Shown here piece by piece: positions 1 to 64,000 of a DNA stretch of 64,000 nucleotides (position 1 is its first letter; each line of letters begins with the position of its first letter). The notes under the pieces were generated by a model. The model was not told the origin of the DNA and did not search any database. It worked only from the letters and a program-made list of their open reading frames with translations. Source of the DNA: Bacteroidales bacterium (lineage in GTDB: Bacteria > Planctomycetota > Planctomycetia > Gemmatales > Gemmataceae); the NCBI GenBank assembly GCA_026931725.1, contig JAIXLE010000115.1, positions 1 through 64,000 on the forward strand, read 5' to 3'. A program made the position numbers and the translations under genes.

Positions 1-268
1 GATCGTGTGTCCGTCGATGGGAAGCAATTCACATACCCTTGAATCAGCAACTTCGTAAGGCTTTGCTAGGGAATGCCTTACGCAGACATCAATGTCGGGA
101 TGCCTGGTGATTCCTGCCAACTTGACCCGTTGCGCTGCCATCTCGACTGTCGCTTTGGCATTGTGGTCGGCTCGGCTTCCGCCTGGAAACCGTTTTAGCC
201 GTGTGCTAATACCGATCGCACGCCGTACCAAGCGTGGCCAAGGCGTGGCCAGGGCGTGGGAGGTGGTG

Positions 269-2062
269 ATGGCAGCGGGGCTCACACGTTGGCTGGTCTA
301 TTCCACCGTGCTGTTCGCGGGGTTCTCCGCCAATCTGTTCTGCATCCCGGAGAGCAGTTACTGGCCGTGCGACAGTTGGCGTAGCGGTTACATCGGGTAC
401 GATTCCGCTCTGGTCCTGAACCGCCTGGCCGCGGAGGCTGGCCCGCTGGACTCCTTGGTGGTTTGGAATGAAGAATCGGCCACGGCCATGCCGTATCGTT
501 CGCAGTTTGGCTTACAGGGAGTCATTCTGAACGGCACGGCACGGATGCTGCGCGCGGAACCCGATCGGTTCGGCACAGCCGCGGCGGCGGTTTTCGCGCT
601 GTTGACGGCCCTGGTTCTGGCGGCCTTCGCCACGGATGTCGCCCATCGGTTCGGCCCCGCTGGGGGGAACACCGTTGTTTTGCTACTTGCCGGAACAATC
701 GCGCTGATGCCGTTTGCCGCATCGTTGTACTGGACCACGTTCACCCTGTTCGCGCCGTTCGTCCTGGTTTGGCTCACTTACCCCTGGGCCGTGAACCGTC
801 GCCGCTCGTTTGTGGCATGGGTCGTCCTGGTGGCCTTGCTCGTGGGGATCAAATGCCTGTGCGGCTATGAATATGTGACAACGGTGGTTCTCGGGCCAAC
901 CGTGGCCGTGACGTTTCATGGGGTCCGCACCCGAGCGGGTTTCCGCCGCTGGGGGCTGCATGCGTTGTGGCTCACCGTTGCGGGTTGTGCCGGTTTCGGC
1001 GGAGCTTTGGGCATCCACATCGCGCAGCTCTCATGGATTCAGGGAGAAGATGGACTACAGATCATCCAGGAACGGGCCACACACCGCACGGGGATCGTCG
1101 ACCCTTCGCGGGAACGGCAGTACGCCTTCTTGGCTCCTGATCCAACGGGGATTCCCGAACCGTACCGCGAACCCGCACGCTGTTTTTTGAACTATTTTTG
1201 GCAGCCCGCCCTCGCCACACCTTCCACATGGGGGAAAGCCGCGCGTGCCGCCAGTTTGGGGAGCGTGTGCATCCTATTGGGAGCGTTGGTCCTGATCATC
1301 GGTTGGACCCGCCATCGCTGGCCCCCGGAAACACTGGGACTGGCCGCAGCCGTCTGTGCGGGGTTTGTCGCTTCGCTCTCCTGGCACATGCTCGCCATCA
1401 ATCACATGTGCATTCATAGCCATTTGAATCAGATCATTTTCGTCGTGCCGTTTCTCCTGGTCAGCTATGCCCTCCTGGGAATGCTCGTTCAGAAGGGCAT
1501 GGAGTGTATCGGATGTGCCCACTGTGCGGATAGCCTGGCCGTGATCGCACTGTTGGCGATCGGCGGAAGCAACTTCCTGGTGATGGTGGATCGTAACCGC
1601 ACAGCGGCCAGCGCGGATCAGCGTGCGGAACACGCCGTTCGGGCGGCCCTGGCCACGGGACAACCGATCCCCACGCCGTCGTTTCCGTTTAGTGTGGACT
1701 TTGCCGTCACACACACGCACATCCCGCATCCGGGATGGGATTACGCCATGTCACGCGGCTTGACCCCAACCGCATCTGGGTTGGCCGAACCGTGCGTGGT
1801 CGCCCAAGGCTGGGCGTTTGACCCGGCTCGACACAAATATGGGCCATCGGTTCGCCTCGTGGCGGTGGCTGGGGATAAAATCTTGCCCGCCACGGCGGAA
1901 TACTATCGCCGGGCCGATTTGGATACTCAAGCCGGGAAACGATTGCCGGGAGCGGCTTTCCGAGTCATCGTCCGGGTGCGAGACCGGGGAACCGCGGCCT
2001 TGCGATTGCTCGCCGTGAGCGGGCGGGATGGAAACGCCGTCTGTGAACTTCCCCTCCCGTAA
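269..2062 (+). CDS. Polytopic membrane protein of unknown function
   Basis: This 597-residue protein has many hydrophobic segments in its first 460 or so residues, then a soluble C-terminal part of about 130 residues beginning around the DRNRTAA stretch. The layout resembles multi-membrane-spanning glycosyltransferase-like or O-antigen-polymerase-like planctomycete proteins, but I recognise no catalytic motif. The frame is open further upstream to an ATG at 92. I prefer ATG 269 because a purine-rich GGGAGG lies just before it and the upstream residues are Arg-rich and unlike a leader. Function is unknown; an inner-membrane location is inferred from hydrophobicity. Confidence 0.7.
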   Translation: MAAGLTRWLVYSTVLFAGFSANLFCIPESSYWPCDSWRSGYIGYDSALVLNRLAAEAGPLDSLVVWNEESATAMPYRSQFGLQGVILNGTARMLRAEPDRFGTAAAAVFALLTALVLAAFATDVAHRFGPAGGNTVVLLLAGTIALMPFAASLYWTTFTLFAPFVLVWLTYPWAVNRRRSFVAWVVLVALLVGIKCLCGYEYVTTVVLGPTVAVTFHGVRTRAGFRRWGLHALWLTVAGCAGFGGALGIHIAQLSWIQGEDGLQIIQERATHRTGIVDPSRERQYAFLAPDPTGIPEPYREPARCFLNYFWQPALATPSTWGKAARAASLGSVCILLGALVLIIGWTRHRWPPETLGLAAAVCAGFVASLSWHMLAINHMCIHSHLNQIIFVVPFLLVSYALLGMLVQKGMECIGCAHCADSLAVIALLAIGGSNFLVMVDRNRTAASADQRAEHAVRAALATGQPIPTPSFPFSVDFAVTHTHIPHPGWDYAMSRGLTPTASGLAEPCVVAQGWAFDPARHKYGPSVRLVAVAGDKILPATAEYYRRADLDTQAGKRLPGAAFRVIVRVRDRGTAALRLLAVSGRDGNAVCELPLP

Positions 2063-2201
2063 GATATGCTGTACTGATGCCGGATTGACGGGGCAATAAT
2101 CTTACACTTGGAAAAATGAATAGAGAATTATCTTGAAGGGTATCAAATTGCAGATACAATTACGCACACTCTGATGTGTCATCTCCGCACGGGAGAAGAC
2201 G

Positions 2202-2501
2202 ATGAACATAACTTTGACCGATATTCAACATCTCACCAAAGCGGCGGAATGCCTGAAGGTTCTGGCTCACCCCCATCGCCTCCGCATCGTGGAAATGTTG
2301 CTGACAGAACGCTACACTGTCGGCGAGTTGGCGGATAGCTGCGATATTCCCAGCAACATCGCCTCCGGTCATTTGCGCCTACTCCAACGCTGCGGACTGC
2401 TTGTCCCCGAACGCGCAGGACGCAACGTCTATTACACCATCACGGAACCGTGTCTGAAGCAGATCATGGACTGCATTCGGCAACGATTCAGCACCCCCTG
2501 A
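2202..2501 (+). CDS. ArsR-family winged-helix repressor
   Basis: This 99-residue protein is almost entirely one ArsR-type winged helix-turn-helix: the LKVLAHPHRLRIVEML helix, the recognition region around SNIASGHLRLLQRCGLL, and a beta-wing ending GRNVYYTI. The length is normal for the family. Such dimeric repressors sense metals, sulfur species or redox state. I do not see the ELCVCDL metal site of ArsR/SmtB; the only cysteines are in DSCD, QRCGL and EPCL. The rhodanese-membrane gene starts 85 bases downstream on the same strand with a perfect palindrome between them. This suggests a sulfur-responsive repressor of the BigR/SqrR kind, though that is inference. A weak inverted repeat (GTATC...GATAC, 2140-2157) lies upstream. 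Confidence 0.88.
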   Translation: MNITLTDIQHLTKAAECLKVLAHPHRLRIVEMLLTERYTVGELADSCDIPSNIASGHLRLLQRCGLLVPERAGRNVYYTITEPCLKQIMDCIRQRFSTP

Positions 2502-2540
2502 TCGACCAGGACGTGATCGAGTGGGGGTTGCTTTTTGTTT
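2493..2540 (+). terminator. Possible weak intrinsic terminator after the ArsR gene
   Basis: ACCCCC (2493-2498) can pair with GGGGGT (2523-2528). After an asymmetric internal loop the inner GATC elements can also pair. A T-rich run, TTGCTTTTTG, follows. The 5' arm overlaps the ArsR stop codon. The stem is imperfect, so termination may be partial, leaving some read-through to the rhodanese gene. Confidence 0.4.
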
Positions 2541-2549
2541 GATACGTGT

Positions 2550-2565
2550 AATAGTCTAGACTATT
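2550..2565. promoter_or_regulatory. Perfect 16-bp palindrome, candidate ArsR operator
   Basis: AATAGTCTAGACTATT reads identically on both strands. It lies 21 bases before the ATG of the rhodanese gene and 48 bases after the ArsR stop. ArsR-family dimers bind imperfect 12-2-12 or shorter palindromes overlapping promoters, so this is a credible operator for the adjacent regulator. The assignment rests on position and symmetry only. Confidence 0.55.
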
Positions 2566-2586
2566 CCATGTTTTTGGAGACGCAGA

Positions 2587-3210
2587 ATGACTGTCCCAAC
2601 GATTCGCCCGCAAGCCTTGGCGGAACTGTGCCAACGCGGCGAGAAGATTGATCTGATCGACGTGCGAACACCCGTGGAATATCGGGAAGTCCACAGCAGC
2701 TATGCCCGCAATATCCCACTGACGGAACTGCAACCGACCGCGTTACTGACAGAGCGCGGTTCCCAGTCCGAAGCGCCGCTCTACTTCATCTGCAAGTCGG
2801 GTGGGCGTGGCCGTCAGGCGTGTGAGCGGTTTCTGGCGGCCGGATTCACGCATGTGGTGAACGTCGAAGGAGGAACGACGGCCTGGGAAGCGGCGGGGTT
2901 GCCCGTACGGCGCGGGAAGAAAGCGATGGCGCTTGAACGACAAGTCCGCATTGTCGCGGGGTTGCTCGTGCTCTTGGGAACGGGCCTGGGACTCAGTGTG
3001 AGCCCTTACTTCTTCGGATTGGCCGCCTTCGTCGGTGCGGGGTTGATCTTCGCGGGGCTCACGGATACTTGCGGGATGGCGCTGCTCCTTGCTCGGATGC
3101 CGTGGAATCAGGTGCAATCCACCACCTGTGCGACCCGTTCGGCCACAACGTGTGCCACCCCGACCCAGACGCAGTCCGCGCCGATGGACGGGAACGCGGC
3201 CAAGGCTTGA
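2587..3210 (+). CDS. Rhodanese domain fused to a DUF2892-like membrane segment
   Basis: Residues about 1-110 form a rhodanese domain with the DVRTPVEYREVH signature and a catalytic loop starting at Cys in CKSGGRG, so it should carry a persulfide. Residues about 118-160 contain two hydrophobic helices of the DUF2892 type (RIVAGLLVLLGTGLGL and the following segment with a TDTCGMA turn). The tail is Thr/Ser-rich with extra cysteines. The likely role is membrane-anchored sulfur transfer or handling of sulfide or polysulfide. It follows the ArsR gene and a palindromic operator candidate. The start is supported by GGAGA just upstream. It converges with the SelO gene with only 6 bases between the stop codons. 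Confidence 0.88.
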   Translation: MTVPTIRPQALAELCQRGEKIDLIDVRTPVEYREVHSSYARNIPLTELQPTALLTERGSQSEAPLYFICKSGGRGRQACERFLAAGFTHVVNVEGGTTAWEAAGLPVRRGKKAMALERQVRIVAGLLVLLGTGLGLSVSPYFFGLAAFVGAGLIFAGLTDTCGMALLLARMPWNQVQSTTCATRSATTCATPTQTQSAPMDGNAAKA

Positions 3211-3216
3211 AAACGG

Positions 3217-4716
3217 TCAGGTTCCGCAGAAGGTGCGATAGCCTTGCTCATGGTCCGGGGGAGATTGGTACGCCGCGTGATGGGCCGTCCATACAAACGG
3301 CGATTGCAACACGGCTAGCAACGCCTGCAACGGGGCCAGATCGCCCGTTTCCGCCGCGGCTAACACGGCTTCCACCTGATGATTACGCGGAATCACGACC
3401 GGGTTGACTTGTCGCATGGCGGCCCGTGCCGCTTCGGGGGTGGTGCCTTCGTGGGCGAGTCGGGCCTGCCAGCGTGCGTGCCAGTCTGGAAAACGCGCGT
3501 CCCGAAATGGGTTGTCGGGTCGCTCCGGCTCCTGCGACAAATGGAAGAACGTATTCGTATAATCCGCGCCGGTCTGTTCCATCACGTCCAAAAGGGATTG
3601 CACGAGGGCGGCATCGTCGGACTCTTCGGTCTGGAGTCCGAGCTTTTGCCGCATTCCCTGTAACCAGTATCGCTCAAATGTTGCGGGGAAGTTGTTCAAC
3701 ATTTCCACAGCGATCGCTACAGCGCGTTCCGGGTCCGGGTCCAGCAACGGGAGCAAAGATTCCGCGAACCGAGCCAGGTTCCAATGGATGATCGCGGGTT
3801 GGTTGCCATAAGCGTAGCGACCGATGGAGTCGATCGAGCTGAACACCGTGGCCGGGTCGTAGCGGTTCATGAAGGCGCACGGGCCGTAGTCAATCGTTTC
3901 GCCGGAAATGGCCGTGTTGTCCGTGTTCATCACCCCATGCACAAAGCCCACGAGTTGCCAGCGGGCGACCAGAGCCGCTTGCCGATCCGCAACGGCCTGG
4001 AAGAAGGCACGATACGGATGCTCCGCCGTCAGAACGTCAGGATCATGTCGCCGGATGGTGTAATCGGCCAGGGCACGCAGTTGGTCGGTGTCGCCGCGTG
4101 CCGCGAGGTACTGGAAGGTGCCCACACGAATATGACTGGCGGCCACTCGGGTCAAAATCGCTCCGGGGAGAATCGTATCCCGGTAAACCGGCTCTCCGGT
4201 CGTGACCACGGCTAGGCTACGGGTGGTGGGAATGCCCAGCCCGGCCATCGCCTCACTGATGAGATATTCCCGAAGCATCGGCCCCAGGGCGGCGCGACCA
4301 TCACCCCGGCGGGAGAACCGCGTTGGTCCGGCTCCTTTGAGCTGAATATCGAAGAGTTGCCCAGATGGAGTCCGTTGCTCACCGAGCAGGATCGCGCGAC
4401 CATCGCCGAGCATCGTGAAATGCCCGTACTGGTGACCGGCATACGCCCAGGCCACAGGGTTCGCCCCAGGCGGGAGTACCTGCCCCGCAAACAGGGCCGC
4501 GAGAGTTTCGGGGGGTTGTGTGTGCAGCTGCAACCCCAACGATGCGGCCAGGGGTGCGTTCAGAATGACCAATTGCGGATGACGTACCGGAGCGGGCAAC
4601 GCAGCGGTGTAGAGAACATCCGGCAAACTGGTGAACGTGTTGTCGAAGTGCCAGCCGACGGAATCCACGGGAATCGGGGTGCCATCTTCCATGCCGTGCC
4701 TACGGAACCGTTTCAA
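3217..4716 (-). CDS. selO: SelO/YdiU protein adenylyltransferase (pseudokinase fold)
   Basis: This 499-residue protein matches SelO/YdiU, which transfers AMP from ATP to Ser/Thr/Tyr of target proteins in redox homeostasis. Visible signatures are GWHFDNTFTSLP at the N-terminus, AGHQYGHF, LLGEQRTPSGQLFDIQLKG, the GDGRAALGPMLREYL stretch, HGVMNTDN (metal/catalytic region) and DYGPCAFM. The C-terminus ends TFCGT, typical of bacterial members that carry Cys where eukaryotic SelO has selenocysteine. The start codon overlaps the stop of the upstream helicase-like gene by 4 bases, so the two are probably translationally coupled. An internal ATG at residue 9 is an alternative start. Confidence 0.93.
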   Translation of the reverse strand: MKRFRRHGMEDGTPIPVDSVGWHFDNTFTSLPDVLYTAALPAPVRHPQLVILNAPLAASLGLQLHTQPPETLAALFAGQVLPPGANPVAWAYAGHQYGHFTMLGDGRAILLGEQRTPSGQLFDIQLKGAGPTRFSRRGDGRAALGPMLREYLISEAMAGLGIPTTRSLAVVTTGEPVYRDTILPGAILTRVAASHIRVGTFQYLAARGDTDQLRALADYTIRRHDPDVLTAEHPYRAFFQAVADRQAALVARWQLVGFVHGVMNTDNTAISGETIDYGPCAFMNRYDPATVFSSIDSIGRYAYGNQPAIIHWNLARFAESLLPLLDPDPERAVAIAVEMLNNFPATFERYWLQGMRQKLGLQTEESDDAALVQSLLDVMEQTGADYTNTFFHLSQEPERPDNPFRDARFPDWHARWQARLAHEGTTPEAARAAMRQVNPVVIPRNHQVEAVLAAAETGDLAPLQALLAVLQSPFVWTAHHAAYQSPPDHEQGYRTFCGT

Positions 4717-6881
4717 GAAGAGTATGAAGGCACGGACTGCGGCCGATCAGCCAGAGCCGTGCGGGCTGAGCGTGCGAGTCGGGTGTGCTGTTCGACCCAT
4801 TCCGAGGCGGAATCGCGGTTCCAGCCCGCGGCGCGGTCAAATGCGATGGAAGCCGTGAGGACATCCGCGTCAGTTTCGATAATCTGCTCCATTACACCAT
4901 GAGCGAGCGGGGCCGATTTGGTAGAACCAGGCACTTCTGACACGGTCGGCCAGAGGACGCGGATCTGCTCCGCGTCTTCTTCCCAGTGCAACGGTCCCAG
5001 TGTCGTGAGGCGGATTTCATCCAGTTCCTGAGCCAAAAAAGTCTTGGCTTCCGCAATAGAAATGCTGGCAGGGAAGAGGACCGCCGCTAGGGTGAGATCG
5101 CCCGTCGTGGATTCAGTAAAGCGCAGTTCGATTTCGGGGCGATCCGCGAGCGGTTCCGTATGGACCGTGTCGTGGAAAGTAACTTCGGCCAACCGGGCCA
5201 CGCGGCGTTGGCCTTCACGCGACCAGGTGCGGCGATAGAGTCGCTGCCACAGTCGGGCAAACAACCCCGGACGGAGGGGGCGATTCCCGCGTTGGGCCGA
5301 GCCGGCTGGGTCGCCCACCATGATCCAACGGCGTGCCAGACGGGATGCCTCCGCAAATTCCGTGTCACTCCAGCGTTCCGCATCCGTCACAATCAACAGA
5401 TCGAATGGAGGAGTAGCCGAATCCTCTGTATCCGCGTCCAAGAAGGGATCCGACAACGACCGCACGGAGCCGATCACGATGGACGGGGGCGCAATGGTCA
5501 TGCAATCGGGAGAAATGGCTTGTAATCGTGATTGGTGCTGGGCCAGTTCCCGCGTGAGTGCCTCATGGCGTGCATCCACACAGGCACGCAACGCGGTTTG
5601 TTCGGCGGGATCGTCCGAGTACGTTGGGGTGAAGTCGAGCGAGGTGAGAAGTCGGGTGACGGCTGCAATGTTCGCTTGGTGTTTGGCGGCAGCGGTGCGC
5701 ATCGCCAATAGGGTTGCGTCGATGTCTTCCTGGCGACGGGTGATTTCCGCGACGACGAACAGTTCAATCGCCGTCTGCTGCTGCGTCTCCAGCGTGACCC
5801 GTTCTGCGGTCAGACGGGCAAGTTGATCGGTAAGGGTTTGAACAGTATTTTCGATTTCCTGAACCGCTTGTTCCTGTCGGGCGATCGTGTCGGGGTCCGG
5901 TTTGTGGAACAACCCCTTGAGCCGACCCATCAACCCGCTTCCCGTGTGGGGCGAAGCGACTTCTTCGCGCAGGCGGGCTAACTCTTTCGATTGCTCATCT
6001 AATGATGCGGATGTGTCTTGGATGGCTGTATCGAGCCGCTGAAGTTCCTGGGTCAATTCGGTGCGGGCCTGTTGAATTGTCCGGGCAAAATCGGACTCGC
6101 CGGGCTCCACACTCTCTGCACGAACCTGTTCCGGGATCAAATCCCGATTCCGGGTCAGCGTGTCGGCATCGGGGAGATCAGGATTGTGGGAAGCGGATGC
6201 TTGCGTCAGCTGTTCCAGCAGAAGGCGAAGTTCTTGTAGAGAATGGCGCTGCGTTGTCGCTTGCGCGATTGCGGATTGGCATTCCTGTTGAGCGGCTGCG
6301 GCCATCGCTTGTCGGAGAGCGGCATCGGTGCGGGCGGCCGCGACTGGGGGGAGTTGTTCGAGGGTTTCACCATCCGCCAGGGCACGGCCAATGGTATAAG
6401 GGGAACCGGGAATCAGGCTTTCCAGGAGCAGGTCCGTGAGGTCGGAACGAGGAGTTAGCACCAGAACACGTCGGCCAAGGCGAGCGGCTTCTCGGGTCAA
6501 GTCTGTGAGAAATGGCACCCCACCACCGCCGATCAGGAACAGATCAGGGCAGCCCAAGGCCGCGGCAATTGCGTGGGCATCTGCCGGAGAACGCGGCTTC
6601 GCGGAGAGGGTGGGCCATTCCGTGGGTGGCAGCTCACTTCCCGCATGGGCCAGCCATTCTGTTCCGAATGGCTGGGCAGGGGCACGATCCCCCCAGCCGC
6701 GATCATTCTCAGGGAAGAGGGGATTCAGGTTGGGGTTCGTCAGGATCGCTTGCACGTTTGGAAGGGGAGAAAGGGCGTTTGGTAAGGGAGAGTGCAACGG
6801 TAAATCCGTCGATGCCATCGGAAAATCGGTGGAGTGCGACGCAGCACTGGCCGCTCCTGGGGAGTGGGGCCGGTTGTTCAT
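4713..6881 (-). CDS. Degenerate SF1 helicase-like P-loop protein with long coiled coil
   Basis: The 722 residues begin with a Pro/Ser-rich disordered region (about 1-60). A strand-loop region GGGGVPFLTD followed by RRVLVLTPRSDLTD sits where SF1/Upf1-like proteins carry Walker A and motif Ia, but the GKT of the P-loop is absent. A long Gln/Glu/Ala-rich coiled coil spans about 185-450. Then FDLLIVTDAERW and RRWIMVGDP occupy the positions of Walker B and motif III, with the usual DE altered. The architecture is a helicase interrupted by a coiled coil with the catalytic residues lost. It is a non-hydrolysing relative by inspection, function unknown. It overlaps selO by 4 bases. Confidence 0.6.
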   Translation of the reverse strand: MNNRPHSPGAASAASHSTDFPMASTDLPLHSPLPNALSPLPNVQAILTNPNLNPLFPENDRGWGDRAPAQPFGTEWLAHAGSELPPTEWPTLSAKPRSPADAHAIAAALGCPDLFLIGGGGVPFLTDLTREAARLGRRVLVLTPRSDLTDLLLESLIPGSPYTIGRALADGETLEQLPPVAAARTDAALRQAMAAAAQQECQSAIAQATTQRHSLQELRLLLEQLTQASASHNPDLPDADTLTRNRDLIPEQVRAESVEPGESDFARTIQQARTELTQELQRLDTAIQDTSASLDEQSKELARLREEVASPHTGSGLMGRLKGLFHKPDPDTIARQEQAVQEIENTVQTLTDQLARLTAERVTLETQQQTAIELFVVAEITRRQEDIDATLLAMRTAAAKHQANIAAVTRLLTSLDFTPTYSDDPAEQTALRACVDARHEALTRELAQHQSRLQAISPDCMTIAPPSIVIGSVRSLSDPFLDADTEDSATPPFDLLIVTDAERWSDTEFAEASRLARRWIMVGDPAGSAQRGNRPLRPGLFARLWQRLYRRTWSREGQRRVARLAEVTFHDTVHTEPLADRPEIELRFTESTTGDLTLAAVLFPASISIAEAKTFLAQELDEIRLTTLGPLHWEEDAEQIRVLWPTVSEVPGSTKSAPLAHGVMEQIIETDADVLTASIAFDRAAGWNRDSASEWVEQHTRLARSARTALADRPQSVPSYSS

Positions 6882-7160
6882 CCTGCACCCTCACCAATCA
6901 GCAACATCATACCCAGCCTACTCGGACAGATCACGGGGCTCCCATCGTGTGTGCGATGTTTTTGTTGAGTCGCACCGTTCATGGGATTGGGTGGACACGA
7001 AATCACTCGTCCAATCATAACGCACATTTTGGGGATTCGCACGCGGGAAACCCAGGTTCGTGGAATTTTCATCCGATCATACCGCATCCGACCAAACAAT
7101 ACCGACGCACAGAATCCATTCTTACACGATTTCAGGACTCTGTGCGTGTGACCACCGATC
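6882..7160. other. Intergenic region upstream of the helicase-like/selO operon
   Basis: These 279 bases hold the presumed promoter region for the leftward 6881-3217 operon. One copy of the recurring ATCGTGTGT 9-mer lies at 6944-6952 in a short ATCG...CGAT inverted repeat (6944-6957). I see no convincing small gene or RNA. Confidence 0.4.
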
Positions 7161-8948
7161 CTAGCGGTTCCGTTCGGCGAAGCGGATCACCTCGAATTTG
7201 GGCGAAGCCGTCAACACCGTCAGCACCGGCAAGAGTGGCGCGAAGGACCGCTCCTCATGCCAGGATGCATCGGTGATTTTGACGTGCCCAGGGCCGATGC
7301 CGCCGTATCCGAGCGTGGCATCCATCGGAATCCAGCGACCGTCAACATACACCTCGAACCACATATGATACGCCAGGCACGGCTTGCTCCCCGGCACCGG
7401 GGCGTAGACCAACCCCAACGCGGTGCGTGCCGGAATGCCCAACGCTCGACAAATTCCCACCGAGAGCATCGCATACTCGGTGCAGTCGCCGGAGAGGGTG
7501 CGAGCCACGTTGGAGCAAGTCGCCATCGCTTGCGAGAATTCGATGGCGCGCATGTTCCGATGCACCCACGATTCCACGGCCAAGGCTTTGCGGAGTGTAT
7601 CCGCATCGCGTGGCAACCCGGCTACCGCGGCCGCCGCATGGCGTTTGACCGTATCGTTGTCCCAGTCGATGAAGAAGGACGGTTCCCGAAACTCTTTACC
7701 GGGGTCAGCAGGGGCGTTGGGGTCCGCTGCGGTCAGGGGCATAGCCGCTATGGTGAGTTCGATCGACTTGCCGGATGGATCGGAGGATTTCACACTTTGG
7801 CGGTCGGTCGTGGGGAAGAGTTTGTTCGCGGGCACCTCACCGTTGCTGGTGATCTTGTAGACGACAGCGGCCAAGTTGTGAATGCGCGGCACTTCTTGAT
7901 CCAAACGGATCGACTGCACGTTGAACATGTCCGGCACATCGCCGATAGGGCGTAGGGCAATTTCTTTTGTGGTGCGTACGACCGTGAGTCGGCCACCAAG
8001 CATCGGCACATCGGTTTCCGATTTCAGAGGCTGGTAGCTGATGGGGTCACAATACAAGGTCGAAGGTGGCAGGCGGAAGTTGCCGATTGGCTCCATTCCC
8101 TGCTCGATCCGCAGCACTTTGCGGGGTTTCTCATGCGGAGCCAGAGTGATTTCTTCTTCCCCGTGAGTCGTGACGAGGATCTTCACCACGCGGTTCAATC
8201 GACCCTCATAGTAGAGGTAATCGAGTTTCTCACCCATTTTCGGCTTGCGATCGGGAATGAGAGTCGCTTCCCGTGCAATGCCGACGACTCCCGTGGGCCA
8301 GGGAACCTCCTGTTCACCACCGGCGGCACCTTCGATCTTCACTCGCAATTTGTCGCCGTGGACTTCACCCGTGAGCGCGAGCTTTTGATCGCGTCCGAGT
8401 CCTTGTCGCATCCGTGTGGTCAGAACGGTGCCATCGGGGAGTTCCAGGGTCGCATCTTCGGCCCAGAGTTGGACTCGTTCGCCGAACCGGGCGATGGTGA
8501 GCCGTTGGGTCTTGGTGGCGTAAAGGTATTTTTTCCCGTCGCGTTCGTATTCTCGCACAATGACATGGAAATAGCCGATCTTCTGTCCGCGAATGGAGGC
8601 AGTATCCCAGGTTTCGAGAACGACTCGGCCTTCTTCGGGTGTTGCTTGCGCGGGTTGTGCCGCTGGTGCGGTCTGCACCGGTTGCGAAGTCGTCGCGGGT
8701 GCCGTGGCCGGTTGCGGTGTGGGCGCGGCGGGTTGCTCTTGCAGGAACGTCTCACGCGGTGGGCTGGTTTGGCCTGGAGTTTGTGGGCGAATGACAATAA
8801 AGCCTGGGCGATCCGGGGCAGGTGCGACTCCACCAGCCGATGACCCGCCCGGACGAATAATGATGGTTCCTGGTCGATCCGCGGCCAGCAGTGTTGCAAT
8901 GGCCACACTCCACACACAACCCGTGAGCGCGATCAGTCGAAGTGACAC
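7161..8948 (-). CDS. Secreted transglutaminase-like (papain-fold) protein
   Basis: The 595 residues start with a signal-peptide-like segment (SLRLIALTGCVWSVAIATLLAAD). A Pro/Ala/Gln-rich linker follows to about residue 100, then a beta-rich domain (about 105-370), and a C-terminal transglutaminase core. The core shows the Cys-His-Asp order: GDCTEYAML (Cys), AYHMWFEVYVDGRW (His) and PMDATLG (Asp). Such periplasmic transglutaminase-like proteins act as cysteine peptidases or amide-modifying enzymes; the substrate is unknown. It is transcribed alone, divergently from the gene at 9324. Confidence 0.85.
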   Translation of the reverse strand: MSLRLIALTGCVWSVAIATLLAADRPGTIIIRPGGSSAGGVAPAPDRPGFIVIRPQTPGQTSPPRETFLQEQPAAPTPQPATAPATTSQPVQTAPAAQPAQATPEEGRVVLETWDTASIRGQKIGYFHVIVREYERDGKKYLYATKTQRLTIARFGERVQLWAEDATLELPDGTVLTTRMRQGLGRDQKLALTGEVHGDKLRVKIEGAAGGEQEVPWPTGVVGIAREATLIPDRKPKMGEKLDYLYYEGRLNRVVKILVTTHGEEEITLAPHEKPRKVLRIEQGMEPIGNFRLPPSTLYCDPISYQPLKSETDVPMLGGRLTVVRTTKEIALRPIGDVPDMFNVQSIRLDQEVPRIHNLAAVVYKITSNGEVPANKLFPTTDRQSVKSSDPSGKSIELTIAAMPLTAADPNAPADPGKEFREPSFFIDWDNDTVKRHAAAAVAGLPRDADTLRKALAVESWVHRNMRAIEFSQAMATCSNVARTLSGDCTEYAMLSVGICRALGIPARTALGLVYAPVPGSKPCLAYHMWFEVYVDGRWIPMDATLGYGGIGPGHVKITDASWHEERSFAPLLPVLTVLTASPKFEVIRFAERNR

Positions 8949-9323
8949 GAGAACACACCTCTGGATGTGAGTGGAATCGGGCCGATTGGGTTCCTTATCG
9001 TCTGGTGGCTGATCGGTAATTCAGGGAGATTGCCCCAATGGGGATACACCCCGCCCGCAGAATCCGCACCCGCGTCGCCCGTCGGAATAATCGTAGCATT
9101 CGTTGTTACGGGCACAAAGTGCGAACGTGGCAGAACCCGGCAAAACGGGCGATTCCCCGAGCAGGTCGTGCGTAGAATGCCCATGTATGGCCGTCCCGCG
9201 TGTCGATCTGCGGGTATGGTTTGAAACGGCCAGGATATGCTGACGCGCAACCTTGATCGTACCGCACCCTGGCAGGTTTTCCCTCACACGGAACCGAGTT
9301 CCACCAACCGAGGGGGTAATTTC
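8949..9323. other. Divergent intergenic region, no gene recognised
   Basis: These 375 bases separate the transglutaminase-like gene (leftward) from the unknown gene at 9324 (rightward) and must hold both promoters. A short CCCC-AAT-GGGG inverted repeat lies near 9035. Open frames here lack a convincing ribosome binding site or family resemblance. Confidence 0.4.
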
Positions 9324-9962
9324 GTGCATGCAGACTTACTGAGCACGCATTTGCAGGTCAACCGCTATGGCCGGTTCACCCTGACTGATGCGATTCGACC
9401 ATCTCCGAATCTGGCGATCCTGCCTCGGCAGGGTTATCGCCTGGATGTCTACCGGGATCAACGCGCCCGGCTCCGATTGGGGATGTTATCCGCGTCCGTG
9501 TCCGCGGAGCGGTTATTTGATGTCTTCCTGGCATTACTGGAGCCTCTCGGTGAGATGGTCCATGTCGTGCTGGAAAGCAGCCACGGGGCCGGGTCGGAAC
9601 AACAAGTGGAGTTCCGCCGTAACGAAATTGATGCGCCAGTTGTGGCCAGTCACTTTTGCGACTTTGAAGACTTGCTTGTCAACGACGGCTGTACGGGTGT
9701 CGCGGTCTTGAGCGCCGCTGGCCCCGTGGAAGTGCAATTTGACGAGCATAAGTTACTGTACGTCTACGCGGCCGATGTTCGGCCCTTCCGTCAAATTCTG
9801 AAACGATTCGGTGTCCGGCGACGCAAGGCGATGCCGTTGATTTCGGAAGGCGAGCACCTGCACCACAGCACGGATGATTACGCTGACCGCTTCCGGGAAC
9901 TGTGTTGCCGTACCGGAGCGGATGACTGCGATCGCGTCTTCAGTGATGAAGGCATGATCTGA
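9324..9962 (+). CDS. Conserved-looking protein of unknown function
   Basis: I do not recognise this 212-residue protein. I start it at GTG 9324 (reads M-HADLLSTHL) because GAGGGGG lies about 8 bases upstream; the open frame extends to an ATG at 9237 without such a site. It has no signal peptide or membrane segment. The middle (EQQVEFRRNEIDAPVVASHF, VEVQFDEHKLLYVY) looks like a mixed alpha/beta fold, and the C-terminal part is acidic with several Cys/His residues (EGEHLHHS, CCRTGADDC). It ends just before two copies of the 24-bp palindrome and converges on the ketosynthase gene. Confidence 0.6.
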   Translation: MHADLLSTHLQVNRYGRFTLTDAIRPSPNLAILPRQGYRLDVYRDQRARLRLGMLSASVSAERLFDVFLALLEPLGEMVHVVLESSHGAGSEQQVEFRRNEIDAPVVASHFCDFEDLLVNDGCTGVAVLSAAGPVEVQFDEHKLLYVYAADVRPFRQILKRFGVRRRKAMPLISEGEHLHHSTDDYADRFRELCCRTGADDCDRVFSDEGMI

Positions 9963-9970
9963 TCCTGCTG

Positions 9971-10057
9971 AACCGGAGACGACAGTCCCCGGTTGTGTTC
10001 CCCCCGGTTGCGTCGTATCTGCTGATCCCGCTGAACCGGGGACGACAGTCCCCGGTT
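9971..10057. repeat. Two direct copies of a 24-bp palindromic element
   Basis: Copies lie at 9971-9994 and 10034-10057. Each has arms AACCGGGGAC and GTCCCCGGTT around a four-base centre GACA; the first copy has one substitution in its left arm. Both are followed by the same C-rich trailer (GTGTTCCCCCCGGT). They sit between convergent genes, so they could act as bidirectional terminators or as REP-like mobile palindromes. Further copies are at 15674-15697 and 35478-35501. Confidence 0.8.
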
Positions 10058-10138
10058 GTGTTCCCCCCGGTCGTGTTCCCCCCGGTTGTTTGTGTCCCAC
10101 CCAGTTGGGCTGTCCCCATTTCCTGGCCTGTTGGCCGC

Positions 10139-11425
10139 TCAGAAACGGCTAACAATCAGCGAGACATTCTGGCCGCCGAAGCCAAAGCTATTGGACAGCG
10201 CATGATCGAACTGCGCGGAACGCGGCGTGTTGGGGACGTAATCCAAATCGCAAACCGGGTCCGGCGTTTCGTAGTTGATCGTTGGAGGGATCTGGCCCCG
10301 GCGGATCGCTTCGACACAGATGATGAGTTCCACCGCCCCCGCCGCTCCGATCAGATGGCCGAGCATACTTTTCGTGCTGGAAATCAGGACGCGGTAAGCC
10401 GCTTCGCCGAACACGGTCTTGATGGCGAGGGTTTCGGAAGAATCGTTGACCCGCGTGCTGGTGCCGTGGGCGTTGATATAACCGATGTCTGAGGGGTTGA
10501 GTCGGGCATTTTGCAGAGCGTCTCGCATACACGCCGCGGCTCCGCGTCCTTCCGGGTGACTATCCGTGACCCGGAACGCATCGCACGTCACCCCGCAGCC
10601 GGTGACTTCTCCCAAAATCGTTGCCCCCCGGTTGCGGGCGTGGTCCAGTTCTTCGAGAATCACCATCCCGCTCCCTTCTCCGAGGACGAATCCATCGCGG
10701 TCCCGGTCGAACGGGCGGCTGGCTTTCTGCGGGTGGTCATTCCGAGTCGAGAGTGCTGTCAGGAGATTGAAGCCGGTGACACCGAGCGGGTGAATCATGC
10801 TGTGCGCACCGCCCGTCAACATCAGGTCCGCGTCACCGCAGCGGATCAAATCGACCGCTTCCGCTATCGCCTGGGCACCGGCGGCACAGGCGGTCAAGCA
10901 GCTGTAATTCGGTCCTGCGAGTCGAAACGTATCAGCCAGGTGAGCGGTAGGGGTGTGCAGTTCCTGTTCGTATTCCCGGCCTGGAAAATAAAATTGGAAG
11001 GCATGATCGGCGTACTTCCGGGTATCAAAGGAACGCACTGCGGGCAAATATCCGACCCCGGTGGAACCCATCAGCGCATCGAACTGTTGGGTGCCTTCGC
11101 CGGTGCCGAGGTAAATGCCGAATCGTTCACGGTCGACCTGTTCATCATCGAGTAACCCGGCATCGCTCAGGGCCAACCGGCTTGCGGCCGCCGCGAACTG
11201 GGAAGCCAACCCGGCATCTCTCCAGAGGCTCGGATCGGGGAGGTATCGGCCCAGGTCAAAATCGCGCACTTCCGCCGCAAACCGGGTCGGCAGCGACTGG
11301 GCATCGAAATGCGTGATCCCATTGACCCCGCTTTTCCCAGCGATCAGATGGCGAAACAGCGTGTCCGGGGAGTCACCCAATGGGGACACAACGCCCATTC
11401 CGGTAATGACGACGCGACGCGACAT
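10139..11425 (-). CDS. Beta-ketoacyl-ACP synthase (FabF/KS-alpha type), catalytically intact
   Basis: This 428-residue condensing enzyme joins malonyl-ACP to a growing acyl chain. The triad is intact and spaced as in FabF: Cys180 (SCLTACAAG), His320 (NAHGTST) and His357 ([10 protein letters not shown]), with Lys352 nearby. The start at 11425 ([11 protein letters not shown]) is chosen over the open extension to 11476 because family members begin with this strand. It lies 31 bases downstream of the inactive paralogue and the desaturase in what looks like one leftward operon. Within that pair it is the equivalent of a type II PKS KS-alpha, though a purely fatty-acid role is equally possible. Confidence 0.93.
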
Positions 11426-11456
11426 AATGGAAATCCGTGACGGGTTTCGGCGAGAG

Positions 11457-12722
11457 TCAATCCCACTTCCGAACAATCAGGGCCGCGCACTGGCCGCGTT
11501 CGGTGCCGCCGAGTTTCAGGGCGTATTGCCCCTGGACGGGTGCGGTTTCCGTGGCAACCGTGACCAGGCAATCCGGGTCGGGGTGGGTGTAGTTGCGCGT
11601 TCCGGGTCGGGTGCCGTGGTGCAGAGCCAACAAACTGACTCCGAGTTCCACCGCATCGGCCGCGGCTCCGAGATGGGTCAAATTCGGCTTGTACGACACG
11701 GCAGGGACATCGGGAATGGCCGCCTGGAGTGCCCGTGCTTCCCAGGCATCCGTCGTGGTGGTTCCCGGAGCCAGCGTATTGACATGGTCCAGTTCCGCCG
11801 AGGAGATGCCCGCTTGAGTCAATGTCCGTCGAATGATGCGGGCCAACGGTTCCCCCTGGCAACCGCGATCGACACCGGCTGTGAAGCCGACGATTTCCGC
11901 CAGAATGCGGGCTCCCCGCGCGCGAGCATGTTCCAGTTCCTCCAGTACCAGCGTGCCAGCGCCTTCGCCGAGAACCTGTCCGCTGCGGTGCAAGTCGAAC
12001 GGTCGCATCGCCTGTTCCGGGTTATCATTCCGATGGGACATCGGAATGAACAGTGGGCAGCGCACCATACTCAGGATGTCGATCCGGGTATCGGCTCCGC
12101 CCGCAAGCATCACATCGGTGGTACCGCGACGAATGATCCGCACGGCTTCGCCGATCGCTAGCAAACTGGCAAGGCTGGATTGGGTAATCGTATTGTTCGG
12201 ACCACGGGCATCATGAAGAATCGCCACATGGCAAGCGGCCATGTTCGGGACGTGGAACAACAACCACATCGGCGGCATGAGTTGCAGGCTGACCGTGCCC
12301 CACCGAGACATGTCGACTCGCCCAGTGCTGGGGTCGAATCCGGCCGCGGCGGATGGCGCAATTTCCAGCAAGTCGCCGGGGATGGTGCCTGTTCCGTAAA
12401 CGACACCGAAACGGTCGGGGTTGCCCGCCCCCGCATCAAGCCCGGCGTGGTCGAGGGCAAGTCGGGCCGCAGCCACGCCGAGTTGCACCGTCCGGGACAT
12501 GTGCTTGAGCGACTTGCGGGCTTTTTTGTCCACATAGAGCTTGGCATCGAAATCGGGGATTTCGCCGCCGAACTGCACGGGGAACGGGCTGGGATCGTAA
12601 GAACGAATGCGGGCCGCCCCCGTCCGACCGGCGCAGGTGGCTTCCCACACGGATTCCGTTCCCATGCCAATCGGGGTCGCCAATCCTAACCCCGTGATCA
12701 CGACACGACGAGAAGTATTCAT
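11457..12722 (-). CDS. Ketosynthase-like protein lacking catalytic residues (KS-beta/chain-length-factor-like)
   Basis: This 421-residue thiolase-fold protein aligns along its length with the downstream ketosynthase ([31 protein letters not shown]). At the catalytic cysteine it has Ser183 in TITQSSLAS, and the first catalytic histidine is replaced ([10 protein letters not shown]); only the second His (LTHLGAAAD, His350) remains. Loss of the Cys beside a Gln (Gln181 here) recalls the KSQ or chain-length-factor subunits of type II polyketide synthases. It probably forms a heterodimer with the adjacent active enzyme. Start 12722 reads [11 protein letters not shown]. The desaturase gene ends 18 bases upstream. 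Confidence 0.88.
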
Positions 12723-12740
12723 AGCACGATTCGTGGGCAC

Positions 12741-13589
12741 TTATGGTCGGGCGTTTGGCCCGGCGAGTGGCACCAGCGTTTCCTTGAAATGTTTCTGGCG
12801 GAGTTCTTTCCGGGACACTCCGAGCTTCGCCAAGATCGGGTTATAGGTCGTTTCGATGAAGAGATTCTCGTTGAAAACATCCAACCGATTGATTTCCGAG
12901 ACACGGTGCATCGAACCGGCCAGGGAGTACACGGCGGGCATGCGGAACGTGTTGGTCACTTTCCGAATCTGTTCGAGTGTGCCTTCCCGGTCGTAGCGGA
13001 GATACACTTCGAGCAATCGCCGGAAGAAGTCCGCATGGGCCGCCTCGTCGACGGCCACCAATTGGAGGACACGTTCCAAGGCGGCATCACCGCCTTCCCG
13101 TCGCACCGCCTCCCGGAGTCGGGCATAGTGGACTTTGGTGGCGAGTTCCTGGAACGTCGTATACACAAGCATCCCACGGGCGTTGCCGTAGGGCAGGTTC
13201 CATTCATGCTCGTACACTTCGGCATGCATGTCGGAAACCTGCTCCTCGGTTCGGGCACCCGAACGGAGCAGCCAATCTTCCAGCACCATGGAGTGCTTGC
13301 ATTCTTCATACCCCCAGTTGGCGAGCATCCACGCCCGACCGCGGTTCTGACGCACCTGGGGAATCAATTTGCTGAGGTAGTCCGGCAAGTACAGTTCGAC
13401 CGAGCAGAACGTCTCGACGACATCCGCAATCGCCGGGTTCAGGGAACGGTTGCACTGATCCCAGGGCACATCCTCCCGAATCGACCAACGGCGTTTCTTT
13501 TCGGCCTTGTCGAAGTAATCGCGGAACAAGTGGTACAGTTCGTCGAGAACTTCCGGCGGTTCCGGCGCGAGAGGCACTGCAGGTTCCAT
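12741..13589 (-). CDS. Soluble diiron acyl-ACP desaturase-like protein
   Basis: This 282-residue ferritin-like protein keeps the full diiron ligand set of acyl-ACP desaturases: Glu65 (VELYL), Glu96-x2-His99 (EECKH), Glu148 (TFQEL) and Glu182-x2-His185 (DEAAH). It should abstract hydrogen from, and desaturate or hydroxylate, an ACP-bound acyl chain in the cytoplasm, using ferredoxin electrons. The start is the ATG at 13589; the frame is open to 13688 but those residues do not resemble the family. It is the first gene of the leftward operon with the two ketosynthase-type genes. The divergent radical SAM gene starts 330 bases away. Confidence 0.88.
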   Translation of the reverse strand: MEPAVPLAPEPPEVLDELYHLFRDYFDKAEKKRRWSIREDVPWDQCNRSLNPAIADVVETFCSVELYLPDYLSKLIPQVRQNRGRAWMLANWGYEECKHSMVLEDWLLRSGARTEEQVSDMHAEVYEHEWNLPYGNARGMLVYTTFQELATKVHYARLREAVRREGGDAALERVLQLVAVDEAAHADFFRRLLEVYLRYDREGTLEQIRKVTNTFRMPAVYSLAGSMHRVSEINRLDVFNENLFIETTYNPILAKLGVSRKELRQKHFKETLVPLAGPNARP

Positions 13590-13919
13590 CAGCAACGGCC
13601 CTGAAGATGAGAGGAATCCACGGTCGAACTGAAATTGTACACACTTCTCCTCTATTCTGGTAGCGGGCTTCTCGAACTGCAACCGCACGTCACACGGAAT
13701 CCCGGAATCGCCCAGGCTTCACCCCATGCCCAGTCGCTACAAATTAAAACATTCGCAATTTAGACCATTTCCTTATTTTCGATACTTCCAGATGATCCCG
13801 GTGAGGGCTAGACTTTACCAGCCGATGTCAGCTGATACTCTCAGGAATCCGGTGGTTCTCCCTGGCAGCGCGGCACGCCCAGAATCGGAACTCTTTGACG
13901 ATCACCGAACGGAGTAAAA
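13590..13919. other. Divergent promoter region with an AT-rich block
   Basis: This 330-base gap lies between the leftward desaturase/ketosynthase operon and the rightward radical SAM gene. It contains a markedly AT-rich block (about 13738-13800) against a GC-rich background, consistent with shared or back-to-back promoters. I see no small gene. Confidence 0.45.
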
Positions 13920-15575
13920 ATGGTTTCGGGTCATCTGTCCTCACGCCGCCGCATCGACCAGCCCCACATTTACCTTGTGCAACCGACGTTCCCGCCCTCG
14001 TATTGGGGGATGGAACATTTCATGGATCTGACCCATTACGATGCTGTGTTCCCACCGTTGGGCCTACTGACCCTGGCCGCACTCACCCCACCCCAATTTC
14101 CGGTCGATCTCTGTGACGAGAACGCTGGCGAAGTGGTGAACTTCGACACCGATGCCGACATCGTGGGGATCACGGGTTACATCATTCAGATGAAACGAGC
14201 GATGGAGATTGCCGACGAGTTCCGCCGACGCGGGAAACTCGTGGTGATTGGCGGCCCGATGGCGAATCTCGTTCCCGAAGAGTGTCGACAACACTGCGAC
14301 GTGCTGTTCGAGGGGGAAGGCGAGTATATCTGGCCGCAATTCCTGAAAGATTACCAAGCCGGGCAGCACGCCGATCATTACGTCGAACACGAAAAAATTC
14401 ATATGCCGGACTCCCCGGCTCCTCGGCTCAACGCCCTGACGAAGACATATGCCCAAGGCATCGTCCAGTGTACCCGTGGCTGCCCATTCACTTGCGAGTT
14501 CTGCGACATCATCGTGATGTATGGCCGGAAAATGCGGTTCAAACCGACTGCACAAGTGCTGCAAGAAGTGAAGAACTGGCACCGCCGCGGCGTGGCCCAG
14601 GTCTTCTTCGCGGATGATAACTTTGTCGGCAACCGGGCTTATGCGAAGGAACTGCTACGGGAGATTATTGCCTGGAACAGTAAACAACGCCACCCGCTCG
14701 CCTTCTACACCCAGGCCAGCATCGACATGTCCCGTGACGATGAACTGCTGCGGTTGATGAAGGAAGCGAACTTTTCTTCGGTCTTCATCGGTGTCGAGTC
14801 TCCCCGGAAATCGAGCCTGGCCGAAACGAAGAAGATGCAGAACGAACGGATTGACCTCGTTGAGGCGATTCACAAAATCCAGTCGAATAACCTCTTCATC
14901 TCGGCCGGGATGATCGTCGGGTTCGATAGCGATGATCTCGACATTTTTGACGAACAGTACGAGTTCCTGCAAGCCGCGCAAATTCCGATTGTGATGCTGA
15001 GTGTGTTGCTGGCTGTGCCCAAGACACCGTTGTACAAACGGTTGAAGGCCGCGGGCCGACTCTTGAACCTCACGCCGGATGGCAAGGGTTCCGCGCACTA
15101 CGTCGGCACCGCCGGCGGAACAAACTTCCACCCCATGAACATGACCCGTGAGGAACTCAAAGCGGGACAACAACGGCTGTACCAGCGGTTGTACTCCCCC
15201 GAAGCGTTCGGAGCCCGGTTGCTCGGCAATCTGTCCCGGTTCCACAATGTGACCTTCCAGCCGGAAAGTCCGAAAGTGAACAACCTCAAAACGCTCTATC
15301 GTCTGTTCCGGCACTACTGGGGCAACGGGCCAGCCGCACGCAAGTTCTTCTTCAACAGCCTCTATCAAGCCACCCGCAAGTCACCCCGATTGATTGCTCA
15401 GATGTCGACCTACATGGGGATGTATTTGCACTTCTGTCAGGTCCACGGTCAGGCGATGAGCTGGAACCCGTGGCTAGCCAATGAGGATAACCCACAGATC
15501 CAATCAGGCAGGATTCGGATTGATCACACGCATACGGATTTGACAGCGACCGTGGAAGAAACCGCATCCGTTTGA
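13920..15575 (+). CDS. B12-binding-domain radical SAM enzyme (DUF4070-type)
   Basis: The 551 residues comprise an N-terminal Rossmann-like cobalamin-binding-type domain (about 15-150; DADIVGITGYIIQMKRA, VVIGGPMANL), a radical SAM core with the cluster motif Cys188-x3-Cys192-x2-Cys195 (CPFTCEFC), and a C-terminal DUF4070-type region (about 400-530). The usual DxHxxG cobalamin motif is not evident. Relatives such as BchE and the hopanoid enzymes HpnJ/HpnR methylate or rearrange lipids and tetrapyrroles. GGAG lies just before the ATG. Divergence from the ketosynthase/desaturase operon suggests an acyl chain or lipid substrate, which is inference. Confidence 0.88.
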   Translation: MVSGHLSSRRRIDQPHIYLVQPTFPPSYWGMEHFMDLTHYDAVFPPLGLLTLAALTPPQFPVDLCDENAGEVVNFDTDADIVGITGYIIQMKRAMEIADEFRRRGKLVVIGGPMANLVPEECRQHCDVLFEGEGEYIWPQFLKDYQAGQHADHYVEHEKIHMPDSPAPRLNALTKTYAQGIVQCTRGCPFTCEFCDIIVMYGRKMRFKPTAQVLQEVKNWHRRGVAQVFFADDNFVGNRAYAKELLREIIAWNSKQRHPLAFYTQASIDMSRDDELLRLMKEANFSSVFIGVESPRKSSLAETKKMQNERIDLVEAIHKIQSNNLFISAGMIVGFDSDDLDIFDEQYEFLQAAQIPIVMLSVLLAVPKTPLYKRLKAAGRLLNLTPDGKGSAHYVGTAGGTNFHPMNMTREELKAGQQRLYQRLYSPEAFGARLLGNLSRFHNVTFQPESPKVNNLKTLYRLFRHYWGNGPAARKFFFNSLYQATRKSPRLIAQMSTYMGMYLHFCQVHGQAMSWNPWLANEDNPQIQSGRIRIDHTHTDLTATVEETASV

Positions 15576-15673
15576 CGAACGGCCCCACGCACGATCGGCG
15601 TGGGATGGCGGTCCACACACCCCTCTCATACACGAACCGGGTGAGTGGGTCGGATTGGGAATGGGGGAACATG

Positions 15674-15697
15674 AACCGGGGACTGTCGTCCCCGGTT
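15674..15697. repeat. Third copy of the 24-bp palindromic element (inverted)
   Basis: The arms AACCGGGGAC/GTCCCCGGTT are identical to the copy at 10034-10057, but the central four bases are TGTC, so the element is the exact reverse complement. It lies between the same-strand radical SAM and dipeptidase genes, where a terminator is less expected than between convergent genes. Confidence 0.8.
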
Positions 15698-15782
15698 CAG
15701 TGTGTCGGCCCCTCGCCGCGCGCTGGACCGTTCGCTACAGTTGAGATTACACCCTCTCCCCTACTCCCGCTCCGAGGCCATC

Positions 15783-16868
15783 ATGCGGCCAATGATCGAC
15801 TCCCATTTGGATTTGGCCTACAACGCGCTGGGCTTCAACCGGGATCTGTTCCTGTCCGTCGAGGAACTCAATCGCGGCGAAGTCGGCATGACGGATGGCA
15901 AGGCTCGCGGCAAAGCCACCGTGACCTTCCCGGAACTCAAACGCTGTCGAGTGCCGATCTGTGTGGCCACGGTCCTCGCCCGCAGCGGGCCGGACATCCC
16001 CAAACGCGGCGGGGTCAAACGGGTCGATCTGGACTGGGTCACCCAGCAGGTCGCCTATGCCCAGGGTCAGGGGCAATTGCGGTATTATCGGCTCCTGGAA
16101 AAACAGGGGCACCTCCGATTCATCACCACGCAGCGGGAGCTAACCGCCCACTGGCAAACTTGGTTGAAGGAACCCGACACGACCCCCATCGGCATCATCC
16201 TGAGCATGGAAGGGGCAGACCCGATCGTCTCGCCGGAACAGGCCGCCGATTGGTTCGCGGATGGCCTACGGGCCGTCGGCCCGGCACACTACGGCCGCAG
16301 CCACTACGCCTACGGCACCGCAACGGATGGCCCCCTCACCGAGATGGGCGTACAGTTGCTGAAAGAATTCATGAAGATCGGCATGATTCTTGATGTCACA
16401 CATCTTTCCGATCAATCATTCTTCAACGCCATGGATGTGTACGAAGGGCCGATGCTGGCCAGCCATCACAATTGTCGGGCGTTGGTCCCCGGAGATCGCC
16501 AACTGACCGATGAACAGATTCGGATTCTGATTCAACGAGACGCGGTCATCGGCACCGCGTTCGATGCCTGGATGATGTACCCAGACTGGATTCGCACCGT
16601 GACGCAGCCTGATGTGGTCGGTATCGATGCGGCGGCGGATCACATGGACCACATCTGCCAGATGGCGGGCAACACCCGGCATTGCGCCCTCGGTACGGAT
16701 CTGGACGGCGGCTTCGGCACCGAACAGACCCCCCGTGACCTCAAGACCATTACGGATGTCCACAAACTCGAAGACATCCTCGCCAAACGCGGTTACTCCA
16801 GCGAGGACATCGACGGTATTTTCTACGGGAACTGGCTCCGTTTCTTCGGCTCCGCCCTGCCCCGTTGA
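15783..16868 (+). CDS. Membrane-dipeptidase family (peptidase M19) enzyme
   Basis: This 361-residue protein has the M19 amidohydrolase signatures: DSHLDL near the N-terminus (first metal pair), MEGADP (bridging Glu), the SHHNCRAL histidines and GTDLDGGFG. Enzymes of this family hydrolyse dipeptides, often with D-residues, using two zinc ions. The start at 15783 (MRPMIDSH) is preferred over the open upstream extension because the family begins just before the DxHxD strand. I see no clear signal peptide, so it is probably cytoplasmic. It stands alone, and a long hairpin separates it from the convergent haem-protein gene. Confidence 0.9.
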   Translation: MRPMIDSHLDLAYNALGFNRDLFLSVEELNRGEVGMTDGKARGKATVTFPELKRCRVPICVATVLARSGPDIPKRGGVKRVDLDWVTQQVAYAQGQGQLRYYRLLEKQGHLRFITTQRELTAHWQTWLKEPDTTPIGIILSMEGADPIVSPEQAADWFADGLRAVGPAHYGRSHYAYGTATDGPLTEMGVQLLKEFMKIGMILDVTHLSDQSFFNAMDVYEGPMLASHHNCRALVPGDRQLTDEQIRILIQRDAVIGTAFDAWMMYPDWIRTVTQPDVVGIDAAADHMDHICQMAGNTRHCALGTDLDGGFGTEQTPRDLKTITDVHKLEDILAKRGYSSEDIDGIFYGNWLRFFGSALPR

Positions 16869-16887
16869 ACGAGGACGGCCCGAGCCA

Positions 16888-16940
16888 AAGGGGACACCGC
16901 AAGGAATGGGACGGAACCCATTCGAGGGGGTGTCCCCTTC
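16888..16940. repeat. Long imperfect hairpin between convergent genes
   Basis: The left arm runs AAGGGGACACC...GAATGGG (16888-16910) and the right arm CCCATTCGAGG...TGTCCCCTT (16917-16940), with a few unpaired bases and a loop of about six. The stem is too long for an ordinary terminator and lacks a T-run. It may be a REP-type palindrome or a bidirectional transcription barrier between the genes ending at 16868 and 16968. Confidence 0.65.
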
Positions 16941-16967
16941 CTCCACGATGGACGTGAGACACCCACA

Positions 16968-19900
16968 CTAGCGCGGTTGTGGGACATTCGCCGTCCAGTA
17001 GATGGCTTGGACAAGCAACTGCCGGAACTGTTCGTTCTCGAAATCGCTCGGGTGGCCCAGGGACGTGTAAAAGACCCGCTGCGATTGGTCGCCGATCTTG
17101 CGGGTACGCACCCAGGCGATGGGTTCCTGATGATCGAGGATGCGACCCGTCAGTAGCACTTCCACATCTTTGGCCAGCGATGGGTTCTTGTACAAGCTCC
17201 CTTTGGAGTCAAACGGCTGGATTCCCGCCAGGATGGGATGTCCCGATTTCTGGGCGACAAGTTGCACCTGACAGGTCAGGTTGTTCGCAAAGTGTCCCTT
17301 GTAGTCGCCGCCGAAGGCGAGCCGATCCATGTCCAGCCAGTTCTGAAACCCGTGCGAAGCCGTGCGTAAGCCGATGATCGGCTTGCCGGAAGCCACATAC
17401 TTCTTCACCCGTTCCAGTTGTGGGCCGTCGATTTTCAGTCGGCGTGTGTAGAAGATCGCAAGATCACACGATTCCAGTTTTTCCAATCCGGGGAGGTTCT
17501 CGTCATTTTCCCGGAAGATTCGGACGCACGCGATCGGGTATTTCGCCTCCAGAAACTTTTGGAACTGGGCGAGTGTCTCATCGGATTTGTACTCCAGCGA
17601 CCCGGACACCAACGCGACCCGCAGTTTCTGGGGTGTGGACGCTTTCACGCCGCGGGGCTTGGTCGAGGTGGGGGTCGCCGGGGCCGGTGCCGCGGCGGGG
17701 TTCGACATCAGGTACGCGAACAGGTCGCGGACTTCATCATTGGTGATGCCATCGAGCAACTTCTCCGGCATGAGCGACACCGAGGACGGGAGCATCGCAT
17801 CAATATCGCCTTTGGGGACAACCGTTTTCTGTGCGACATTGTTGACCACATTCACCAGCGTCACCGATTCCCCGGTTTCGGAAGCCAGCCCGGTCAGGGT
17901 CCGACCATCGACGGTGTCGATTTTGTAGGACACGAATTCCGGGCGGATGTACCCAGAAGGATCGACAATTTGGGCGAGTAAGTAGCCACGGTTCTTGCGA
18001 TCCGCGGTGGTGAGATCGGGGCCAACTTTCCCGCCTTCGTTGAACAGTTGATGGCAAGCCGCGCAATGCTTCGTGAAGAGCGCCTTCCCCTTCGTGATGT
18101 CGCCAAGTCCTTGACGGTTCATGATGAGGTTCAAGTAGGCGATGCGGGCCTGTTTCTCACCCGCCGTGGCTGGCCCCACTTTGCCCCAGTGCTTTTCAAT
18201 CAGTTTCGTGACCGGGGCATTCCCCAGCGCCACCGCCGGGCGGACCTGTTCGATGGTCAGTTCCGTTTTGGGGAACGTCCCGGCATCCACAGCTTGAAAA
18301 AGAGCCAGTGCCCAAGTGGGGCGGGAGGTCAGGAACGTGATCGCCCGCCGTTTCACGGACGCGGACCAACTCGGATAAAGACGCAGCACTTGACCCGCGA
18401 GGGCGGGATCGTCGATTCCCGACAACGCATCCAATGTCCCAATCCGCAACGCATCCGATTGCGCGGCCGTCAGCACCCCCGGAAGCAGTCCCGGAAGCTC
18501 GGGTGCCCGCACTTCGGACAGCAGTTTCAACGCGGTGAGACGTTTGCCATTCGGGAGCTTGGCATCCGTGACGGTCTGAACCAGGGCCGCTCGTTCGGCG
18601 GGATCGCCGAGTCGGACCAGGATGCGGGACACATCGACTTGTGGGTATTGTTTCCGCACGTTCCGCAGGGTGGCCAAAAAGGACTCAGGCGGGGTTGTCT
18701 TCGTTCGCCCTTGTAGAGCGAGTTCCACACCGGCTAGCAGGGCCGTCACTTCGGCAGCCGCATCCGCTTGCACCAGCAGAGAAATGGTTTCGGGCCAGCG
18801 TGGGACATCGTCCGCGACGAACCGGCGAGCGACCCGCTCCAGAATTTGCCGACCCAGTACGGATTCCCAATGGGCCGCGCGTTTGGTCAGTTCGGAGACG
18901 ACGGCTTGGGGATGTTCACCCACTTTATCCTCAAATGCCCACCAGATCAACAAGGGCAGGAACGGATCCTGGGCATCCTCGGAGCGGGTCAGGAGGGTGC
19001 CCGCGATGGGGAGTCCTTGAGCGGCTGGGAGACGTTTGGCGGTGCTGGCGAGTTGCGAACGGACGGCTGGGCTGGGGTCCGATGCGGCCAGGGACACCAG
19101 CAGTTTCGTGGTGGGAGTTTCGATCGCCGTGGCCGTGTCTCCGAGGAGTCGCACCGCCCAGGCTCGGACATATTCGTTCGGATGGGAAAGGGCCACGTTC
19201 CGGGCAAAGGATTCATCCCAGCCGCCAACTTGGTAGAGCGTCCACAGGGATTCGAGCGCCAGCAACCCCGATTCTTTCTGAATCTGCTTGCGTAACACGG
19301 GGACCACGGCGGCATCGGCTTTTTCGTTCAGCAGTCGTCGGGCTTCGTTACGCCACCATTTGTTCGGGTGCTTCAACAACGCCACCAGTTCCGCGGAGGA
19401 ACGCTGGCGGAGGTCGAATTCCGGTGTCGGTTTCGTGCCCTGGTATTCGATTTTGAAGACCCGGCCATTGGTTTTGTCCCAGTTGTCGACCGGGTCGAGG
19501 TGCGCGGCTCGGCGGTCGGTCCAGTCGGCCATGTAGATGTTGCCATCCGGGCCAAGGATCAGGTCAATCGGGCGGAACCAGGTATCGTTGGCCAGGGCGA
19601 GATCGCCGCCGTGTTGGGCCGTGAAGGTGGAACCTTTGCGGTCCATTTTGTGCCAGTAGATCGCATTCGCGAGCAGGTTCCCGGCGATGTACTGATCCCG
19701 GTACTCGGGCGGGAACGCATCCGCTTGATAGACGACTCCACCACAGGTGACGTGGCCCCCTTTGAAATGCTTGTACGGGACATGATCGAAGTAGCCGAAC
19801 GTGTATGGGTTGTGTAGCGGGCCGTGCTTGCTGAATCCCTTGATGTAATAGCCCCCTTGCACCTGATGCAGCATGGCGACGTTGCCGTAGTTCGTTCCGG

Positions 19901-20678
19901 CAATGACTTGCCCATTTTTGTCGAAGTCGAGCCCGAACGTATTGCCGCCACCTTCCGAGAACAGTTCAAATTCTTTCCGGGTCGGGTGGAACCGCCAGAT
20001 TCCCTGTTGAAACTCGACGATGGGCGCATCGGGTTTGGCGGGGTTCCTGATCCGGCAAGTGCTGGTGCTGCCCGCCGCGCCGTAGAGCCAGCCATCCGGC
20101 CCCCATTGCAGCGAGTTGGCCACGGAGTGCGTGTCATCGAAGCCGAAGCCGGAGAGCAGAACTTCGGGGTCGCCATCGGGGACATCATCTGCGTTCTTGT
20201 CGGCGTAAAACAGCAGGTAGGGCGGTTGCACAACGTACACCCCGCCTCGCCCGATGCAGAAACCGGAGGCGAGATTCAACCCCGTGAGGAAATCTTTGGC
20301 CTGCGTGAAAACACCGTTCGCATCGCGGCCCGACAGGATGGTGATGCGGTCGAGCCCTTTCGTCCCGTGCGGCGGAGGTTCGGGCACCTTGTCCCAGACG
20401 GTGCGGAGGTATTGATCTTGCTTCAACGCCTTCAGCCCAGCGGGGTTAGGGTATTGCAGATACTGTAACACCCACAAGCGGCCGCGATCATCAAAACTCA
20501 TGCTGAGCGGCTGGCGAATCAGCGGTTCGGCGGCCACGGCGGTTACGGTGAAACCTTCTGCTACGGTCATCCGGCGAGCCGCTTCCGCGGGAGGGAACCC
20601 CTGACCGAATAGCGTGCCGGTCGATACCACGAATAATGAGAACAAACCCACAAGCCCGGGAAGTCGGTACACACTCAT
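16968..20678 (-). CDS. Secreted PVC-type haem-binding protein with HEAT-like repeats and C-terminal ThuA domain
   Basis: The 1236 residues start with a signal peptide (about 1-25). A PVC-type N-terminal beta-propeller/dehydrogenase-like domain follows (FDDRGRLWVLQYLQYP, WGPDGWLYGAAGS, GPDGNIYMADWTDRR), then alpha-helical HEAT-like repeats (about 410-860), a cytochrome c motif CAACHQLFNEGGKVGP, and a C-terminal ThuA-type domain (about 1010-1236; RVALVSGSLEYKSDE, FYTRRLKIDGPQ, GLRTASHGFQNW). Such proteins are typical of Planctomycetes and are thought to oxidise carbohydrates in the periplasm. The combination suggests sugar oxidation coupled to a c-type haem. It is transcribed alone, with AAGG before the ATG. 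Confidence 0.9.
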   Translation of the reverse strand: MSVYRLPGLVGLFSLFVVSTGTLFGQGFPPAEAARRMTVAEGFTVTAVAAEPLIRQPLSMSFDDRGRLWVLQYLQYPNPAGLKALKQDQYLRTVWDKVPEPPPHGTKGLDRITILSGRDANGVFTQAKDFLTGLNLASGFCIGRGGVYVVQPPYLLFYADKNADDVPDGDPEVLLSGFGFDDTHSVANSLQWGPDGWLYGAAGSTSTCRIRNPAKPDAPIVEFQQGIWRFHPTRKEFELFSEGGGNTFGLDFDKNGQVIAGTNYGNVAMLHQVQGGYYIKGFSKHGPLHNPYTFGYFDHVPYKHFKGGHVTCGGVVYQADAFPPEYRDQYIAGNLLANAIYWHKMDRKGSTFTAQHGGDLALANDTWFRPIDLILGPDGNIYMADWTDRRAAHLDPVDNWDKTNGRVFKIEYQGTKPTPEFDLRQRSSAELVALLKHPNKWWRNEARRLLNEKADAAVVPVLRKQIQKESGLLALESLWTLYQVGGWDESFARNVALSHPNEYVRAWAVRLLGDTATAIETPTTKLLVSLAASDPSPAVRSQLASTAKRLPAAQGLPIAGTLLTRSEDAQDPFLPLLIWWAFEDKVGEHPQAVVSELTKRAAHWESVLGRQILERVARRFVADDVPRWPETISLLVQADAAAEVTALLAGVELALQGRTKTTPPESFLATLRNVRKQYPQVDVSRILVRLGDPAERAALVQTVTDAKLPNGKRLTALKLLSEVRAPELPGLLPGVLTAAQSDALRIGTLDALSGIDDPALAGQVLRLYPSWSASVKRRAITFLTSRPTWALALFQAVDAGTFPKTELTIEQVRPAVALGNAPVTKLIEKHWGKVGPATAGEKQARIAYLNLIMNRQGLGDITKGKALFTKHCAACHQLFNEGGKVGPDLTTADRKNRGYLLAQIVDPSGYIRPEFVSYKIDTVDGRTLTGLASETGESVTLVNVVNNVAQKTVVPKGDIDAMLPSSVSLMPEKLLDGITNDEVRDLFAYLMSNPAAAPAPATPTSTKPRGVKASTPQKLRVALVSGSLEYKSDETLAQFQKFLEAKYPIACVRIFRENDENLPGLEKLESCDLAIFYTRRLKIDGPQLERVKKYVASGKPIIGLRTASHGFQNWLDMDRLAFGGDYKGHFANNLTCQVQLVAQKSGHPILAGIQPFDSKGSLYKNPSLAKDVEVLLTGRILDHQEPIAWVRTRKIGDQSQRVFYTSLGHPSDFENEQFRQLLVQAIYWTANVPQPR

Positions 20679-20791
20679 GTTGAACCTTGGAATCTAACAT
20701 TCGGGGTGACAAATGAGTAGCATCGGCCATCTGGCAGCAAAACGCAAGACCCTAGGTCCGAAACACGGGCCGAAACCCAGGAACTAACTTT

Positions 20792-22288
20792 ATGGGCGAC
20801 ATCTCCGCTCATGCGACGCGCGGTCGCTGGCTGGCCCTTACCGCCGCACTACTCGGCTGGATGTTCGACGGCCTGGAAATGGGTCTTTTCCCCTTGGTGG
20901 CTCGCCCCGCACTCCGCGATCTGTTCGGGGCCGGGGTCGATGAAGGCACGGTGGGGCTGTGGTACGGCGTGATTACGGCGGGCTTCCTCGTGGGTGCGGC
21001 CACCGGAGGTGTCCTCTTCGGCTGGCTCGGTGACAAGATTGGCCGGGTGCGGGCGATGACGCTCAGCGTGATGCTCTACGCGGGGTGCAGCGGTTTGTGC
21101 GCCTTCTCGGAGCAACCGTGGCATTTGGCGGGGTTACGCTTTGCCGGGGCGCTCGGGATGGGCGGGGAGTGGGCGTTGGGTGTCGCACTGGTCATGGAGT
21201 TGTGGTCCGGGGCATCTCGGCCATTCCTGGCCGGGTTGATCGGTGCGTTCGGCAACCTCGGCTACCTCGTCATCGGCTGCGTGGCCATCCTGTTGAATGA
21301 GTACAAGGCGGAACTCCCGGATGTGCTAGGCTCACTGGGGCTTCCGGCGGGGTTCGTGGCGAAATTCGCGGACCCATCGCATGACAACTGGCGACTCTTG
21401 ATGTTGATCGGTGCGACACCGGCGATTTTGACGCTCTTTATTCGGTTATTCGTTCCTGAATCCGAGAAGTGGGAAAGAGAGCAGAAGTCCGGCGCGACTT
21501 CGCACTGGTCGGGAATGGATCTGCTGGCCGTCCTCGGGGGAGCGATCGTGGCGGTGGGTGTCATCACGATTTGGGTGGTCGATTTTTCGCTGGCGATTCG
21601 GATTCCAGCGACGCTCAACGGTTTGGTTCTCATCACGTTCGGCTATATGTATCCGGCTTATCGATACCTTGGTCGCGCGATGACGGGGCCAGGGGAACGC
21701 CAGCATATTATGGGTCGCATGTTATTAGCAGCGGGGTTGAGTGGCGCGGCACTGCTCGGGACATGGGCCGGGTTGCAGTGGGTGTATCCGTGGGCGCATA
21801 AGCTCACGAATGGGACGATGCCGAACGCGGTGCCGTACACGCAGATCGTGACATCGTTCGGCGCGATTGTCGGCTGTATTGTCGGGGCCATGCTCGGTGG
21901 AAAGATCGGACGGCGGCCGGTTTACGCGGGGTTGTGCGTGCTGTCGATGGCTTCGCTTCTGGGGCTGTTCCAATTGAACGACTCTTTCGATGCACAATTC
22001 CTCATCTTCGCCTGGTTCGCGGCGGCGTTGTCCGCGTCATTCTACGGTTGGTTGCCGTTGTATCTCCCCGAATTGTTCCCGACTCGGGTGCGAGCGACGG
22101 GGCAAGGATTTGGGTTCAATTTCGGACGAATCGTTGCCGCGATCGGGGCATTACAGACCGGGAACCTGCTGGCGTTTTTCGACGACAGCTATGCGATGGC
22201 CTGCTCCGTCGCGGCGGGGGCGTATGTCGTGGGGTTGGTGGTCATCGCCTTCGCCCCTGAGACACGCGGCAAACCGTTACCGGAGTGA
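20792..22288 (+). CDS. Major facilitator superfamily transporter
   Basis: This 498-residue protein has about 12 hydrophobic segments. The MFS loop 2-3 motif appears as GWLGDKIGRVRAM, with a second copy-like motif GGKIGRRPVY in the second half. The N-terminal DGLEMGLFPLVARPAL and FPTRVRATGQGFGFNFGRI resemble the sugar/organic-acid:H+ symporter branch that includes sialate and aromatic-acid carriers. It should import a small organic anion or sugar across the inner membrane. It converges with the sialidase-like gene with only 2 bases between stops, so a joint role in sialic-acid-like sugars is possible but unproven. Confidence 0.88.
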   Translation: MGDISAHATRGRWLALTAALLGWMFDGLEMGLFPLVARPALRDLFGAGVDEGTVGLWYGVITAGFLVGAATGGVLFGWLGDKIGRVRAMTLSVMLYAGCSGLCAFSEQPWHLAGLRFAGALGMGGEWALGVALVMELWSGASRPFLAGLIGAFGNLGYLVIGCVAILLNEYKAELPDVLGSLGLPAGFVAKFADPSHDNWRLLMLIGATPAILTLFIRLFVPESEKWEREQKSGATSHWSGMDLLAVLGGAIVAVGVITIWVVDFSLAIRIPATLNGLVLITFGYMYPAYRYLGRAMTGPGERQHIMGRMLLAAGLSGAALLGTWAGLQWVYPWAHKLTNGTMPNAVPYTQIVTSFGAIVGCIVGAMLGGKIGRRPVYAGLCVLSMASLLGLFQLNDSFDAQFLIFAWFAAALSASFYGWLPLYLPELFPTRVRATGQGFGFNFGRIVAAIGALQTGNLLAFFDDSYAMACSVAAGAYVVGLVVIAFAPETRGKPLPE

Positions 22289-22290
22289 TC

Positions 22291-23337
22291 CTACTTCCCC
22301 GGAGTCGTGGGAAGATCGGTGAGAACGAACTTGTGCGGGTCGAGTACGACATGCTTGACCCGCTTGCGTTTCCAGGTGTAGGTGATGTGAACCTGCCCGT
22401 CGCGGGTCTGGATCACGGCGGGGTAGGAGTATTCTCCCGGTTCGGTTTCCAGCACGGCGGCGGATTTCCAAGTCTGGCCATCATCGGTGGAGACGGCCAC
22501 GTTCAACGGGGTGCGACCGCGAGTCGTATGGTTGTACACCAGCAGTTGCCGACCATCTTTCAGGGTGACGGCATCGGTGCCGGAGTTCGGATTGGGCAGA
22601 TCGGTCAGTGTCATTTCTCCCCAGGTCTTGCCGCCATCGCGGGACTCGGCTTGCCAGAGTTTCTTTTGTCGACTGCGTCCGAGGGCAAGTAGGCTGCCAT
22701 CTTTCCGGGTCAGGATGCTGGGCTGAATTGCGGAGATGGATTTGCCATCATTGATCGGTTCCGTGGCGGTGTATGTCTTGCCGAGGTCGTTGGTGCGCTC
22801 AAAGTGGACTCGCCAGCCCGCGTGTTCCGAACTGGTCGGCAGCAGGATCGCACCATCCGGCAACGGGATCGGCTTGTTCTTGATTGGCCCCAAAATCCCT
22901 TTGGGTAGGCGAGTCGCGGCGGACCAAGTCTGGCCGTGATCCTGGCTAGTGCGGAGTTCGCCCCACCATGTACTCGGGCTGGGGCCGACCTTGTAGAACA
23001 GCATCAACGGCCCGGATTGCGGCTGAAACAGCACCGGGTTCCAACACGGATGCCGGTTGCCATCCGCCTGGATGCCGTTGGCGACTTCGACCGGCTTGGT
23101 CCATTTCCCGGCGCGTTTGTGGGCCACCCAGATACCGACATCCTTGTTCCTTTCCTTTGTGCCGCCGAACCACGCCGCGATCAACTCCCCGTCTCGGGTT
23201 TCCGCAATCGTCGTCGCATGGCATTCCGGTGTCGGTGCCGTTTCATAGATGAATTCATGCGTTACAACGGCAGGAGATGCCGTATCCGCCAGTGGCATCA
23301 TACAGAGCCCGGCAATCAGTGAAATACAGGTGTGCAT
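22291..23337 (-). CDS. Secreted sialidase-family (BNR/Asp-box) protein
   Basis: This 348-residue exported protein has a short hydrophobic leader (CISLIAGLCMMPLADTAS) followed by a six-bladed propeller with Asp-box-like motifs (SQDHGQTWS, SRDGGKTWGE, STDDGQTWKSA). The N-terminal PECHATTIAETRDGELIAAWFGG is the conserved start of the bacterial exo-alpha-sialidase-like family. Actual sialidase activity is not certain: planctomycete members often act on other sugars. Start 23337 is chosen because GGGG lies before it; a second ATG four codons upstream is possible. Confidence 0.85.
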   Translation of the reverse strand: MHTCISLIAGLCMMPLADTASPAVVTHEFIYETAPTPECHATTIAETRDGELIAAWFGGTKERNKDVGIWVAHKRAGKWTKPVEVANGIQADGNRHPCWNPVLFQPQSGPLMLFYKVGPSPSTWWGELRTSQDHGQTWSAATRLPKGILGPIKNKPIPLPDGAILLPTSSEHAGWRVHFERTNDLGKTYTATEPINDGKSISAIQPSILTRKDGSLLALGRSRQKKLWQAESRDGGKTWGEMTLTDLPNPNSGTDAVTLKDGRQLLVYNHTTRGRTPLNVAVSTDDGQTWKSAAVLETEPGEYSYPAVIQTRDGQVHITYTWKRKRVKHVVLDPHKFVLTDLPTTPGK

Positions 23338-23509
23338 GGAAGACCCCATTTCGGAAATCGTTCATCTGTCACGGCATCTCTACACCCAGGCGGGACACCG
23401 GGCAGAATGGGTGGACTGTATCCGAGGATGGGGAGGGGTGCCACTCTGGATTGCACAAATTCCCGGAGTGCGGTAAACTCTGGCGATTACTTCACTTCGG
23501 GAATGAATC

Positions 23510-24022
23510 ATGAGTTTCGGCGATGAAACGGAAGATACTGGCGGGATGAGCGGAATCGACCTTGCGACGGCCCGTGGTCGAGACTGGCCCAGTGTGCGTC
23601 AATTCAATGTCTTCCTGGCGAACCGCATGGGAGCGATGCTGGAACTCGTGCGGCGGTTTGAGACTTCCAGCGTGCGGGTGGTGTCGCTCACCGTGATTGA
23701 AACGGCGGATTGTGCCATCATCCGCATCGTCCCCTCGGACTACGAACGCGGCTATGAACTGCTGAAACAAGCTCGGCTCCCCTTCACGGAGAGTGACTTA
23801 CTTGTTGTGCGGCTCCCCGACAATGATCAACCCTTACTGTCGATCACCAAAGCATTATTAAGCGGTGAAATCGACATTCATTATACCTACCCCTTACTGA
23901 TTGGGGTTGGGCCAATGGGGTGTACCGCATTGGCGCTCCATGTGGATGATTTTGAGAACGCCGTGCATACCTTGCAAGCCCAGGGATTCACGCTGTATAC
24001 AGAATCCGATCTCAACGACTAA
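23510..24022 (+). CDS. Tandem ACT-domain protein
   Basis: This 170-residue soluble protein consists of two ACT-like beta-alpha-beta units. The first (about 28-90) reads RQFNVFLANRMGAMLELVRRF, then VVSLTVIETADCAIIRIV. The second (about 105-165) includes YTYPLLIGVGPMGCTALALHVDDFENAVHTL. Stand-alone ACT repeats bind amino acids or other small ligands and regulate enzymes; planctomycete members are often mislabelled acetolactate synthase because of small-subunit similarity. No catalytic domain is present. It converges with the glycosyltransferase gene at 24029. Confidence 0.75.
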   Translation: MSFGDETEDTGGMSGIDLATARGRDWPSVRQFNVFLANRMGAMLELVRRFETSSVRVVSLTVIETADCAIIRIVPSDYERGYELLKQARLPFTESDLLVVRLPDNDQPLLSITKALLSGEIDIHYTYPLLIGVGPMGCTALALHVDDFENAVHTLQAQGFTLYTESDLND

Positions 24023-24028
24023 GCCGTC

Positions 24029-25105
24029 TCAATCGGCTAGCAGTTCCTCGAAGAGTTTCTCGAATCGCCGCTCGATGCTGGCGTTCGTGAACTGCGTCTC
24101 ATAGCGAGTCCAACCTGCCAGGATTTGTGCTTCCCGAGCGACAGGGTCGGTCAGGACGGCATCGACTTCCGCCGCGATCATGACCGGGTCCGGGTCGGCG
24201 TAGCGGGCGGCCTCTCCCGCCGTGAACGGCACCGCTGCATTCGGCACCGCGACCACCGGCAATCGCAATCCCATCGCTTCGACCAGCGGGACACAGAAGC
24301 CTTCATGTTTGCTTGTCACGAGCAGCACATCAGCTGTGAGATATAACGCCTTCAATTGCGCCACAGATACCCCACCCGTGACGATCGCATGTCCTTCCTG
24401 ACCGAGTGTGCGAATTAGCTTCAAAACTTCATTGGCATGATCCGGCAACGGCCATCCACCTGCGACCACGAAGCGGGCACGCGGGTTGTATTTGCGGCGG
24501 TATTCCGCGAATGCCCGCACCGCGAGCAGCACATCTTTATTGGGAACCACGCGGCCAACCAGCAAGATGTTCGTGTTCCAATCGTCCAGCCCCGCGACCG
24601 CTCGGTAGTCGGGTTCGATCGCAAATAGTTCATCCGCCTGATGGAACGGCGGCAATTCGCTCACACGCAAGGTGGAATCCCGCGCGGTGAAATCCTGCGC
24701 GTTGTAGGCCGAATCCGCCCAGACGGCCTTGGCCACCTTGGCGAGTCGGGGAATCTGTTGCAAGCCTTCCGTACAGCCTTGCGCCACTTTGGGGTTGGTC
24801 TTCGCAAAAAATTCGGGTGGAGTGATATTGTGATACTTCACCGCTTTGCGACGGCACGGCAATCGTTCCATGGCCTTCACGGCAGGTTCGCATCCAATCG
24901 AATGATGATAGATTAAGACATCGTCTTGAGATTTCAGAATCTTGGGGATTTCGTCCAGGAGATGTACGGGTTCTTCCGTGGCGTTCGTCCAGGCGAAGAA
25001 TTCAACATCATACCCCTTTTTTCGCAACACATGCGTCATGCCGAGGACATCATGACCCACGGCATCGCCACTGGCTAATGTGGGGAGCGCAATTCCAATA
25101 CGCAT
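24029..25105 (-). CDS. Glycosyltransferase family 4-type protein
   Basis: This 358-residue protein has a GT-B fold outline: an N-terminal MRIGIALPTLASGDAVG strand with a GHDVLG loop, a middle IYHHSIGCEPAV, and a C-terminal donor-binding half with NTNILLVGRVVPNKDVLLAVRAF, GVSVAQLKALYLTADVLLVTSKHEGFCVPLVEAM (the E-x7-E region) and PNAAVPFTAGEAARYADP. It should transfer a sugar from a nucleotide-sugar donor, probably to a cell-surface glycan. It lies 57 bases downstream of the larger glycosyltransferase on the same strand, in one operon. ATG 25105 (MRIGIAL) is preferred over ATG 25114. Confidence 0.88.
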   Translation of the reverse strand: MRIGIALPTLASGDAVGHDVLGMTHVLRKKGYDVEFFAWTNATEEPVHLLDEIPKILKSQDDVLIYHHSIGCEPAVKAMERLPCRRKAVKYHNITPPEFFAKTNPKVAQGCTEGLQQIPRLAKVAKAVWADSAYNAQDFTARDSTLRVSELPPFHQADELFAIEPDYRAVAGLDDWNTNILLVGRVVPNKDVLLAVRAFAEYRRKYNPRARFVVAGGWPLPDHANEVLKLIRTLGQEGHAIVTGGVSVAQLKALYLTADVLLVTSKHEGFCVPLVEAMGLRLPVVAVPNAAVPFTAGEAARYADPDPVMIAAEVDAVLTDPVAREAQILAGWTRYETQFTNASIERRFEKLFEELLAD

Positions 25106-25162
25106 AGGATGCATTTCCCTGATAGGTGATTCGGTTCCATGATGGAGTCGTTCTGGTAGCGA

Positions 25163-27637
25163 TCAATCGAGGAAGCCGTGCTTCCGCAGAGCCGCGGTGA
25201 GTGTCTGACCGGCGGCTTTCCAGGTGAATTTTTTGGCACGAGCCGCGGCACGGGCACCGTAACGGTCGGCTTCGGCGCGGTCAGTATAGACCCGCCGCAT
25301 GTTAGCCATGAGCGAATCCGCGTGCGGTTCGGCCCAGTTCCCGGTGTAAATGTGGTTATTCACCGGCGTGAGTGTGTAATCGACCGGGTAACCCACCGAT
25401 GCATCAAAGAATTCTGTTAATCCACTATACATCGGTGAAATCAGTGGCCGACCACAGGCCATCGTTTCGATGAGATGCAGGCCAAATCCTTCCCCGGCGC
25501 TGGCGTTCACATAGGCGGTCAGCGAGCGATACCATTCGACCAGATCGCCGTGCGGCAACACGGCTCGGATGACTTCAATGCGTGGGTCATCCTCGGTTTC
25601 GACTGAGGGGGAACTCGGCGTAATCTTGACTCGCAACCGCACATCGGTTTCTGTTGGGAATGTTTGACGGAACAGGTCGATAATGAGTTGCGCGTTCTTG
25701 CGCAGTCCACCCGCACCGAGCGCACCCGCCGTGCCGAAGATACAGAGGTCGTGTGGCTTATGGGTCGCGGGCGCGGGATGGAACATCAGCGGGTCGTACC
25801 CCAGCGGAGCGACTTCCAGCGGGACGGTGACACCACTGGCCCGGAAACAGTCGACAGCCCACCGACTCGGCACAATCACCAGCCCGGCATCATTCAACAA
25901 GCGGACCCACGCCGGTTCCAGATGGTCCGATTCCCACATAGTCAGAATGGCCGAGTTGCGATTCGGCGTGAATCGGTTCACCAGGAACGGCGGTGACAGA
26001 ATCAGTTGCTTGCAGTCCGGGTGCCAGCCGCCATGCGGGATCAGCAGTTCCGAAGGAAGAAGCTCATGCCGAATCTGGCTGACCTGATGGAATCGCAACT
26101 CCGCGCCGGACGAGGGCAACCCCTTCAGGATGGCATAGGCCAGGTGATCGTAACCCGTGATCCCTTTCAAATCGGTCGAGAGGAACAAGGGCGTGCGTTG
26201 CTCGACGGGTTTTCGTCCCACGCGGGCGCGGTCGATCAGGGGGCAATCGTCGATCGGATGGGCCAATACCGCTTCCCGTGCCTCCGTGGATTCCACCGGC
26301 GTGATGGTTGGTAGCGGTTGTGGGGCAAAGGATTCCGTCCATTTTCCGATCTTGCGGATCGACAATCGGCGCGGCAAGGACGAGGCCAGTTGTGACGCGG
26401 TTGTCAAATACAGATGTGAGGGAATCTCCAGCACTTCACGCGTGTTCAACCCCGCCTCGGCCGCGGCTTTGCCAGCACGGGGGCGGTCGGATTTCCCGCG
26501 ATCCGATGCATCCTTGCCTGTTTGGGATGCGCGTTGCTTGTCTGTTTGATTCTGAGCCCGAACGGATTTTTCCTCTGCATTTTCATTCCAGGCATCGTAC
26601 ACCCGACCGATGATGACTTCTTGTGCCGGGCGATTTTGGGCCGCACTGGCCAAATGGAACAGGGCGTGTTCCGTGAGTTCGATTCCCGGTGGCAGCACCA
26701 GCACCCGCTGACATTCGGTTTCCCCCAGGACTTTCCCGATGGCTGAAGACAAGCCCATCAGTGTCGGCACCCGCACCATGCGCATCCGCGGATCGGGACC
26801 GATCATGCCGTTGAGGTGCGGTTGCAATCCCGCCGGGCCGGACGCGGCGAGGAGCAGTTCCCAATGCGGGTAAATTTGCCGACGCACGGAATGCGCAGCC
26901 AGTCGCACCTGATCCAGGCGGGAACCATCCGTCGGGATGACCACAGCAATCGGCGGTGGGTCGATCATGGCTTCACAAGCCACGGCGACGCGGTCGGCTT
27001 CATCCTTCGTCAAGGCATGACGCCGCCACCAGGCTGCATCAATTTCGTCGCCGCGCCCCTGGCCGAGACGCATTTGCCGTGAGTCCACAAGCCCCTTTAA
27101 GACCTTCGCGCGGAACTGCCGAAAGCGGCCCGTGAGCAGCAGTTTACTCCCATTCCAAAGGACCGGCCCAACGCATTGGTACGCCCGGATGAGTCGGAGT
27201 TTCTCCCGCATGGCACAGCGGAACGCCTCTGCCGGAGGGACCGCACGAAACGCAAAGGTTTCGACGGAAAATCGCCCTTCGGCCTGTTGGAGGTCGATTC
27301 GCAAGCCGCTGGCCGGGCGTGTGAGACGAATCATGAACTGTTCGTCAAAATTCCGATTCCAGGAAAACGTCTCCCGGCCCGGCGGTCGCGGGTTCTGATC
27401 GGCGGGGTCAAAGACCAGATCGCACCGCTTGCGGACGGTGAACCGACCCGCGGAGCGAATGGCGAGTCGGACGTGATACCAACCCGCGGGAAACGGCCCC
27501 GGCGCGGAGAGTCGAACGGAAGCCGTTTCGGCGATCCAATCTTCTCCCACGGGATCCTCAGGGCGACGCAGTCCCGCGCAGGGTTGCAGGTCCGATGCGG
27601 AAAGGGTGCAATCCGTCAGATGTTCGGTCACAGGCAC
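25163..27637 (-). CDS. Large glycosyltransferase with GT2-like and GT4 regions
   Basis: The 824 residues have an unassigned N-terminal beta-rich part (about 1-135). A segment resembling a family-2 start (IAVVIPTDGSRLDQVRLAAHSVRRQ, about 250-270) follows, then a charged low-complexity linker (about 345-400). The C-terminal GT4-like region (about 480-815) contains AILTMWESDHLEPAWVRLL, IVPSRWAVDCFRASG, EGFGLHLIETMACGRP and PVDYTLTP. Only the GT4 half looks complete, so the GT2 part may be vestigial. It is probably involved in surface polysaccharide or glycoprotein synthesis with its downstream partner. The epimerase at 27805 is transcribed divergently. Confidence 0.82.
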   Translation of the reverse strand: MPVTEHLTDCTLSASDLQPCAGLRRPEDPVGEDWIAETASVRLSAPGPFPAGWYHVRLAIRSAGRFTVRKRCDLVFDPADQNPRPPGRETFSWNRNFDEQFMIRLTRPASGLRIDLQQAEGRFSVETFAFRAVPPAEAFRCAMREKLRLIRAYQCVGPVLWNGSKLLLTGRFRQFRAKVLKGLVDSRQMRLGQGRGDEIDAAWWRRHALTKDEADRVAVACEAMIDPPPIAVVIPTDGSRLDQVRLAAHSVRRQIYPHWELLLAASGPAGLQPHLNGMIGPDPRMRMVRVPTLMGLSSAIGKVLGETECQRVLVLPPGIELTEHALFHLASAAQNRPAQEVIIGRVYDAWNENAEEKSVRAQNQTDKQRASQTGKDASDRGKSDRPRAGKAAAEAGLNTREVLEIPSHLYLTTASQLASSLPRRLSIRKIGKWTESFAPQPLPTITPVESTEAREAVLAHPIDDCPLIDRARVGRKPVEQRTPLFLSTDLKGITGYDHLAYAILKGLPSSGAELRFHQVSQIRHELLPSELLIPHGGWHPDCKQLILSPPFLVNRFTPNRNSAILTMWESDHLEPAWVRLLNDAGLVIVPSRWAVDCFRASGVTVPLEVAPLGYDPLMFHPAPATHKPHDLCIFGTAGALGAGGLRKNAQLIIDLFRQTFPTETDVRLRVKITPSSPSVETEDDPRIEVIRAVLPHGDLVEWYRSLTAYVNASAGEGFGLHLIETMACGRPLISPMYSGLTEFFDASVGYPVDYTLTPVNNHIYTGNWAEPHADSLMANMRRVYTDRAEADRYGARAAARAKKFTWKAAGQTLTAALRKHGFLD

Positions 27638-27804
27638 GGCGGCGCTCCTTGCCGCAGGGTGGTTTGGGAAAGGTAGGTTCGCATCTCAAATTGGCGGAAT
27701 CAAGCCCAACCGCTAATCCACGCTGTAACGTGTTCACAAGCCGATCGGCTTCCGCTTGAAAAGAGAAACGGGAAACCGGAAACTACCCCGAAAGGAGATT
27801 CGTC

Positions 27805-28764
27805 ATGGATGATCTGCATTTGGTGACAGGTGGCGCGGGGTTCATTGGCTCCCACCTCGTCACAGAATTGATCCGCACGGGGCACCGGGTGCGTGTGCTG
27901 GATGATTTCAGCACGGGATTACGGAGCAATTTTGCCCATTTGCCGACACAACCGGAGATCGTCGAAGCCGATCTGACCAACGCGGAGGCGGTCTGCGAGG
28001 CGATGCGGGGTGTGCGTGTGGTCTATCACCTGGGGGCGTTGGCTTCCGTGGCCCGCAGCGTGGAAACGCCGCTCATCAGCCATGCCGCCTGTGCAACTGG
28101 GACGCTCCATGTTCTGGATGCGGCCCGGAAACTGGGAGCCCGCCGGGTTGTGTACGCGGCCAGTTCCAGTGCCTACGGTGGTGCGAGCAGCGCCGCCGGG
28201 CAAACCGAAGACCTGCTTCCCACGGCGCTCTCTCCGTATGCGGCAGCCAAACTAGCAGGCGAATACTATATGCAAGCGTTCGCGGCAACGTATGGTCTGG
28301 AAACCGTGCGGGTGCGATTCTTCAACATTTTTGGTCCCCGCCAGCGAGCGGATAGCCCCTACAGCGGCGTGATCGCCATCTTCACGGCCCTGATGGCCGC
28401 GGGGCAGGCACCCTGTGTTCACGGCGACGGCCTGCAATCACGGGATTTCACCTACGTCACCAACGCGGTCCAGGCTCTGCGGAAAGCCGCCGATGCCCCG
28501 GCGGAGATCGTCTCCGGCAATGTCTACAACATCGGCACGGGCCGCAGCATCACCGTGCTGGATCTGGTGAATGCCCTCAACACCATCCTGGATACGCACC
28601 TGACCGCGACACACGGTCCCACCCGTGCCGGGGATGTGCGCTATTCCCTCGCCGACATTAGCCGGACGCGCCGGGATCTGGGGTACGATCCGACCGTGAG
28701 CTTTGAAGAAGGCTTACGCAAAACCGTCGGCTGGTATCTGGAAAACGAACTCAAAGCCGCGTGA
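27805..28764 (+). CDS. NAD-dependent sugar epimerase/dehydratase (extended SDR)
   Basis: This 319-residue extended short-chain dehydrogenase shows TGGAGFIGSHL (NAD-binding GxxGxxG), ASSSAYGG (catalytic Ser region) and SPYAAAKLAGEYY (Tyr-x3-Lys). The C-terminal half (FNIFGPRQRADSPYSGVI, VHGDGLQSRDFTYV) is typical of UDP-glucose 4-epimerase/GalE-like and WbpP-like enzymes, which interconvert nucleotide sugars. The exact substrate cannot be read from sequence. It is divergent from the glycosyltransferase operon, consistent with supplying a nucleotide sugar to it. GAAAGGAG precedes the ATG. Confidence 0.9.
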   Translation: MDDLHLVTGGAGFIGSHLVTELIRTGHRVRVLDDFSTGLRSNFAHLPTQPEIVEADLTNAEAVCEAMRGVRVVYHLGALASVARSVETPLISHAACATGTLHVLDAARKLGARRVVYAASSSAYGGASSAAGQTEDLLPTALSPYAAAKLAGEYYMQAFAATYGLETVRVRFFNIFGPRQRADSPYSGVIAIFTALMAAGQAPCVHGDGLQSRDFTYVTNAVQALRKAADAPAEIVSGNVYNIGTGRSITVLDLVNALNTILDTHLTATHGPTRAGDVRYSLADISRTRRDLGYDPTVSFEEGLRKTVGWYLENELKAA

Positions 28765-28914
28765 GAGAAAGGCCGTGTAAGAGACAAACCGGTTCCGCAA
28801 ACCCTCTGTGTGAATCGGCGAAGCGGGACTTCCGACCCACCGATGAGTTGCGTTGATCCCGAGAACCCGGTACGGTGAACGGGTGCCGTTCTCCTGGTTG
28901 CCGAAGGTTCTCTC

Positions 28915-31587
28915 ATGCGTACTCGGCTGGGTAGTTGCTTACTCATTCTGGTCGTTGCGGTATCCGGGTTCGCCGCGGAAAACCCCCTGGCGGAACCGCA
29001 AAAACGATTACTCCACGGGAACTACGACGAAGCCCGCTCCGGCTTTGCCGCCGTGGCCCAAGCTCACCCCGAATTCGCCCCACAAGCGGCCATCGGAGTG
29101 AGTCGCTGTTACCAGGAAATCGGCGAGTACGAAAAATCGCTCACGACACTGAATCTCGCCGTCAAAAACGCCCCCGATCATCCCGACTTACTGGCCGAGC
29201 GTGCCGACCGGCTCTACGCACTGGGCCGCTGGGACGAAGCCGAAAAAGAGGTCGCGGCGGCCCTCGCCCAGAAAGAAGACCAACTCCGCGCCCGCTACAC
29301 CCAGGCTCGCCTCTTTCGGGAACGCGGTCTACTGGATGAAGCCGATCAGGCGTTCCGCTGGGTCGTCCGCTACTACACCGCTCGTAGCAATGCCGATAAC
29401 GACATCACCGATGCGGAAGAACTGGTCATCGTGGCCGCTTGCGGAGCCGAGAACGCCCGCTGGCACAAGCTGCCCCGACAATTCCGCTTCATCCTCAACG
29501 AAGTGCTGGCCGATGCCCTGAAGAACAACCCGGATTACTGGCCCGCTGAGCAGATGGCCGGCGATATGCTGCTGGAAAAGTACAACCGCCCCGGTGCCAT
29601 CCAGGCTTACGACAACGCTCTCAAAATCAACCCCAAAGCGGTCGAACCGCTGGTCGGGAAAGGTCGAGCGGCCCTCGCAAAATTCGACATCGCGGAAGCC
29701 GAGCAACTCGCGGAACAAGCACTCCGGCACAATCCGCAGCACCCGGCCGCATTGCGCCTCATGGCGGATGTGGAACGCAGCGCGAACCAATGGCCCGCCG
29801 CCGTCAAGCACCTCCGCACCGCCCAGCAAGTGAACCCGCGTGATGCCGCCACCCTTGGCCGTCTCGCGGCGATGGATCGACTAATGAACAAAAAGACTGA
29901 ATCCGATGCGATCATTCAGAATGTCTCGACGTTCGACAAAAAGCCCGGAATCTTCTTCTACGAGTTGGCGGAATGCCTCGAAGAACACAAACGCTACGCC
30001 GAAGCGGAAACCTTCTACCTCAAAGCCGCGGAACTGCGTCCCCAACTGGCCGGGCCGCGTACCGGACTCGGGATGCTCTACCTGCGTCTGGGCAAGGAAA
30101 AAGAAGGCCGAGAACTCCTGACGCAAGCCTTCGCCAGCGACCCGTTCCATGTCCGCGTGGCCAATTCGCTCAAGGTCTTGCGTCATCTGGATGATTACGA
30201 AACGATCACCACCCCACACTATGAACTCCGGTTCAATCCGAAGACGGATAAACTGCTCGCCGCGTTCGTGGCCGACTACCTCGAAGAAAGCCATGCGGAA
30301 CTGAAAAGGCAGTTTCAGTTCGAGCCATCGGGCCGGATTCTGATAGAAGTCTTCAGTACCCATGAGATGTTTTCCGGCCGCACGGTCGGTTTGCCGGACT
30401 TGCACACCATCGGTGCCTGCACGGGGCGCGTGATCGCCATGGCCTCGCCGCATGCCAAGGGGATTCGCAAGCCGTTCAACTGGGGCCGCGTGATTCGCCA
30501 CGAGTTGACGCACGTCTTCAACCTCGCGCAAACCGATTTCCTCTGCCCACACTGGCTTACGGAAGGGCTCGCCGTCCGCAACGAGAACATGAGCCGACCC
30601 CGAGACTGGTCCGTCACGCTGCGTGAACGGATGGAGAATCAGACGCTGTTCAACCTGGATACGGTCATGCTCGGGTTCGTCCGTCCCAAGTCGCCGGAGG
30701 AATGGACGCTCGCCTATTGTCAGAGTCAGTTGTACGTTGAGTATCTCGTTCAAACTTATGGCGAAGCCTGCATCGGCAAACTGCTGAACGCCTACGGTCA
30801 GGGATTGGACACAGCCGAGGCTCTGCGAACAGCGGTCGGCGTGGAACAACCGGCGTTCGAGAAGGGGTATCGGGCCTACCTGGAAACGATCATGAAGCCC
30901 TACCGCCGCTCGCAACCGAAGCCACCCGCCGAGAAGCAACTCACCTTCGCCGAACTGGAAGCCGCTCAGAAACAGAACCCCGATGACGTGGATTTGATGG
31001 CCCGACTCGCGGATCAACTCTATCGACGGAACAAATTCACCGAGGCACGCCAATGGGCGGAAAAAGCCCTGACGCAGCAACCCAATCACCCGATCGCGTC
31101 CGTAGTGCAAGCCCGCCTCCTGAGCCGCGATGGTCAGAAAGCCGCCGCCGCCAAGGTGTTGCAAGCCGCCTGGGATGCCCACCCCGCAGACCCCAAGTTG
31201 CTCCTGGCCCTGGCTCGCTATTACACCGATGCGAAAGATTACACCAACGCCGCCAAGGTACTGGAACAGGGCCGCCGTGTCGCACCGTTGGAATCGGATT
31301 GGCTCGAACAGCTCGCCCGCATCTACAAGCAGACCGACGACACGGATAAACTCATCTCCGTGTTGAAAGAGATCATCGCCGCGAACCCCGATGAACTCGC
31401 GGGCCGGGTTCTCCTGGCGAAAACGGCTCTCGCTGCTGGCAAACCCGCCGAGGCCGAGCGGTTCGCCCGCGAAGCCATTCAGATCGACGTGACTCAAGCC
31501 GAAGCCCAATCCGCCTTGGTTGCCGCACTGCGTCAGTTGGGACGTGACGATGCCGCGCAAAAGCTGGAGGCCCGGTTCCAACAATAA
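28915..31587 (+). CDS. Secreted TPR protein with MA-family (gluzincin) metallopeptidase domain
   Basis: The 890 residues begin with a signal peptide (MRTRLGSCLLILVVAVSGFAAE), then TPR-like helices (about 35-420). A gluzincin domain carries His529-Glu-Leu-Thr-His533, with the distal Glu likely in LTEGLAV. More TPR-like repeats follow (about 650-885). It should sit in the periplasm. Whether it cleaves protein or only binds is unknown; the HExxH motif and following Glu are intact, so activity is plausible. The MazG-like, large membrane protein and ABC ATPase genes follow on the same strand. Confidence 0.88.
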   Translation: MRTRLGSCLLILVVAVSGFAAENPLAEPQKRLLHGNYDEARSGFAAVAQAHPEFAPQAAIGVSRCYQEIGEYEKSLTTLNLAVKNAPDHPDLLAERADRLYALGRWDEAEKEVAAALAQKEDQLRARYTQARLFRERGLLDEADQAFRWVVRYYTARSNADNDITDAEELVIVAACGAENARWHKLPRQFRFILNEVLADALKNNPDYWPAEQMAGDMLLEKYNRPGAIQAYDNALKINPKAVEPLVGKGRAALAKFDIAEAEQLAEQALRHNPQHPAALRLMADVERSANQWPAAVKHLRTAQQVNPRDAATLGRLAAMDRLMNKKTESDAIIQNVSTFDKKPGIFFYELAECLEEHKRYAEAETFYLKAAELRPQLAGPRTGLGMLYLRLGKEKEGRELLTQAFASDPFHVRVANSLKVLRHLDDYETITTPHYELRFNPKTDKLLAAFVADYLEESHAELKRQFQFEPSGRILIEVFSTHEMFSGRTVGLPDLHTIGACTGRVIAMASPHAKGIRKPFNWGRVIRHELTHVFNLAQTDFLCPHWLTEGLAVRNENMSRPRDWSVTLRERMENQTLFNLDTVMLGFVRPKSPEEWTLAYCQSQLYVEYLVQTYGEACIGKLLNAYGQGLDTAEALRTAVGVEQPAFEKGYRAYLETIMKPYRRSQPKPPAEKQLTFAELEAAQKQNPDDVDLMARLADQLYRRNKFTEARQWAEKALTQQPNHPIASVVQARLLSRDGQKAAAAKVLQAAWDAHPADPKLLLALARYYTDAKDYTNAAKVLEQGRRVAPLESDWLEQLARIYKQTDDTDKLISVLKEIIAANPDELAGRVLLAKTALAAGKPAEAERFAREAIQIDVTQAEAQSALVAALRQLGRDDAAQKLEARFQQ

Positions 31588-31696
31588 CCCTTGGGAAAAG
31601 ATGCCGTGCCACCGTGCCCCAGGAACGGGGAGAGCATTGGCCGAGGTTGTGCGCAGACGCTACAATCACAGCGTCGTCTTCCCAACCGGGTATCCC

Positions 31697-32002
31697 ATGT
31701 CGATGACTCTGGGCCAGTTGCAGCAACGTATCCGCGACCTCTACGGCGAGAAGGACAGCCGCCGGGGAGTCGAAGGGACGTTCATGTGGTTCATGGAAGA
31801 AGTGGGGGAACTTTCCGCCGCGCTGCGGGGGGGAAGCCCAGAAGAACAGACGCTGGAATTCGCGGATGTCCTCGCTTGGTTGGTGACATTGGCGAACTGC
31901 TCGGGGGTCGATCTGGACGAGGCCATCGCCCGGAAGTATGGGACCGGCTGCCCCGGTTGTGCCCAGACTCCCTGCGTCTGCTTGCGCGAATATAAACCCT
32001 AA
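31697..32002 (+). CDS. MazG-like nucleotide pyrophosphohydrolase
   Basis: This 101-residue all-alpha protein has the MazG/dCTPase metal-binding pattern: EEVGELSAAL (EExxE) and, about 20 residues on, EFADVLAWLVTLAN (E-x-x-D). Such enzymes hydrolyse (d)NTPs to NMP and pyrophosphate, cleaning damaged nucleotides. The C-terminus has a small cysteine cluster, CPGCAQTPCVC, seen in short MazG proteins and possibly binding zinc. Start 31697 (MSMTLGQLQ) is chosen because the upstream extension has no family likeness; 31703 is also possible. It is 20 bases from the next gene. Confidence 0.85.
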   Translation: MSMTLGQLQQRIRDLYGEKDSRRGVEGTFMWFMEEVGELSAALRGGSPEEQTLEFADVLAWLVTLANCSGVDLDEAIARKYGTGCPGCAQTPCVCLREYKP

Positions 32003-32022
32003 GCCGTCTCCGTGAGTCTTTC

Positions 32023-34488
32023 ATGCGGCGTGTTCGATTCGATTGGTGGCTCGTTTTCGCTGGGGTGATATGCACCGTGGGGGGCGTGTCGGCTCAGTCG
32101 CCGAAAGTCGTCATCCAGTCCGCGGAAATCGGTCTGCCGCCGGGGCCGTTCACCCCTGAGCCGAGCCATCCCAACCAGCCGGTAACTCTCTTCAAGAGCC
32201 AGTGCTGGGCACCGATCGCGCTCAAGCTCACCTTGCAAGAGCCGGTTTCGGGTTCCGCGCAACTCCGTGTCGAAACCACGGATGATGACGATCTCCGCAC
32301 GACCCTGACCGTGCCATTGGGGGATTTTTCCGCCCATCAGCCCGGTATGACCCTCTCCCCGGTCGATTGGCCGTACACGCCGTATGTTCGTCCGGGTGAT
32401 GTCTCCAGCGGCACCGTGACTGTAACGGTACTGGATGCGGCAGGTATCCCGCTTTCCGCGCCGTTCACGCAACGATACCTGCGGGGGCGGAACCGCTCAG
32501 CCTACATCATGGCCACCTTGGGTGCGAGCGTGCCGGGGTTGGATTTGCCGAACCCTCACGCTCGTGCCGATGCGCCGGAGACGAATCGGTCCCTTCTCCG
32601 CGGTGGACGGGTCGAAACCGCCGTGCTGACGGAGTTGCACCAACTGCCCGATCGCGCCATCGGTTACGATGCGGTGGATCTGGTGATCCTGGCCACGGGG
32701 TCGGCCCCCCAGGCGTTTCTGACCGAGTTGTTCCACGCACCCGCTGCGGAATCCCGCCGAGCGGCCTTATCCGAATGGGTCCGACGAGGGGGGAAGCTGC
32801 TCATCACTGTCGGCGAGAACGCGCGGACAGTGGCACAATATCCGGCGTTCCGCGAACTGATTCCCTTGCCGTTCGTCACCGAGGAACCGAGTCGGGCCGT
32901 CGCGGATTTGACGATCAACTGGTTGGCCCCCGGCGGATTGCAGAAAACCGCCTCGCTCCGTGGCCAGCCGGGAACAAAATACCCCCTCGCCCGGTTCAGC
33001 GAGAAAGGGCACACCTCCCGTGTCCTGCTGCGGCACGCCCCGCTCGTGAACGACCCGGATCAGACCGAATATCCGCTCGTGATGCAGACCGCGTATGGCC
33101 TGGGCCGGGTGACGCTCGTGGCCATCGACCTGGATCGTGCGCCGTTCCTCGATTTGCCGACCGAACAGAAAGCCTCCTTCTGGGATTGGCTGATCCGCAA
33201 AGCCGATGCGGATCGGGCCTCCGTGAACCCGGACCCCAACGCCCCCGCCCCCGGTTCGACGGGGAATCCGACTTCCGAAGATGGCTTTGCCCAGGCTTTG
33301 AAAGACCATGTGGATGACTTTCAGGAAGTGCCGGTCATCTCGTTCGGTTGGGTGGCTCTGCTCATCGCCTTCTACACGTTGCTGATTGGGCCGGTCGAGT
33401 ACCTGTTCCTGAAGAAAGTCATTGGACGGCTCGAATTCACCTGGTTGACGTTCCCCCTTATCGTGCTGTCCGTCAGTACGGCGGCGTACTTCACGGCCTA
33501 CGCCATCAAGGGGGACGCACTACGGATCAACAAGGTGGATCTCGTGGACCTCGACCCAGACTCGGGGCGGGTTTATGGTCGGACCTGGTTCACGATCTTC
33601 AGCCCTCGCATCGACAGTTACACGATTGGTGTCACTCCACGTTCCGACTGGCAGGACCAGCAGCCTCCCGGTTCGCGGCAACCCTCCGTTCATGTCGACT
33701 GGCTGGCGGGTGGGCGAACGGGTGGCGGTAACATCGTGAGCCGGGGATACACCTATCACACGAATCTCCCGGATCAGCAGTTCGCGGATGGCCTGATGGG
33801 CGTACCGATTCCCGTTTGGTCCACGAAGGCGTTTCAAGCCGATTGGTCCGCCACGCTGTCCCGCACGGCTCCGCTGGTGGAATCTCGGCTGTACCATCCA
33901 CCGGGCGACCCCAATGCCTTGGCTGGGCGAATCGTGTCCCGGTTGCCTTTCGGCACGCTGCGTGATGCCCAGATCGTCTACGCGGGTGCGGTGTACAAAC
34001 TGGATCCCCTCGTGCCGGGTGTCCCGGTGACTCCGATTCTGGATCCATCCACGATTCACGCGGAATGGCTCCGCACGCAAGCGGCCCTCACCGGCATCGG
34101 TGAGGCCGTTCCAGGTTCTGGCCCCACGGAGATGCTGGGGAGCCATCGGCAACTGTCGCTGTGGGGGATGCTGTTCCACGAAAAAGCGCTGCCACCGGGG
34201 ACGCGCACGCTGCAAAATGCGTCCTTCCGGCAACTGGATCAATCCTGGCGGTTCGACCCGGCCTTCCGCGATCAGGCCATGATTCTCGCCCGAGTCGGGC
34301 CTGTTCGCGGAGCGGCGGAATCCCTTCTGACCGCTGCGGACTCACCTTCTCCCACGACCTTGTGGCGATCCGAGCGATCCCCGGACCAATCGCGGGCACC
34401 CCTAGCGGGTGTGCTGCGTCAGGAAACCTACATACGGATGTTCCTGCCGATCGCGCAGCAGCCGATTGGGGATCCGATTCCAAACTGA
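32023..34488 (+). CDS. Large exported membrane protein of unknown function
   Basis: The 821 residues include a signal-like N-terminus (WWLVFAGVICTVGGVSAQ), a large extracytoplasmic region (about 25-435) that may include a glutamine-amidotransferase-like fold (VDLVILATGSAPQ, EWVRRGGKLLITVGENA), two adjacent membrane helices (about 440-500: FGWVALLIAFYTLLIGPVEYLFLKK and TFPLIVLSVSTAAYFTAY), and a C-terminal beta-rich part. This resembles uncharacterised proteins found beside ABC-type exporters and DUF4350-type proteins. It lies 46 bases before the ABC ATPase on the same strand, so it could be its membrane partner. Catalytic residues are not evident. Confidence 0.7.
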   Translation: MRRVRFDWWLVFAGVICTVGGVSAQSPKVVIQSAEIGLPPGPFTPEPSHPNQPVTLFKSQCWAPIALKLTLQEPVSGSAQLRVETTDDDDLRTTLTVPLGDFSAHQPGMTLSPVDWPYTPYVRPGDVSSGTVTVTVLDAAGIPLSAPFTQRYLRGRNRSAYIMATLGASVPGLDLPNPHARADAPETNRSLLRGGRVETAVLTELHQLPDRAIGYDAVDLVILATGSAPQAFLTELFHAPAAESRRAALSEWVRRGGKLLITVGENARTVAQYPAFRELIPLPFVTEEPSRAVADLTINWLAPGGLQKTASLRGQPGTKYPLARFSEKGHTSRVLLRHAPLVNDPDQTEYPLVMQTAYGLGRVTLVAIDLDRAPFLDLPTEQKASFWDWLIRKADADRASVNPDPNAPAPGSTGNPTSEDGFAQALKDHVDDFQEVPVISFGWVALLIAFYTLLIGPVEYLFLKKVIGRLEFTWLTFPLIVLSVSTAAYFTAYAIKGDALRINKVDLVDLDPDSGRVYGRTWFTIFSPRIDSYTIGVTPRSDWQDQQPPGSRQPSVHVDWLAGGRTGGGNIVSRGYTYHTNLPDQQFADGLMGVPIPVWSTKAFQADWSATLSRTAPLVESRLYHPPGDPNALAGRIVSRLPFGTLRDAQIVYAGAVYKLDPLVPGVPVTPILDPSTIHAEWLRTQAALTGIGEAVPGSGPTEMLGSHRQLSLWGMLFHEKALPPGTRTLQNASFRQLDQSWRFDPAFRDQAMILARVGPVRGAAESLLTAADSPSPTTLWRSERSPDQSRAPLAGVLRQETYIRMFLPIAQQPIGDPIPN

Positions 34489-34534
34489 GACACGTTCCGA
34501 CACCGTTGGCCGATTCTTTCGACGAGACACGACC

Positions 34535-35470
34535 ATGATCGAAACACGCGATCTGACCAAGAAATACGGCGACCTGTACGCACTGGAACGGTTGACGCTC
34601 AAGCTGGAAAAGGGCGACGTGTTCGGCTTCATCGGCCCGAACGGCGCGGGGAAGACCACCACGATGCGGATTCTGGCAACGCTGTTGAACCCGTCCTGGG
34701 GCGAGGCCAGCGTCTGTGGATATTCGATCTACACGGGATCGAAGGAAATTCGCCGGAGTATCGGTTACATGCCGGACTTCTTCGGCGTTTACGATGACAT
34801 GAAAGTGACGGAGTACCTCGAATTCTTCGCGGCGGCTTATCGAATCAAGGGACCGGAACGGCGGAAAAAAGTCGATCAGGTATTGGAACTGGTTGACCTC
34901 GGATACAAACGTGATGCCCTCGTGACGAGCCTGTCTCGGGGGATGACACAGCGGCTCGGGCTGGCACGGGTGCTACTGCATGACCCACAAGTGCTGCTCC
35001 TCGATGAACCCGCATCCGGCCTCGATCCGCGAGCCCGAATCGAAATGCGTGAACTCATCAAAGAGTTACGCAGTATGAACAAGACAATCATGGTGTCATC
35101 GCATATCCTGCCGGAACTGGCCGACATTTGTAACAAGATCGGTATTATCGAACGCGGCAAGCTGCTATTCAACGGCACCACGGATGAAGCCATTCGCCAA
35201 GTCCGTCAGAAACGGGTGTACCTCATCTCCGTCGGGGCCGATCAGAACGAGCGGGCCGCCAAAAAGCTGTCATCATTCTCGGAAATCGAATCGGTGGGCT
35301 TGGAAGCCGAGGGAACACGAGTCCGGGCGACCCTCCGCGATGGCGTGGACGATGGCGGATTCATCCCAGAACGTCTCCTGCAAGAAGGGTTCCGCCTGCG
35401 GAGCTTCAACGAGGAAGAAATCGACCTCGAAGATGTGTTCCTCGGTATTACCAAGGGGATCACGAACTGA
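34535..35470 (+). CDS. ABC transporter ATP-binding protein without an adjacent permease
   Basis: This 311-residue ATPase has Walker A GPNGAGKTT, signature SLSRGMTQ, Walker B VLLLDEP and the switch His (VSSHIL). A C-terminal extension of about 90 residues (from KKLSSFSEIESVG) resembles that of gliding-type and ABC-2-type exporter subunits. The start at 34535 (MIETRDLTKKYG) is clear; the frame is open upstream but overlaps the previous gene. No permease gene lies in the window. The preceding 821-residue membrane protein may be its partner. Confidence 0.92.
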   Translation: MIETRDLTKKYGDLYALERLTLKLEKGDVFGFIGPNGAGKTTTMRILATLLNPSWGEASVCGYSIYTGSKEIRRSIGYMPDFFGVYDDMKVTEYLEFFAAAYRIKGPERRKKVDQVLELVDLGYKRDALVTSLSRGMTQRLGLARVLLHDPQVLLLDEPASGLDPRARIEMRELIKELRSMNKTIMVSSHILPELADICNKIGIIERGKLLFNGTTDEAIRQVRQKRVYLISVGADQNERAAKKLSSFSEIESVGLEAEGTRVRATLRDGVDDGGFIPERLLQEGFRLRSFNEEEIDLEDVFLGITKGITN

Positions 35471-35477
35471 CACACCG

Positions 35478-35501
35478 AACCGGGGACGAAAGTCCCCGGT
35501 T
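35478..35501. repeat. Fourth copy of the 24-bp palindromic element plus a half copy
   Basis: Arms AACCGGGGAC and GTCCCCGGTT flank a centre GAAA. The trailing sequence TGTTCAGCA is repeated after a degenerate half copy (CCATCCCCGGTTGTTCAGCA, to about 35531). It lies between the convergent ABC ATPase and SRPBCC genes. Confidence 0.78.
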
Positions 35502-35543
35502 GTTCAGCAGGACCATCCCCGGTTGTTCAGCAAGACTGTCCGC

Positions 35544-35996
35544 TTATCCCGCGTCGGGAGTGGTCAGTTTCTGATGGATACCAGCCCAGATTTCGGCCAT
35601 GACTTTCTGAGCGGCGGATTGTATCAACCCCGCTGGCACCAGTTTCAACAGTCCCTTCAACTCGGCCAGTTCCGCGGACCAGTGAACGGTGGTTGTTCCA
35701 GATTCCGTTGTGGAGAATCGCAGTTCCGCCAAGAGGACGCTGCCGCTCCCGACTCCCTGGCTGACGAGACGATAATTCACCGTATCGGCCGTGCGGGCCA
35801 CGACTTCGGCTGTCGTTTCGAGTTCCCCCGCAGCGAACGCGAGTTGCGGACGGACCCGCCAGATGGCGCGATGCGGGGTGGCTTCTCGCACGGTGGCCCC
35901 CGGAAGACTGTGAGCCAGCCACCCCGCATCGGTCAGGTGAGCCACGGCCTGCTCCCGACTCACGGAAAGTTGTTCGACACCCTGAAACTGCTGCAT
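35544..35996 (-). CDS. SRPBCC/CoxG-like protein
   Basis: This 150-residue protein fits the START/SRPBCC helix-grip fold of the CoxG type: an N-terminal beta-strand and helix (EQLSVSREQAVAHL), the GATVREAT segment, a beta-sheet (VRPQLAFAAGELETTAEVV, TVHWSAELAE) and a long C-terminal helix (LIQSAAQKVMAEIWAGIHQKL). These proteins bind hydrophobic ligands or help insert membrane-associated cofactors. No CO-dehydrogenase genes are nearby, so the partner is unknown. It is monocistronic and leftward. Confidence 0.78.
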   Translation of the reverse strand: MQQFQGVEQLSVSREQAVAHLTDAGWLAHSLPGATVREATPHRAIWRVRPQLAFAAGELETTAEVVARTADTVNYRLVSQGVGSGSVLLAELRFSTTESGTTTVHWSAELAELKGLLKLVPAGLIQSAAQKVMAEIWAGIHQKLTTPDAG

Positions 35997-36284
35997 GACG
36001 GAACCTCGGAAAGCGACAGAAGTTCAATTTATCCCACTCCGCCCAATTCTCAAAGCGTGACCGGCCATCACACAAACTTGAACGAAATTTTCGATTCCAG
36101 GCGAGCCAAGGAGGGGATTGCTTCCTATTGTTGTTGGTGTATCATGTGGCGAATATTGGAACCCGACCGCGCCGAGGCGGTCGATGTCACGGGAGTCTGA
36201 ACCATTCTTGCATCGACAACTCTACCCAACACCGAGCCGAACTCCTCAGCCAGCACGCCACCGAGCGTCGCTTCTGTAACCGTA
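35997..36284. other. Intergenic region between divergent genes
   Basis: This gap of 288 bases lies between the SRPBCC gene (leftward) and the membrane desaturase (rightward). I see no gene, hairpin or clear promoter pair; the AT-richer part is about 36120-36160. Confidence 0.3.
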
Positions 36285-37178
36285 GTGGATTCCGCATTGC
36301 ACACCGACACCACGATGGCGGTCACACCTGCGGAACGCCCTGCCAAAAGGGGACTGTTCCGCCGAGCGCTGAACTACTTCCCCCGAGTGATGTTCGGCCT
36401 GATGCATGTGGCCGCGCTGGGGGTCGTGTTCTTCTTCCCGCCTTCGTGGCTGGATTTAACGCTGTTCCTCACCATCTACATTATCCGCGGCTTTGGCCTG
36501 ACCGCGGGATTCCACCGCTATTTCGCGCACCGAGCCTACCAAACGAGCCGCTGGTTCCAATTCTGCCTGGCTTGGTTCGGTGCGATGGCCGTGCAACGGG
36601 GGCCGATGTGGTGGGCGGGCCATCACCGGGCGCACCATAAATTCTCGGACCTCGAAGGCGACCCCCATTCACCGATTGTCCGCTCGATCTGGTATTCTCA
36701 CATCGGCTGGATTCTGTCCGATGAACTGAAAGACGCGGATCGGGAAACGATGCGGGACTGGCACAAGTACCCGGAATTGTGGTGGCTGGACAAATACGAC
36801 TGGCTGCCCGGCGTGCTGACGGCGGCGTTCTGCTACGCGGTCGGCGGCCTGAGTGGCTTCTTCTGGGGCTTCTTACTCGGCACCGTGTTGCTCTATCACG
36901 CCACCTTCTGCGTGAATTCGGTCTGCCACCTGATCGGCTTCCGACGGTTTGAAACCACGGATCGTAGCCGGAATAACTTCCTGGTGGCCATTGCCACAAT
37001 GGGCGAAGGCTGGCACAACAACCACCACCACTACCCCTCCGCCGCCCGGCAAGGGTTCAAATGGTGGGAAATCGACATGAGCTACATCATCCTCAAAGTG
37101 CTGAGCCAATTCGGGATCGTCTGGGGACTCCGCCAGCCGACACCCCGCGCGCTCGCCTCGAAGTTGATCGTGAAATAA
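36285..37178 (+). CDS. Membrane acyl-CoA/lipid delta-9-type fatty acid desaturase
   Basis: This 297-residue integral membrane diiron desaturase has the three histidine boxes HRYFAH, HHRAHH and HNNHHH, in the order and spacing of stearoyl-CoA-type delta-9 enzymes. Hydrophobic segments lie around 30-60 and 165-200. It should introduce a cis double bond in a saturated acyl chain using O2 and an electron donor. The GTG at 36285 and ATG at 36315 are both weak starts with no clear ribosome binding site; the family N-terminus does not decide between them. A strong terminator follows. This is a second, unrelated desaturase family in the window besides the soluble one at 12741. Confidence 0.92.
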   Translation: MDSALHTDTTMAVTPAERPAKRGLFRRALNYFPRVMFGLMHVAALGVVFFFPPSWLDLTLFLTIYIIRGFGLTAGFHRYFAHRAYQTSRWFQFCLAWFGAMAVQRGPMWWAGHHRAHHKFSDLEGDPHSPIVRSIWYSHIGWILSDELKDADRETMRDWHKYPELWWLDKYDWLPGVLTAAFCYAVGGLSGFFWGFLLGTVLLYHATFCVNSVCHLIGFRRFETTDRSRNNFLVAIATMGEGWHNNHHHYPSAARQGFKWWEIDMSYIILKVLSQFGIVWGLRQPTPRALASKLIVK

Positions 37179-37203
37179 CGAACTGTGTTCTGTGGGAACT
37201 CGC

Positions 37204-37235
37204 AAGCCTGTCCGTATTTCGGGCAGGCTTTCTTC
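37204..37235 (+). terminator. Intrinsic terminator after the membrane desaturase
   Basis: An 11-bp stem is formed by AAGCCTGTCCG (37204-37214) and CGGGCAGGCTT (37220-37230), with one G-U pair and loop TATTT, followed by TCTTC. It lies 25 bases after the desaturase stop and 85 bases before the ppk start. Confidence 0.78.
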
Positions 37236-37319
37236 ATGCAATCATCACTGTCCCCATCGCCCCGCGAGCGGGTATAGTGTCTGCGCCTGCCAACCTTGTT
37301 TCTGGAGCCTGGAAACGCG

Positions 37320-39536
37320 ATGGACACACCCACAGCCGGAACGATTCCGACGATCCCGCTGGACGATCCCTCGCTGTACATCAACCGTGAACTCAGTTGG
37401 CTCGCCTTCAACAAGCGGGTTCTCGAAGAAGCCCTCGACCCCACGGTTCCGCTGTTGGATCGCGTCAAATTCCTGGCGATCTTCAGCAGCAACCTGGACG
37501 AATTCTTCATGGTCCGGGTGGGCACGCTGCAACAGAAAGTCGAAGCCGGGATCACACGCGGTTCCGGCGGCGATCGAATGATGCCAGCCGACCAACTGGC
37601 ACGCATCAGCGAGATGGTACAGGATCAGGTCAGCCAACAATATCGCTGTTTGATCGACGATATTTTGCCGAAACTCGCGGAATACGGTATTGTCATTCGC
37701 CGTCGCCGCCAGATCACCGATTCGGATCGACCTTATCTGGAGTCGGTCTTCCGCAATCAGATTTTCCCCGTCCTCACACCCTTGGCGATTGACCCTGGGC
37801 ATCCGTTCCCGCATCTGTTGAACAAATCCTTGAATTTGGCAGTTGTCCTGCGACGCCCCGGCGACCCGGACCCGTTGTACGCGGTGGTGCAGGTGCCGAG
37901 CGTGCTGCCCCGCCTGATGGAATTGCCTGTGACCGCGACGGAGGGCGGAACCAGCACGCCGCGTGTGATCTTTTCGCCGTTGGAAACCGCGATTCGCACG
38001 CACATCGGCGAACTCTTTCCGGGGATGGTAATTGTCGAATCGGTCTGCTTCCGCGTCACGCGGGACAGTGAGTTCGAGCTCGATGAAGATGTCGATGACT
38101 TGTTGCGTGCCATCGAAGAGAACGTCAAACAGCGGCGGCGTGGGGTCGCGGTGCGGCTCGAAATCGAATCCGATGCCCCGCCGGACCTGGAGCAGTTCCT
38201 GACGGCGGCCCTGGACTTGACCTCGGCGGATGTGACCCGCTGCCCGGCATTACTCGATCTGACGGGCCTGTTTCAGGTGCATGGGCTGCCCGGCTTCAAT
38301 GAATTGCGTGACCCGGCGTTCGTGCCGGTGGCTATGCGGGAATTCGTCCAAGCTCCGAACATGTGGGCGGCCATCCGGGCGCGGGATGTATTGGTGCATC
38401 ACCCCTACGAATCGTTCAAGCCTGTTGTCGACTTCATTGAAAACGCCGCGTCAGACGATCGCGTGCTGGCCATCAAGCAGACCCTCTACCGCACCAGTTC
38501 GGATAGCCCCATCGTCCGAGCGCTGCAACGAGCCGCGGACAACGGCAAACAAGTGACGGCTTTGATTGAACTGAAAGCCCGACTCGACGAGGAACGGAAC
38601 ATCCTCTGGGCGAAGGAACTGGAAAAAGCCGGTGTCCACGTCGTGTACGGCTTCATCGGCTTGAAGACGCATTGCAAAGTGGCCCTGGTGGTGCGGCGGG
38701 ACGAAGATGGGATGCTCCGACGCTACGTCCACCTGGGCACGGGGAACTACAACCCGCAAACCGCCCGCATCTACACGGACCTGGGCCTATTCACAGCCAA
38801 TCCGGAAATCGCGGACGATGTGACATTGTTGTTCAACTATCTGACGGGGTACGCCGAACTGCCGCAGTGGCGGAAACTGGTCGTGGCCCCATCGCGGTTG
38901 TTGCCGTTCATGCTGGAAAAGATCGAGCGGGAAACCGCGATTCAGAAAAACGGCGGGAAAGGGCACATCATCGCCAAGCTGTACGGGTTGCTCGAACCGC
39001 GTATCGTTCAGGCGTTGTACGCGGCGAGTCAGGCAGGAGTGACGATTGAGCTGATTTGCCGGGGAGTTTGTGCGTTGCGGCCAGGAATTCCGGGTGTCAG
39101 CGAGAATATTCGGGTCGTGTCGATTGTGGATCGTTTTCTCGAACATAGCCGTATCTTTTACTTCGCCAACTCCGGCCATCCCGAAGTTTACGTCGGTTCC
39201 GCGGACTGGATGGATCGGAACTTGTTACGGCGAGTCGAAGTGGTGTTCCCAGTCGAACAGCCGGATTTGAAATCGCGGTTGATCGACGAAATTCTGGCCA
39301 TCTCGCTCCGTGATAACGTCAAGGCACGGCTGCTGGGCGCGGATGGTTCGTACACCCGTGTGCAACCGGCCGAGGGAGAGCCACAGATGCGGAGCCAGCA
39401 ACGGTTTCTCGAACTGGCCGCGGAAGCCGAGTGCCGCCTGCAGATGGCACAATCCGCGGCCGAGTCTGGCACGGCATCCGTTTCGACGGGTCCATCCGTG
39501 AAGGAGGTTCGCCACCGGGTGCGTAAGAATCCGTGA
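37320..39536 (+). CDS. ppk1: Polyphosphate kinase 1
   Basis: This 738-residue enzyme polymerises the ATP gamma-phosphate into polyphosphate, reversibly. N, head and two C-terminal phospholipase-D-like domains are all present: INRELSWLAFNKRVLEEA near the N-terminus, KQTLYRTS, the autophosphorylated His451 in KTHCK followed by YVHLGTGNYNP, and the second histidine (His609) in FLEHSRIFYF. Length and motif order match full PPK1. Start 37320 (MDTPTAG) is preferred to the ORF start at 37296. It is preceded by a terminator, so it has its own promoter. Confidence 0.96.
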   Translation: MDTPTAGTIPTIPLDDPSLYINRELSWLAFNKRVLEEALDPTVPLLDRVKFLAIFSSNLDEFFMVRVGTLQQKVEAGITRGSGGDRMMPADQLARISEMVQDQVSQQYRCLIDDILPKLAEYGIVIRRRRQITDSDRPYLESVFRNQIFPVLTPLAIDPGHPFPHLLNKSLNLAVVLRRPGDPDPLYAVVQVPSVLPRLMELPVTATEGGTSTPRVIFSPLETAIRTHIGELFPGMVIVESVCFRVTRDSEFELDEDVDDLLRAIEENVKQRRRGVAVRLEIESDAPPDLEQFLTAALDLTSADVTRCPALLDLTGLFQVHGLPGFNELRDPAFVPVAMREFVQAPNMWAAIRARDVLVHHPYESFKPVVDFIENAASDDRVLAIKQTLYRTSSDSPIVRALQRAADNGKQVTALIELKARLDEERNILWAKELEKAGVHVVYGFIGLKTHCKVALVVRRDEDGMLRRYVHLGTGNYNPQTARIYTDLGLFTANPEIADDVTLLFNYLTGYAELPQWRKLVVAPSRLLPFMLEKIERETAIQKNGGKGHIIAKLYGLLEPRIVQALYAASQAGVTIELICRGVCALRPGIPGVSENIRVVSIVDRFLEHSRIFYFANSGHPEVYVGSADWMDRNLLRRVEVVFPVEQPDLKSRLIDEILAISLRDNVKARLLGADGSYTRVQPAEGEPQMRSQQRFLELAAEAECRLQMAQSAAESGTASVSTGPSVKEVRHRVRKNP

Positions 39537-39576
39537 GCCACGCAGGGTTCCGTGGGCGAAGCGGGGAGCCTGTTGG

Positions 39577-39813
39577 TTACTGGCCGTTCGGCAGTTCGCG
39601 GGCTGGCGGCATCTTCTGCTGAACGGGGGCTGCCGCATCCGTGGCCGGTTTGCCGCTCATCGGGCTGCCGATCTGGGCATACGGTTGATTGGGCGTGGGG
39701 AGCGTGAACGACGCGGGATCGTAGGTGCAGTCGCACTTCCCGGCGACATGGTGGCACCCCAGCCCGGTAGCGAACAGTCCGAGAACAGCGGACAGGGTTA
39801 TGGCACAACGCAT
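39577..39813 (-). CDS. Small lipoprotein
   Basis: This 78-residue protein has a signal peptide ending in a lipobox, ATGLGC, so it should be acylated at that cysteine and held in a membrane. A short Cys/His-rich stretch follows (CHHVAGKCDC), then a Pro/Thr-rich tail (LPTPNQPYAQIG). Such small Cys-rich lipoproteins are common in planctomycetes. Start 39813 (MRCAITL) is the simplest; ATG 39825 (MVIAMRC) is also open. Function is unknown. It converges on ppk1. Confidence 0.65.
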   Translation of the reverse strand: MRCAITLSAVLGLFATGLGCHHVAGKCDCTYDPASFTLPTPNQPYAQIGSPMSGKPATDAAAPVQQKMPPARELPNGQ

Positions 39814-40058
39814 TGCAATCACCATCCGTGGGGGATACGGTTTTCGTGGGTCCGATCGGTGTGGACACCGCGAAGCGAGAGAAAATGTGTCGGCCAGCCC
39901 GCGTCCCTGTGGCGTGAACTGGCCGACACCCGTTCCACTCGCCCGTCGACTCCTGCCGTGCGTGCGAGTGGACGCGGGTAAGATCGACCACACAGGTTCA
40001 CCGGGTTTACCGCTTTTCGTGAATTGTGTGGATTCGTCATTGTGTGAGGGACTGAAGC

Positions 40059-40745
40059 ATGGACGCGATTATCTTGGCCGCTGGGAAGGGAACCCGATTA
40101 CGGCCATTTACCGAAACGATCCCGAAACCGCTGCTCGACGTGCAAGGTCGACCGATTCTCGATTGGATCATCGGCGCGCTGCCGCCCGTCGATCGACTCG
40201 TGGTGGTCGTCAACTATCTCGCGGAACAGATCGAGGCCTATCTTGCCACGCAACCACATGTGCGGCAATGGGTTACCGTTCGTCAGACGGAACCGCGCGG
40301 CACGGGCGATGCTCTCATGGCCTGCCGCGACGTGATCCAGTCCGATCGCGTAATGGTACTCAACGGCGACGATTTGATGGGGCGACGCGATTTGGCACGG
40401 TTATCATCCGTGTCGATGGGGATTCTGGCGCATCCGGTCGACGACCCCGCCGCGTTTGGGATCGTCTTTCGGCAAGCGGACGGCACACTGGAACGGCTCG
40501 TGGAGAAGCCGCAAGGACTGCCCGCGCCGCAGTTGGCGAACATCGGAGCGTATCTGTTCCCAAAATCGGTTTTTGATCTGACACTCCCGCTCTCACCGCG
40601 TGGAGAATACGAGATCACGGACGCGGTGAGCCAGTTAGCGGCCCAGGCACCATTTCTGGTTGTGGAAGCGGACTACTGGCTCCCGATCGGCACCGTCACC
40701 GCCTGGCAATCCGCCCAAACCGCCAACATCGACCCGGTACGTTAG
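40059..40745 (+). CDS. Sugar-phosphate nucleotidyltransferase
   Basis: This 228-residue Rossmann-type enzyme begins MDAIILAAGKGTRLRPFTETIPKPLL, the nucleotide-binding signature of the glucose-1-phosphate thymidylyl-/mannose-1-phosphate guanylyltransferase family. It has the catalytic Asp region NGDDLMG, then VEKPQ and GAYLF. It is short and lacks the C-terminal left-handed-helix domain, so it is the minimal catalytic form. It likely makes an NDP-sugar for surface glycans; the specific sugar cannot be read. It stands alone ahead of the riboswitch-controlled cluster. Confidence 0.88.
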   Translation: MDAIILAAGKGTRLRPFTETIPKPLLDVQGRPILDWIIGALPPVDRLVVVVNYLAEQIEAYLATQPHVRQWVTVRQTEPRGTGDALMACRDVIQSDRVMVLNGDDLMGRRDLARLSSVSMGILAHPVDDPAAFGIVFRQADGTLERLVEKPQGLPAPQLANIGAYLFPKSVFDLTLPLSPRGEYEITDAVSQLAAQAPFLVVEADYWLPIGTVTAWQSAQTANIDPVR

Positions 40746-40785
40746 CGGAACGAACGCCCGCATCACAAATTTTCCCGACTCGCCG

Positions 40786-40814
40786 TTGCCGCGAGGCGGG
40801 AGAACGCCTATGCT
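40786..40814 (+). promoter_or_regulatory. Sigma70-like promoter upstream of the SAM riboswitch
   Basis: TTGCCG (40786-40791) and TATGCT (40809-40814) are separated by 17 bases. This places the transcription start near 40821 and the riboswitch P1 stem about 45 bases into the leader. Two hexamers in GC-rich DNA are weak evidence alone, but the position is right. Confidence 0.5.
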
Positions 40815-40864
40815 GCTCTTAACCGAACTCGCCCTGTGCGGATTCGGAAACGAAATACTGGTGA

Positions 40865-41027
40865 GTATCTTATCCAGAGTGGCTGAGGGTGCGGGCCCAA
40901 TGACGCCACAGCAACCGGCTCACTTCCCGGATCGCACGATCTGGGCGGCGAGTGCTGGTGCTAACTCCTGCCCGACGACCGCAGATGGGATTCCTTCTCA
41001 TCCGCACTGTCGGGGCAGATAAGATAC
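40865..41027 (+). ncRNA. SAM-I-clan (S-box) riboswitch
   Basis: The leader RNA folds as an S-box aptamer. P1 is a perfect 10-bp helix of GTATCTTATC (40865-40874) with GATAAGATAC (41018-41027). P2 begins GTGGC (40879-40883) and closes with GCCAC (40905-40909). The conserved GCAACC (40911-40916) and GGTGCTAACTCC (40957-40968) of the SAM site are present. P3 is formed by CACT/AGTG and the stem inside it. P4 pairs CTGCCCGAC (40968-40976) with GTCGGGGCAG (41009-41018). It reads rightward into the threonine-synthase-like gene 175 bases on, so high SAM should lower expression. The subtype (SAM-I or SAM-I/IV) was not resolved. Confidence 0.88.
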
Positions 41028-41074
41028 CGTGCGAATGACACGGCCCCATCCGAACCATTCGCCGTTTTCTTATC
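41018..41074 (+). promoter_or_regulatory. Candidate expression platform of the SAM riboswitch
   Basis: GCGAATG (41031-41037) pairs perfectly with CATTCGC (41056-41062), followed by CGTTTTCTTAT, a terminator-like hairpin. The 3' strand of P1 (GATAAGA, 41018-41024) can alternatively pair with TCTTATC (41068-41074), and CCGTG (41027-41031) with CACGG (41039-41043). This is the competition expected of a transcriptional switch. Which state terminates was not modelled. Confidence 0.6.
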
Positions 41075-41201
41075 TCACCACGCATCCCGAACTACCGGGA
41101 TCGCGCCATCTGGAAACCATACTCACCCTGACCTTTGCCGATACCCAGCGGGCTTTCGCGTGCCTGTACGGCTATCTTCACCGGAAAGGGTGTGTGCCAC
41201 T
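41075..41201. other. Leader segment between the riboswitch and the start codon
   Basis: This segment holds a small hairpin (ATCCCG at 41084-41089 with CGGGAT at 41096-41101) and a GGAAAGGG ribosome-binding-like run before the start codon. I see no convincing leader peptide. Confidence 0.35.
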
Positions 41202-42464
41202 GTGCCTGAGTTTGTTCTCGGTCTGAAATGTAAAAGCTGCGGCAAGCTGTACCCCAAGCAACCCATCAACTTCTGCACCGAGGACTTCGGCCCGCTGGAA
41301 GTGGTCTACGATTACGAGGCCATCCGCCCGCACGTCAGCCGCGAGAAGATCGAACGCCGCCCGAAGACGATGTGGCGCTACCGGGAACTGCTCCCCATTG
41401 ACGGGGAACCCACGGTCGGCCCACAAGTCGGGGGCACCCCGCTCATTCGCGCGGATCGGCTCGCCGAGGCTATCGGTGTCGAAAAGCTCTGGATCAAGAA
41501 TGATGCCGTCAACTTCCCGTCGCTGTCCTTCAAGGATCGGGTCGTTTCGGTCGCACTGTCCAAGGCCCGCGAGTTCGGCTTCACCACGGTCGGCTGTGCG
41601 AGTACCGGCAACCTCGCCAATAGCGTTGCCGCCAATGCCGCCCAGGCCGGGTTGGATACCTTCATCCTCGTGCCCGCGGACCTGGAACGCGCCAAGATTC
41701 TCGGCACCAGCGTCTACGGTGCCCGCCTCATCGGCGTGACCGGCACCTATGACGAGGTCAACCGCCTCTGTTCCCAGATTGCTCTGAAATACAATTTCGG
41801 CTTCGTGAACGTCAATCTGCGGCCATTTTATGGAGAAGGGTCCAAATCCTTCGGCTTCGAGATTGCCGAGGATCTGGGCTGGCGATTCCCCCAGCACGTC
41901 GTTTGCCCGATGGCCGGGGGCAGCCTCATCGGCAAGATTCACAAGGCGTTCGAGGAACTCGTGGCTGTGGGACTCGTCGAGGGGCCGGTCACAACCAAGA
42001 TGTACGGTGCCCAGGCGAGCGGTTGCAACCCCATCGCCGACTGTGTCAAATCTGGCCGCGAACGACACAAGCCGGTTCGGAAACCGAACACCATCTGCAA
42101 GTCGCTGGCCATTGGCGACCCGGCGGATGGCTACTTCTCCGCGAAGCTCATTCAGCAGACCGGCGGTTGGGCTGAAGATGTGAACGATGACGAAATCGTT
42201 GAGAACATGCTGCTGCTCGCCCGCACCGAGGGGGTCTTTGCCGAAACGGCTGGCGGCGTGACCCTGGCGGTCGCCCGGAAACTCATCGAGCAAGGCCGGA
42301 TTCCCCGTGATGAAGAAATCGTCATCTGCATCACCGGCAACGGCCTGAAAACACAGGATGCCATCGCCGAAGCCGTCGGGGAACCCGCCATCATCAAGCC
42401 GAGCCTGACCGCGTTCGATGAACTGTTCGCGGAAGCCCATCAGCCGGAACCGATGTTGGTGTAA
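41202..42464 (+). CDS. thrC: Threonine-synthase-like PLP enzyme under SAM-riboswitch control
   Basis: This 420-residue fold-type II PLP enzyme of the threonine synthase family acts on O-phosphohomoserine. The N-terminus has a possible zinc site (Cys10-x2-Cys13 and Cys25 in NFCTEDFGPLE). The PLP lysine is Lys111 in LSFKDR, and the phosphate-binding loop is ASTGNLANS. GTG 41202 reads M-PEFVLGLKC and gives the family's short N-terminus. True threonine synthases are not normally SAM-repressed in bacteria. The riboswitch and the sulfur-carrier/E1/desulfurase genes downstream raise the possibility that it makes homocysteine from O-phosphohomoserine and a protein thiocarboxylate. That reassignment is inference; plain threonine synthesis is the default. 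Confidence 0.85.
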   Translation: MPEFVLGLKCKSCGKLYPKQPINFCTEDFGPLEVVYDYEAIRPHVSREKIERRPKTMWRYRELLPIDGEPTVGPQVGGTPLIRADRLAEAIGVEKLWIKNDAVNFPSLSFKDRVVSVALSKAREFGFTTVGCASTGNLANSVAANAAQAGLDTFILVPADLERAKILGTSVYGARLIGVTGTYDEVNRLCSQIALKYNFGFVNVNLRPFYGEGSKSFGFEIAEDLGWRFPQHVVCPMAGGSLIGKIHKAFEELVAVGLVEGPVTTKMYGAQASGCNPIADCVKSGRERHKPVRKPNTICKSLAIGDPADGYFSAKLIQQTGGWAEDVNDDEIVENMLLLARTEGVFAETAGGVTLAVARKLIEQGRIPRDEEIVICITGNGLKTQDAIAEAVGEPAIIKPSLTAFDELFAEAHQPEPMLV

Positions 42465-42481
42465 GTGGAAATGAGTTTCCG

Positions 42482-43354
42482 ATGCCGCTCGCGTTCGATG
42501 CCACGCTAAAGTCGATCGTCGCTGGTCGGCCCGGCGACTTCAGTGAAGTGTTCGGCCTGCCGTCGGAGGGGCCGATCCAACTATTGAACGTCGATTTGTC
42601 CATCGTGACCGCAGCGACCGATGTGGTGCTGGCTTACGGCAAACCGATACACACAATCGTGGATCTGAATTTTCAAACCGGCCCGGATTCGGAGTTGCCC
42701 GCACGGTTGCATACCTACAGCGCGATTCTGAACCAAAAGCACAAGGTGCCCATTCATTCCACATTGGTGCTGATGCGACCGAAGGCCGATCACGAGAAGT
42801 TGACCGGCGTTCACACTTACGGCACCACCCGTAGCGGAGTAGAATTCCGTTATGAAGTGATCCGACTCTGGGAGCAGTCGGTCGAACGCTACCTACATGC
42901 GTCGTTGGGTGTCTTGCCGCTGACGATGTTGTGTAAGATGCCGGAGGATCAACCGTTACCTCAGTCGATGCGAGAGATCGTCCAAGAGATCGAATTGCGG
43001 CTCACCCGTGAAGCCAGTACCGCGGATGCCGCCGTAATCTTGAAGACGACTCACATTCTGGCCGGACTCCGTGTGAAGAAGCAACATCTGCCCGCGATCT
43101 TTCGAGGAGTGGGAATCATGAGCGAACTCACAGCCTACGATGAACTCGTCGAGATGGTGCAGCACGGCGAACAACGCGGCAAAATCAACATGGGTCACGA
43201 GATCCTACTCCGACTCGGCAGCAAACGCCTGGGCGACCCGGATGCTCACACAGTAGAAGAACTCCACACGATTCAGGATCTGGAACGGTTGAACGGCCTG
43301 ATGGATCGGCTCCTGACGGCTCAGTCCTGGGAAGAATTGTTGGCCACGGAATAG
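42482..43354 (+). CDS. Rpn/DUF4351-type PD-(D/E)XK family protein
   Basis: This 290-residue protein resembles the Rpn/transposase-like PD-(D/E)XK nuclease family. The nuclease-like core is LLNVDLSIVTAATDVVLAYG, with IVDLNFQTG (the D/E-x-Q/K position) and then a helix PARLHTYSAILNQKHKVPIHSTLVLMRP. The C-terminal third is helical (about 190-285), with a long Glu/Leu-rich tail typical of the group. These genes are numerous in planctomycetes and are thought to be recombination-promoting or selfish. It sits inside the SAM-controlled cluster 18 bases after the PLP enzyme, so it is co-transcribed but probably not functionally related. Confidence 0.75.
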   Translation: MPLAFDATLKSIVAGRPGDFSEVFGLPSEGPIQLLNVDLSIVTAATDVVLAYGKPIHTIVDLNFQTGPDSELPARLHTYSAILNQKHKVPIHSTLVLMRPKADHEKLTGVHTYGTTRSGVEFRYEVIRLWEQSVERYLHASLGVLPLTMLCKMPEDQPLPQSMREIVQEIELRLTREASTADAAVILKTTHILAGLRVKKQHLPAIFRGVGIMSELTAYDELVEMVQHGEQRGKINMGHEILLRLGSKRLGDPDAHTVEELHTIQDLERLNGLMDRLLTAQSWEELLATE

Positions 43355-43406
43355 GAACCGTTTCTCACCCGAGTGTCAAACTGGGACGACCATTTGCGAG
43401 GATATT

Positions 43407-43679
43407 ATGCCGATTGTTGTTGATCTTCCACCGCCGATTCGAGAACAAGCCGGTGGGAATAGTCAAGTCACCGTTCAGGGGGCGACCGTCCGTGCCGCGC
43501 TGACGGACTTGATTGCGCAGCATCCCGCCCTGGAAGCCAAACTGTTCGATAAAGGGGAAATCCGCCCCTATATCAACGTCTTCGTCAATGATGAAGACAT
43601 CCGCTTCCTGGATGAAATGGATACCGCCATCGCCGATGGTGTCACCATTGCCCTCGTTCCCGCGGTGGCCGGTGGCTGA
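43407..43679 (+). CDS. MoaD/ThiS-like sulfur carrier protein ending in Gly-Gly
   Basis: This 90-residue beta-grasp protein ends PAVAGG, the di-glycine tail that an E1-type enzyme adenylates and that then carries sulfur as a thiocarboxylate. Conserved features are FVNDEDIRFLDEMDTAIADGVTIALVP. Because the GG is terminal, no processing peptidase is needed, unlike some HcyS-type carriers. Relatives serve Moco, thiamin, cysteine (CysO) or homocysteine (HcyS) synthesis. No moa or thi genes are nearby, but an E1 and a cysteine desulfurase are, so an amino-acid role with the PLP enzyme is inferred. Confidence 0.9.
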   Translation: MPIVVDLPPPIREQAGGNSQVTVQGATVRAALTDLIAQHPALEAKLFDKGEIRPYINVFVNDEDIRFLDEMDTAIADGVTIALVPAVAGG

Positions 43680-44019
43680 ACCGATACCAGAACCCAACCC
43701 ATCCGGCGAGGCCGAATCCCCGGATGGGGCCGCCGTCTTCCCGCTGATCCCGGCGGAACTCGGTGTGCATCCGTTGTTGCTGGCGGTGCTACATGCCTAC
43801 GTCTTCCTCGAAGGGTCCGACCCGCCGGTGCTGAACCCCGCCGCCGCCGAGGAAGCGATGGAGTACATCGCTACCTACCTGCAACGACTTGCCGGGGCGG
43901 AACTGAAACGGATGCGGGAAGACCTGCAAGCCCTCATCGGCTTCGCCAAGCACGACAAATGGCCGAAACAACAGATCCGATTCCTCCAGGACTTCCTCAA
44001 GGATAACGGCGTTGCCTGA
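43672..44019 (+). CDS. Small helical protein between sulfur carrier and E1, unknown
   Basis: This 115-residue protein begins at GTG 43672 (reads M-AEPIPEPN), overlapping the last codons of the carrier gene by 8 bases, which implies coupling. The N-terminal 25 residues are Pro/Glu-rich. The rest is helical with a VLHAYVFLEGSD segment and a charged coiled region (LKRMREDLQALIGFAKHDKW). I see no JAMM motif, so it does not replace the Mec+ hydrolase of mycobacteria. Function is unknown; the position suggests a partner of the sulfur-transfer system. Confidence 0.65.
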   Translation: MAEPIPEPNPSGEAESPDGAAVFPLIPAELGVHPLLLAVLHAYVFLEGSDPPVLNPAAAEEAMEYIATYLQRLAGAELKRMREDLQALIGFAKHDKWPKQQIRFLQDFLKDNGVA

Positions 44020-44075
44020 TCGGAGCGCGGGTTCACGCCCCGCACCGAAACCACCGACGCAAGATACGCAGACTC

Positions 44076-45131
44076 ATGAGTACAGAAAACCCACTCGAAC
44101 GCTACTCCCGTCAAATGCGGGTGCCAGGAATCGGCAAAGCCGGGCAGCAGAAAATCATGGCCAGCCGCGTCACACTCTGCGGAGTCGGGGCGCTCGGCAC
44201 GGTGCTGGCCAATACCCTCGTGCGGGCGGGGGTTGGCTTCCTCCGCGTCATCGACCGAGACTTCGTGGAACCCAGTAACTTGCAACGGCAGGTGCTGTTC
44301 GATGAATCCGACGTGACCGGGAACCTGCCCAAGGCCGAAGCTGCCGCGATCAAACTTCGGCAAATCAATTCGACCGTGACGGTCGAACCTGTCGTCGCCG
44401 ATATTAACCGCACGAATATCGAAGACTTGTGCAAAGACGCGGATTTGATCCTCGATGGCACGGATAACTTTGAGATTCGCTATCTCATCAACGATGTTGC
44501 TATCAAGCAGAACAAACCCTGGGTGTACGGTGGGGCGGTCGGCACCGAAGGGATGACGATGACCATTCTCCCCGGTGAAACGCCCTGCTTGCAATGCGTC
44601 TTCGAGAAGTCACCGGGGCCGGGGGAAGTTGGCACCTGCGAAACGGCGGGCGTACTCGGCCCCATCGTCAGTCTGATTGCCAGTATGCAGGCCGCCGAGG
44701 CACTGAAAATCCTCGCGGGGAAGACCGAAGCCGTGAACCGGGAACTGTTCCTCATCAACCTCTGGGACAACACCTCTCGGCGGATGAAGATTGCGCCACT
44801 GAAAGGCCGCAAGGGGAAATGCCGCTGCTGTGCCCAGCGTCAATTCGAGTGGCTCGAAGGTGAACACGGTACGCAAACCACCAGCCTCTGTGGTCGAAAC
44901 GCCGTGCAGGTAACGCAGCGTCGAGCTACCTCCCTGAGTTTCCCAGACTTGGCCCGGCAACTGGAAACCTCGGGCACCGTCACCGCGAACAAGTTCCTGC
45001 TGAAGTTCGCCGTCACGGACGGTGGCGACCCTTATGAGTTCACGGTGTTCCCCGATGGTCGCGCGATCATCAAAGGCACCGATGACACCGACCGTGCCCG
45101 AACGCTCTACGCCAAATACATCGGCCATTGA
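44076..45131 (+). CDS. MoeB/ThiF-like E1 sulfur-carrier adenylyltransferase
   Basis: This 351-residue E1-like enzyme has the ATP-binding GVGALGTVLANTL, the signature DRDFVEPSNLQRQVLFDESD, the catalytic Cys region TCETAGVLGP, and two CxxC pairs (CLQC and CRCC) for structural zinc. A C-terminal domain of about 80 residues (from LARQLETSG to the end, with FTVFPDGRAIIKGTDD) replaces the rhodanese of MoeBR-type proteins. It should adenylate the Gly-Gly end of the carrier encoded 400 bases upstream. Like MoeB/ThiF it does not supply sulfur; the cysteine desulfurase at 46410 could do that. The spacing fits one operon. Confidence 0.92.
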   Translation: MSTENPLERYSRQMRVPGIGKAGQQKIMASRVTLCGVGALGTVLANTLVRAGVGFLRVIDRDFVEPSNLQRQVLFDESDVTGNLPKAEAAAIKLRQINSTVTVEPVVADINRTNIEDLCKDADLILDGTDNFEIRYLINDVAIKQNKPWVYGGAVGTEGMTMTILPGETPCLQCVFEKSPGPGEVGTCETAGVLGPIVSLIASMQAAEALKILAGKTEAVNRELFLINLWDNTSRRMKIAPLKGRKGKCRCCAQRQFEWLEGEHGTQTTSLCGRNAVQVTQRRATSLSFPDLARQLETSGTVTANKFLLKFAVTDGGDPYEFTVFPDGRAIIKGTDDTDRARTLYAKYIGH

Positions 45132-45171
45132 GAACAGGTGTCACCGCCGGCCCCGAGTTGGGAGAGGCTCC

Positions 45172-45792
45172 ATGCCCGTCCGCGAGATGGCCTCGCAGCA
45201 ATCGTTGCTCCCGATCGCTCCGCCGAGTGATCTATTACGTCTGAGTGTACACCAGTATCATCAGATGGTTGAAGCCGGAATCTTGACGGAGCAGGATCGT
45301 TATGAGCTGCTCAGTGGCTGCATCGTGGCGAGGAAAACTATTCACCCTCCACATGCTTATGTTATTGGTCGATTATTTCGTCGGCTCAATACATTGCTTC
45401 CTGACGATTGGTTGTTGAATACACAATTGCCGATTACGTTGCAGAATGCCAAGAGTGAATTATTCCCAGATTTGGCTATTGTAAGAGGGCCAGACACGCT
45501 GTACAAACATCGGCATCCTGGGGCAGGTGATTCCGAGATTAGTGTGGAAGTGGCAGATTCCTTACTAGAACGGGATCATACGGTCAAGATGGCGATTTAT
45601 GCCACTGCGAAGATTCCACAATATTGGATCGTGAATCTGCCCGCTCGCTGCGTGGAAGTCTACACCCAACCGCGAGGCGGGAAGAGCCCCCAATACCGAA
45701 CCCGAACCGATTACCCCGCCGATGCGACCCTGCCCGTCATCCTGGCCGGGCAGGCTCTTGGATCGGTCACCGTTGCTGAGATTCTCCCGTGA
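45172..45792 (+). CDS. Uma2-family putative endonuclease, copy 1
   Basis: This 206-residue PD-(D/E)XK-type protein has a Uma2 domain: YHQMVEAGILTEQDRYELLSG, SELFPDLAIVRG (catalytic Asp), ISVEVADSLL (Glu) and the AIYATAKIPQYWIVN segment (Lys region). The family is abundant in planctomycetes and cyanobacteria and is of unknown function; some are selfish. GGGAGAGG lies before the ATG. The first two-thirds of the gene is AT-richer than its neighbours, whereas the last 183 bases are nearly identical to the next gene. It is embedded in the SAM-controlled cluster, probably as an insertion. Confidence 0.85.
   Translation: MPVREMASQQSLLPIAPPSDLLRLSVHQYHQMVEAGILTEQDRYELLSGCIVARKTIHPPHAYVIGRLFRRLNTLLPDDWLLNTQLPITLQNAKSELFPDLAIVRGPDTLYKHRHPGAGDSEISVEVADSLLERDHTVKMAIYATAKIPQYWIVNLPARCVEVYTQPRGGKSPQYRTRTDYPADATLPVILAGQALGSVTVAEILP
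45610..45792 (+). repeat. 183-base direct repeat shared by the two Uma2 genes, copy 1
   Basis: These 183 bases match 46231-46413 with only three mismatches (by eye: A to T near 45747, and two in the CTTGGATCG region near 45764-45768). The remainder of each gene is clearly diverged. Recent gene conversion or partial duplication is the likely cause. Confidence 0.85.
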
Positions 45793-45804
45793 CAGAGTTC
45801 CACC

Positions 45805-46413
45805 ATGTCGAAGCCGCAGGGACTCCCTCCGTTACCGAAAACCCGCTATCGGCGGTTCCGCTTGGAGGAATATCATAAACTCATCCAATTGGGCGTGCTG
45901 CAAGAAGATGATCGGTGTGAACTGCTCGATGGAGTGATTACCGCATCCATGCCGCCCAATCCGCCGCACACGAAAGCCATGCGGCAACTTCTGCGTCGCC
46001 TGCCTCCGCTGCTGCCCGAAGAAGACTATATTGTGAGCATTCAAGACCCCATCACGATTTTGTCGGTTCCTGATACCGAACCGCAGCCCGATATGATGGT
46101 GGCCATCGGTCCTGAACAGCGCTACCAAGGGCGCAACCCGAATGGGCGCGATATTCTCCTCGTGATTGAAATATCCGACACTTCCTTGACCGATGATCGC
46201 ACGACCAAGTTGGCCCTGTATGCAGCCGAGAAGATTCCACAATATTGGATCGTGAATCTGCCCGCTCGCTGCGTGGAAGTCTACACCCAACCGCGAGGCG
46301 GGAAGAGCCCCCAATACCGAACCCGAACCGATTACCCCGCCGATGCGACCCTGCCCGTCTTCCTGGCCGGGCAGGCTCTTGGATCGCTAACCGTTGCTGA
46401 GATTCTCCCGTGA
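45805..46413 (+). CDS. Uma2-family putative endonuclease, copy 2
   Basis: This 202-residue paralogue of the preceding gene has the same order of motifs: EYHKLIQLGVLQEDDRCELLDG, TEPQPDMMVAIG and ILLVIEISDTSLTDDRTTKLALYAAEKIPQYWIVN. It begins 12 bases after the first copy. Its last 61 codons are almost identical to those of copy 1, while its earlier part is GC-richer and diverged, so the two have exchanged 3' ends. The stop overlaps the GTG start of the cysteine desulfurase by 4 bases, which couples the two genes and shows that the insertion kept the downstream gene in the operon. Confidence 0.85.
   Translation: MSKPQGLPPLPKTRYRRFRLEEYHKLIQLGVLQEDDRCELLDGVITASMPPNPPHTKAMRQLLRRLPPLLPEEDYIVSIQDPITILSVPDTEPQPDMMVAIGPEQRYQGRNPNGRDILLVIEISDTSLTDDRTTKLALYAAEKIPQYWIVNLPARCVEVYTQPRGGKSPQYRTRTDYPADATLPVFLAGQALGSLTVAEILP
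46231..46413 (+). repeat. 183-base direct repeat shared by the two Uma2 genes, copy 2
   Basis: This is the partner of 45610-45792; it ends at the shared stop codon, beyond which similarity ceases. Confidence 0.85.
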
Positions 46414-47561
46414 TTTACCTGGATAACGCCGCGACTAGCTTCCCGAAACCCGAAGGTGTCTACGCCGCACTGGATCGGTTCGCCCGTACCGCACTCGCCA
46501 ATCCGGGCCGGGCCGGGCACAAAATGGCGCTCGCGGCCGAACATACCCTCGATGATGGCCGCCATCGCCTCAATCGCCACTTCAACGGCCGTGGGGCGGA
46601 TCGTTGGGTCTTCACGCTCAATTGCACCGATGCTTTGAACATGGCAATCAAAGGTTCCGTTCAAGATGGCGACCATGTCATCACGACGGACCTGGAACAT
46701 AACAGCATAAGCCGACCACTCGTGGCCCTGGCGGAGGCGGGTCGCATCACGCTCACCCGCGTCCCTGCTGATGCCTCGGGAACCGTTGATCCCGAAGCCA
46801 TTCGCGCCGCGATCACGCCGAAAACTCGACTGGTGGCACTAACCCACGCCAGCAACGTCCTCGGCACCATACAACCGATTACCGACATCGCTCGCCTTTG
46901 CCGGGAAGCCTCCGATGCCATCACGGTTCTGATCGACGCGGCCCAGACGGCGGGTGTCGTGCCGATCGACTTGCAGGCTATTCCCATTGATCTTTTGGCG
47001 TTGCCGGGGCACAAGTGCCTGTTCGGCCCCACGGGCACCGGAGCGCTCTACGTCAACCCGCGTATGAAGCTCCGACCGTGGCGGGAAGGCGGCACCGGCG
47101 GCGACTCCTCCACACCCACGCAACCCAGTGAGTTCCCCTATTTCCTCGAAGGCGGAACGCCGAACGTCCTCGGTGTGGCCGGGCTCATCGCGGGGATCGA
47201 CTTCGTGGAAGAACGCGGCGCGGATGCTCTCCGTCAGCATGAGGTGGCCCTGTGCGATCGGGCCCGCGCACAATTGCAGGAAATCGGCGGATTCGAGTTC
47301 TTTGGTCATACCGACCCGACCCGGCGTGTGGGAACGCTGTCGTTCCGCAGCGAGGTTTTGCCCGCACCGGAACTCGGTGGGATTCTCGATCAGGCGTTCG
47401 ACATCGCGGTACGGCCAGGGTTGCACTGTTCGCCGTACATCCACAAGTCCCTCGGTAGCTACCCGGATGGCTTGGTGCGGATGTCACCAGGACCGTTCAC
47501 AACAGAAGCGGAAATCGACCAATGCGTCGCCGCGTTGCGGGAGATTACCAGCGGAGTTTGA
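46410..47561 (+). CDS. Cysteine desulfurase-family PLP enzyme
   Basis: This 383-residue fold-type I PLP aminotransferase starts at GTG (IYLDNAATSFPKPEGV), with the PLP lysine in LPGHKCLFGPTGTG, EGGTPNVLGVAGLIAGIDFV, and the catalytic-site Cys in RPGLHCSPYIHKSLG. This matches the EGID-type desulfurase family. It should take sulfur from cysteine as an enzyme persulfide and is the likely donor for the sulfur carrier encoded at 43407. It is the last gene of the cluster; a GGGC-GTAA-GCCC stem at 47668-47679 and a GAGCC/GGCTC stem near 47585 precede the convergent DinB gene. Confidence 0.9.
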   Translation: MIYLDNAATSFPKPEGVYAALDRFARTALANPGRAGHKMALAAEHTLDDGRHRLNRHFNGRGADRWVFTLNCTDALNMAIKGSVQDGDHVITTDLEHNSISRPLVALAEAGRITLTRVPADASGTVDPEAIRAAITPKTRLVALTHASNVLGTIQPITDIARLCREASDAITVLIDAAQTAGVVPIDLQAIPIDLLALPGHKCLFGPTGTGALYVNPRMKLRPWREGGTGGDSSTPTQPSEFPYFLEGGTPNVLGVAGLIAGIDFVEERGADALRQHEVALCDRARAQLQEIGGFEFFGHTDPTRRVGTLSFRSEVLPAPELGGILDQAFDIAVRPGLHCSPYIHKSLGSYPDGLVRMSPGPFTTEAEIDQCVAALREITSGV

Positions 47562-47679
47562 CCGATGCCGCATCACGCCATCCGAGAGCCACCGCGGCTC
47601 CCGGAATGCAGAAGCTGCAAACGGCCCCATGTCCTCCCATGTCCTCCATGTCCGTTGGGCAATCGTGGGGCGTAAGCCC

Positions 47680-48168
47680 TTATTCCTCGTAGATCGAGGA
47701 GAACGGCACACCAACCATCCGCAGATAGACCGAGAGGATGCCTCGATGATGCGCATTGTGGCTAAAGACCCACTTGCGGAGGCAATCGCCCTTCTTCATC
47801 GTGAAAAAAGTGACCCCGCCCATCTTCAACGACCACGGTTCCGCCATCACGGAATCGGGCACGCCTTCCAGCGCGGCCAGCGAGGCCGCGACATGGTTGT
47901 CGAATGTTTTGAGCATCTGTTCCGTGTCGGTCACTTCGGGCGTGACATACGCCGTGCCGCCGACCGGGGCCATATCCCATTCGCTGCCGGTGATCATGAG
48001 GTCCACCCAACCCGCGATCTCGGTGAGGTGACCGGCATTCCAACCGATCGTGTGCAAGTCGTCTGTGGGCTTCCAGGCGAGTTTATCCGCGGGGATGCGT
48101 GCGAGCAGTTTGCGCGTCATGGCCATTTCGTCTGCAAGTTCCGTTGCCATCCACTCTGAGATCCGCAT
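47680..48168 (-). CDS. DinB-family helical protein
   Basis: This 162-residue four-helix protein resembles DinB/YfiT-type metalloproteins: TIGWNAGHLTEIAGW supplies one histidine (after the usual xHxxH location) and FSHNAHHRGILSVYLRM the other histidines for a divalent metal. Members act as thiol-S-transferases (bacillithiol or mycothiol type) or are uncharacterised. Start 48168 (MRISEW) is supported by AGGGCAGGA upstream; the frame continues open to 48201. Monocistronic. Confidence 0.8.
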   Translation of the reverse strand: MRISEWMATELADEMAMTRKLLARIPADKLAWKPTDDLHTIGWNAGHLTEIAGWVDLMITGSEWDMAPVGGTAYVTPEVTDTEQMLKTFDNHVAASLAALEGVPDSVMAEPWSLKMGGVTFFTMKKGDCLRKWVFSHNAHHRGILSVYLRMVGVPFSSIYEE

Positions 48169-48441
48169 GTCCTGCCCTTGGGTTTTGATGAACTTGACCA
48201 ATCACCCCAATTCACATGGTGTGATGACGCAGCGTGTGAGGTATCGGCAGTGTGTGCCAAACCCGCACATACTGCGTCGCAAGGGCATGATACCGCTTGG
48301 GGTCAAAAATGGAACATCAGTACAGTTCCTGTTCCCGCGCTTTTACGACACACAATAGCGTTCTCGCCGCATTCCCGCTACACTGGGGCCGAACCTTCCC
48401 ACCGGCTGGCTCGGCTCTCTTCCGTTCGTAAAGGATTCACG

Positions 48442-49683
48442 ATGCGTTGTCACAACCTCTGGAGTATCGGCGTTCTGGCTCTGTTTGCGTCGGGCACCGT
48501 CCGGTCTGCGGAGCCTGGCTTTCCCCAGTTTGACATGCAGGAAATCGAATCCTCTTTGAAAGTCGGCTATGCCGTCCTTCTCGAAGACATCAACGGTGAC
48601 CAGAAGAAAGACATTGTCATCGTCGATACCAACCGGGTCGTCTGGTATGAGAATCCGACCTGGAAACGCCGCACGATCCTGGGGCCGAAGACGAAACCGG
48701 ACAACGTCTGCATCACCGCCCTGGACATCACGGGTGATGGGTTGCCCGAATTGGTACTCGGCGCGGCCTGGAAACCGTTCGATACACAAACTCCCGGCAC
48801 GCTGCACTGGCTCGAACGTGGAGCCACACTCGACGATGAATGGACCATGCACCCGCTGCCGTGCGACGAACCGACCGTTCACCGCGTCCGAGCCATCGAC
48901 CTGGATGGAGATGGGAAACCCGAAATCGTTCACATGCCGCTCATGGGTCGAGAGGCCACGAAAGCCGGGAACTGGATGAATGGCCGCCCCGTGCGGGTCA
49001 TGGCTCTCGCGGTGCCGGCGGACCCCCGGAAGCCGGAACACTGGAAGCCTCAAGTGGTGATCGACAATTTGCATGTGATGCACAACTTCGCCCCGGCCCC
49101 TCGATCCGCACGCGGGACAGAACTGCTGGCCGCCGCCTACGAAGGCGTTTTTTCGATCCGCCGAACCCCCACCGGGTGGAACGCCGTGAAAATCGGTACG
49201 GGCAACCAGGATACGCCCCAATCCAACCGGGGTGCGAGCGAAATTGAACCGGGCCGCCTTGCTGGCAACAAGCCCGTGATCGCCACCATTGAACCGTGGC
49301 ACGGCCATCAAGTTGTGGTCTACACTCCGCCAACAGGATCGGAGACACTCTGGAATCGGCATCTGCTGGATGAACAACTCCGCTGGGGGCACGGTGTCGA
49401 ATACGCGGACCTGGACGGAGATGGTGGGGATGAACTGATTGTCGGTGTCCGGGACGATCCAAACCCGGCACGCGGAGACAAACACACCGAACGCCGAGGC
49501 GTGCGACTCTATCGCGCTACGGACGGCACCGGCCAGAAGTGGGAACGGCAGATCCTCGAAAATGGCGGTGTGGCGGTCGAAGATTTGGCCGTCGCGGACC
49601 TCAACGGCGATGGGAAACCCGACATCGTCGCGGTCGGCCGGGCTACGGGGAACGCCCGTATCTACTGGAATCGTGGGAAATAG
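48442..49683 (+). CDS. Secreted FG-GAP/VCBS-repeat protein
   Basis: The 413 residues begin with a signal peptide (MRCHNLWSIGVLALFASGTVRS). Beta-propeller repeats of the FG-GAP type follow, with calcium-binding D-x-D/N-x-D-G motifs: DINGDQKKD, DITGDGLPE, DLDGDGKPE, DLDGDGGDE, DLNGDGKPD. Such secreted or periplasmic proteins bind ligands or substrates; no catalytic domain is evident. Start 48442 has AAAGGA before it; the longer open frame is unlikely. It stands alone. Confidence 0.87.
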   Translation: MRCHNLWSIGVLALFASGTVRSAEPGFPQFDMQEIESSLKVGYAVLLEDINGDQKKDIVIVDTNRVVWYENPTWKRRTILGPKTKPDNVCITALDITGDGLPELVLGAAWKPFDTQTPGTLHWLERGATLDDEWTMHPLPCDEPTVHRVRAIDLDGDGKPEIVHMPLMGREATKAGNWMNGRPVRVMALAVPADPRKPEHWKPQVVIDNLHVMHNFAPAPRSARGTELLAAAYEGVFSIRRTPTGWNAVKIGTGNQDTPQSNRGASEIEPGRLAGNKPVIATIEPWHGHQVVVYTPPTGSETLWNRHLLDEQLRWGHGVEYADLDGDGGDELIVGVRDDPNPARGDKHTERRGVRLYRATDGTGQKWERQILENGGVAVEDLAVADLNGDGKPDIVAVGRATGNARIYWNRGK

Positions 49684-49758
49684 CGCACGAACTGTTATCA
49701 TGAATGCGACGTAATACCCCTAGTTGTCTCCGTGGCCTACTGTCCCAGGAAGTGCGTG

Positions 49759-50892
49759 ATGAATCCGCTGAACCGTGAAACGATTCGTGAACTGATCGCG
49801 CCCCAGGAAGCGCCGTGCATCTCGATTTACCAACCGACGCACCGCCATCACCCGGATAACCAACAGGATCCGATCCGGTTCAAAAATCTCGTGCGGACGG
49901 TGGAAGAATCGCTCGCACAAGTTTACCGGGGTCGAGACATTCGCCCGCTGGTGGCTCCGTTGCAGCAAATCGCCGAAGACACGGCATTCTGGAAGCACAC
50001 GCTCGATGGGTTGGCCGTGCTTTCCAACGCCCAGGGGACACGGATTTTCCAACTGCAACGGCCCGTCGTCGAACGGGCCATCGTCGCGGATAACTTCTAT
50101 GTGAAGGGGTTGATCCGCGTCGTGCAATCTGCGGATCGGTTCCATTTACTCGCCCTGAGTCGGGATCGTGCGCAGTTATACGCCGGGAATCGGTACGCCC
50201 TGGATGCTCTGACCGTTCCGGGTATGCCGGGTACACTCACCGAAGCCCTTGGCGAGCAAGTGACCACGCCCGAACAAGCCGGCTACTCCGCCGGAGCATC
50301 TCGGATCAATTATGGAATCGGCTCCCGCAAAGATGAGATCAAACTGGATACGGAACGGTACTTCCGGGCTGTGGATCGGGTCGTTCTCGATGGTGTGTCG
50401 CGTCCCTCCGGGTTGCCGCTGGTCGTGGTCGCACTGGCCGAGAATGCGTCCGCGTTCCGGGCCATCAGTCAGAACCCACACCTGATGCCCGAAGGGATTG
50501 CTATTGATCCCGGCTCCCTGGATGCGGATAAACTGCGGACAGCAGTATGGAGTGTCGTTGAACCGTTGTACCTGAAACGGTTGGCGGACCTCTCCGAAGC
50601 CTACACCAGCGCGGCCGCCCATCAGAAAGGCTCTGCGGACCTCTCCGATAGTTGCCGAGCCGCCGTGGCGGGGCGTGTGGCGACGCTGTTGGTGGAAGCC
50701 GATCGGATCATCCCTGGCCGGATGGACCCCACAACTGGGGCCATTCAAAGTGCTGAACTGGGTGAACCCGATGTCGGCGATCTGTTAGACGATCTCGCCG
50801 AAACCGTGTTGCGCACCGGCGGCGATGTGGTCCTGGTTCCCACGGAACGGATGCCCTCGAAGTCCGGTCTGGCCGCGACGTTCCGATACTGA
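49759..50892 (+). CDS. baeRF-family (bacterial archaeo-eukaryotic release factor-like) protein
   Basis: This 377-residue protein has the family's N-terminal pattern: LIAPQEAPCISIYQPTHRHHPDNQQDPIRFKN, then TAFWKHTLDGLAVL, a middle SAGASRINYGIGSRKDEI, and ERYFRAVDRVVL toward a C-terminal eL30/pelota-like domain (from LPLVVVALAENASAF). Bacterial members of this superfamily have been proposed to act on stalled ribosomes; no GGQ tripeptide is present here. ATG 49759 has AGGA ten bases upstream. Assignment is by pattern memory, not alignment. Confidence 0.7.
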   Translation: MNPLNRETIRELIAPQEAPCISIYQPTHRHHPDNQQDPIRFKNLVRTVEESLAQVYRGRDIRPLVAPLQQIAEDTAFWKHTLDGLAVLSNAQGTRIFQLQRPVVERAIVADNFYVKGLIRVVQSADRFHLLALSRDRAQLYAGNRYALDALTVPGMPGTLTEALGEQVTTPEQAGYSAGASRINYGIGSRKDEIKLDTERYFRAVDRVVLDGVSRPSGLPLVVVALAENASAFRAISQNPHLMPEGIAIDPGSLDADKLRTAVWSVVEPLYLKRLADLSEAYTSAAAHQKGSADLSDSCRAAVAGRVATLLVEADRIIPGRMDPTTGAIQSAELGEPDVGDLLDDLAETVLRTGGDVVLVPTERMPSKSGLAATFRY

Positions 50893-50955
50893 TCGGATGG
50901 ACGCTGGCAGACCAAATGCGGTGCCGTTCTCTCCTATCGCTGTGAGTGCGTCATC

Positions 50956-53280
50956 ATGCGACAGACTCTCACGCAGATCGGCTATGCGGTTCTGGTGCTG
51001 TCAGCCTGTTCCCAGGCAATTCGGGCAGGTGATGCGCAACCCGCGTTGGCCTGCCCGGCCGCGGATGATCCGTACTTCCTCCAGGAAGTCTGGCCCAAAG
51101 TGGTTGCGCGATCCTGCCTGACCTGCCACAAAGCGGGCGGCGATGCCGAAAAATCCCGTCTCATTCTGCGTGATCCGGCACGGGTGGACGAAAACGCCCG
51201 TGCGGAAGTGTTCCGACAAAACCGCGATGCCTTCGTCCGGCTAGCCTTGGTGCCGGAAAAGAACGCCTCCCGTCTCCTCGTGAAAGTCACGGGCGGGCTC
51301 GACCACGGCGGCGGGGATGTCCTGACACCCGATTCCGCGGGCTATCGCATTCTCGCGGAGTTTGTCCGACGTTCCGGTGGGAAGACTCCCCATTCCCCCG
51401 CGATTCCGCAGACAACATCCCCGCGTTTGCCGCCGCTGTTCACAGATGTCGTGATGCTGGAACCTACGCGACTGCTCCGGCGGGCGACCCTGTCTCTGGC
51501 GGGTCGACTTCCCACCGCCGCGGAACTGGCTGCCGTAAAACGGGGACAACTTTCGGCACTCCCCGCGATTCTCGATCAAGTGATGGCCGAGGATGCCTTT
51601 TACGAACGGCTCCGCGAAGGATTTAACGACATCTTTCTGACCGATGGACTGACCGGAACCCCGGAAACGGCCACGCTTTCGTATGACCACTTCCACAAAA
51701 CACGGCTCTGGTATCAAAAGTTCGATCTGAGCCACATTCCCGATGAGAAAGCGCGCCGTCAAGCCGGGTACAAACTCGCCAAGGATTACCGAGCCGCCCT
51801 GACCGCCGAACCGATGCGGCTCATCGAATACATCGTCCGCCAGAATCGACCGTTCACCGAGATTGTCACCGCCGATTACATCATGGTATCCCCCTACACA
51901 GCAAGGGGGTACGGCATCTTCGACGAAGTAAAAAGCCGATTCCAGAACCCGGACAATCCGTTTGAATATATCCCAGTGCGGTTGCGGACGCTCGTCGGTC
52001 GGGAGAAATCGCAGAATCAGGAATCCGCCACCGGGTTCTACCCTCATGCCGGGTTGCTCAGCACCTTCCAGTACCTGGCTCGTTACCCCACCACGGAGAC
52101 GAATCGGAACCGGCTGCGGACGCGGATGTATTATCAACACTTCCTGGGTGTCGACTTGCTAGAGTTGGCCGCACGCGTGTCTGATGCTGCCGCCGTCACG
52201 GCCCAGTACAAAGTGCCGACAATGCAAGCCCCCGAGTGTGTCGTCTGCCATCGGACGATGGACCCGGTAGCGGGATTGTTTCAAGATTATTGGAAGTTCG
52301 CGGATCAGGGGTTGTATGGCCGCCGGAAAGGGGGCTGGTTCTCGGACATGTTCTCCCCAGGATTTGAAGGGGAAAACCTGCCGCCGTCCGAGCGTTGGCG
52401 GGCGCTCCAGTGGCTCGGCGAACGCACCGCTCAAGACCCGCGATTCGCTACCACGATGGTGGAGCATGTCTATTTCATTCTGACCGGCCGCCGAGTGTTG
52501 CTTCCGCCCAAGGACGAGAGCGACCCACTCTTTGCCGCCCACGAACAAGCCTACCGTGAGCAACGGAAATGGGTTGATCTGATTGCCGGGCGATTCCGAC
52601 AGTCTGGGTTTAACCTGAAGAATGTGTTCAAAGACTGGATCTTCTCCGACTTCTACCGTGCCGACGGTGTCGCCACTCGTGTGACGGACCCCGCACGAAA
52701 AGCGGCTCTCGACGATGTCGGCATGATGCGGCTCCTTTCCCCGGAGCAACTGGAACGGAAAACCGCCGCGATCTTCGGGGAACCGTGGGGCCGACTCCAC
52801 GACCAAATGGCGATGCTGTACGGCGGGATCGACTCCCAGGAAGTGACGGAACGGGCAACGGACCCCAGCGGTGCGATGGGCGCGATTCAACGTCTGCTGG
52901 CCAACGAGGTCGCCTGCCGGCAGGTGGCCCGTGACTTCGCCCGGCCCGCGACTGAACGTCGATTCTTTGCCCATGTCGAGCCGGATACGCTGCCGGGATC
53001 AGAAGCCGCGGATCAGAAAATCCGTGAGACGATCGTGCAGTTACACAGTCGGATTCTTGGCCGGAACGATCGAACGGATTCCACGGAAGTGGATGAGACG
53101 TTTCAACTCTTCGCCGCGATCGTGCAAGCCGCACAGAGCCAGAAGCAGCTCGACACGCGGGAAACCTATGCCTGTCGGCAATCCACCCCCGCGCCGCCCG
53201 CGGACCCGCATTACACCATCCGCGCCTGGCGGGCCGTGATGACGTACCTGATGCGCCGACCCGAGTTCCTTTATGAGTAA
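50956..53280 (+). CDS. Planctomycete cytochrome c-type protein (PSCyt1/DUF1592-like)
   Basis: This 774-residue exported protein has a signal-like N-terminus (YAVLVLSACSQAIRAG), a c-type haem motif CLTCHKAGG near residue 55, and a second, CVVCHRTMDPVAG, near 429. The C-terminal part (from MMRLLSPEQLERK) resembles the DUF1585/1588-type regions seen in these proteins. Planctomycetes typically pair such cytochromes with a DUF1501 protein, as here, 6 bases on. The pair is thought to work in the periplasm, possibly in oxidation of polysaccharides or sulfated substrates, but no substrate is established. Confidence 0.85.
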   Translation: MRQTLTQIGYAVLVLSACSQAIRAGDAQPALACPAADDPYFLQEVWPKVVARSCLTCHKAGGDAEKSRLILRDPARVDENARAEVFRQNRDAFVRLALVPEKNASRLLVKVTGGLDHGGGDVLTPDSAGYRILAEFVRRSGGKTPHSPAIPQTTSPRLPPLFTDVVMLEPTRLLRRATLSLAGRLPTAAELAAVKRGQLSALPAILDQVMAEDAFYERLREGFNDIFLTDGLTGTPETATLSYDHFHKTRLWYQKFDLSHIPDEKARRQAGYKLAKDYRAALTAEPMRLIEYIVRQNRPFTEIVTADYIMVSPYTARGYGIFDEVKSRFQNPDNPFEYIPVRLRTLVGREKSQNQESATGFYPHAGLLSTFQYLARYPTTETNRNRLRTRMYYQHFLGVDLLELAARVSDAAAVTAQYKVPTMQAPECVVCHRTMDPVAGLFQDYWKFADQGLYGRRKGGWFSDMFSPGFEGENLPPSERWRALQWLGERTAQDPRFATTMVEHVYFILTGRRVLLPPKDESDPLFAAHEQAYREQRKWVDLIAGRFRQSGFNLKNVFKDWIFSDFYRADGVATRVTDPARKAALDDVGMMRLLSPEQLERKTAAIFGEPWGRLHDQMAMLYGGIDSQEVTERATDPSGAMGAIQRLLANEVACRQVARDFARPATERRFFAHVEPDTLPGSEAADQKIRETIVQLHSRILGRNDRTDSTEVDETFQLFAAIVQAAQSQKQLDTRETYACRQSTPAPPADPHYTIRAWRAVMTYLMRRPEFLYE

Positions 53281-53286
53281 CGCCCC

Positions 53287-54567
53287 ATGCGCCGTGACTT
53301 TCTGAAATCCTGCGGGTTGGCGGGTTTGAGTCTGGCCGTGCCCTACGTCCCCCCCGCCGCAGCGGAACCGATACGCCCCGCCGAACCGTATCCGGGGCCG
53401 TACTACGTCGTTTTCAACGCCTCGGGCGGTTGGGACACAACGTATTTGATGGACCCCAAAGGCATCTCCGGGATCAACCGCCTGTATCGGGAAGGGGACA
53501 TTCGCACGCAGGGTGCCCATCGGTTCGCGCCGAATCAGAAGCACGCCACGGGCGGCATGAGCAATGAGGAGTTTTACGCCGAGTTTGGCGCGGAACTGCT
53601 CACCTTCAACGGCCTCGACTATTCCACGAACAATCACTCCCCCGGTGCCCGTTACATGGCCACGGGGAAGCTCGATAGTCTGGCCTATCCGACGTTCGCC
53701 GCCCTGGTGGCCGCGTGTCGGGGGGCGACCTGCCCGATTGCGTTTCTGACCTTCGGCAACTACTCCGCGACCGGCAACCTCGTGGCGATGTCTCGGGTGC
53801 CGTACCTACCGTCGCTGCGGACCATTGCCAACGCCGACGCGATCAGCGGGAACACCCGTACCCCGTTTCACGATCCATTCGCGCTCGAGCGCATCGAAGC
53901 CGCGCTGGCCGCCCATCACGCCAGCCGGGCCACGCAACCGCGTCTGCCACGGGTGGAACGCGGCGAGAACATGCTGTACGCGGCCCAGGTCAACTCCCAG
54001 GCGTTGCAGCGGGTGACGCAGTACATTCCCGCATCCATTCCGAAAGAGCGACTCGCCCAGCAGGCGGAAATTGCCCTGGCATCGTTCAAGGCTGGGGTTT
54101 GTGTCTCCGCGAATCTGAGTATCGGTCAGTTTGATAGCCATGCCAACAATGACAAGGATCAGATGAAGCTGATTCCCGAACTCCTGGCCGGTGTCGCTTA
54201 TCTGCTGCGGCGAGCGGGTGAGTTAAAAATTCGAGAACAGTTGGTGGTCATCATCCAGAGCGAGATGGGCCGCACACCAAACTACAACGCGGGGAACGGC
54301 AAAGATCACTGGTCGATCGGTTCGGCCCTGTTCCTGGGTCGGGGTATCCGCGGCAATCGCGTTCTGGGGGCAACCGATGGGCAGCAGTTCGCGGCGGCAT
54401 TCGATCCGGCAAAGCTCGTGGTCAGCCCGGAGACAGGGATTCGGATTCGCCCCGAGCATCTGCATCAGGCGCTGCGGGAGTTCGCGGGCATTGCCGATCA
54501 TCCGATGAGTCAGAAGTTCCCATTGGATGTCAAAGCCCCGAACCGCCTGCATCAGTTTTTTGGTTAA
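53287..54567 (+). CDS. Tat-exported DUF1501 protein
   Basis: This 426-residue protein has a twin-arginine signal (RRDFLKSCGLAGLSLAV) followed by a DUF1501 domain of the alkaline-phosphatase/sulfatase-like fold: YVVFNASGGWDTTYLMD, then NGLDYSTNNHSPGARYMATG, VVIIQSEMGRTPNYN, and GKDHWSIGSALFLGRGI. Family members carry the metal-site histidines but usually lack the formylglycine cysteine of sulfatases. It is translated from an ATG 6 bases after the cytochrome gene, so they form an operon. Tat export implies cofactor insertion before secretion. Confidence 0.92.
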   Translation: MRRDFLKSCGLAGLSLAVPYVPPAAAEPIRPAEPYPGPYYVVFNASGGWDTTYLMDPKGISGINRLYREGDIRTQGAHRFAPNQKHATGGMSNEEFYAEFGAELLTFNGLDYSTNNHSPGARYMATGKLDSLAYPTFAALVAACRGATCPIAFLTFGNYSATGNLVAMSRVPYLPSLRTIANADAISGNTRTPFHDPFALERIEAALAAHHASRATQPRLPRVERGENMLYAAQVNSQALQRVTQYIPASIPKERLAQQAEIALASFKAGVCVSANLSIGQFDSHANNDKDQMKLIPELLAGVAYLLRRAGELKIREQLVVIIQSEMGRTPNYNAGNGKDHWSIGSALFLGRGIRGNRVLGATDGQQFAAAFDPAKLVVSPETGIRIRPEHLHQALREFAGIADHPMSQKFPLDVKAPNRLHQFFG

Positions 54568-54670
54568 TGTTCCGCGATCGCATCTCCGGTAACTCCCGTT
54601 GACCGCGTGACCGATTTTCGGCATAAGCCGCCAAACCATGGCTAGCCGCTTCACTCTGGGAGGAATGAAG

Positions 54671-55159
54671 ATGCGAATGACAATGGCTCTGACGGGTTTG
54701 CTGATGCTCGCCGCGACACTGACCGCACAGGAAGCCCCGACCCTGCCACCATCCGGGGTGGACGTACCCGCGGAACTCAAGCAGCTCAACGGCTACTGGA
54801 AGCCCGAATCCGTCATCGCCGATGGCGTGGAGCAATTGGCGACCCCGGAAGCGAAAGCCAGTGTGATTCTCCGCATCCGCAATGGCGAATACGCCCTGTT
54901 CGCCATCAAAGACTCCAAGTCCGATACCGGGTTGCGGCTGTGTACCGCGAAATTGTCTCTGGATCCCGCGACGCACACCTTCACCCTCGCCGTGACCGAT
55001 GGCTTCCGCAAGGGGCAGCGGATGCACGGCATCTACGATCAGGCGGGAGAACGCATCCGCATTTGCTACGGCCCGGAAGCACAACCCCGACCAACCGCGT
55101 TTGAAGCTCCGAAAGGGAGCCAGTTGTTCTGCGAAACCTGGGTACTCGAAAAGAAGTGA
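54671..55159 (+). CDS. Exported TIGR03067-like protein
   Basis: This 162-residue protein has a signal peptide (MRMTMALTGLLMLAATLTAQ) and a single small beta-barrel domain of the TIGR03067 type: LKQLNGYWKPESVIADG near the start and the GIYDQAGERIRICYGP segment. The domain is common in planctomycetes and of unknown function. Start 54671 is preferred because GGGAGGA ends 6 bases upstream; an ATG at 54665 would have no spacing. Confidence 0.75.
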   Translation: MRMTMALTGLLMLAATLTAQEAPTLPPSGVDVPAELKQLNGYWKPESVIADGVEQLATPEAKASVILRIRNGEYALFAIKDSKSDTGLRLCTAKLSLDPATHTFTLAVTDGFRKGQRMHGIYDQAGERIRICYGPEAQPRPTAFEAPKGSQLFCETWVLEKK

Positions 55160-55240
55160 CCCCTTCCCCATCTGCTATAGTGAACGCACAGACTGCAGTT
55201 GCCCGCGAACCTGGCGGCGACTGGGATTGTCTCGGAACAC

Positions 55241-57175
55241 ATGAACGCGATCCTGCCGCCACCCATGATGGATGCCCACACACTCCAATTGCTGGAATTC
55301 GATAAAGTCCGCGATGTCCTGGTCGGATACACCAGTACATCGCTGGGCCGGGATCTGGTCCGCCAGATGGAACCCAGCACCGACCCCAACACCATCCGGG
55401 CCGCGTTGGGGCTGGTCAGTGAGATGGGCACCGCTCTGGACCTTGGCCAGTCCCCGCCACTTGGGGGGCTGCACGATGTTCGACTCGTGGTCCGTCGAGC
55501 CGCGATCGGCACCATGTTGACTGCGGAACAGTTGCTCGAAGTCGCTGAGACATTGGCCTGCACCGGGGCCGTCTATCGGTATCGGATGCGGCTCGATCAA
55601 CGGCTGACCGGCCTGATCGATTTGCTCACCGGAATCGAGGATCTCGGTGTCGTCGCCAAGACAATCGGCGGGTGTATCGACGGGCGTGGACACGTCCTCG
55701 ACATGGCGAGCCGTGCGCTCGGTGAGGTTCGACAAAAGCTGTTTGAACTGGAAGAAAAAGTCAAATCGGAAGTCAAACGATTACTCCGCGATCCAGAATT
55801 ACGCCGGATTCTCAGCTACCCGAACGCCACGGTCAGTGGCGACCATTACGTTCTGCCGGTTTCCGTCAATCATCGCCACAAGGTGCCAGGGGTTGTCCAT
55901 CGCGTCAGCAGCACGGGGGAAACGGTCTTCGTCGAACCCGCGTCGATTGCCCGGCTCAGTGCCGAACGGCTAACTCTTAAAGCCGAAGAAGACCGTGAGG
56001 TGAAGAAGATTCTCCGCCGATTGAGTACCGAAGTGGGACGGATTGCGAAGCCGATCACCTATGCCTTGGACATCATCGCCCAGTTGGACCACATCACCGC
56101 GAAGGCGAAGTACAGCCGCGATTACCGCATGGTCGAACCCGCACTCAACACCGAGGGCCGCGTCTGGCTGCGTGCGGCTCGGCATCCCGTGCTGGAACAG
56201 CTTTTCCGCAGTGCCGAACGCACGGGGAGCGGAGAAGCCCGCCAAGTGGTGCCGATCGAGGTGCGTCTGGGCATCGGCTTCAACATGCTCATCATCACGG
56301 GGCCGAACACCGGCGGCAAAACCGTCACGTTGAAGACAACCGGCCTCCTCTGCCTGATGGCACAATGCGGAATGCACATCCCGGCGGGCGACGGCAGCAC
56401 GGTTCCGATCTTTCGGCACATCTTGGCGGACATCGGCGACGAACAGAGTTTGGAACAGTCGTTGAGTACCTTCAGTTCTCACATCACCCGCATCGCCGCG
56501 ATTCTCCAACAAGCCGACGAACAAAGCCTCATCTTGCTCGACGAACTCGGCTCCGGCACCGATCCGACCGAAGGAGCTGCCTTGGGCCGGGCCATCCTCG
56601 ACATGCTCGACCGATCTGGCTGCCGGGCGATCGTCACGACGCACCTCGGCGACTTGAAAACGTATGCCTTCAACAACCCACGGGCCGAGAACGGAGCCGT
56701 CGAATTCGACATCGAAACGCTGCGACCAACCTACCGGCTGCACATCGGTCAGTTCGGCATGAGCAACGCCCTGAAGATCGCCAAACGGCTGAAATTGCCG
56801 AACGAACTCTTGCGGCGTGCCCACAAGTATCTCCATCGGCGTGGTGGTCGCAACCGAGAACTGATGCGGTTACAGGAACTCCGTGAGGATGCCGAGAAGG
56901 CGAAGCAATCCGCCCTGGAAGCCGAACTGCAAGCCGCGAAACAACGGGAAGAGTACGAGCGCCGACTCGCCAGCCTGGAACGCGAAACGCAGGAAACCGC
57001 CGAACTGAACCAGAAACGCACCGCTTTGCAGCCCAACGATCGGGTGCGGGTGACGCGGTTCGACAAAGTGGGCCGGGTCGTGCGGGTCAACGCGGCCAAG
57101 CAAGTCGTCACCGTCAGCGTCGGACTCGGTCAGTGGGAAATCCCATTCGAGGAAGTGTTCCCCGAAGCGGAATGA
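55241..57175 (+). CDS. mutS2: MutS2-family protein lacking the Smr nuclease domain
   Basis: This 644-residue MutS2-type ATPase has an N-terminal ATPase-associated helical region (LLEFDKVRDVLVGYTSTSLGRDLV), a clamp-like region, Walker A GPNTGGKTVTLKT, Walker B LILLDELGSGTDPTEG, and a C-terminal coiled coil and KOW-like part. Full MutS2 ends in an Smr nuclease domain (about 780 residues in all); this one stops after the short beta region (VGLGQWEIPFEEVFPEAE). Such proteins act in recombination control or ribosome-collision rescue. Start 55241 is one of several. The last 46 bases overlap the convergent CbiM-like gene. Confidence 0.9.
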   Translation: MNAILPPPMMDAHTLQLLEFDKVRDVLVGYTSTSLGRDLVRQMEPSTDPNTIRAALGLVSEMGTALDLGQSPPLGGLHDVRLVVRRAAIGTMLTAEQLLEVAETLACTGAVYRYRMRLDQRLTGLIDLLTGIEDLGVVAKTIGGCIDGRGHVLDMASRALGEVRQKLFELEEKVKSEVKRLLRDPELRRILSYPNATVSGDHYVLPVSVNHRHKVPGVVHRVSSTGETVFVEPASIARLSAERLTLKAEEDREVKKILRRLSTEVGRIAKPITYALDIIAQLDHITAKAKYSRDYRMVEPALNTEGRVWLRAARHPVLEQLFRSAERTGSGEARQVVPIEVRLGIGFNMLIITGPNTGGKTVTLKTTGLLCLMAQCGMHIPAGDGSTVPIFRHILADIGDEQSLEQSLSTFSSHITRIAAILQQADEQSLILLDELGSGTDPTEGAALGRAILDMLDRSGCRAIVTTHLGDLKTYAFNNPRAENGAVEFDIETLRPTYRLHIGQFGMSNALKIAKRLKLPNELLRRAHKYLHRRGGRNRELMRLQELREDAEKAKQSALEAELQAAKQREEYERRLASLERETQETAELNQKRTALQPNDRVRVTRFDKVGRVVRVNAAKQVVTVSVGLGQWEIPFEEVFPEAE

Positions 57176-58017
57176 GGGTGCGTTCCCCCAATCCACTCCG
57201 GTTTGACACGCTCCAGGTAGCCGATCACGACACCGAGGCCAAGCGCCTCAATGACGACGATTGGCAAATTGGCCAGCAACACCGTCCAAGCCAGCGCGTG
57301 CCAATCCTGGGTACCGCCATACACCAGCACACACGCCTGCAACGCCACGGTTCCGAACCCCGTGGCCGTGCCGAGCAGCAACCCCAACGCGAACGCGCCG
57401 GAAATCCGCCAGTGGGCCGCCATCATCCCGGCCAGGCTTGTGACCATCAGATTCGCTACCACGCCGACTCGGGTCAACTGCGGTACGAAAGCCGAGCCGG
57501 TTTCATTGGCGACAATCAGACCGAACAACTGCATGGCCCCAATCTGAGCAATCGTCAACCAAGCTAACACCGCGACCAGCACCGTGATGATGCGGATCGC
57601 ACGGGAATCCATGAACCCTTGCCGGACGGTGAATCGGAAGACGATCCCCGCGACCAACGCGGGTAACGTGTATACGCAGATATTCACGCCGATGGCTGTC
57701 TGTCCACCATGCGCGAACAGGAGAGATTGCAACGTCAACCCCACCGCGATCGCAGGTACGGCTCGACGGCCCAAGATCACGCCGAGCAGGCCATTGAGCA
57801 GCAAGTGAACGGTTGTCACTCCTACAGAGAGATGAATTTGCGAAGCCACGAAGAATGCCGCCGTCAGGACACCGATCCGCGGGATTTCCTCATCAGTCAC
57901 GCCGCGTAAGCCCCAGAACCCCAACACCCCGGCGAACACGAACCCACCGACCGATGTGGTGGTCGATAGCAGACCATCGGAAATGTGAATCGCCCAGAGG
58001 CCCAGTGCATCCATCAT
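57130..58017 (-). CDS. CbiM-type energy-coupling-factor permease (cobalt/nickel)
   Basis: This 295-residue polytopic membrane protein belongs to the CbiM/NikM family, the substrate-specific component of metal ECF transporters. It has the HISDGLLS motif near the N-terminus, a QIHLSVGVTTVHLLLNGLLGVILG segment and a further LQSLLFAHGG. In characterised members the metal site uses the amino terminus (Met1) and His2 of MHxPDG. Here the histidine follows ten residues (MMDALGLWAIHISDG), so the usual N-terminal site is displaced and Pro is Ser. No CbiN, CbiQ or CbiO gene is in the window, and I see no cobalamin riboswitch upstream. Confidence 0.87.
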   Translation of the reverse strand: MMDALGLWAIHISDGLLSTTTSVGGFVFAGVLGFWGLRGVTDEEIPRIGVLTAAFFVASQIHLSVGVTTVHLLLNGLLGVILGRRAVPAIAVGLTLQSLLFAHGGQTAIGVNICVYTLPALVAGIVFRFTVRQGFMDSRAIRIITVLVAVLAWLTIAQIGAMQLFGLIVANETGSAFVPQLTRVGVVANLMVTSLAGMMAAHWRISGAFALGLLLGTATGFGTVALQACVLVYGGTQDWHALAWTVLLANLPIVVIEALGLGVVIGYLERVKPEWIGGTHPHSASGNTSSNGISH

Positions 58018-58214
58018 GAAATTTCACACCCATCTCAATTGTAAGCGAAGCCCGGAAGCAGGGACGAGAGATTCCCATCGTGTGTACGATTTCTCGAATA
58101 AAACTCTTGTCAGAGGGTAGGAAATCTGGTCATATCCATACGTTCACGCAACCGGATTCACCAAATCGTGAGCGGCGAGGTCAGATCCCGTTTCCCTTTT
58201 GCCCCGAGCCTATC
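58018..58214. other. Divergent upstream region between CbiM-like and small secreted genes
   Basis: This region contains the recurring motif ATCGTGTGTACGAT (58077-58090), itself an inverted repeat with arms ATCGT/ACGAT inside an outer GAGA...TCTC. I see no gene. Confidence 0.45.
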
Positions 58215-58556
58215 ATGCCAGCGTCTCGAATGGCTTTGTTCCTGTCCTGTGTGCTGTTTCTGAGTCTTTCGGCACTCGGCCAAAATGCGCCGGTCAAAAA
58301 AGCCCCCACGGATGACGATGCGGCGACAACAAAGTATCGCGGTCAGTTGCCGTTCTACTGGAAAGAACTGGGGCTGACCGACGAGCAACGGCAAAAAGTC
58401 TACAAGATCAACGGGGACTATAACGACCAAATCGAGAGCCTGGAACTGAAAATCAAGGAATTGAAGGCCAAACGCGATAAAGAGCGGTTGGAAGTGTTGT
58501 CCGCCGAACAGAAGAAACGGTTAGAAGCCATAATTCGCAGCAAGATCGGCGGGTAA
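58215..58556 (+). CDS. Small secreted helical protein
   Basis: This 113-residue protein has a signal peptide (MALFLSCVLFLSLSALGQ) and a mature part that is charged and helical: YWKELGLTDEQRQKVYKINGDYNDQIE, followed by a Lys/Glu-rich coiled coil (LELKIKELKAKRDKERLEV, SAEQKKRLEAIIR). The LTDEQRQKV pattern is reminiscent of periplasmic chaperone-like Spy/CpxP proteins, but the LTxxQ repeat is present only loosely. The start is ATG 58215 (MPASRMALFL). Function is unknown; 27 bases separate it from the next gene. Confidence 0.72.
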   Translation: MPASRMALFLSCVLFLSLSALGQNAPVKKAPTDDDAATTKYRGQLPFYWKELGLTDEQRQKVYKINGDYNDQIESLELKIKELKAKRDKERLEVLSAEQKKRLEAIIRSKIGG

Positions 58557-58583
58557 AATGGCCGATTACAAGGGTGGGTCATC

Positions 58584-58916
58584 GTGGGAATTCAACGCAG
58601 CGTCTGCTGGGAAGCCCCAGCAGCAACGGATTGGTTGTCGATTCTGGAAATTCTCCGTGCCGGTGGGGATACCCCCATCGTGCGGATGATCGACAACCTG
58701 CCCGCGTTCCCGGATGAGATTCCAGCACCAGACAGCCAGGAGGTGCGTATCAGCCTCGGTGGCGGAATGATAACATTGCGTCGAACCGGCCCCACACGCA
58801 TCGACTGCTTGACCTGGGGAAATGCGGACACGGCACAACGTGCGGCTTTGGAACGGTGCGCCCAAGCGATTGCCGGGCTCACGCACGGAACAGTCGATCC
58901 GCTGCTGGATTCCTGA
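58584..58916 (+). CDS. Small cytoplasmic protein, unknown
   Basis: This 110-residue protein begins at GTG 58584 with AAGGGTGGG upstream. It is acidic with no signal or membrane segment. Patterns are weak: LEILRAGGDTPIVRMIDN, then VRISLGGGMITLRR, and a C-terminal ERCAQAIAGL helix. I do not recognise the family. Confidence 0.55.
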   Translation: MGIQRSVCWEAPAATDWLSILEILRAGGDTPIVRMIDNLPAFPDEIPAPDSQEVRISLGGGMITLRRTGPTRIDCLTWGNADTAQRAALERCAQAIAGLTHGTVDPLLDS

Positions 58917-59050
58917 TTTTCGTGGCGGTGCGATTGCGGGTGGCTCCCACATCGTGTGTTGCCCTTGCACACTCGACGTGGTTTCGCTATTTTCCGCTTT
59001 CCCGTTCCCCCTCCCACAGCGCCGTCTCGCAGGAATGAGGGACTATTGTG

Positions 59051-60076
59051 ATGTTTACGGTTCGGCAACTGGCGGAACAAGTCCGAGGTGAAGTCCTTGG
59101 GGACGGAGATGTCTTGATCTCCAACGCCCGGACACTCTTTGAAGCCGCAACCGGGGACATCACCTTCGTCGAATCGGAACGGTATCGCTCGGTCTGGGAA
59201 AATTCCCCCGCTGCCGCGGCGATCGTCAACGCGGCCATCCCGATTAATGGCCGACCGCTCATCCGCGTGGCGGACCCGCTCTCCGCGTTTGCCACCATTT
59301 TGTTGAACTTCCGTAAGCCGACAACTCCACCCGTTGCCGGGCACATTCACCCCTCCGCTTGTGTGCATCCCTCCGCGCAAATCGGTACGGGAAGCAGTAT
59401 TGCGCCGTTCGCCGTGATCGGAGAAGGAGCCGAGATTGGTGCCCGCTGCCTCATTCACTCCGGTGTCGCCATCGGCCGCAATTGCCGCCTGGGCGATGAT
59501 GTGGTGATCTATCCCAATACGGTGCTGTACGACAATTGCCAACTCGGGAATCGCGTCATCATCCATGCCGGATGCGTGCTGGGTGCAGATGGATTCGGCT
59601 ACCGGGTCCAAAATGGCCGCCATGTGAAGGTGCCCCAGTTGGGGACGCTCGAAATTGGTGATGATGTGGAAATCGGTGCCTCCACGACCATCGACCGCGG
59701 TACGTTCGGCCCCACGCGGATTGGAGAAGGGACGAAGATTGACAATCTCGTCATGATTGGTCACAACTGTCAAATTGGTCGCCACAACTTGTTTGCGAGC
59801 CAAGTGGGAATCGCCGGATCTTGTACCACGGGCGATTATGTGGTGATGGCCGGGCAAGTCGGTATCGCGGATCACCGCACGATCGGCGCAGGCGCGATAC
59901 TCGGCGCGAAAACCGGTGTCGTCCGAGATATTCCCGGTGGAACACGGATGCTCGGCCTGCCCGCGAAACCGGATCGGGTGGAAATGCGTATCTGGAATTT
60001 CCACGAGAAGTTGCCGCAATTCCTGAAAGACTTACGCCGTATCAAAAAACACCTCGGGTTGGAGGACCGCGAATGA
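59051..60076 (+). CDS. lpxD: UDP-3-O-acylglucosamine N-acyltransferase
   Basis: This 341-residue acyltransferase of lipid A synthesis adds the second 3-hydroxyacyl chain to UDP-3-O-acylglucosamine from acyl-ACP. The N-terminal uridine-binding domain ([32 protein letters not shown]) is followed by a left-handed beta-helix of hexapeptide repeats, with the catalytic His in [11 protein letters not shown]-terminal helix ([12 protein letters not shown]) completes it. GAGGGA precedes ATG 59051. Its stop overlaps the lpxI start by 4 bases. Presence supports an outer membrane with lipid A in this organism. Confidence 0.95.
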
Positions 60077-60981
60077 CTCCAATGGGCCTGAATCTGCCCG
60101 CCTGGGCTGTATCGGAGCCGCAACAACGGCAGCCCGTGACTCCAGTCGGGTTGCTGGCCGGGGCCGGGTTCTTCCCCGTGCGATTCGCCGAGAAAGCCCG
60201 AGAATTGGGAATCCCGGTCGTCTGCGTTGGGGCCGCCGGGATGGCCGATCCCATTCTCGAACAGATTTGCGATCGCTTTGTCTGGCTGCACCGTTTATCG
60301 CTCGGCACCATGATTCGCACGTTCCAACGTGGCGGTGTCGAACGCTGGACCATGGCGGGAAAGTTCCACAAACATATCCTCTTCCAACCCTGGCGCCTGT
60401 GGCGGTTACTGCCGGACTGGCAAGCGATTCGCTTCCTGTGCTTCCGCAAACGATCCGACAATAAAGACGATTCACTTTTATTGGGTCTGATCGCGGAATT
60501 CCGATCGGCAGGATTGGAATGTGTATCCGCCTTGGATATTTGCCCGGAGTTACTCGTGCGTGCCGGAACTCACACTCGCCGACAACTGACGAAACGGGAA
60601 AAAGCCGACATCGCCTTCGGCTGGGATCTCGCCAAGAAAATGGGCGAACTGGATGTCGGCCAAAGCGTTATGGTCCGAGAGCGAGCCGTTCTCGCGGTCG
60701 AAGCCATTGAAGGAACCGATGCCGCCATTCTGCGTGCGGGCGAGTTGTGCGGTCGTTCCGGGTTCGTCGTAGTCAAAGTTGCCAAACCCCATCAGGATAT
60801 GCGTTTCGACGTTCCGACCATCGGCACGACTACACTGCAGAACATCGCCGCCGCCGGTGGCAACGTCTTGGCCATCGAAGCCGGGAAAACCATCATTATT
60901 GATGAGCCCGCCGTCTTGCAACTGGCCGACAAACTCAGAATTACCGTCACGGCTATTACAGACCCCCAAAATTTGGAATAA
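60073..60981 (+). CDS. lpxI: UDP-2,3-diacylglucosamine pyrophosphatase LpxI (DUF1009)
   Basis: This 302-residue enzyme hydrolyses UDP-2,3-diacylglucosamine to lipid X and UMP, the LpxH-equivalent step in lipid A synthesis. Family marks: [24 protein letters not shown]-like [48 protein letters not shown] and [18 protein letters not shown]. It overlaps lpxD by 4 bases. LpxI rather than LpxH is the usual choice in several non-gammaproteobacterial lineages. A short TCTAT/ATAGA inverted repeat (61020-61033) follows. Confidence 0.93.
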
Positions 60982-61089
60982 TTCCAAATATCGGTTCCCC
61001 TCTCGTCTCTGCGTGACAATCTATTAAGATAGAAGACAGTACCTGTGGTATCGCAATGAACACTCGGCCCGGAGTCCAATTCGCTCCCC

Positions 61090-62547
61090 ATGGGTCAATT
61101 TACTTTTATCATCCCTCCTGACCTGCCCTCAACTGCACGTCAGGACTTGTTGCAGGCCTGCTTGGTGGGAGGGTATGAACATGCCCCCATTCCCACACCA
61201 TTGCGATTCGAGGGGAATACCCTTCTCGTCGAACACGATACCCACGAAAGCACGCACATCTTGGCTCCCTGGCCAGTCGCGGGTGTGGGTAGCCCGATGA
61301 TCTTATCCGGGACACTCCGCGAACGCGAGCAACCGTACATCCTGGCGGTAGAACTCGCTCGGGGTCGACTCTTTCAAATCCGCACACAAATGGCGGATTG
61401 GGAAGGGCAAGGGGTCCGATTTCCCCCGGCCGAACATCAAGCCCTTCGGCAAGTCACACGATTGTTTGGTCAGGCGGTTTTGAGTGAAACCCCTGAGGAG
61501 GCACATCGTTTCGCCCAGGAAGCCTTGGCTCTCTGCTATCCGCTCAGTGACCGCCTCACGCAGTATTGGGCCGAACAATTCATGGCGCAACGTCTCAGCG
61601 ACCATGGCACGCCCGATACCGATTGGGGTGCGCGGCTAACACACGTTCCCGACTCGTCCGCGGCGATGGCCTACTGCCAAGCATTCAACGCCGTGCGGTT
61701 GGTCCCGAACTGGCAGGCCATCGAACCCCTGGAGGCGCGGTGTGTCTGGGATGGCTTCGATGCGCTCGTCGATTGGGCCGCTCAAGCCGGACTCACGCTG
61801 TCGATTGGGCCGCTCATCGACCTCACTTCCGGGACGGCCCCCGCGTGGCTCAGCCAGTGGGACGGAGATTTGCCCAGTCTGGCCGCGTTCATGAGTGATT
61901 TCGTCGAAACGATTATGAATCGGTACGGCGATCGGGTTTCTTCCTGGCAGGTTTTCTCCGGGTTGAACCACGCCGACACGCTCGGATTATCGGAAGATGA
62001 CCGCCTGCGTCTCGCCGCTCGTCTGATCGAATCGGCTCGACAAACCGCCCCCCATGCGGAATTAGGGATCGGGATTGCGTTGCCTTGGGGTGATTTTCTG
62101 GTCGCGGAAGAATATACGTATTCCCCATTCGTTTTTGCGGATACGCTCCAACGGGTCGGGTGTAACCTCGCGGGAATCGAACTGGAATTGCTCAACGGGC
62201 CAAGCCCCCGTGCCAGCCGCTTGCGGACAGTGTTTGACTGCTACCGCTTGCTGGACCTTTTCGCAAACCTGGGTGCCCCGCTGGAATTGCAAATCGGTAG
62301 CCCACCCACACGCACGCCACCCGATCATGCGCAAACGGATGGCGCTCATCAGGATTGGGTATCGCAAACCCTCTTCCTCGGTTTGAGTATCCCGCAAGTC
62401 CGGGCGATTTATTGGAGCAACTGGGATCAGACCGCGGATCCGATCGAAGCGATTGGACGGGGAGAGCCTGATCCGAGTTCTCGCTACGCGGAACTGCGTC
62501 AACTTCGGGGAAAATGGCTGCCCCCCAGTAAATCGGGGAAGTTGTGA
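61090..62547 (+). CDS. GH10-like TIM-barrel protein with degenerate active site
   Basis: The 485 residues include an N-terminal beta-sandwich-like part (about 1-165) and a barrel that resembles family 10 xylanases (about 170-470). The usual acid/base segment (WDVVNE) reads WQVFSGLN here, so the acid/base Glu is absent. The likely nucleophile segment is IELELLNG. ARLIESARQTAPHAELGI and YWSNWDQT are typical of the fold. No signal peptide is evident. It may be an inactive carbohydrate-binding relative or an unusual hydrolase. Start 61090 is weakly supported. Confidence 0.65.
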   Translation: MGQFTFIIPPDLPSTARQDLLQACLVGGYEHAPIPTPLRFEGNTLLVEHDTHESTHILAPWPVAGVGSPMILSGTLREREQPYILAVELARGRLFQIRTQMADWEGQGVRFPPAEHQALRQVTRLFGQAVLSETPEEAHRFAQEALALCYPLSDRLTQYWAEQFMAQRLSDHGTPDTDWGARLTHVPDSSAAMAYCQAFNAVRLVPNWQAIEPLEARCVWDGFDALVDWAAQAGLTLSIGPLIDLTSGTAPAWLSQWDGDLPSLAAFMSDFVETIMNRYGDRVSSWQVFSGLNHADTLGLSEDDRLRLAARLIESARQTAPHAELGIGIALPWGDFLVAEEYTYSPFVFADTLQRVGCNLAGIELELLNGPSPRASRLRTVFDCYRLLDLFANLGAPLELQIGSPPTRTPPDHAQTDGAHQDWVSQTLFLGLSIPQVRAIYWSNWDQTADPIEAIGRGEPDPSSRYAELRQLRGKWLPPSKSGKL

Positions 62548-62764
62548 GACAAGATTCACCAGAATTCCACACGCTTTCCCAAGCGATTTGATGTACACTC
62601 GATGCAGGCTAATCGAAACGGACTCGCGCGTGTCCGACGTGGATTGTTTGTGACAAACCTTCCCGCTAGCTTGCGTTGACCCCGACGGTCTTGCGGCTCG
62701 TTTGATAATTCGCCTTCATGGATGGGTTACTCGGACTGCGATTCACCGTGTCGAGGACGGTGTT

Positions 62765-63724
62765 ATGCCAGAATCGAAATTGACGGCCGCTACCGCGGAG
62801 CAATACGAACCCCGTATGGTGGCAGGCTACCGCATTTTGCGACGCATTGCACGCGGTGGGATGGCGGCGGTCTATCTGGGGTATGACACGCAGACGTTTT
62901 CCCCTGTGGCCGTGAAGGTGCTGGCCGCTCATCTCTCGACTTCCGCCCACCATGTAAGCCGTTTTCACCGTGAAGCCAGCATGAGTCGGCACTTGTCCCA
63001 TCCGCACTTGGTGCGCGGACTGCGAGCCGGTTACGATGAGAGTATCGCGGCTCACTTTCTCACGATGGAATACATCGACGGTTGCACCGCGAAAGCCGTG
63101 ATGGACCACGCTGGCACCATGCCGATCGGCTTGGCGGTGCGTATCACATTGGATGTGTGCCAAGCACTCCGTTACTTGCATCACCATCAATACATCCATC
63201 GGGATGTCAAGCCGGACAACATGCTCATCGGACGAAACGGGGTCACGAAACTGGGCGACCTGGGTTTGGCCAAACGGTTGTCGGATGATTCGCACCTGAC
63301 CTCTATGAATCAGGGTGTGGGCACACCACATTACATGTCCCATGAGCAGTTGGCGAACGCGGCCTTGGTGGATGGCCGCAGTGATATTTTCTCCGTCGGC
63401 GCGAGTCTGTTTCACATGCTGGCCGGGCGACCGCCGTTTCTCGGCACCAGTCACCGCGAGATGATCGAGGAACGCACGGGTCATGTTCCCCCTTCGGTAG
63501 CACGGTTCCGGCCGGATGTTCCCGAACGACTGCATCAGATTGTGTCGCGCTGCCTCGAATGGCATGTGCGAGAGCGGTATCAAACCGTGGTCGAACTGAT
63601 TCGGAGCCTGGAATCGACCGGGTTGGCTGGCGATGCCGGGGGAGAAAATACCGTCGATTTCGCCGCCGAGGATACCGACCCGGAAAATCCGACGCAACTC
63701 GCGGTGGCCTCTACAGGCCAGTAG
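62765..63724 (+). CDS. Ser/Thr protein kinase
   Basis: This 319-residue Hanks-type kinase has a glycine loop (IARGGMAAVYLG), an ATP-anchoring Lys (VAVKVL), the catalytic loop HRDVKPDN and the metal-binding DLG (LGDLGLAKRL), which replaces DFG as in many bacterial kinases. The activation loop ends GTPHYMSHEQ. A short acidic C-terminal tail without a membrane helix suggests a soluble kinase. Start 62765 (MPESKL) is chosen; the open upstream frame (from 62702) has no family likeness. Planctomycetes carry many such kinases; the target is unknown. Confidence 0.93.
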   Translation: MPESKLTAATAEQYEPRMVAGYRILRRIARGGMAAVYLGYDTQTFSPVAVKVLAAHLSTSAHHVSRFHREASMSRHLSHPHLVRGLRAGYDESIAAHFLTMEYIDGCTAKAVMDHAGTMPIGLAVRITLDVCQALRYLHHHQYIHRDVKPDNMLIGRNGVTKLGDLGLAKRLSDDSHLTSMNQGVGTPHYMSHEQLANAALVDGRSDIFSVGASLFHMLAGRPPFLGTSHREMIEERTGHVPPSVARFRPDVPERLHQIVSRCLEWHVRERYQTVVELIRSLESTGLAGDAGGENTVDFAAEDTDPENPTQLAVASTGQ

Positions 63725-63781
63725 CATACATCACTTCTTATGATGACTCTTCCCAAGTAGCCTCCGTTTAGGTCGACGCAC

Positions 63782-64000
63782 TTGACCACCTCTCCATCCG
63801 GTGATTCCCTCCCGGTTCCGATCTCACGGCGAGAACAGATCCTGGCCCGTTTCTGTCTGGTCGCGGCGGCCGTGCTTTGGAGCATGAGTAGCTTCTTCAT
63901 GCGTGTGTTCCGTGATCCGACCGGCTGGGGGCTTGATGACCCGTTGCTGTCACCATTGCAGTTGGCTTTCTTCCGGGCATTGTTCGCGGGCATCGTGCTA
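63782..64000 (+). CDS. EamA/DMT-type transporter, N-terminal part (truncated by window)
   Basis: A TTG-start frame runs in phase to the window end, giving 73 codons. Residues include a charged leader (VPISRREQILARF), then a helix (FCLVAAAVLWSMSSFFMRVF) and SPLQLAFFRALFAGIVL, matching the first two helices of EamA drug/metabolite transporters. A TAG in frame just upstream at 63758 leaves TTG 63782 as the first start; no strong ribosome-binding site is visible. The rest of the gene lies outside. Confidence 0.7.
   Translation, partial: MTTSPSGDSLPVPISRREQILARFCLVAAAVLWSMSSFFMRVFRDPTGWGLDDPLLSPLQLAFFRALFAGIVL

Follow-up and report, generated by a model that had tools for sequence, protein, structure and literature searches.

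A short open reading frame (ORF) in a genome of the Gemmataceae separates the gene for a sulfur carrier from that for an E1-like enzyme, and the question raised by this locus is what its 115-aa product contributes there. The initial annotation of the 64,000-nucleotide stretch of DNA analyzed here (the window) had placed this ORF between carrier and E1 with an 8-base overlap at its start, and we confirm this arrangement. The cluster comprises, in order, a threonine-synthase-type (ThrC-type) PLP enzyme, a 290-aa insert, the carrier, the 115-aa protein, the E1, two Uma2-family genes and a cysteine desulfurase, with the following features.

41160..42464, + strand: threonine-synthase-type PLP enzyme (TIGR00260 above cut-off), candidate thiocarboxylate acceptor
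42482..43354, + strand: 290-aa protein without Pfam match, missing at the same place in the relatives compared
43407..43679, + strand: CysO-like/SAMP1-like sulfur carrier of 90 aa with C-terminal AVAGG (PF02597; NF041918 above cut-off; PDB matches)
43672..44019, + strand: 115-aa helical protein (GTG start, stop included; conserved ORF, purifying selection, four-helix model)
44076..45131, + strand: E1-like adenylyltransferase of the ThiF/MoeB family (PF00899) without rhodanese domain
45172..45792, + strand: Uma2-family gene, a frequent but inconstant passenger between E1 and desulfurase
46410..47561, + strand: cysteine desulfurase family protein (TIGR01977), its position in the cluster conserved

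The carrier has a ubiquitin fold and a GG end and is closest to CysO. Its top PDB matches are 4n6e_B, a ThiS/MoaD family protein, and 3dwg_C, the 9.5 kDa culture filtrate antigen cfp10A, which is Mycobacterium tuberculosis CysO. VAGG stands at the carrier stop in 130 of 136 carrier-bearing loci. PF00899 was the sole domain found in the 351 aa of the E1, and a MoeZR-type rhodanese domain is absent from it. The operon contains no CysM-type O-phosphoserine sulfhydrylase; the neighbor of the carrier is the threonine-synthase-type enzyme, the true start of which probably lies downstream of position 41160. The clustered cysteine desulfurase is the probable source of sulfur. The 290-aa protein lies outside the conserved cluster, probably as a recent insert; a paralog with 56% identity adjoins a JAMM gene on contig C57 (see below), and these proteins resemble a multi-copy, possibly mobile family. 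The Uma2-family genes are arranged in tandem (45172-45792 and 45805-46413, both +) and have nearly identical C-terminal stretches, KIPQYWIVNLPARCVEVYTQPRGGKSPQYRTRTDYPADATLP, which suggests a recent duplication or gene conversion.

The 115-aa ORF is a real gene, given that it is encoded in 87 of the 95 genomes of the family sampled (Gemmataceae by record titles, one search) and that pairwise dN/dS is about 0.02-0.1, similar to that of carrier and E1. Its GTG start lies within the last codons of the carrier gene. The carrier end GGT GGC TGA includes a GTG that is in frame with the downstream gene, and the closest relatives likewise start inside the GG-stop codons of the carrier, which supports the start call. 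The 8-nt overlap is restricted to near relatives; elsewhere in the family the two genes are up to about 1.3 kb apart. Being of recent date and not conserved, the overlap does not support the earlier argument for translational coupling. Its lack of conservation also weighs against the alternative that the protein regulates expression of the cluster or the carrier, translationally or transcriptionally, outside the enzyme complex. The position in the operon and the small, acidic nature of the protein (pI 4.7) are compatible with such a role, but no DNA- or RNA-binding family matched and the acidity argues against nucleic-acid binding; we consider regulation distinctly unlikely.

Neighborhoods of the gene were retrieved for all 87 positive genomes. 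The carrier is upstream on the same strand in all 85 testable genomes, the contig ending before the carrier position in the other two, and no ortholog away from the carrier was found among these 85. Across 36 genera the gene has been kept beside the carrier. The E1 is downstream in 82 of 84 testable genomes (a contig end was reached in three), and G067 and G093 are true exceptions. In G093, ThrC, carrier and 115-aa gene are together, with E1 and desulfurase on a different contig. In G067, the pair of carrier and 115-aa gene has a NusA-like gene on one side and a convergent nitrite/sulfite-reductase gene on the other, with no ThrC alongside, and the E1 is elsewhere, beside an aspartyl-tRNA-synthetase-like gene (NusA and aspartyl-tRNA synthetase were named by eye from sequence). 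Both separations leave the 115-aa gene with the carrier, to which it is thus most tightly linked physically. The homologs of one genus (g35; L066-L068) carry a His/Asp-rich N-terminal tail, HGPGCNHDHDHDHEHGD, possibly a metal-binding extension.

These separations also bear on the alternative that the ThrC-type PLP enzyme or the E1, and not the carrier, is what the protein assists or regulates, for example, as a subunit for assembly or feedback. ThrC is upstream of the 115-aa gene in 73 of the 87 genomes, and a distance-based co-evolution test, which is blunt for a carrier of 90 aa, did not single out the carrier: partial correlation was highest with ThrC (0.34), followed by E1 (0.27), and was nil with the carrier (-0.06). 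Against this stand the two genomes in which the gene remains with the carrier upon departure of the E1, in one of them also without ThrC alongside. Such a partnership appears unlikely to us, although it has the co-evolution values on its side.

The sequence places the protein in no known family, in agreement with the initial annotation. Pfam, NCBIfam, PADLOC and PHROGs gave nothing credible, a Pfam scan of 33 homologs was likewise negative, including for helical families, and a PDB sequence search returned weak helical matches only, the best being a designed protein. Searches of the PDB with two structure models, and of viral structures with the second model, gave nothing significant, and viral contigs and plasmids contained no match to the protein. 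None of the family libraries searched has an entry for this protein family. The second model (25 sequences; mean pLDDT 88.8) predicts helices at residues 34-48, 56-71, 75-94 and 99-111, preceded by a conserved extended segment, (E/D)GAAVFPLIP.

The protein contains no cysteine, and its invariant residues are mostly glycine, proline and hydrophobics, which makes a role as an enzyme unlikely. There is no conserved His/Asp/Glu metal-site cluster, and the JAMM metal-binding motif HxH...SxxD is absent from the sequence, as had been noted initially, with no Pfam match either. The position in the operon is the one argument for the proposal that the protein supplies a missing catalytic step, as a hydrolase or sulfurtransferase. 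Besides the lack of cysteine, JAMM motif and metal-site cluster, this proposal faces a real JAMM protein encoded in trans and core clusters that exist without the 115-aa protein, and we regard it as extremely improbable.

The JAMM protein corrects the earlier view that a hydrolase is missing. It is a stand-alone protein of 140 aa encoded on contig C57 (L107 1474-1896) next to an argG-like gene, with a Prok-JAB score of 74.5 bits and the motifs ECCGFL and HSHP..S..D. It is a candidate Mec+-type hydrolase acting in trans, and a JAMM (Mec+) hydrolase was found only in trans. Of the 95 Gemmataceae genomes, 84 encode a relative, mostly as a single copy, and in none of the ten loci examined was it linked to the carrier cluster. 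In this genome assembly we found one E1, that of the cluster, and three carriers, namely a ThiS-ThiG fusion, a MoaD beside MoaE and the cluster carrier. A CysK and another threonine synthase, which scores above the curated cut-off, are encoded elsewhere in the genome, so that the ThrC-type enzyme of the cluster could serve a different function.

Clusters of ThrC, carrier and E1, with or without the desulfurase, occur without the 115-aa protein in a sister family of the same order (f2), in a family of the same class (f3) and in genus g32. In g32 (G072 and G073), which belongs to the Gemmataceae, the genes for carrier and E1 are neighbors and the 115-aa gene is absent. An E1 tree nests g32 among genomes that possess the protein and positions f2 and f3 outside; one gain in the ancestor of the Gemmataceae, followed by one loss, suffices to explain this. 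As the same cluster exists without the protein in f2, f3 and g32, the protein is accessory and not part of the core chemistry. In most of the f2 clusters (L137-L142), ThrC and carrier are separated by the gene for a small protein of membrane type, about 110-135 aa long.

A profile search identified eight short relatives (about 80-120 aa) in other planctomycetes (L100-L105, L149 and L150). In the reciprocal direction, a profile built from these relatives alone retrieved the ORF of the window at an E value of 7e-13 and no unrelated ORF, and homology spans helices 1-4 with both profiles. Most of the eight are without the N-terminal EGAAVFPLIP segment. Two further candidates, in G391 (L151) and G383 (L152), were weak matches and were dropped; the gene near the L151 ORF that ends like a ubiquitin-like protein is unrelated, its likeness probably being due to chance. 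None of the eight relatives is linked to a carrier or E1. Hence, the family overall is not tied to sulfur carriers, and only its Gemmataceae branch is. The initial suggestion of an accessory factor specific to this system thus stands in part: the protein is tied to the carrier wherever this could be examined in the Gemmataceae, is under strong selection and belongs to no known family, but orthologs were found only in the Gemmataceae, so that its specificity is to this family and not to the system, which also occurs without it, and its distant relatives lie away from carriers.

The surroundings of these relatives raise the alternative that the 115-aa protein is an immunity-like small helical protein, of the type in polymorphic-toxin immunity repertoires, which ended up in the operon and whose function has nothing to do with sulfur transfer. 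One relative adjoins CdiI_2 (L100), one directly follows an RHS-repeat gene, which it overlaps by 4 nt (L103), one is part of an array including an Imm33-like gene (L150) and one is beside an IS66 transposase (L149), and homology to them is confirmed in both directions. However, nothing around the other four of the eight points to toxins, immunity or mobile elements. Immunity genes undergo fast turnover and rarely keep one genomic site. By contrast, the 115-aa gene has been held beside one partner throughout its 36 genera at the low dN/dS given above, and neither in the window nor at orthologous loci does a toxin gene adjoin it. We consider this alternative rather unlikely. The L150 array itself (G369 C1:164000-173500) consists of small genes with near-identical C-terminal tails and flanking repeats and looks like an immunity-gene cassette array.

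With moderate confidence, we assign the 115-aa protein to a CysO-like sulfur-carrier pathway of the Gemmataceae, in which it would be an accessory subunit that is lineage-specific and non-catalytic. By homology, the cysteine desulfurase would supply sulfur, and the E1 would adenylate the C-terminal GG of the carrier, leading to the carrier thiocarboxylate. The neighboring ThrC-type PLP enzyme, as a putative sulfhydrylase, may use this thiocarboxylate to form a carrier-bound sulfur amino acid, and the stand-alone JAMM hydrolase encoded elsewhere would release the product. Both the direction of sulfur flow and the product are proposed from homology with the CysO pathway. The 115-aa protein would most likely bind the carrier, with or without the E1 or the PLP enzyme, through the EGAAVFPLIP segment and helix faces. 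It could thereby shield or steer the thiocarboxylate, for example, to this pathway as opposed to the ThiS and MoaD routes that would have to share the single E1.

This reading as a carrier partner is based on the invariably upstream position of the carrier, the retention of the carrier in the E1 separations, the dN/dS values, the single gain and the CysO-like nature of the carrier, as well as on the JAMM in trans, the presence of one E1 for three carriers and an actinobacterial precedent of a helical protein. Counting against it are the existence of the cluster without the protein, the lack of a carrier-specific correlation and the unlinked distant relatives. The steering idea is weakened by genus g32, which also has a single E1 and is without the protein. 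A more far-reaching version, which we put forward tentatively and consider rather improbable, is that a helical family that elsewhere occurs in toxin-immunity contexts was co-opted a single time, in the ancestor of the Gemmataceae, to bind a CysO-like carrier, channeling thiocarboxylate from the shared E1 into ThrC-type sulfur-amino-acid synthesis, and so constitutes a new class of dedicated partner. Each carrier of the ThiS, MoaD, CysO and ubiquitin lineage has to reach its proper enzymes, and in many cases a single E1 shared between carriers makes the match. If the proposal is true, then a conserved, dedicated non-catalytic partner would provide a handle on how this match is decided, and also on a candidate branch of carrier-based sulfur-amino-acid synthesis that planctomycetes would run through a ThrC-type enzyme.

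The CysO pathway served as the template for the proposed sulfur route (PMC3227635). Actinobacterial CysO operons carry an uncharacterized helical protein that is almost exclusive to them (PMC1779556, table row 4d). This companion sets a precedent for a helical carrier partner. Kinship of the 115-aa protein with it, which we take to be DUF2017, was considered and rejected, as the 33 homologs gave no such Pfam match at E values of up to 10. Similar to the mycobacterial CysO-CysM-Mec+-MoeZR system, the planctomycete cluster combines a GG-ending, CysO-like carrier with an adjacent PLP gene and an E1 of the MoeB/ThiF type, and a JAMM protein is encoded in the genome. It differs in that the PLP enzyme is of the ThrC type instead of CysM, that the E1 is without a rhodanese domain, the cluster encoding a cysteine desulfurase in its place, and that the JAMM gene is unlinked to the cluster. 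We know of no counterpart of the 115-aa helical protein in the Haloferax SAMP1 system, and the planctomycete cluster differs from SAMP1/HvJAMM1/UbaA in giving no evidence of protein conjugation. The two systems are nevertheless alike in a carrier that, in the planctomycete, scores above the NCBIfam cut-off for SAMP1, in an E1 without a rhodanese domain and in a JAMM protein encoded in trans.
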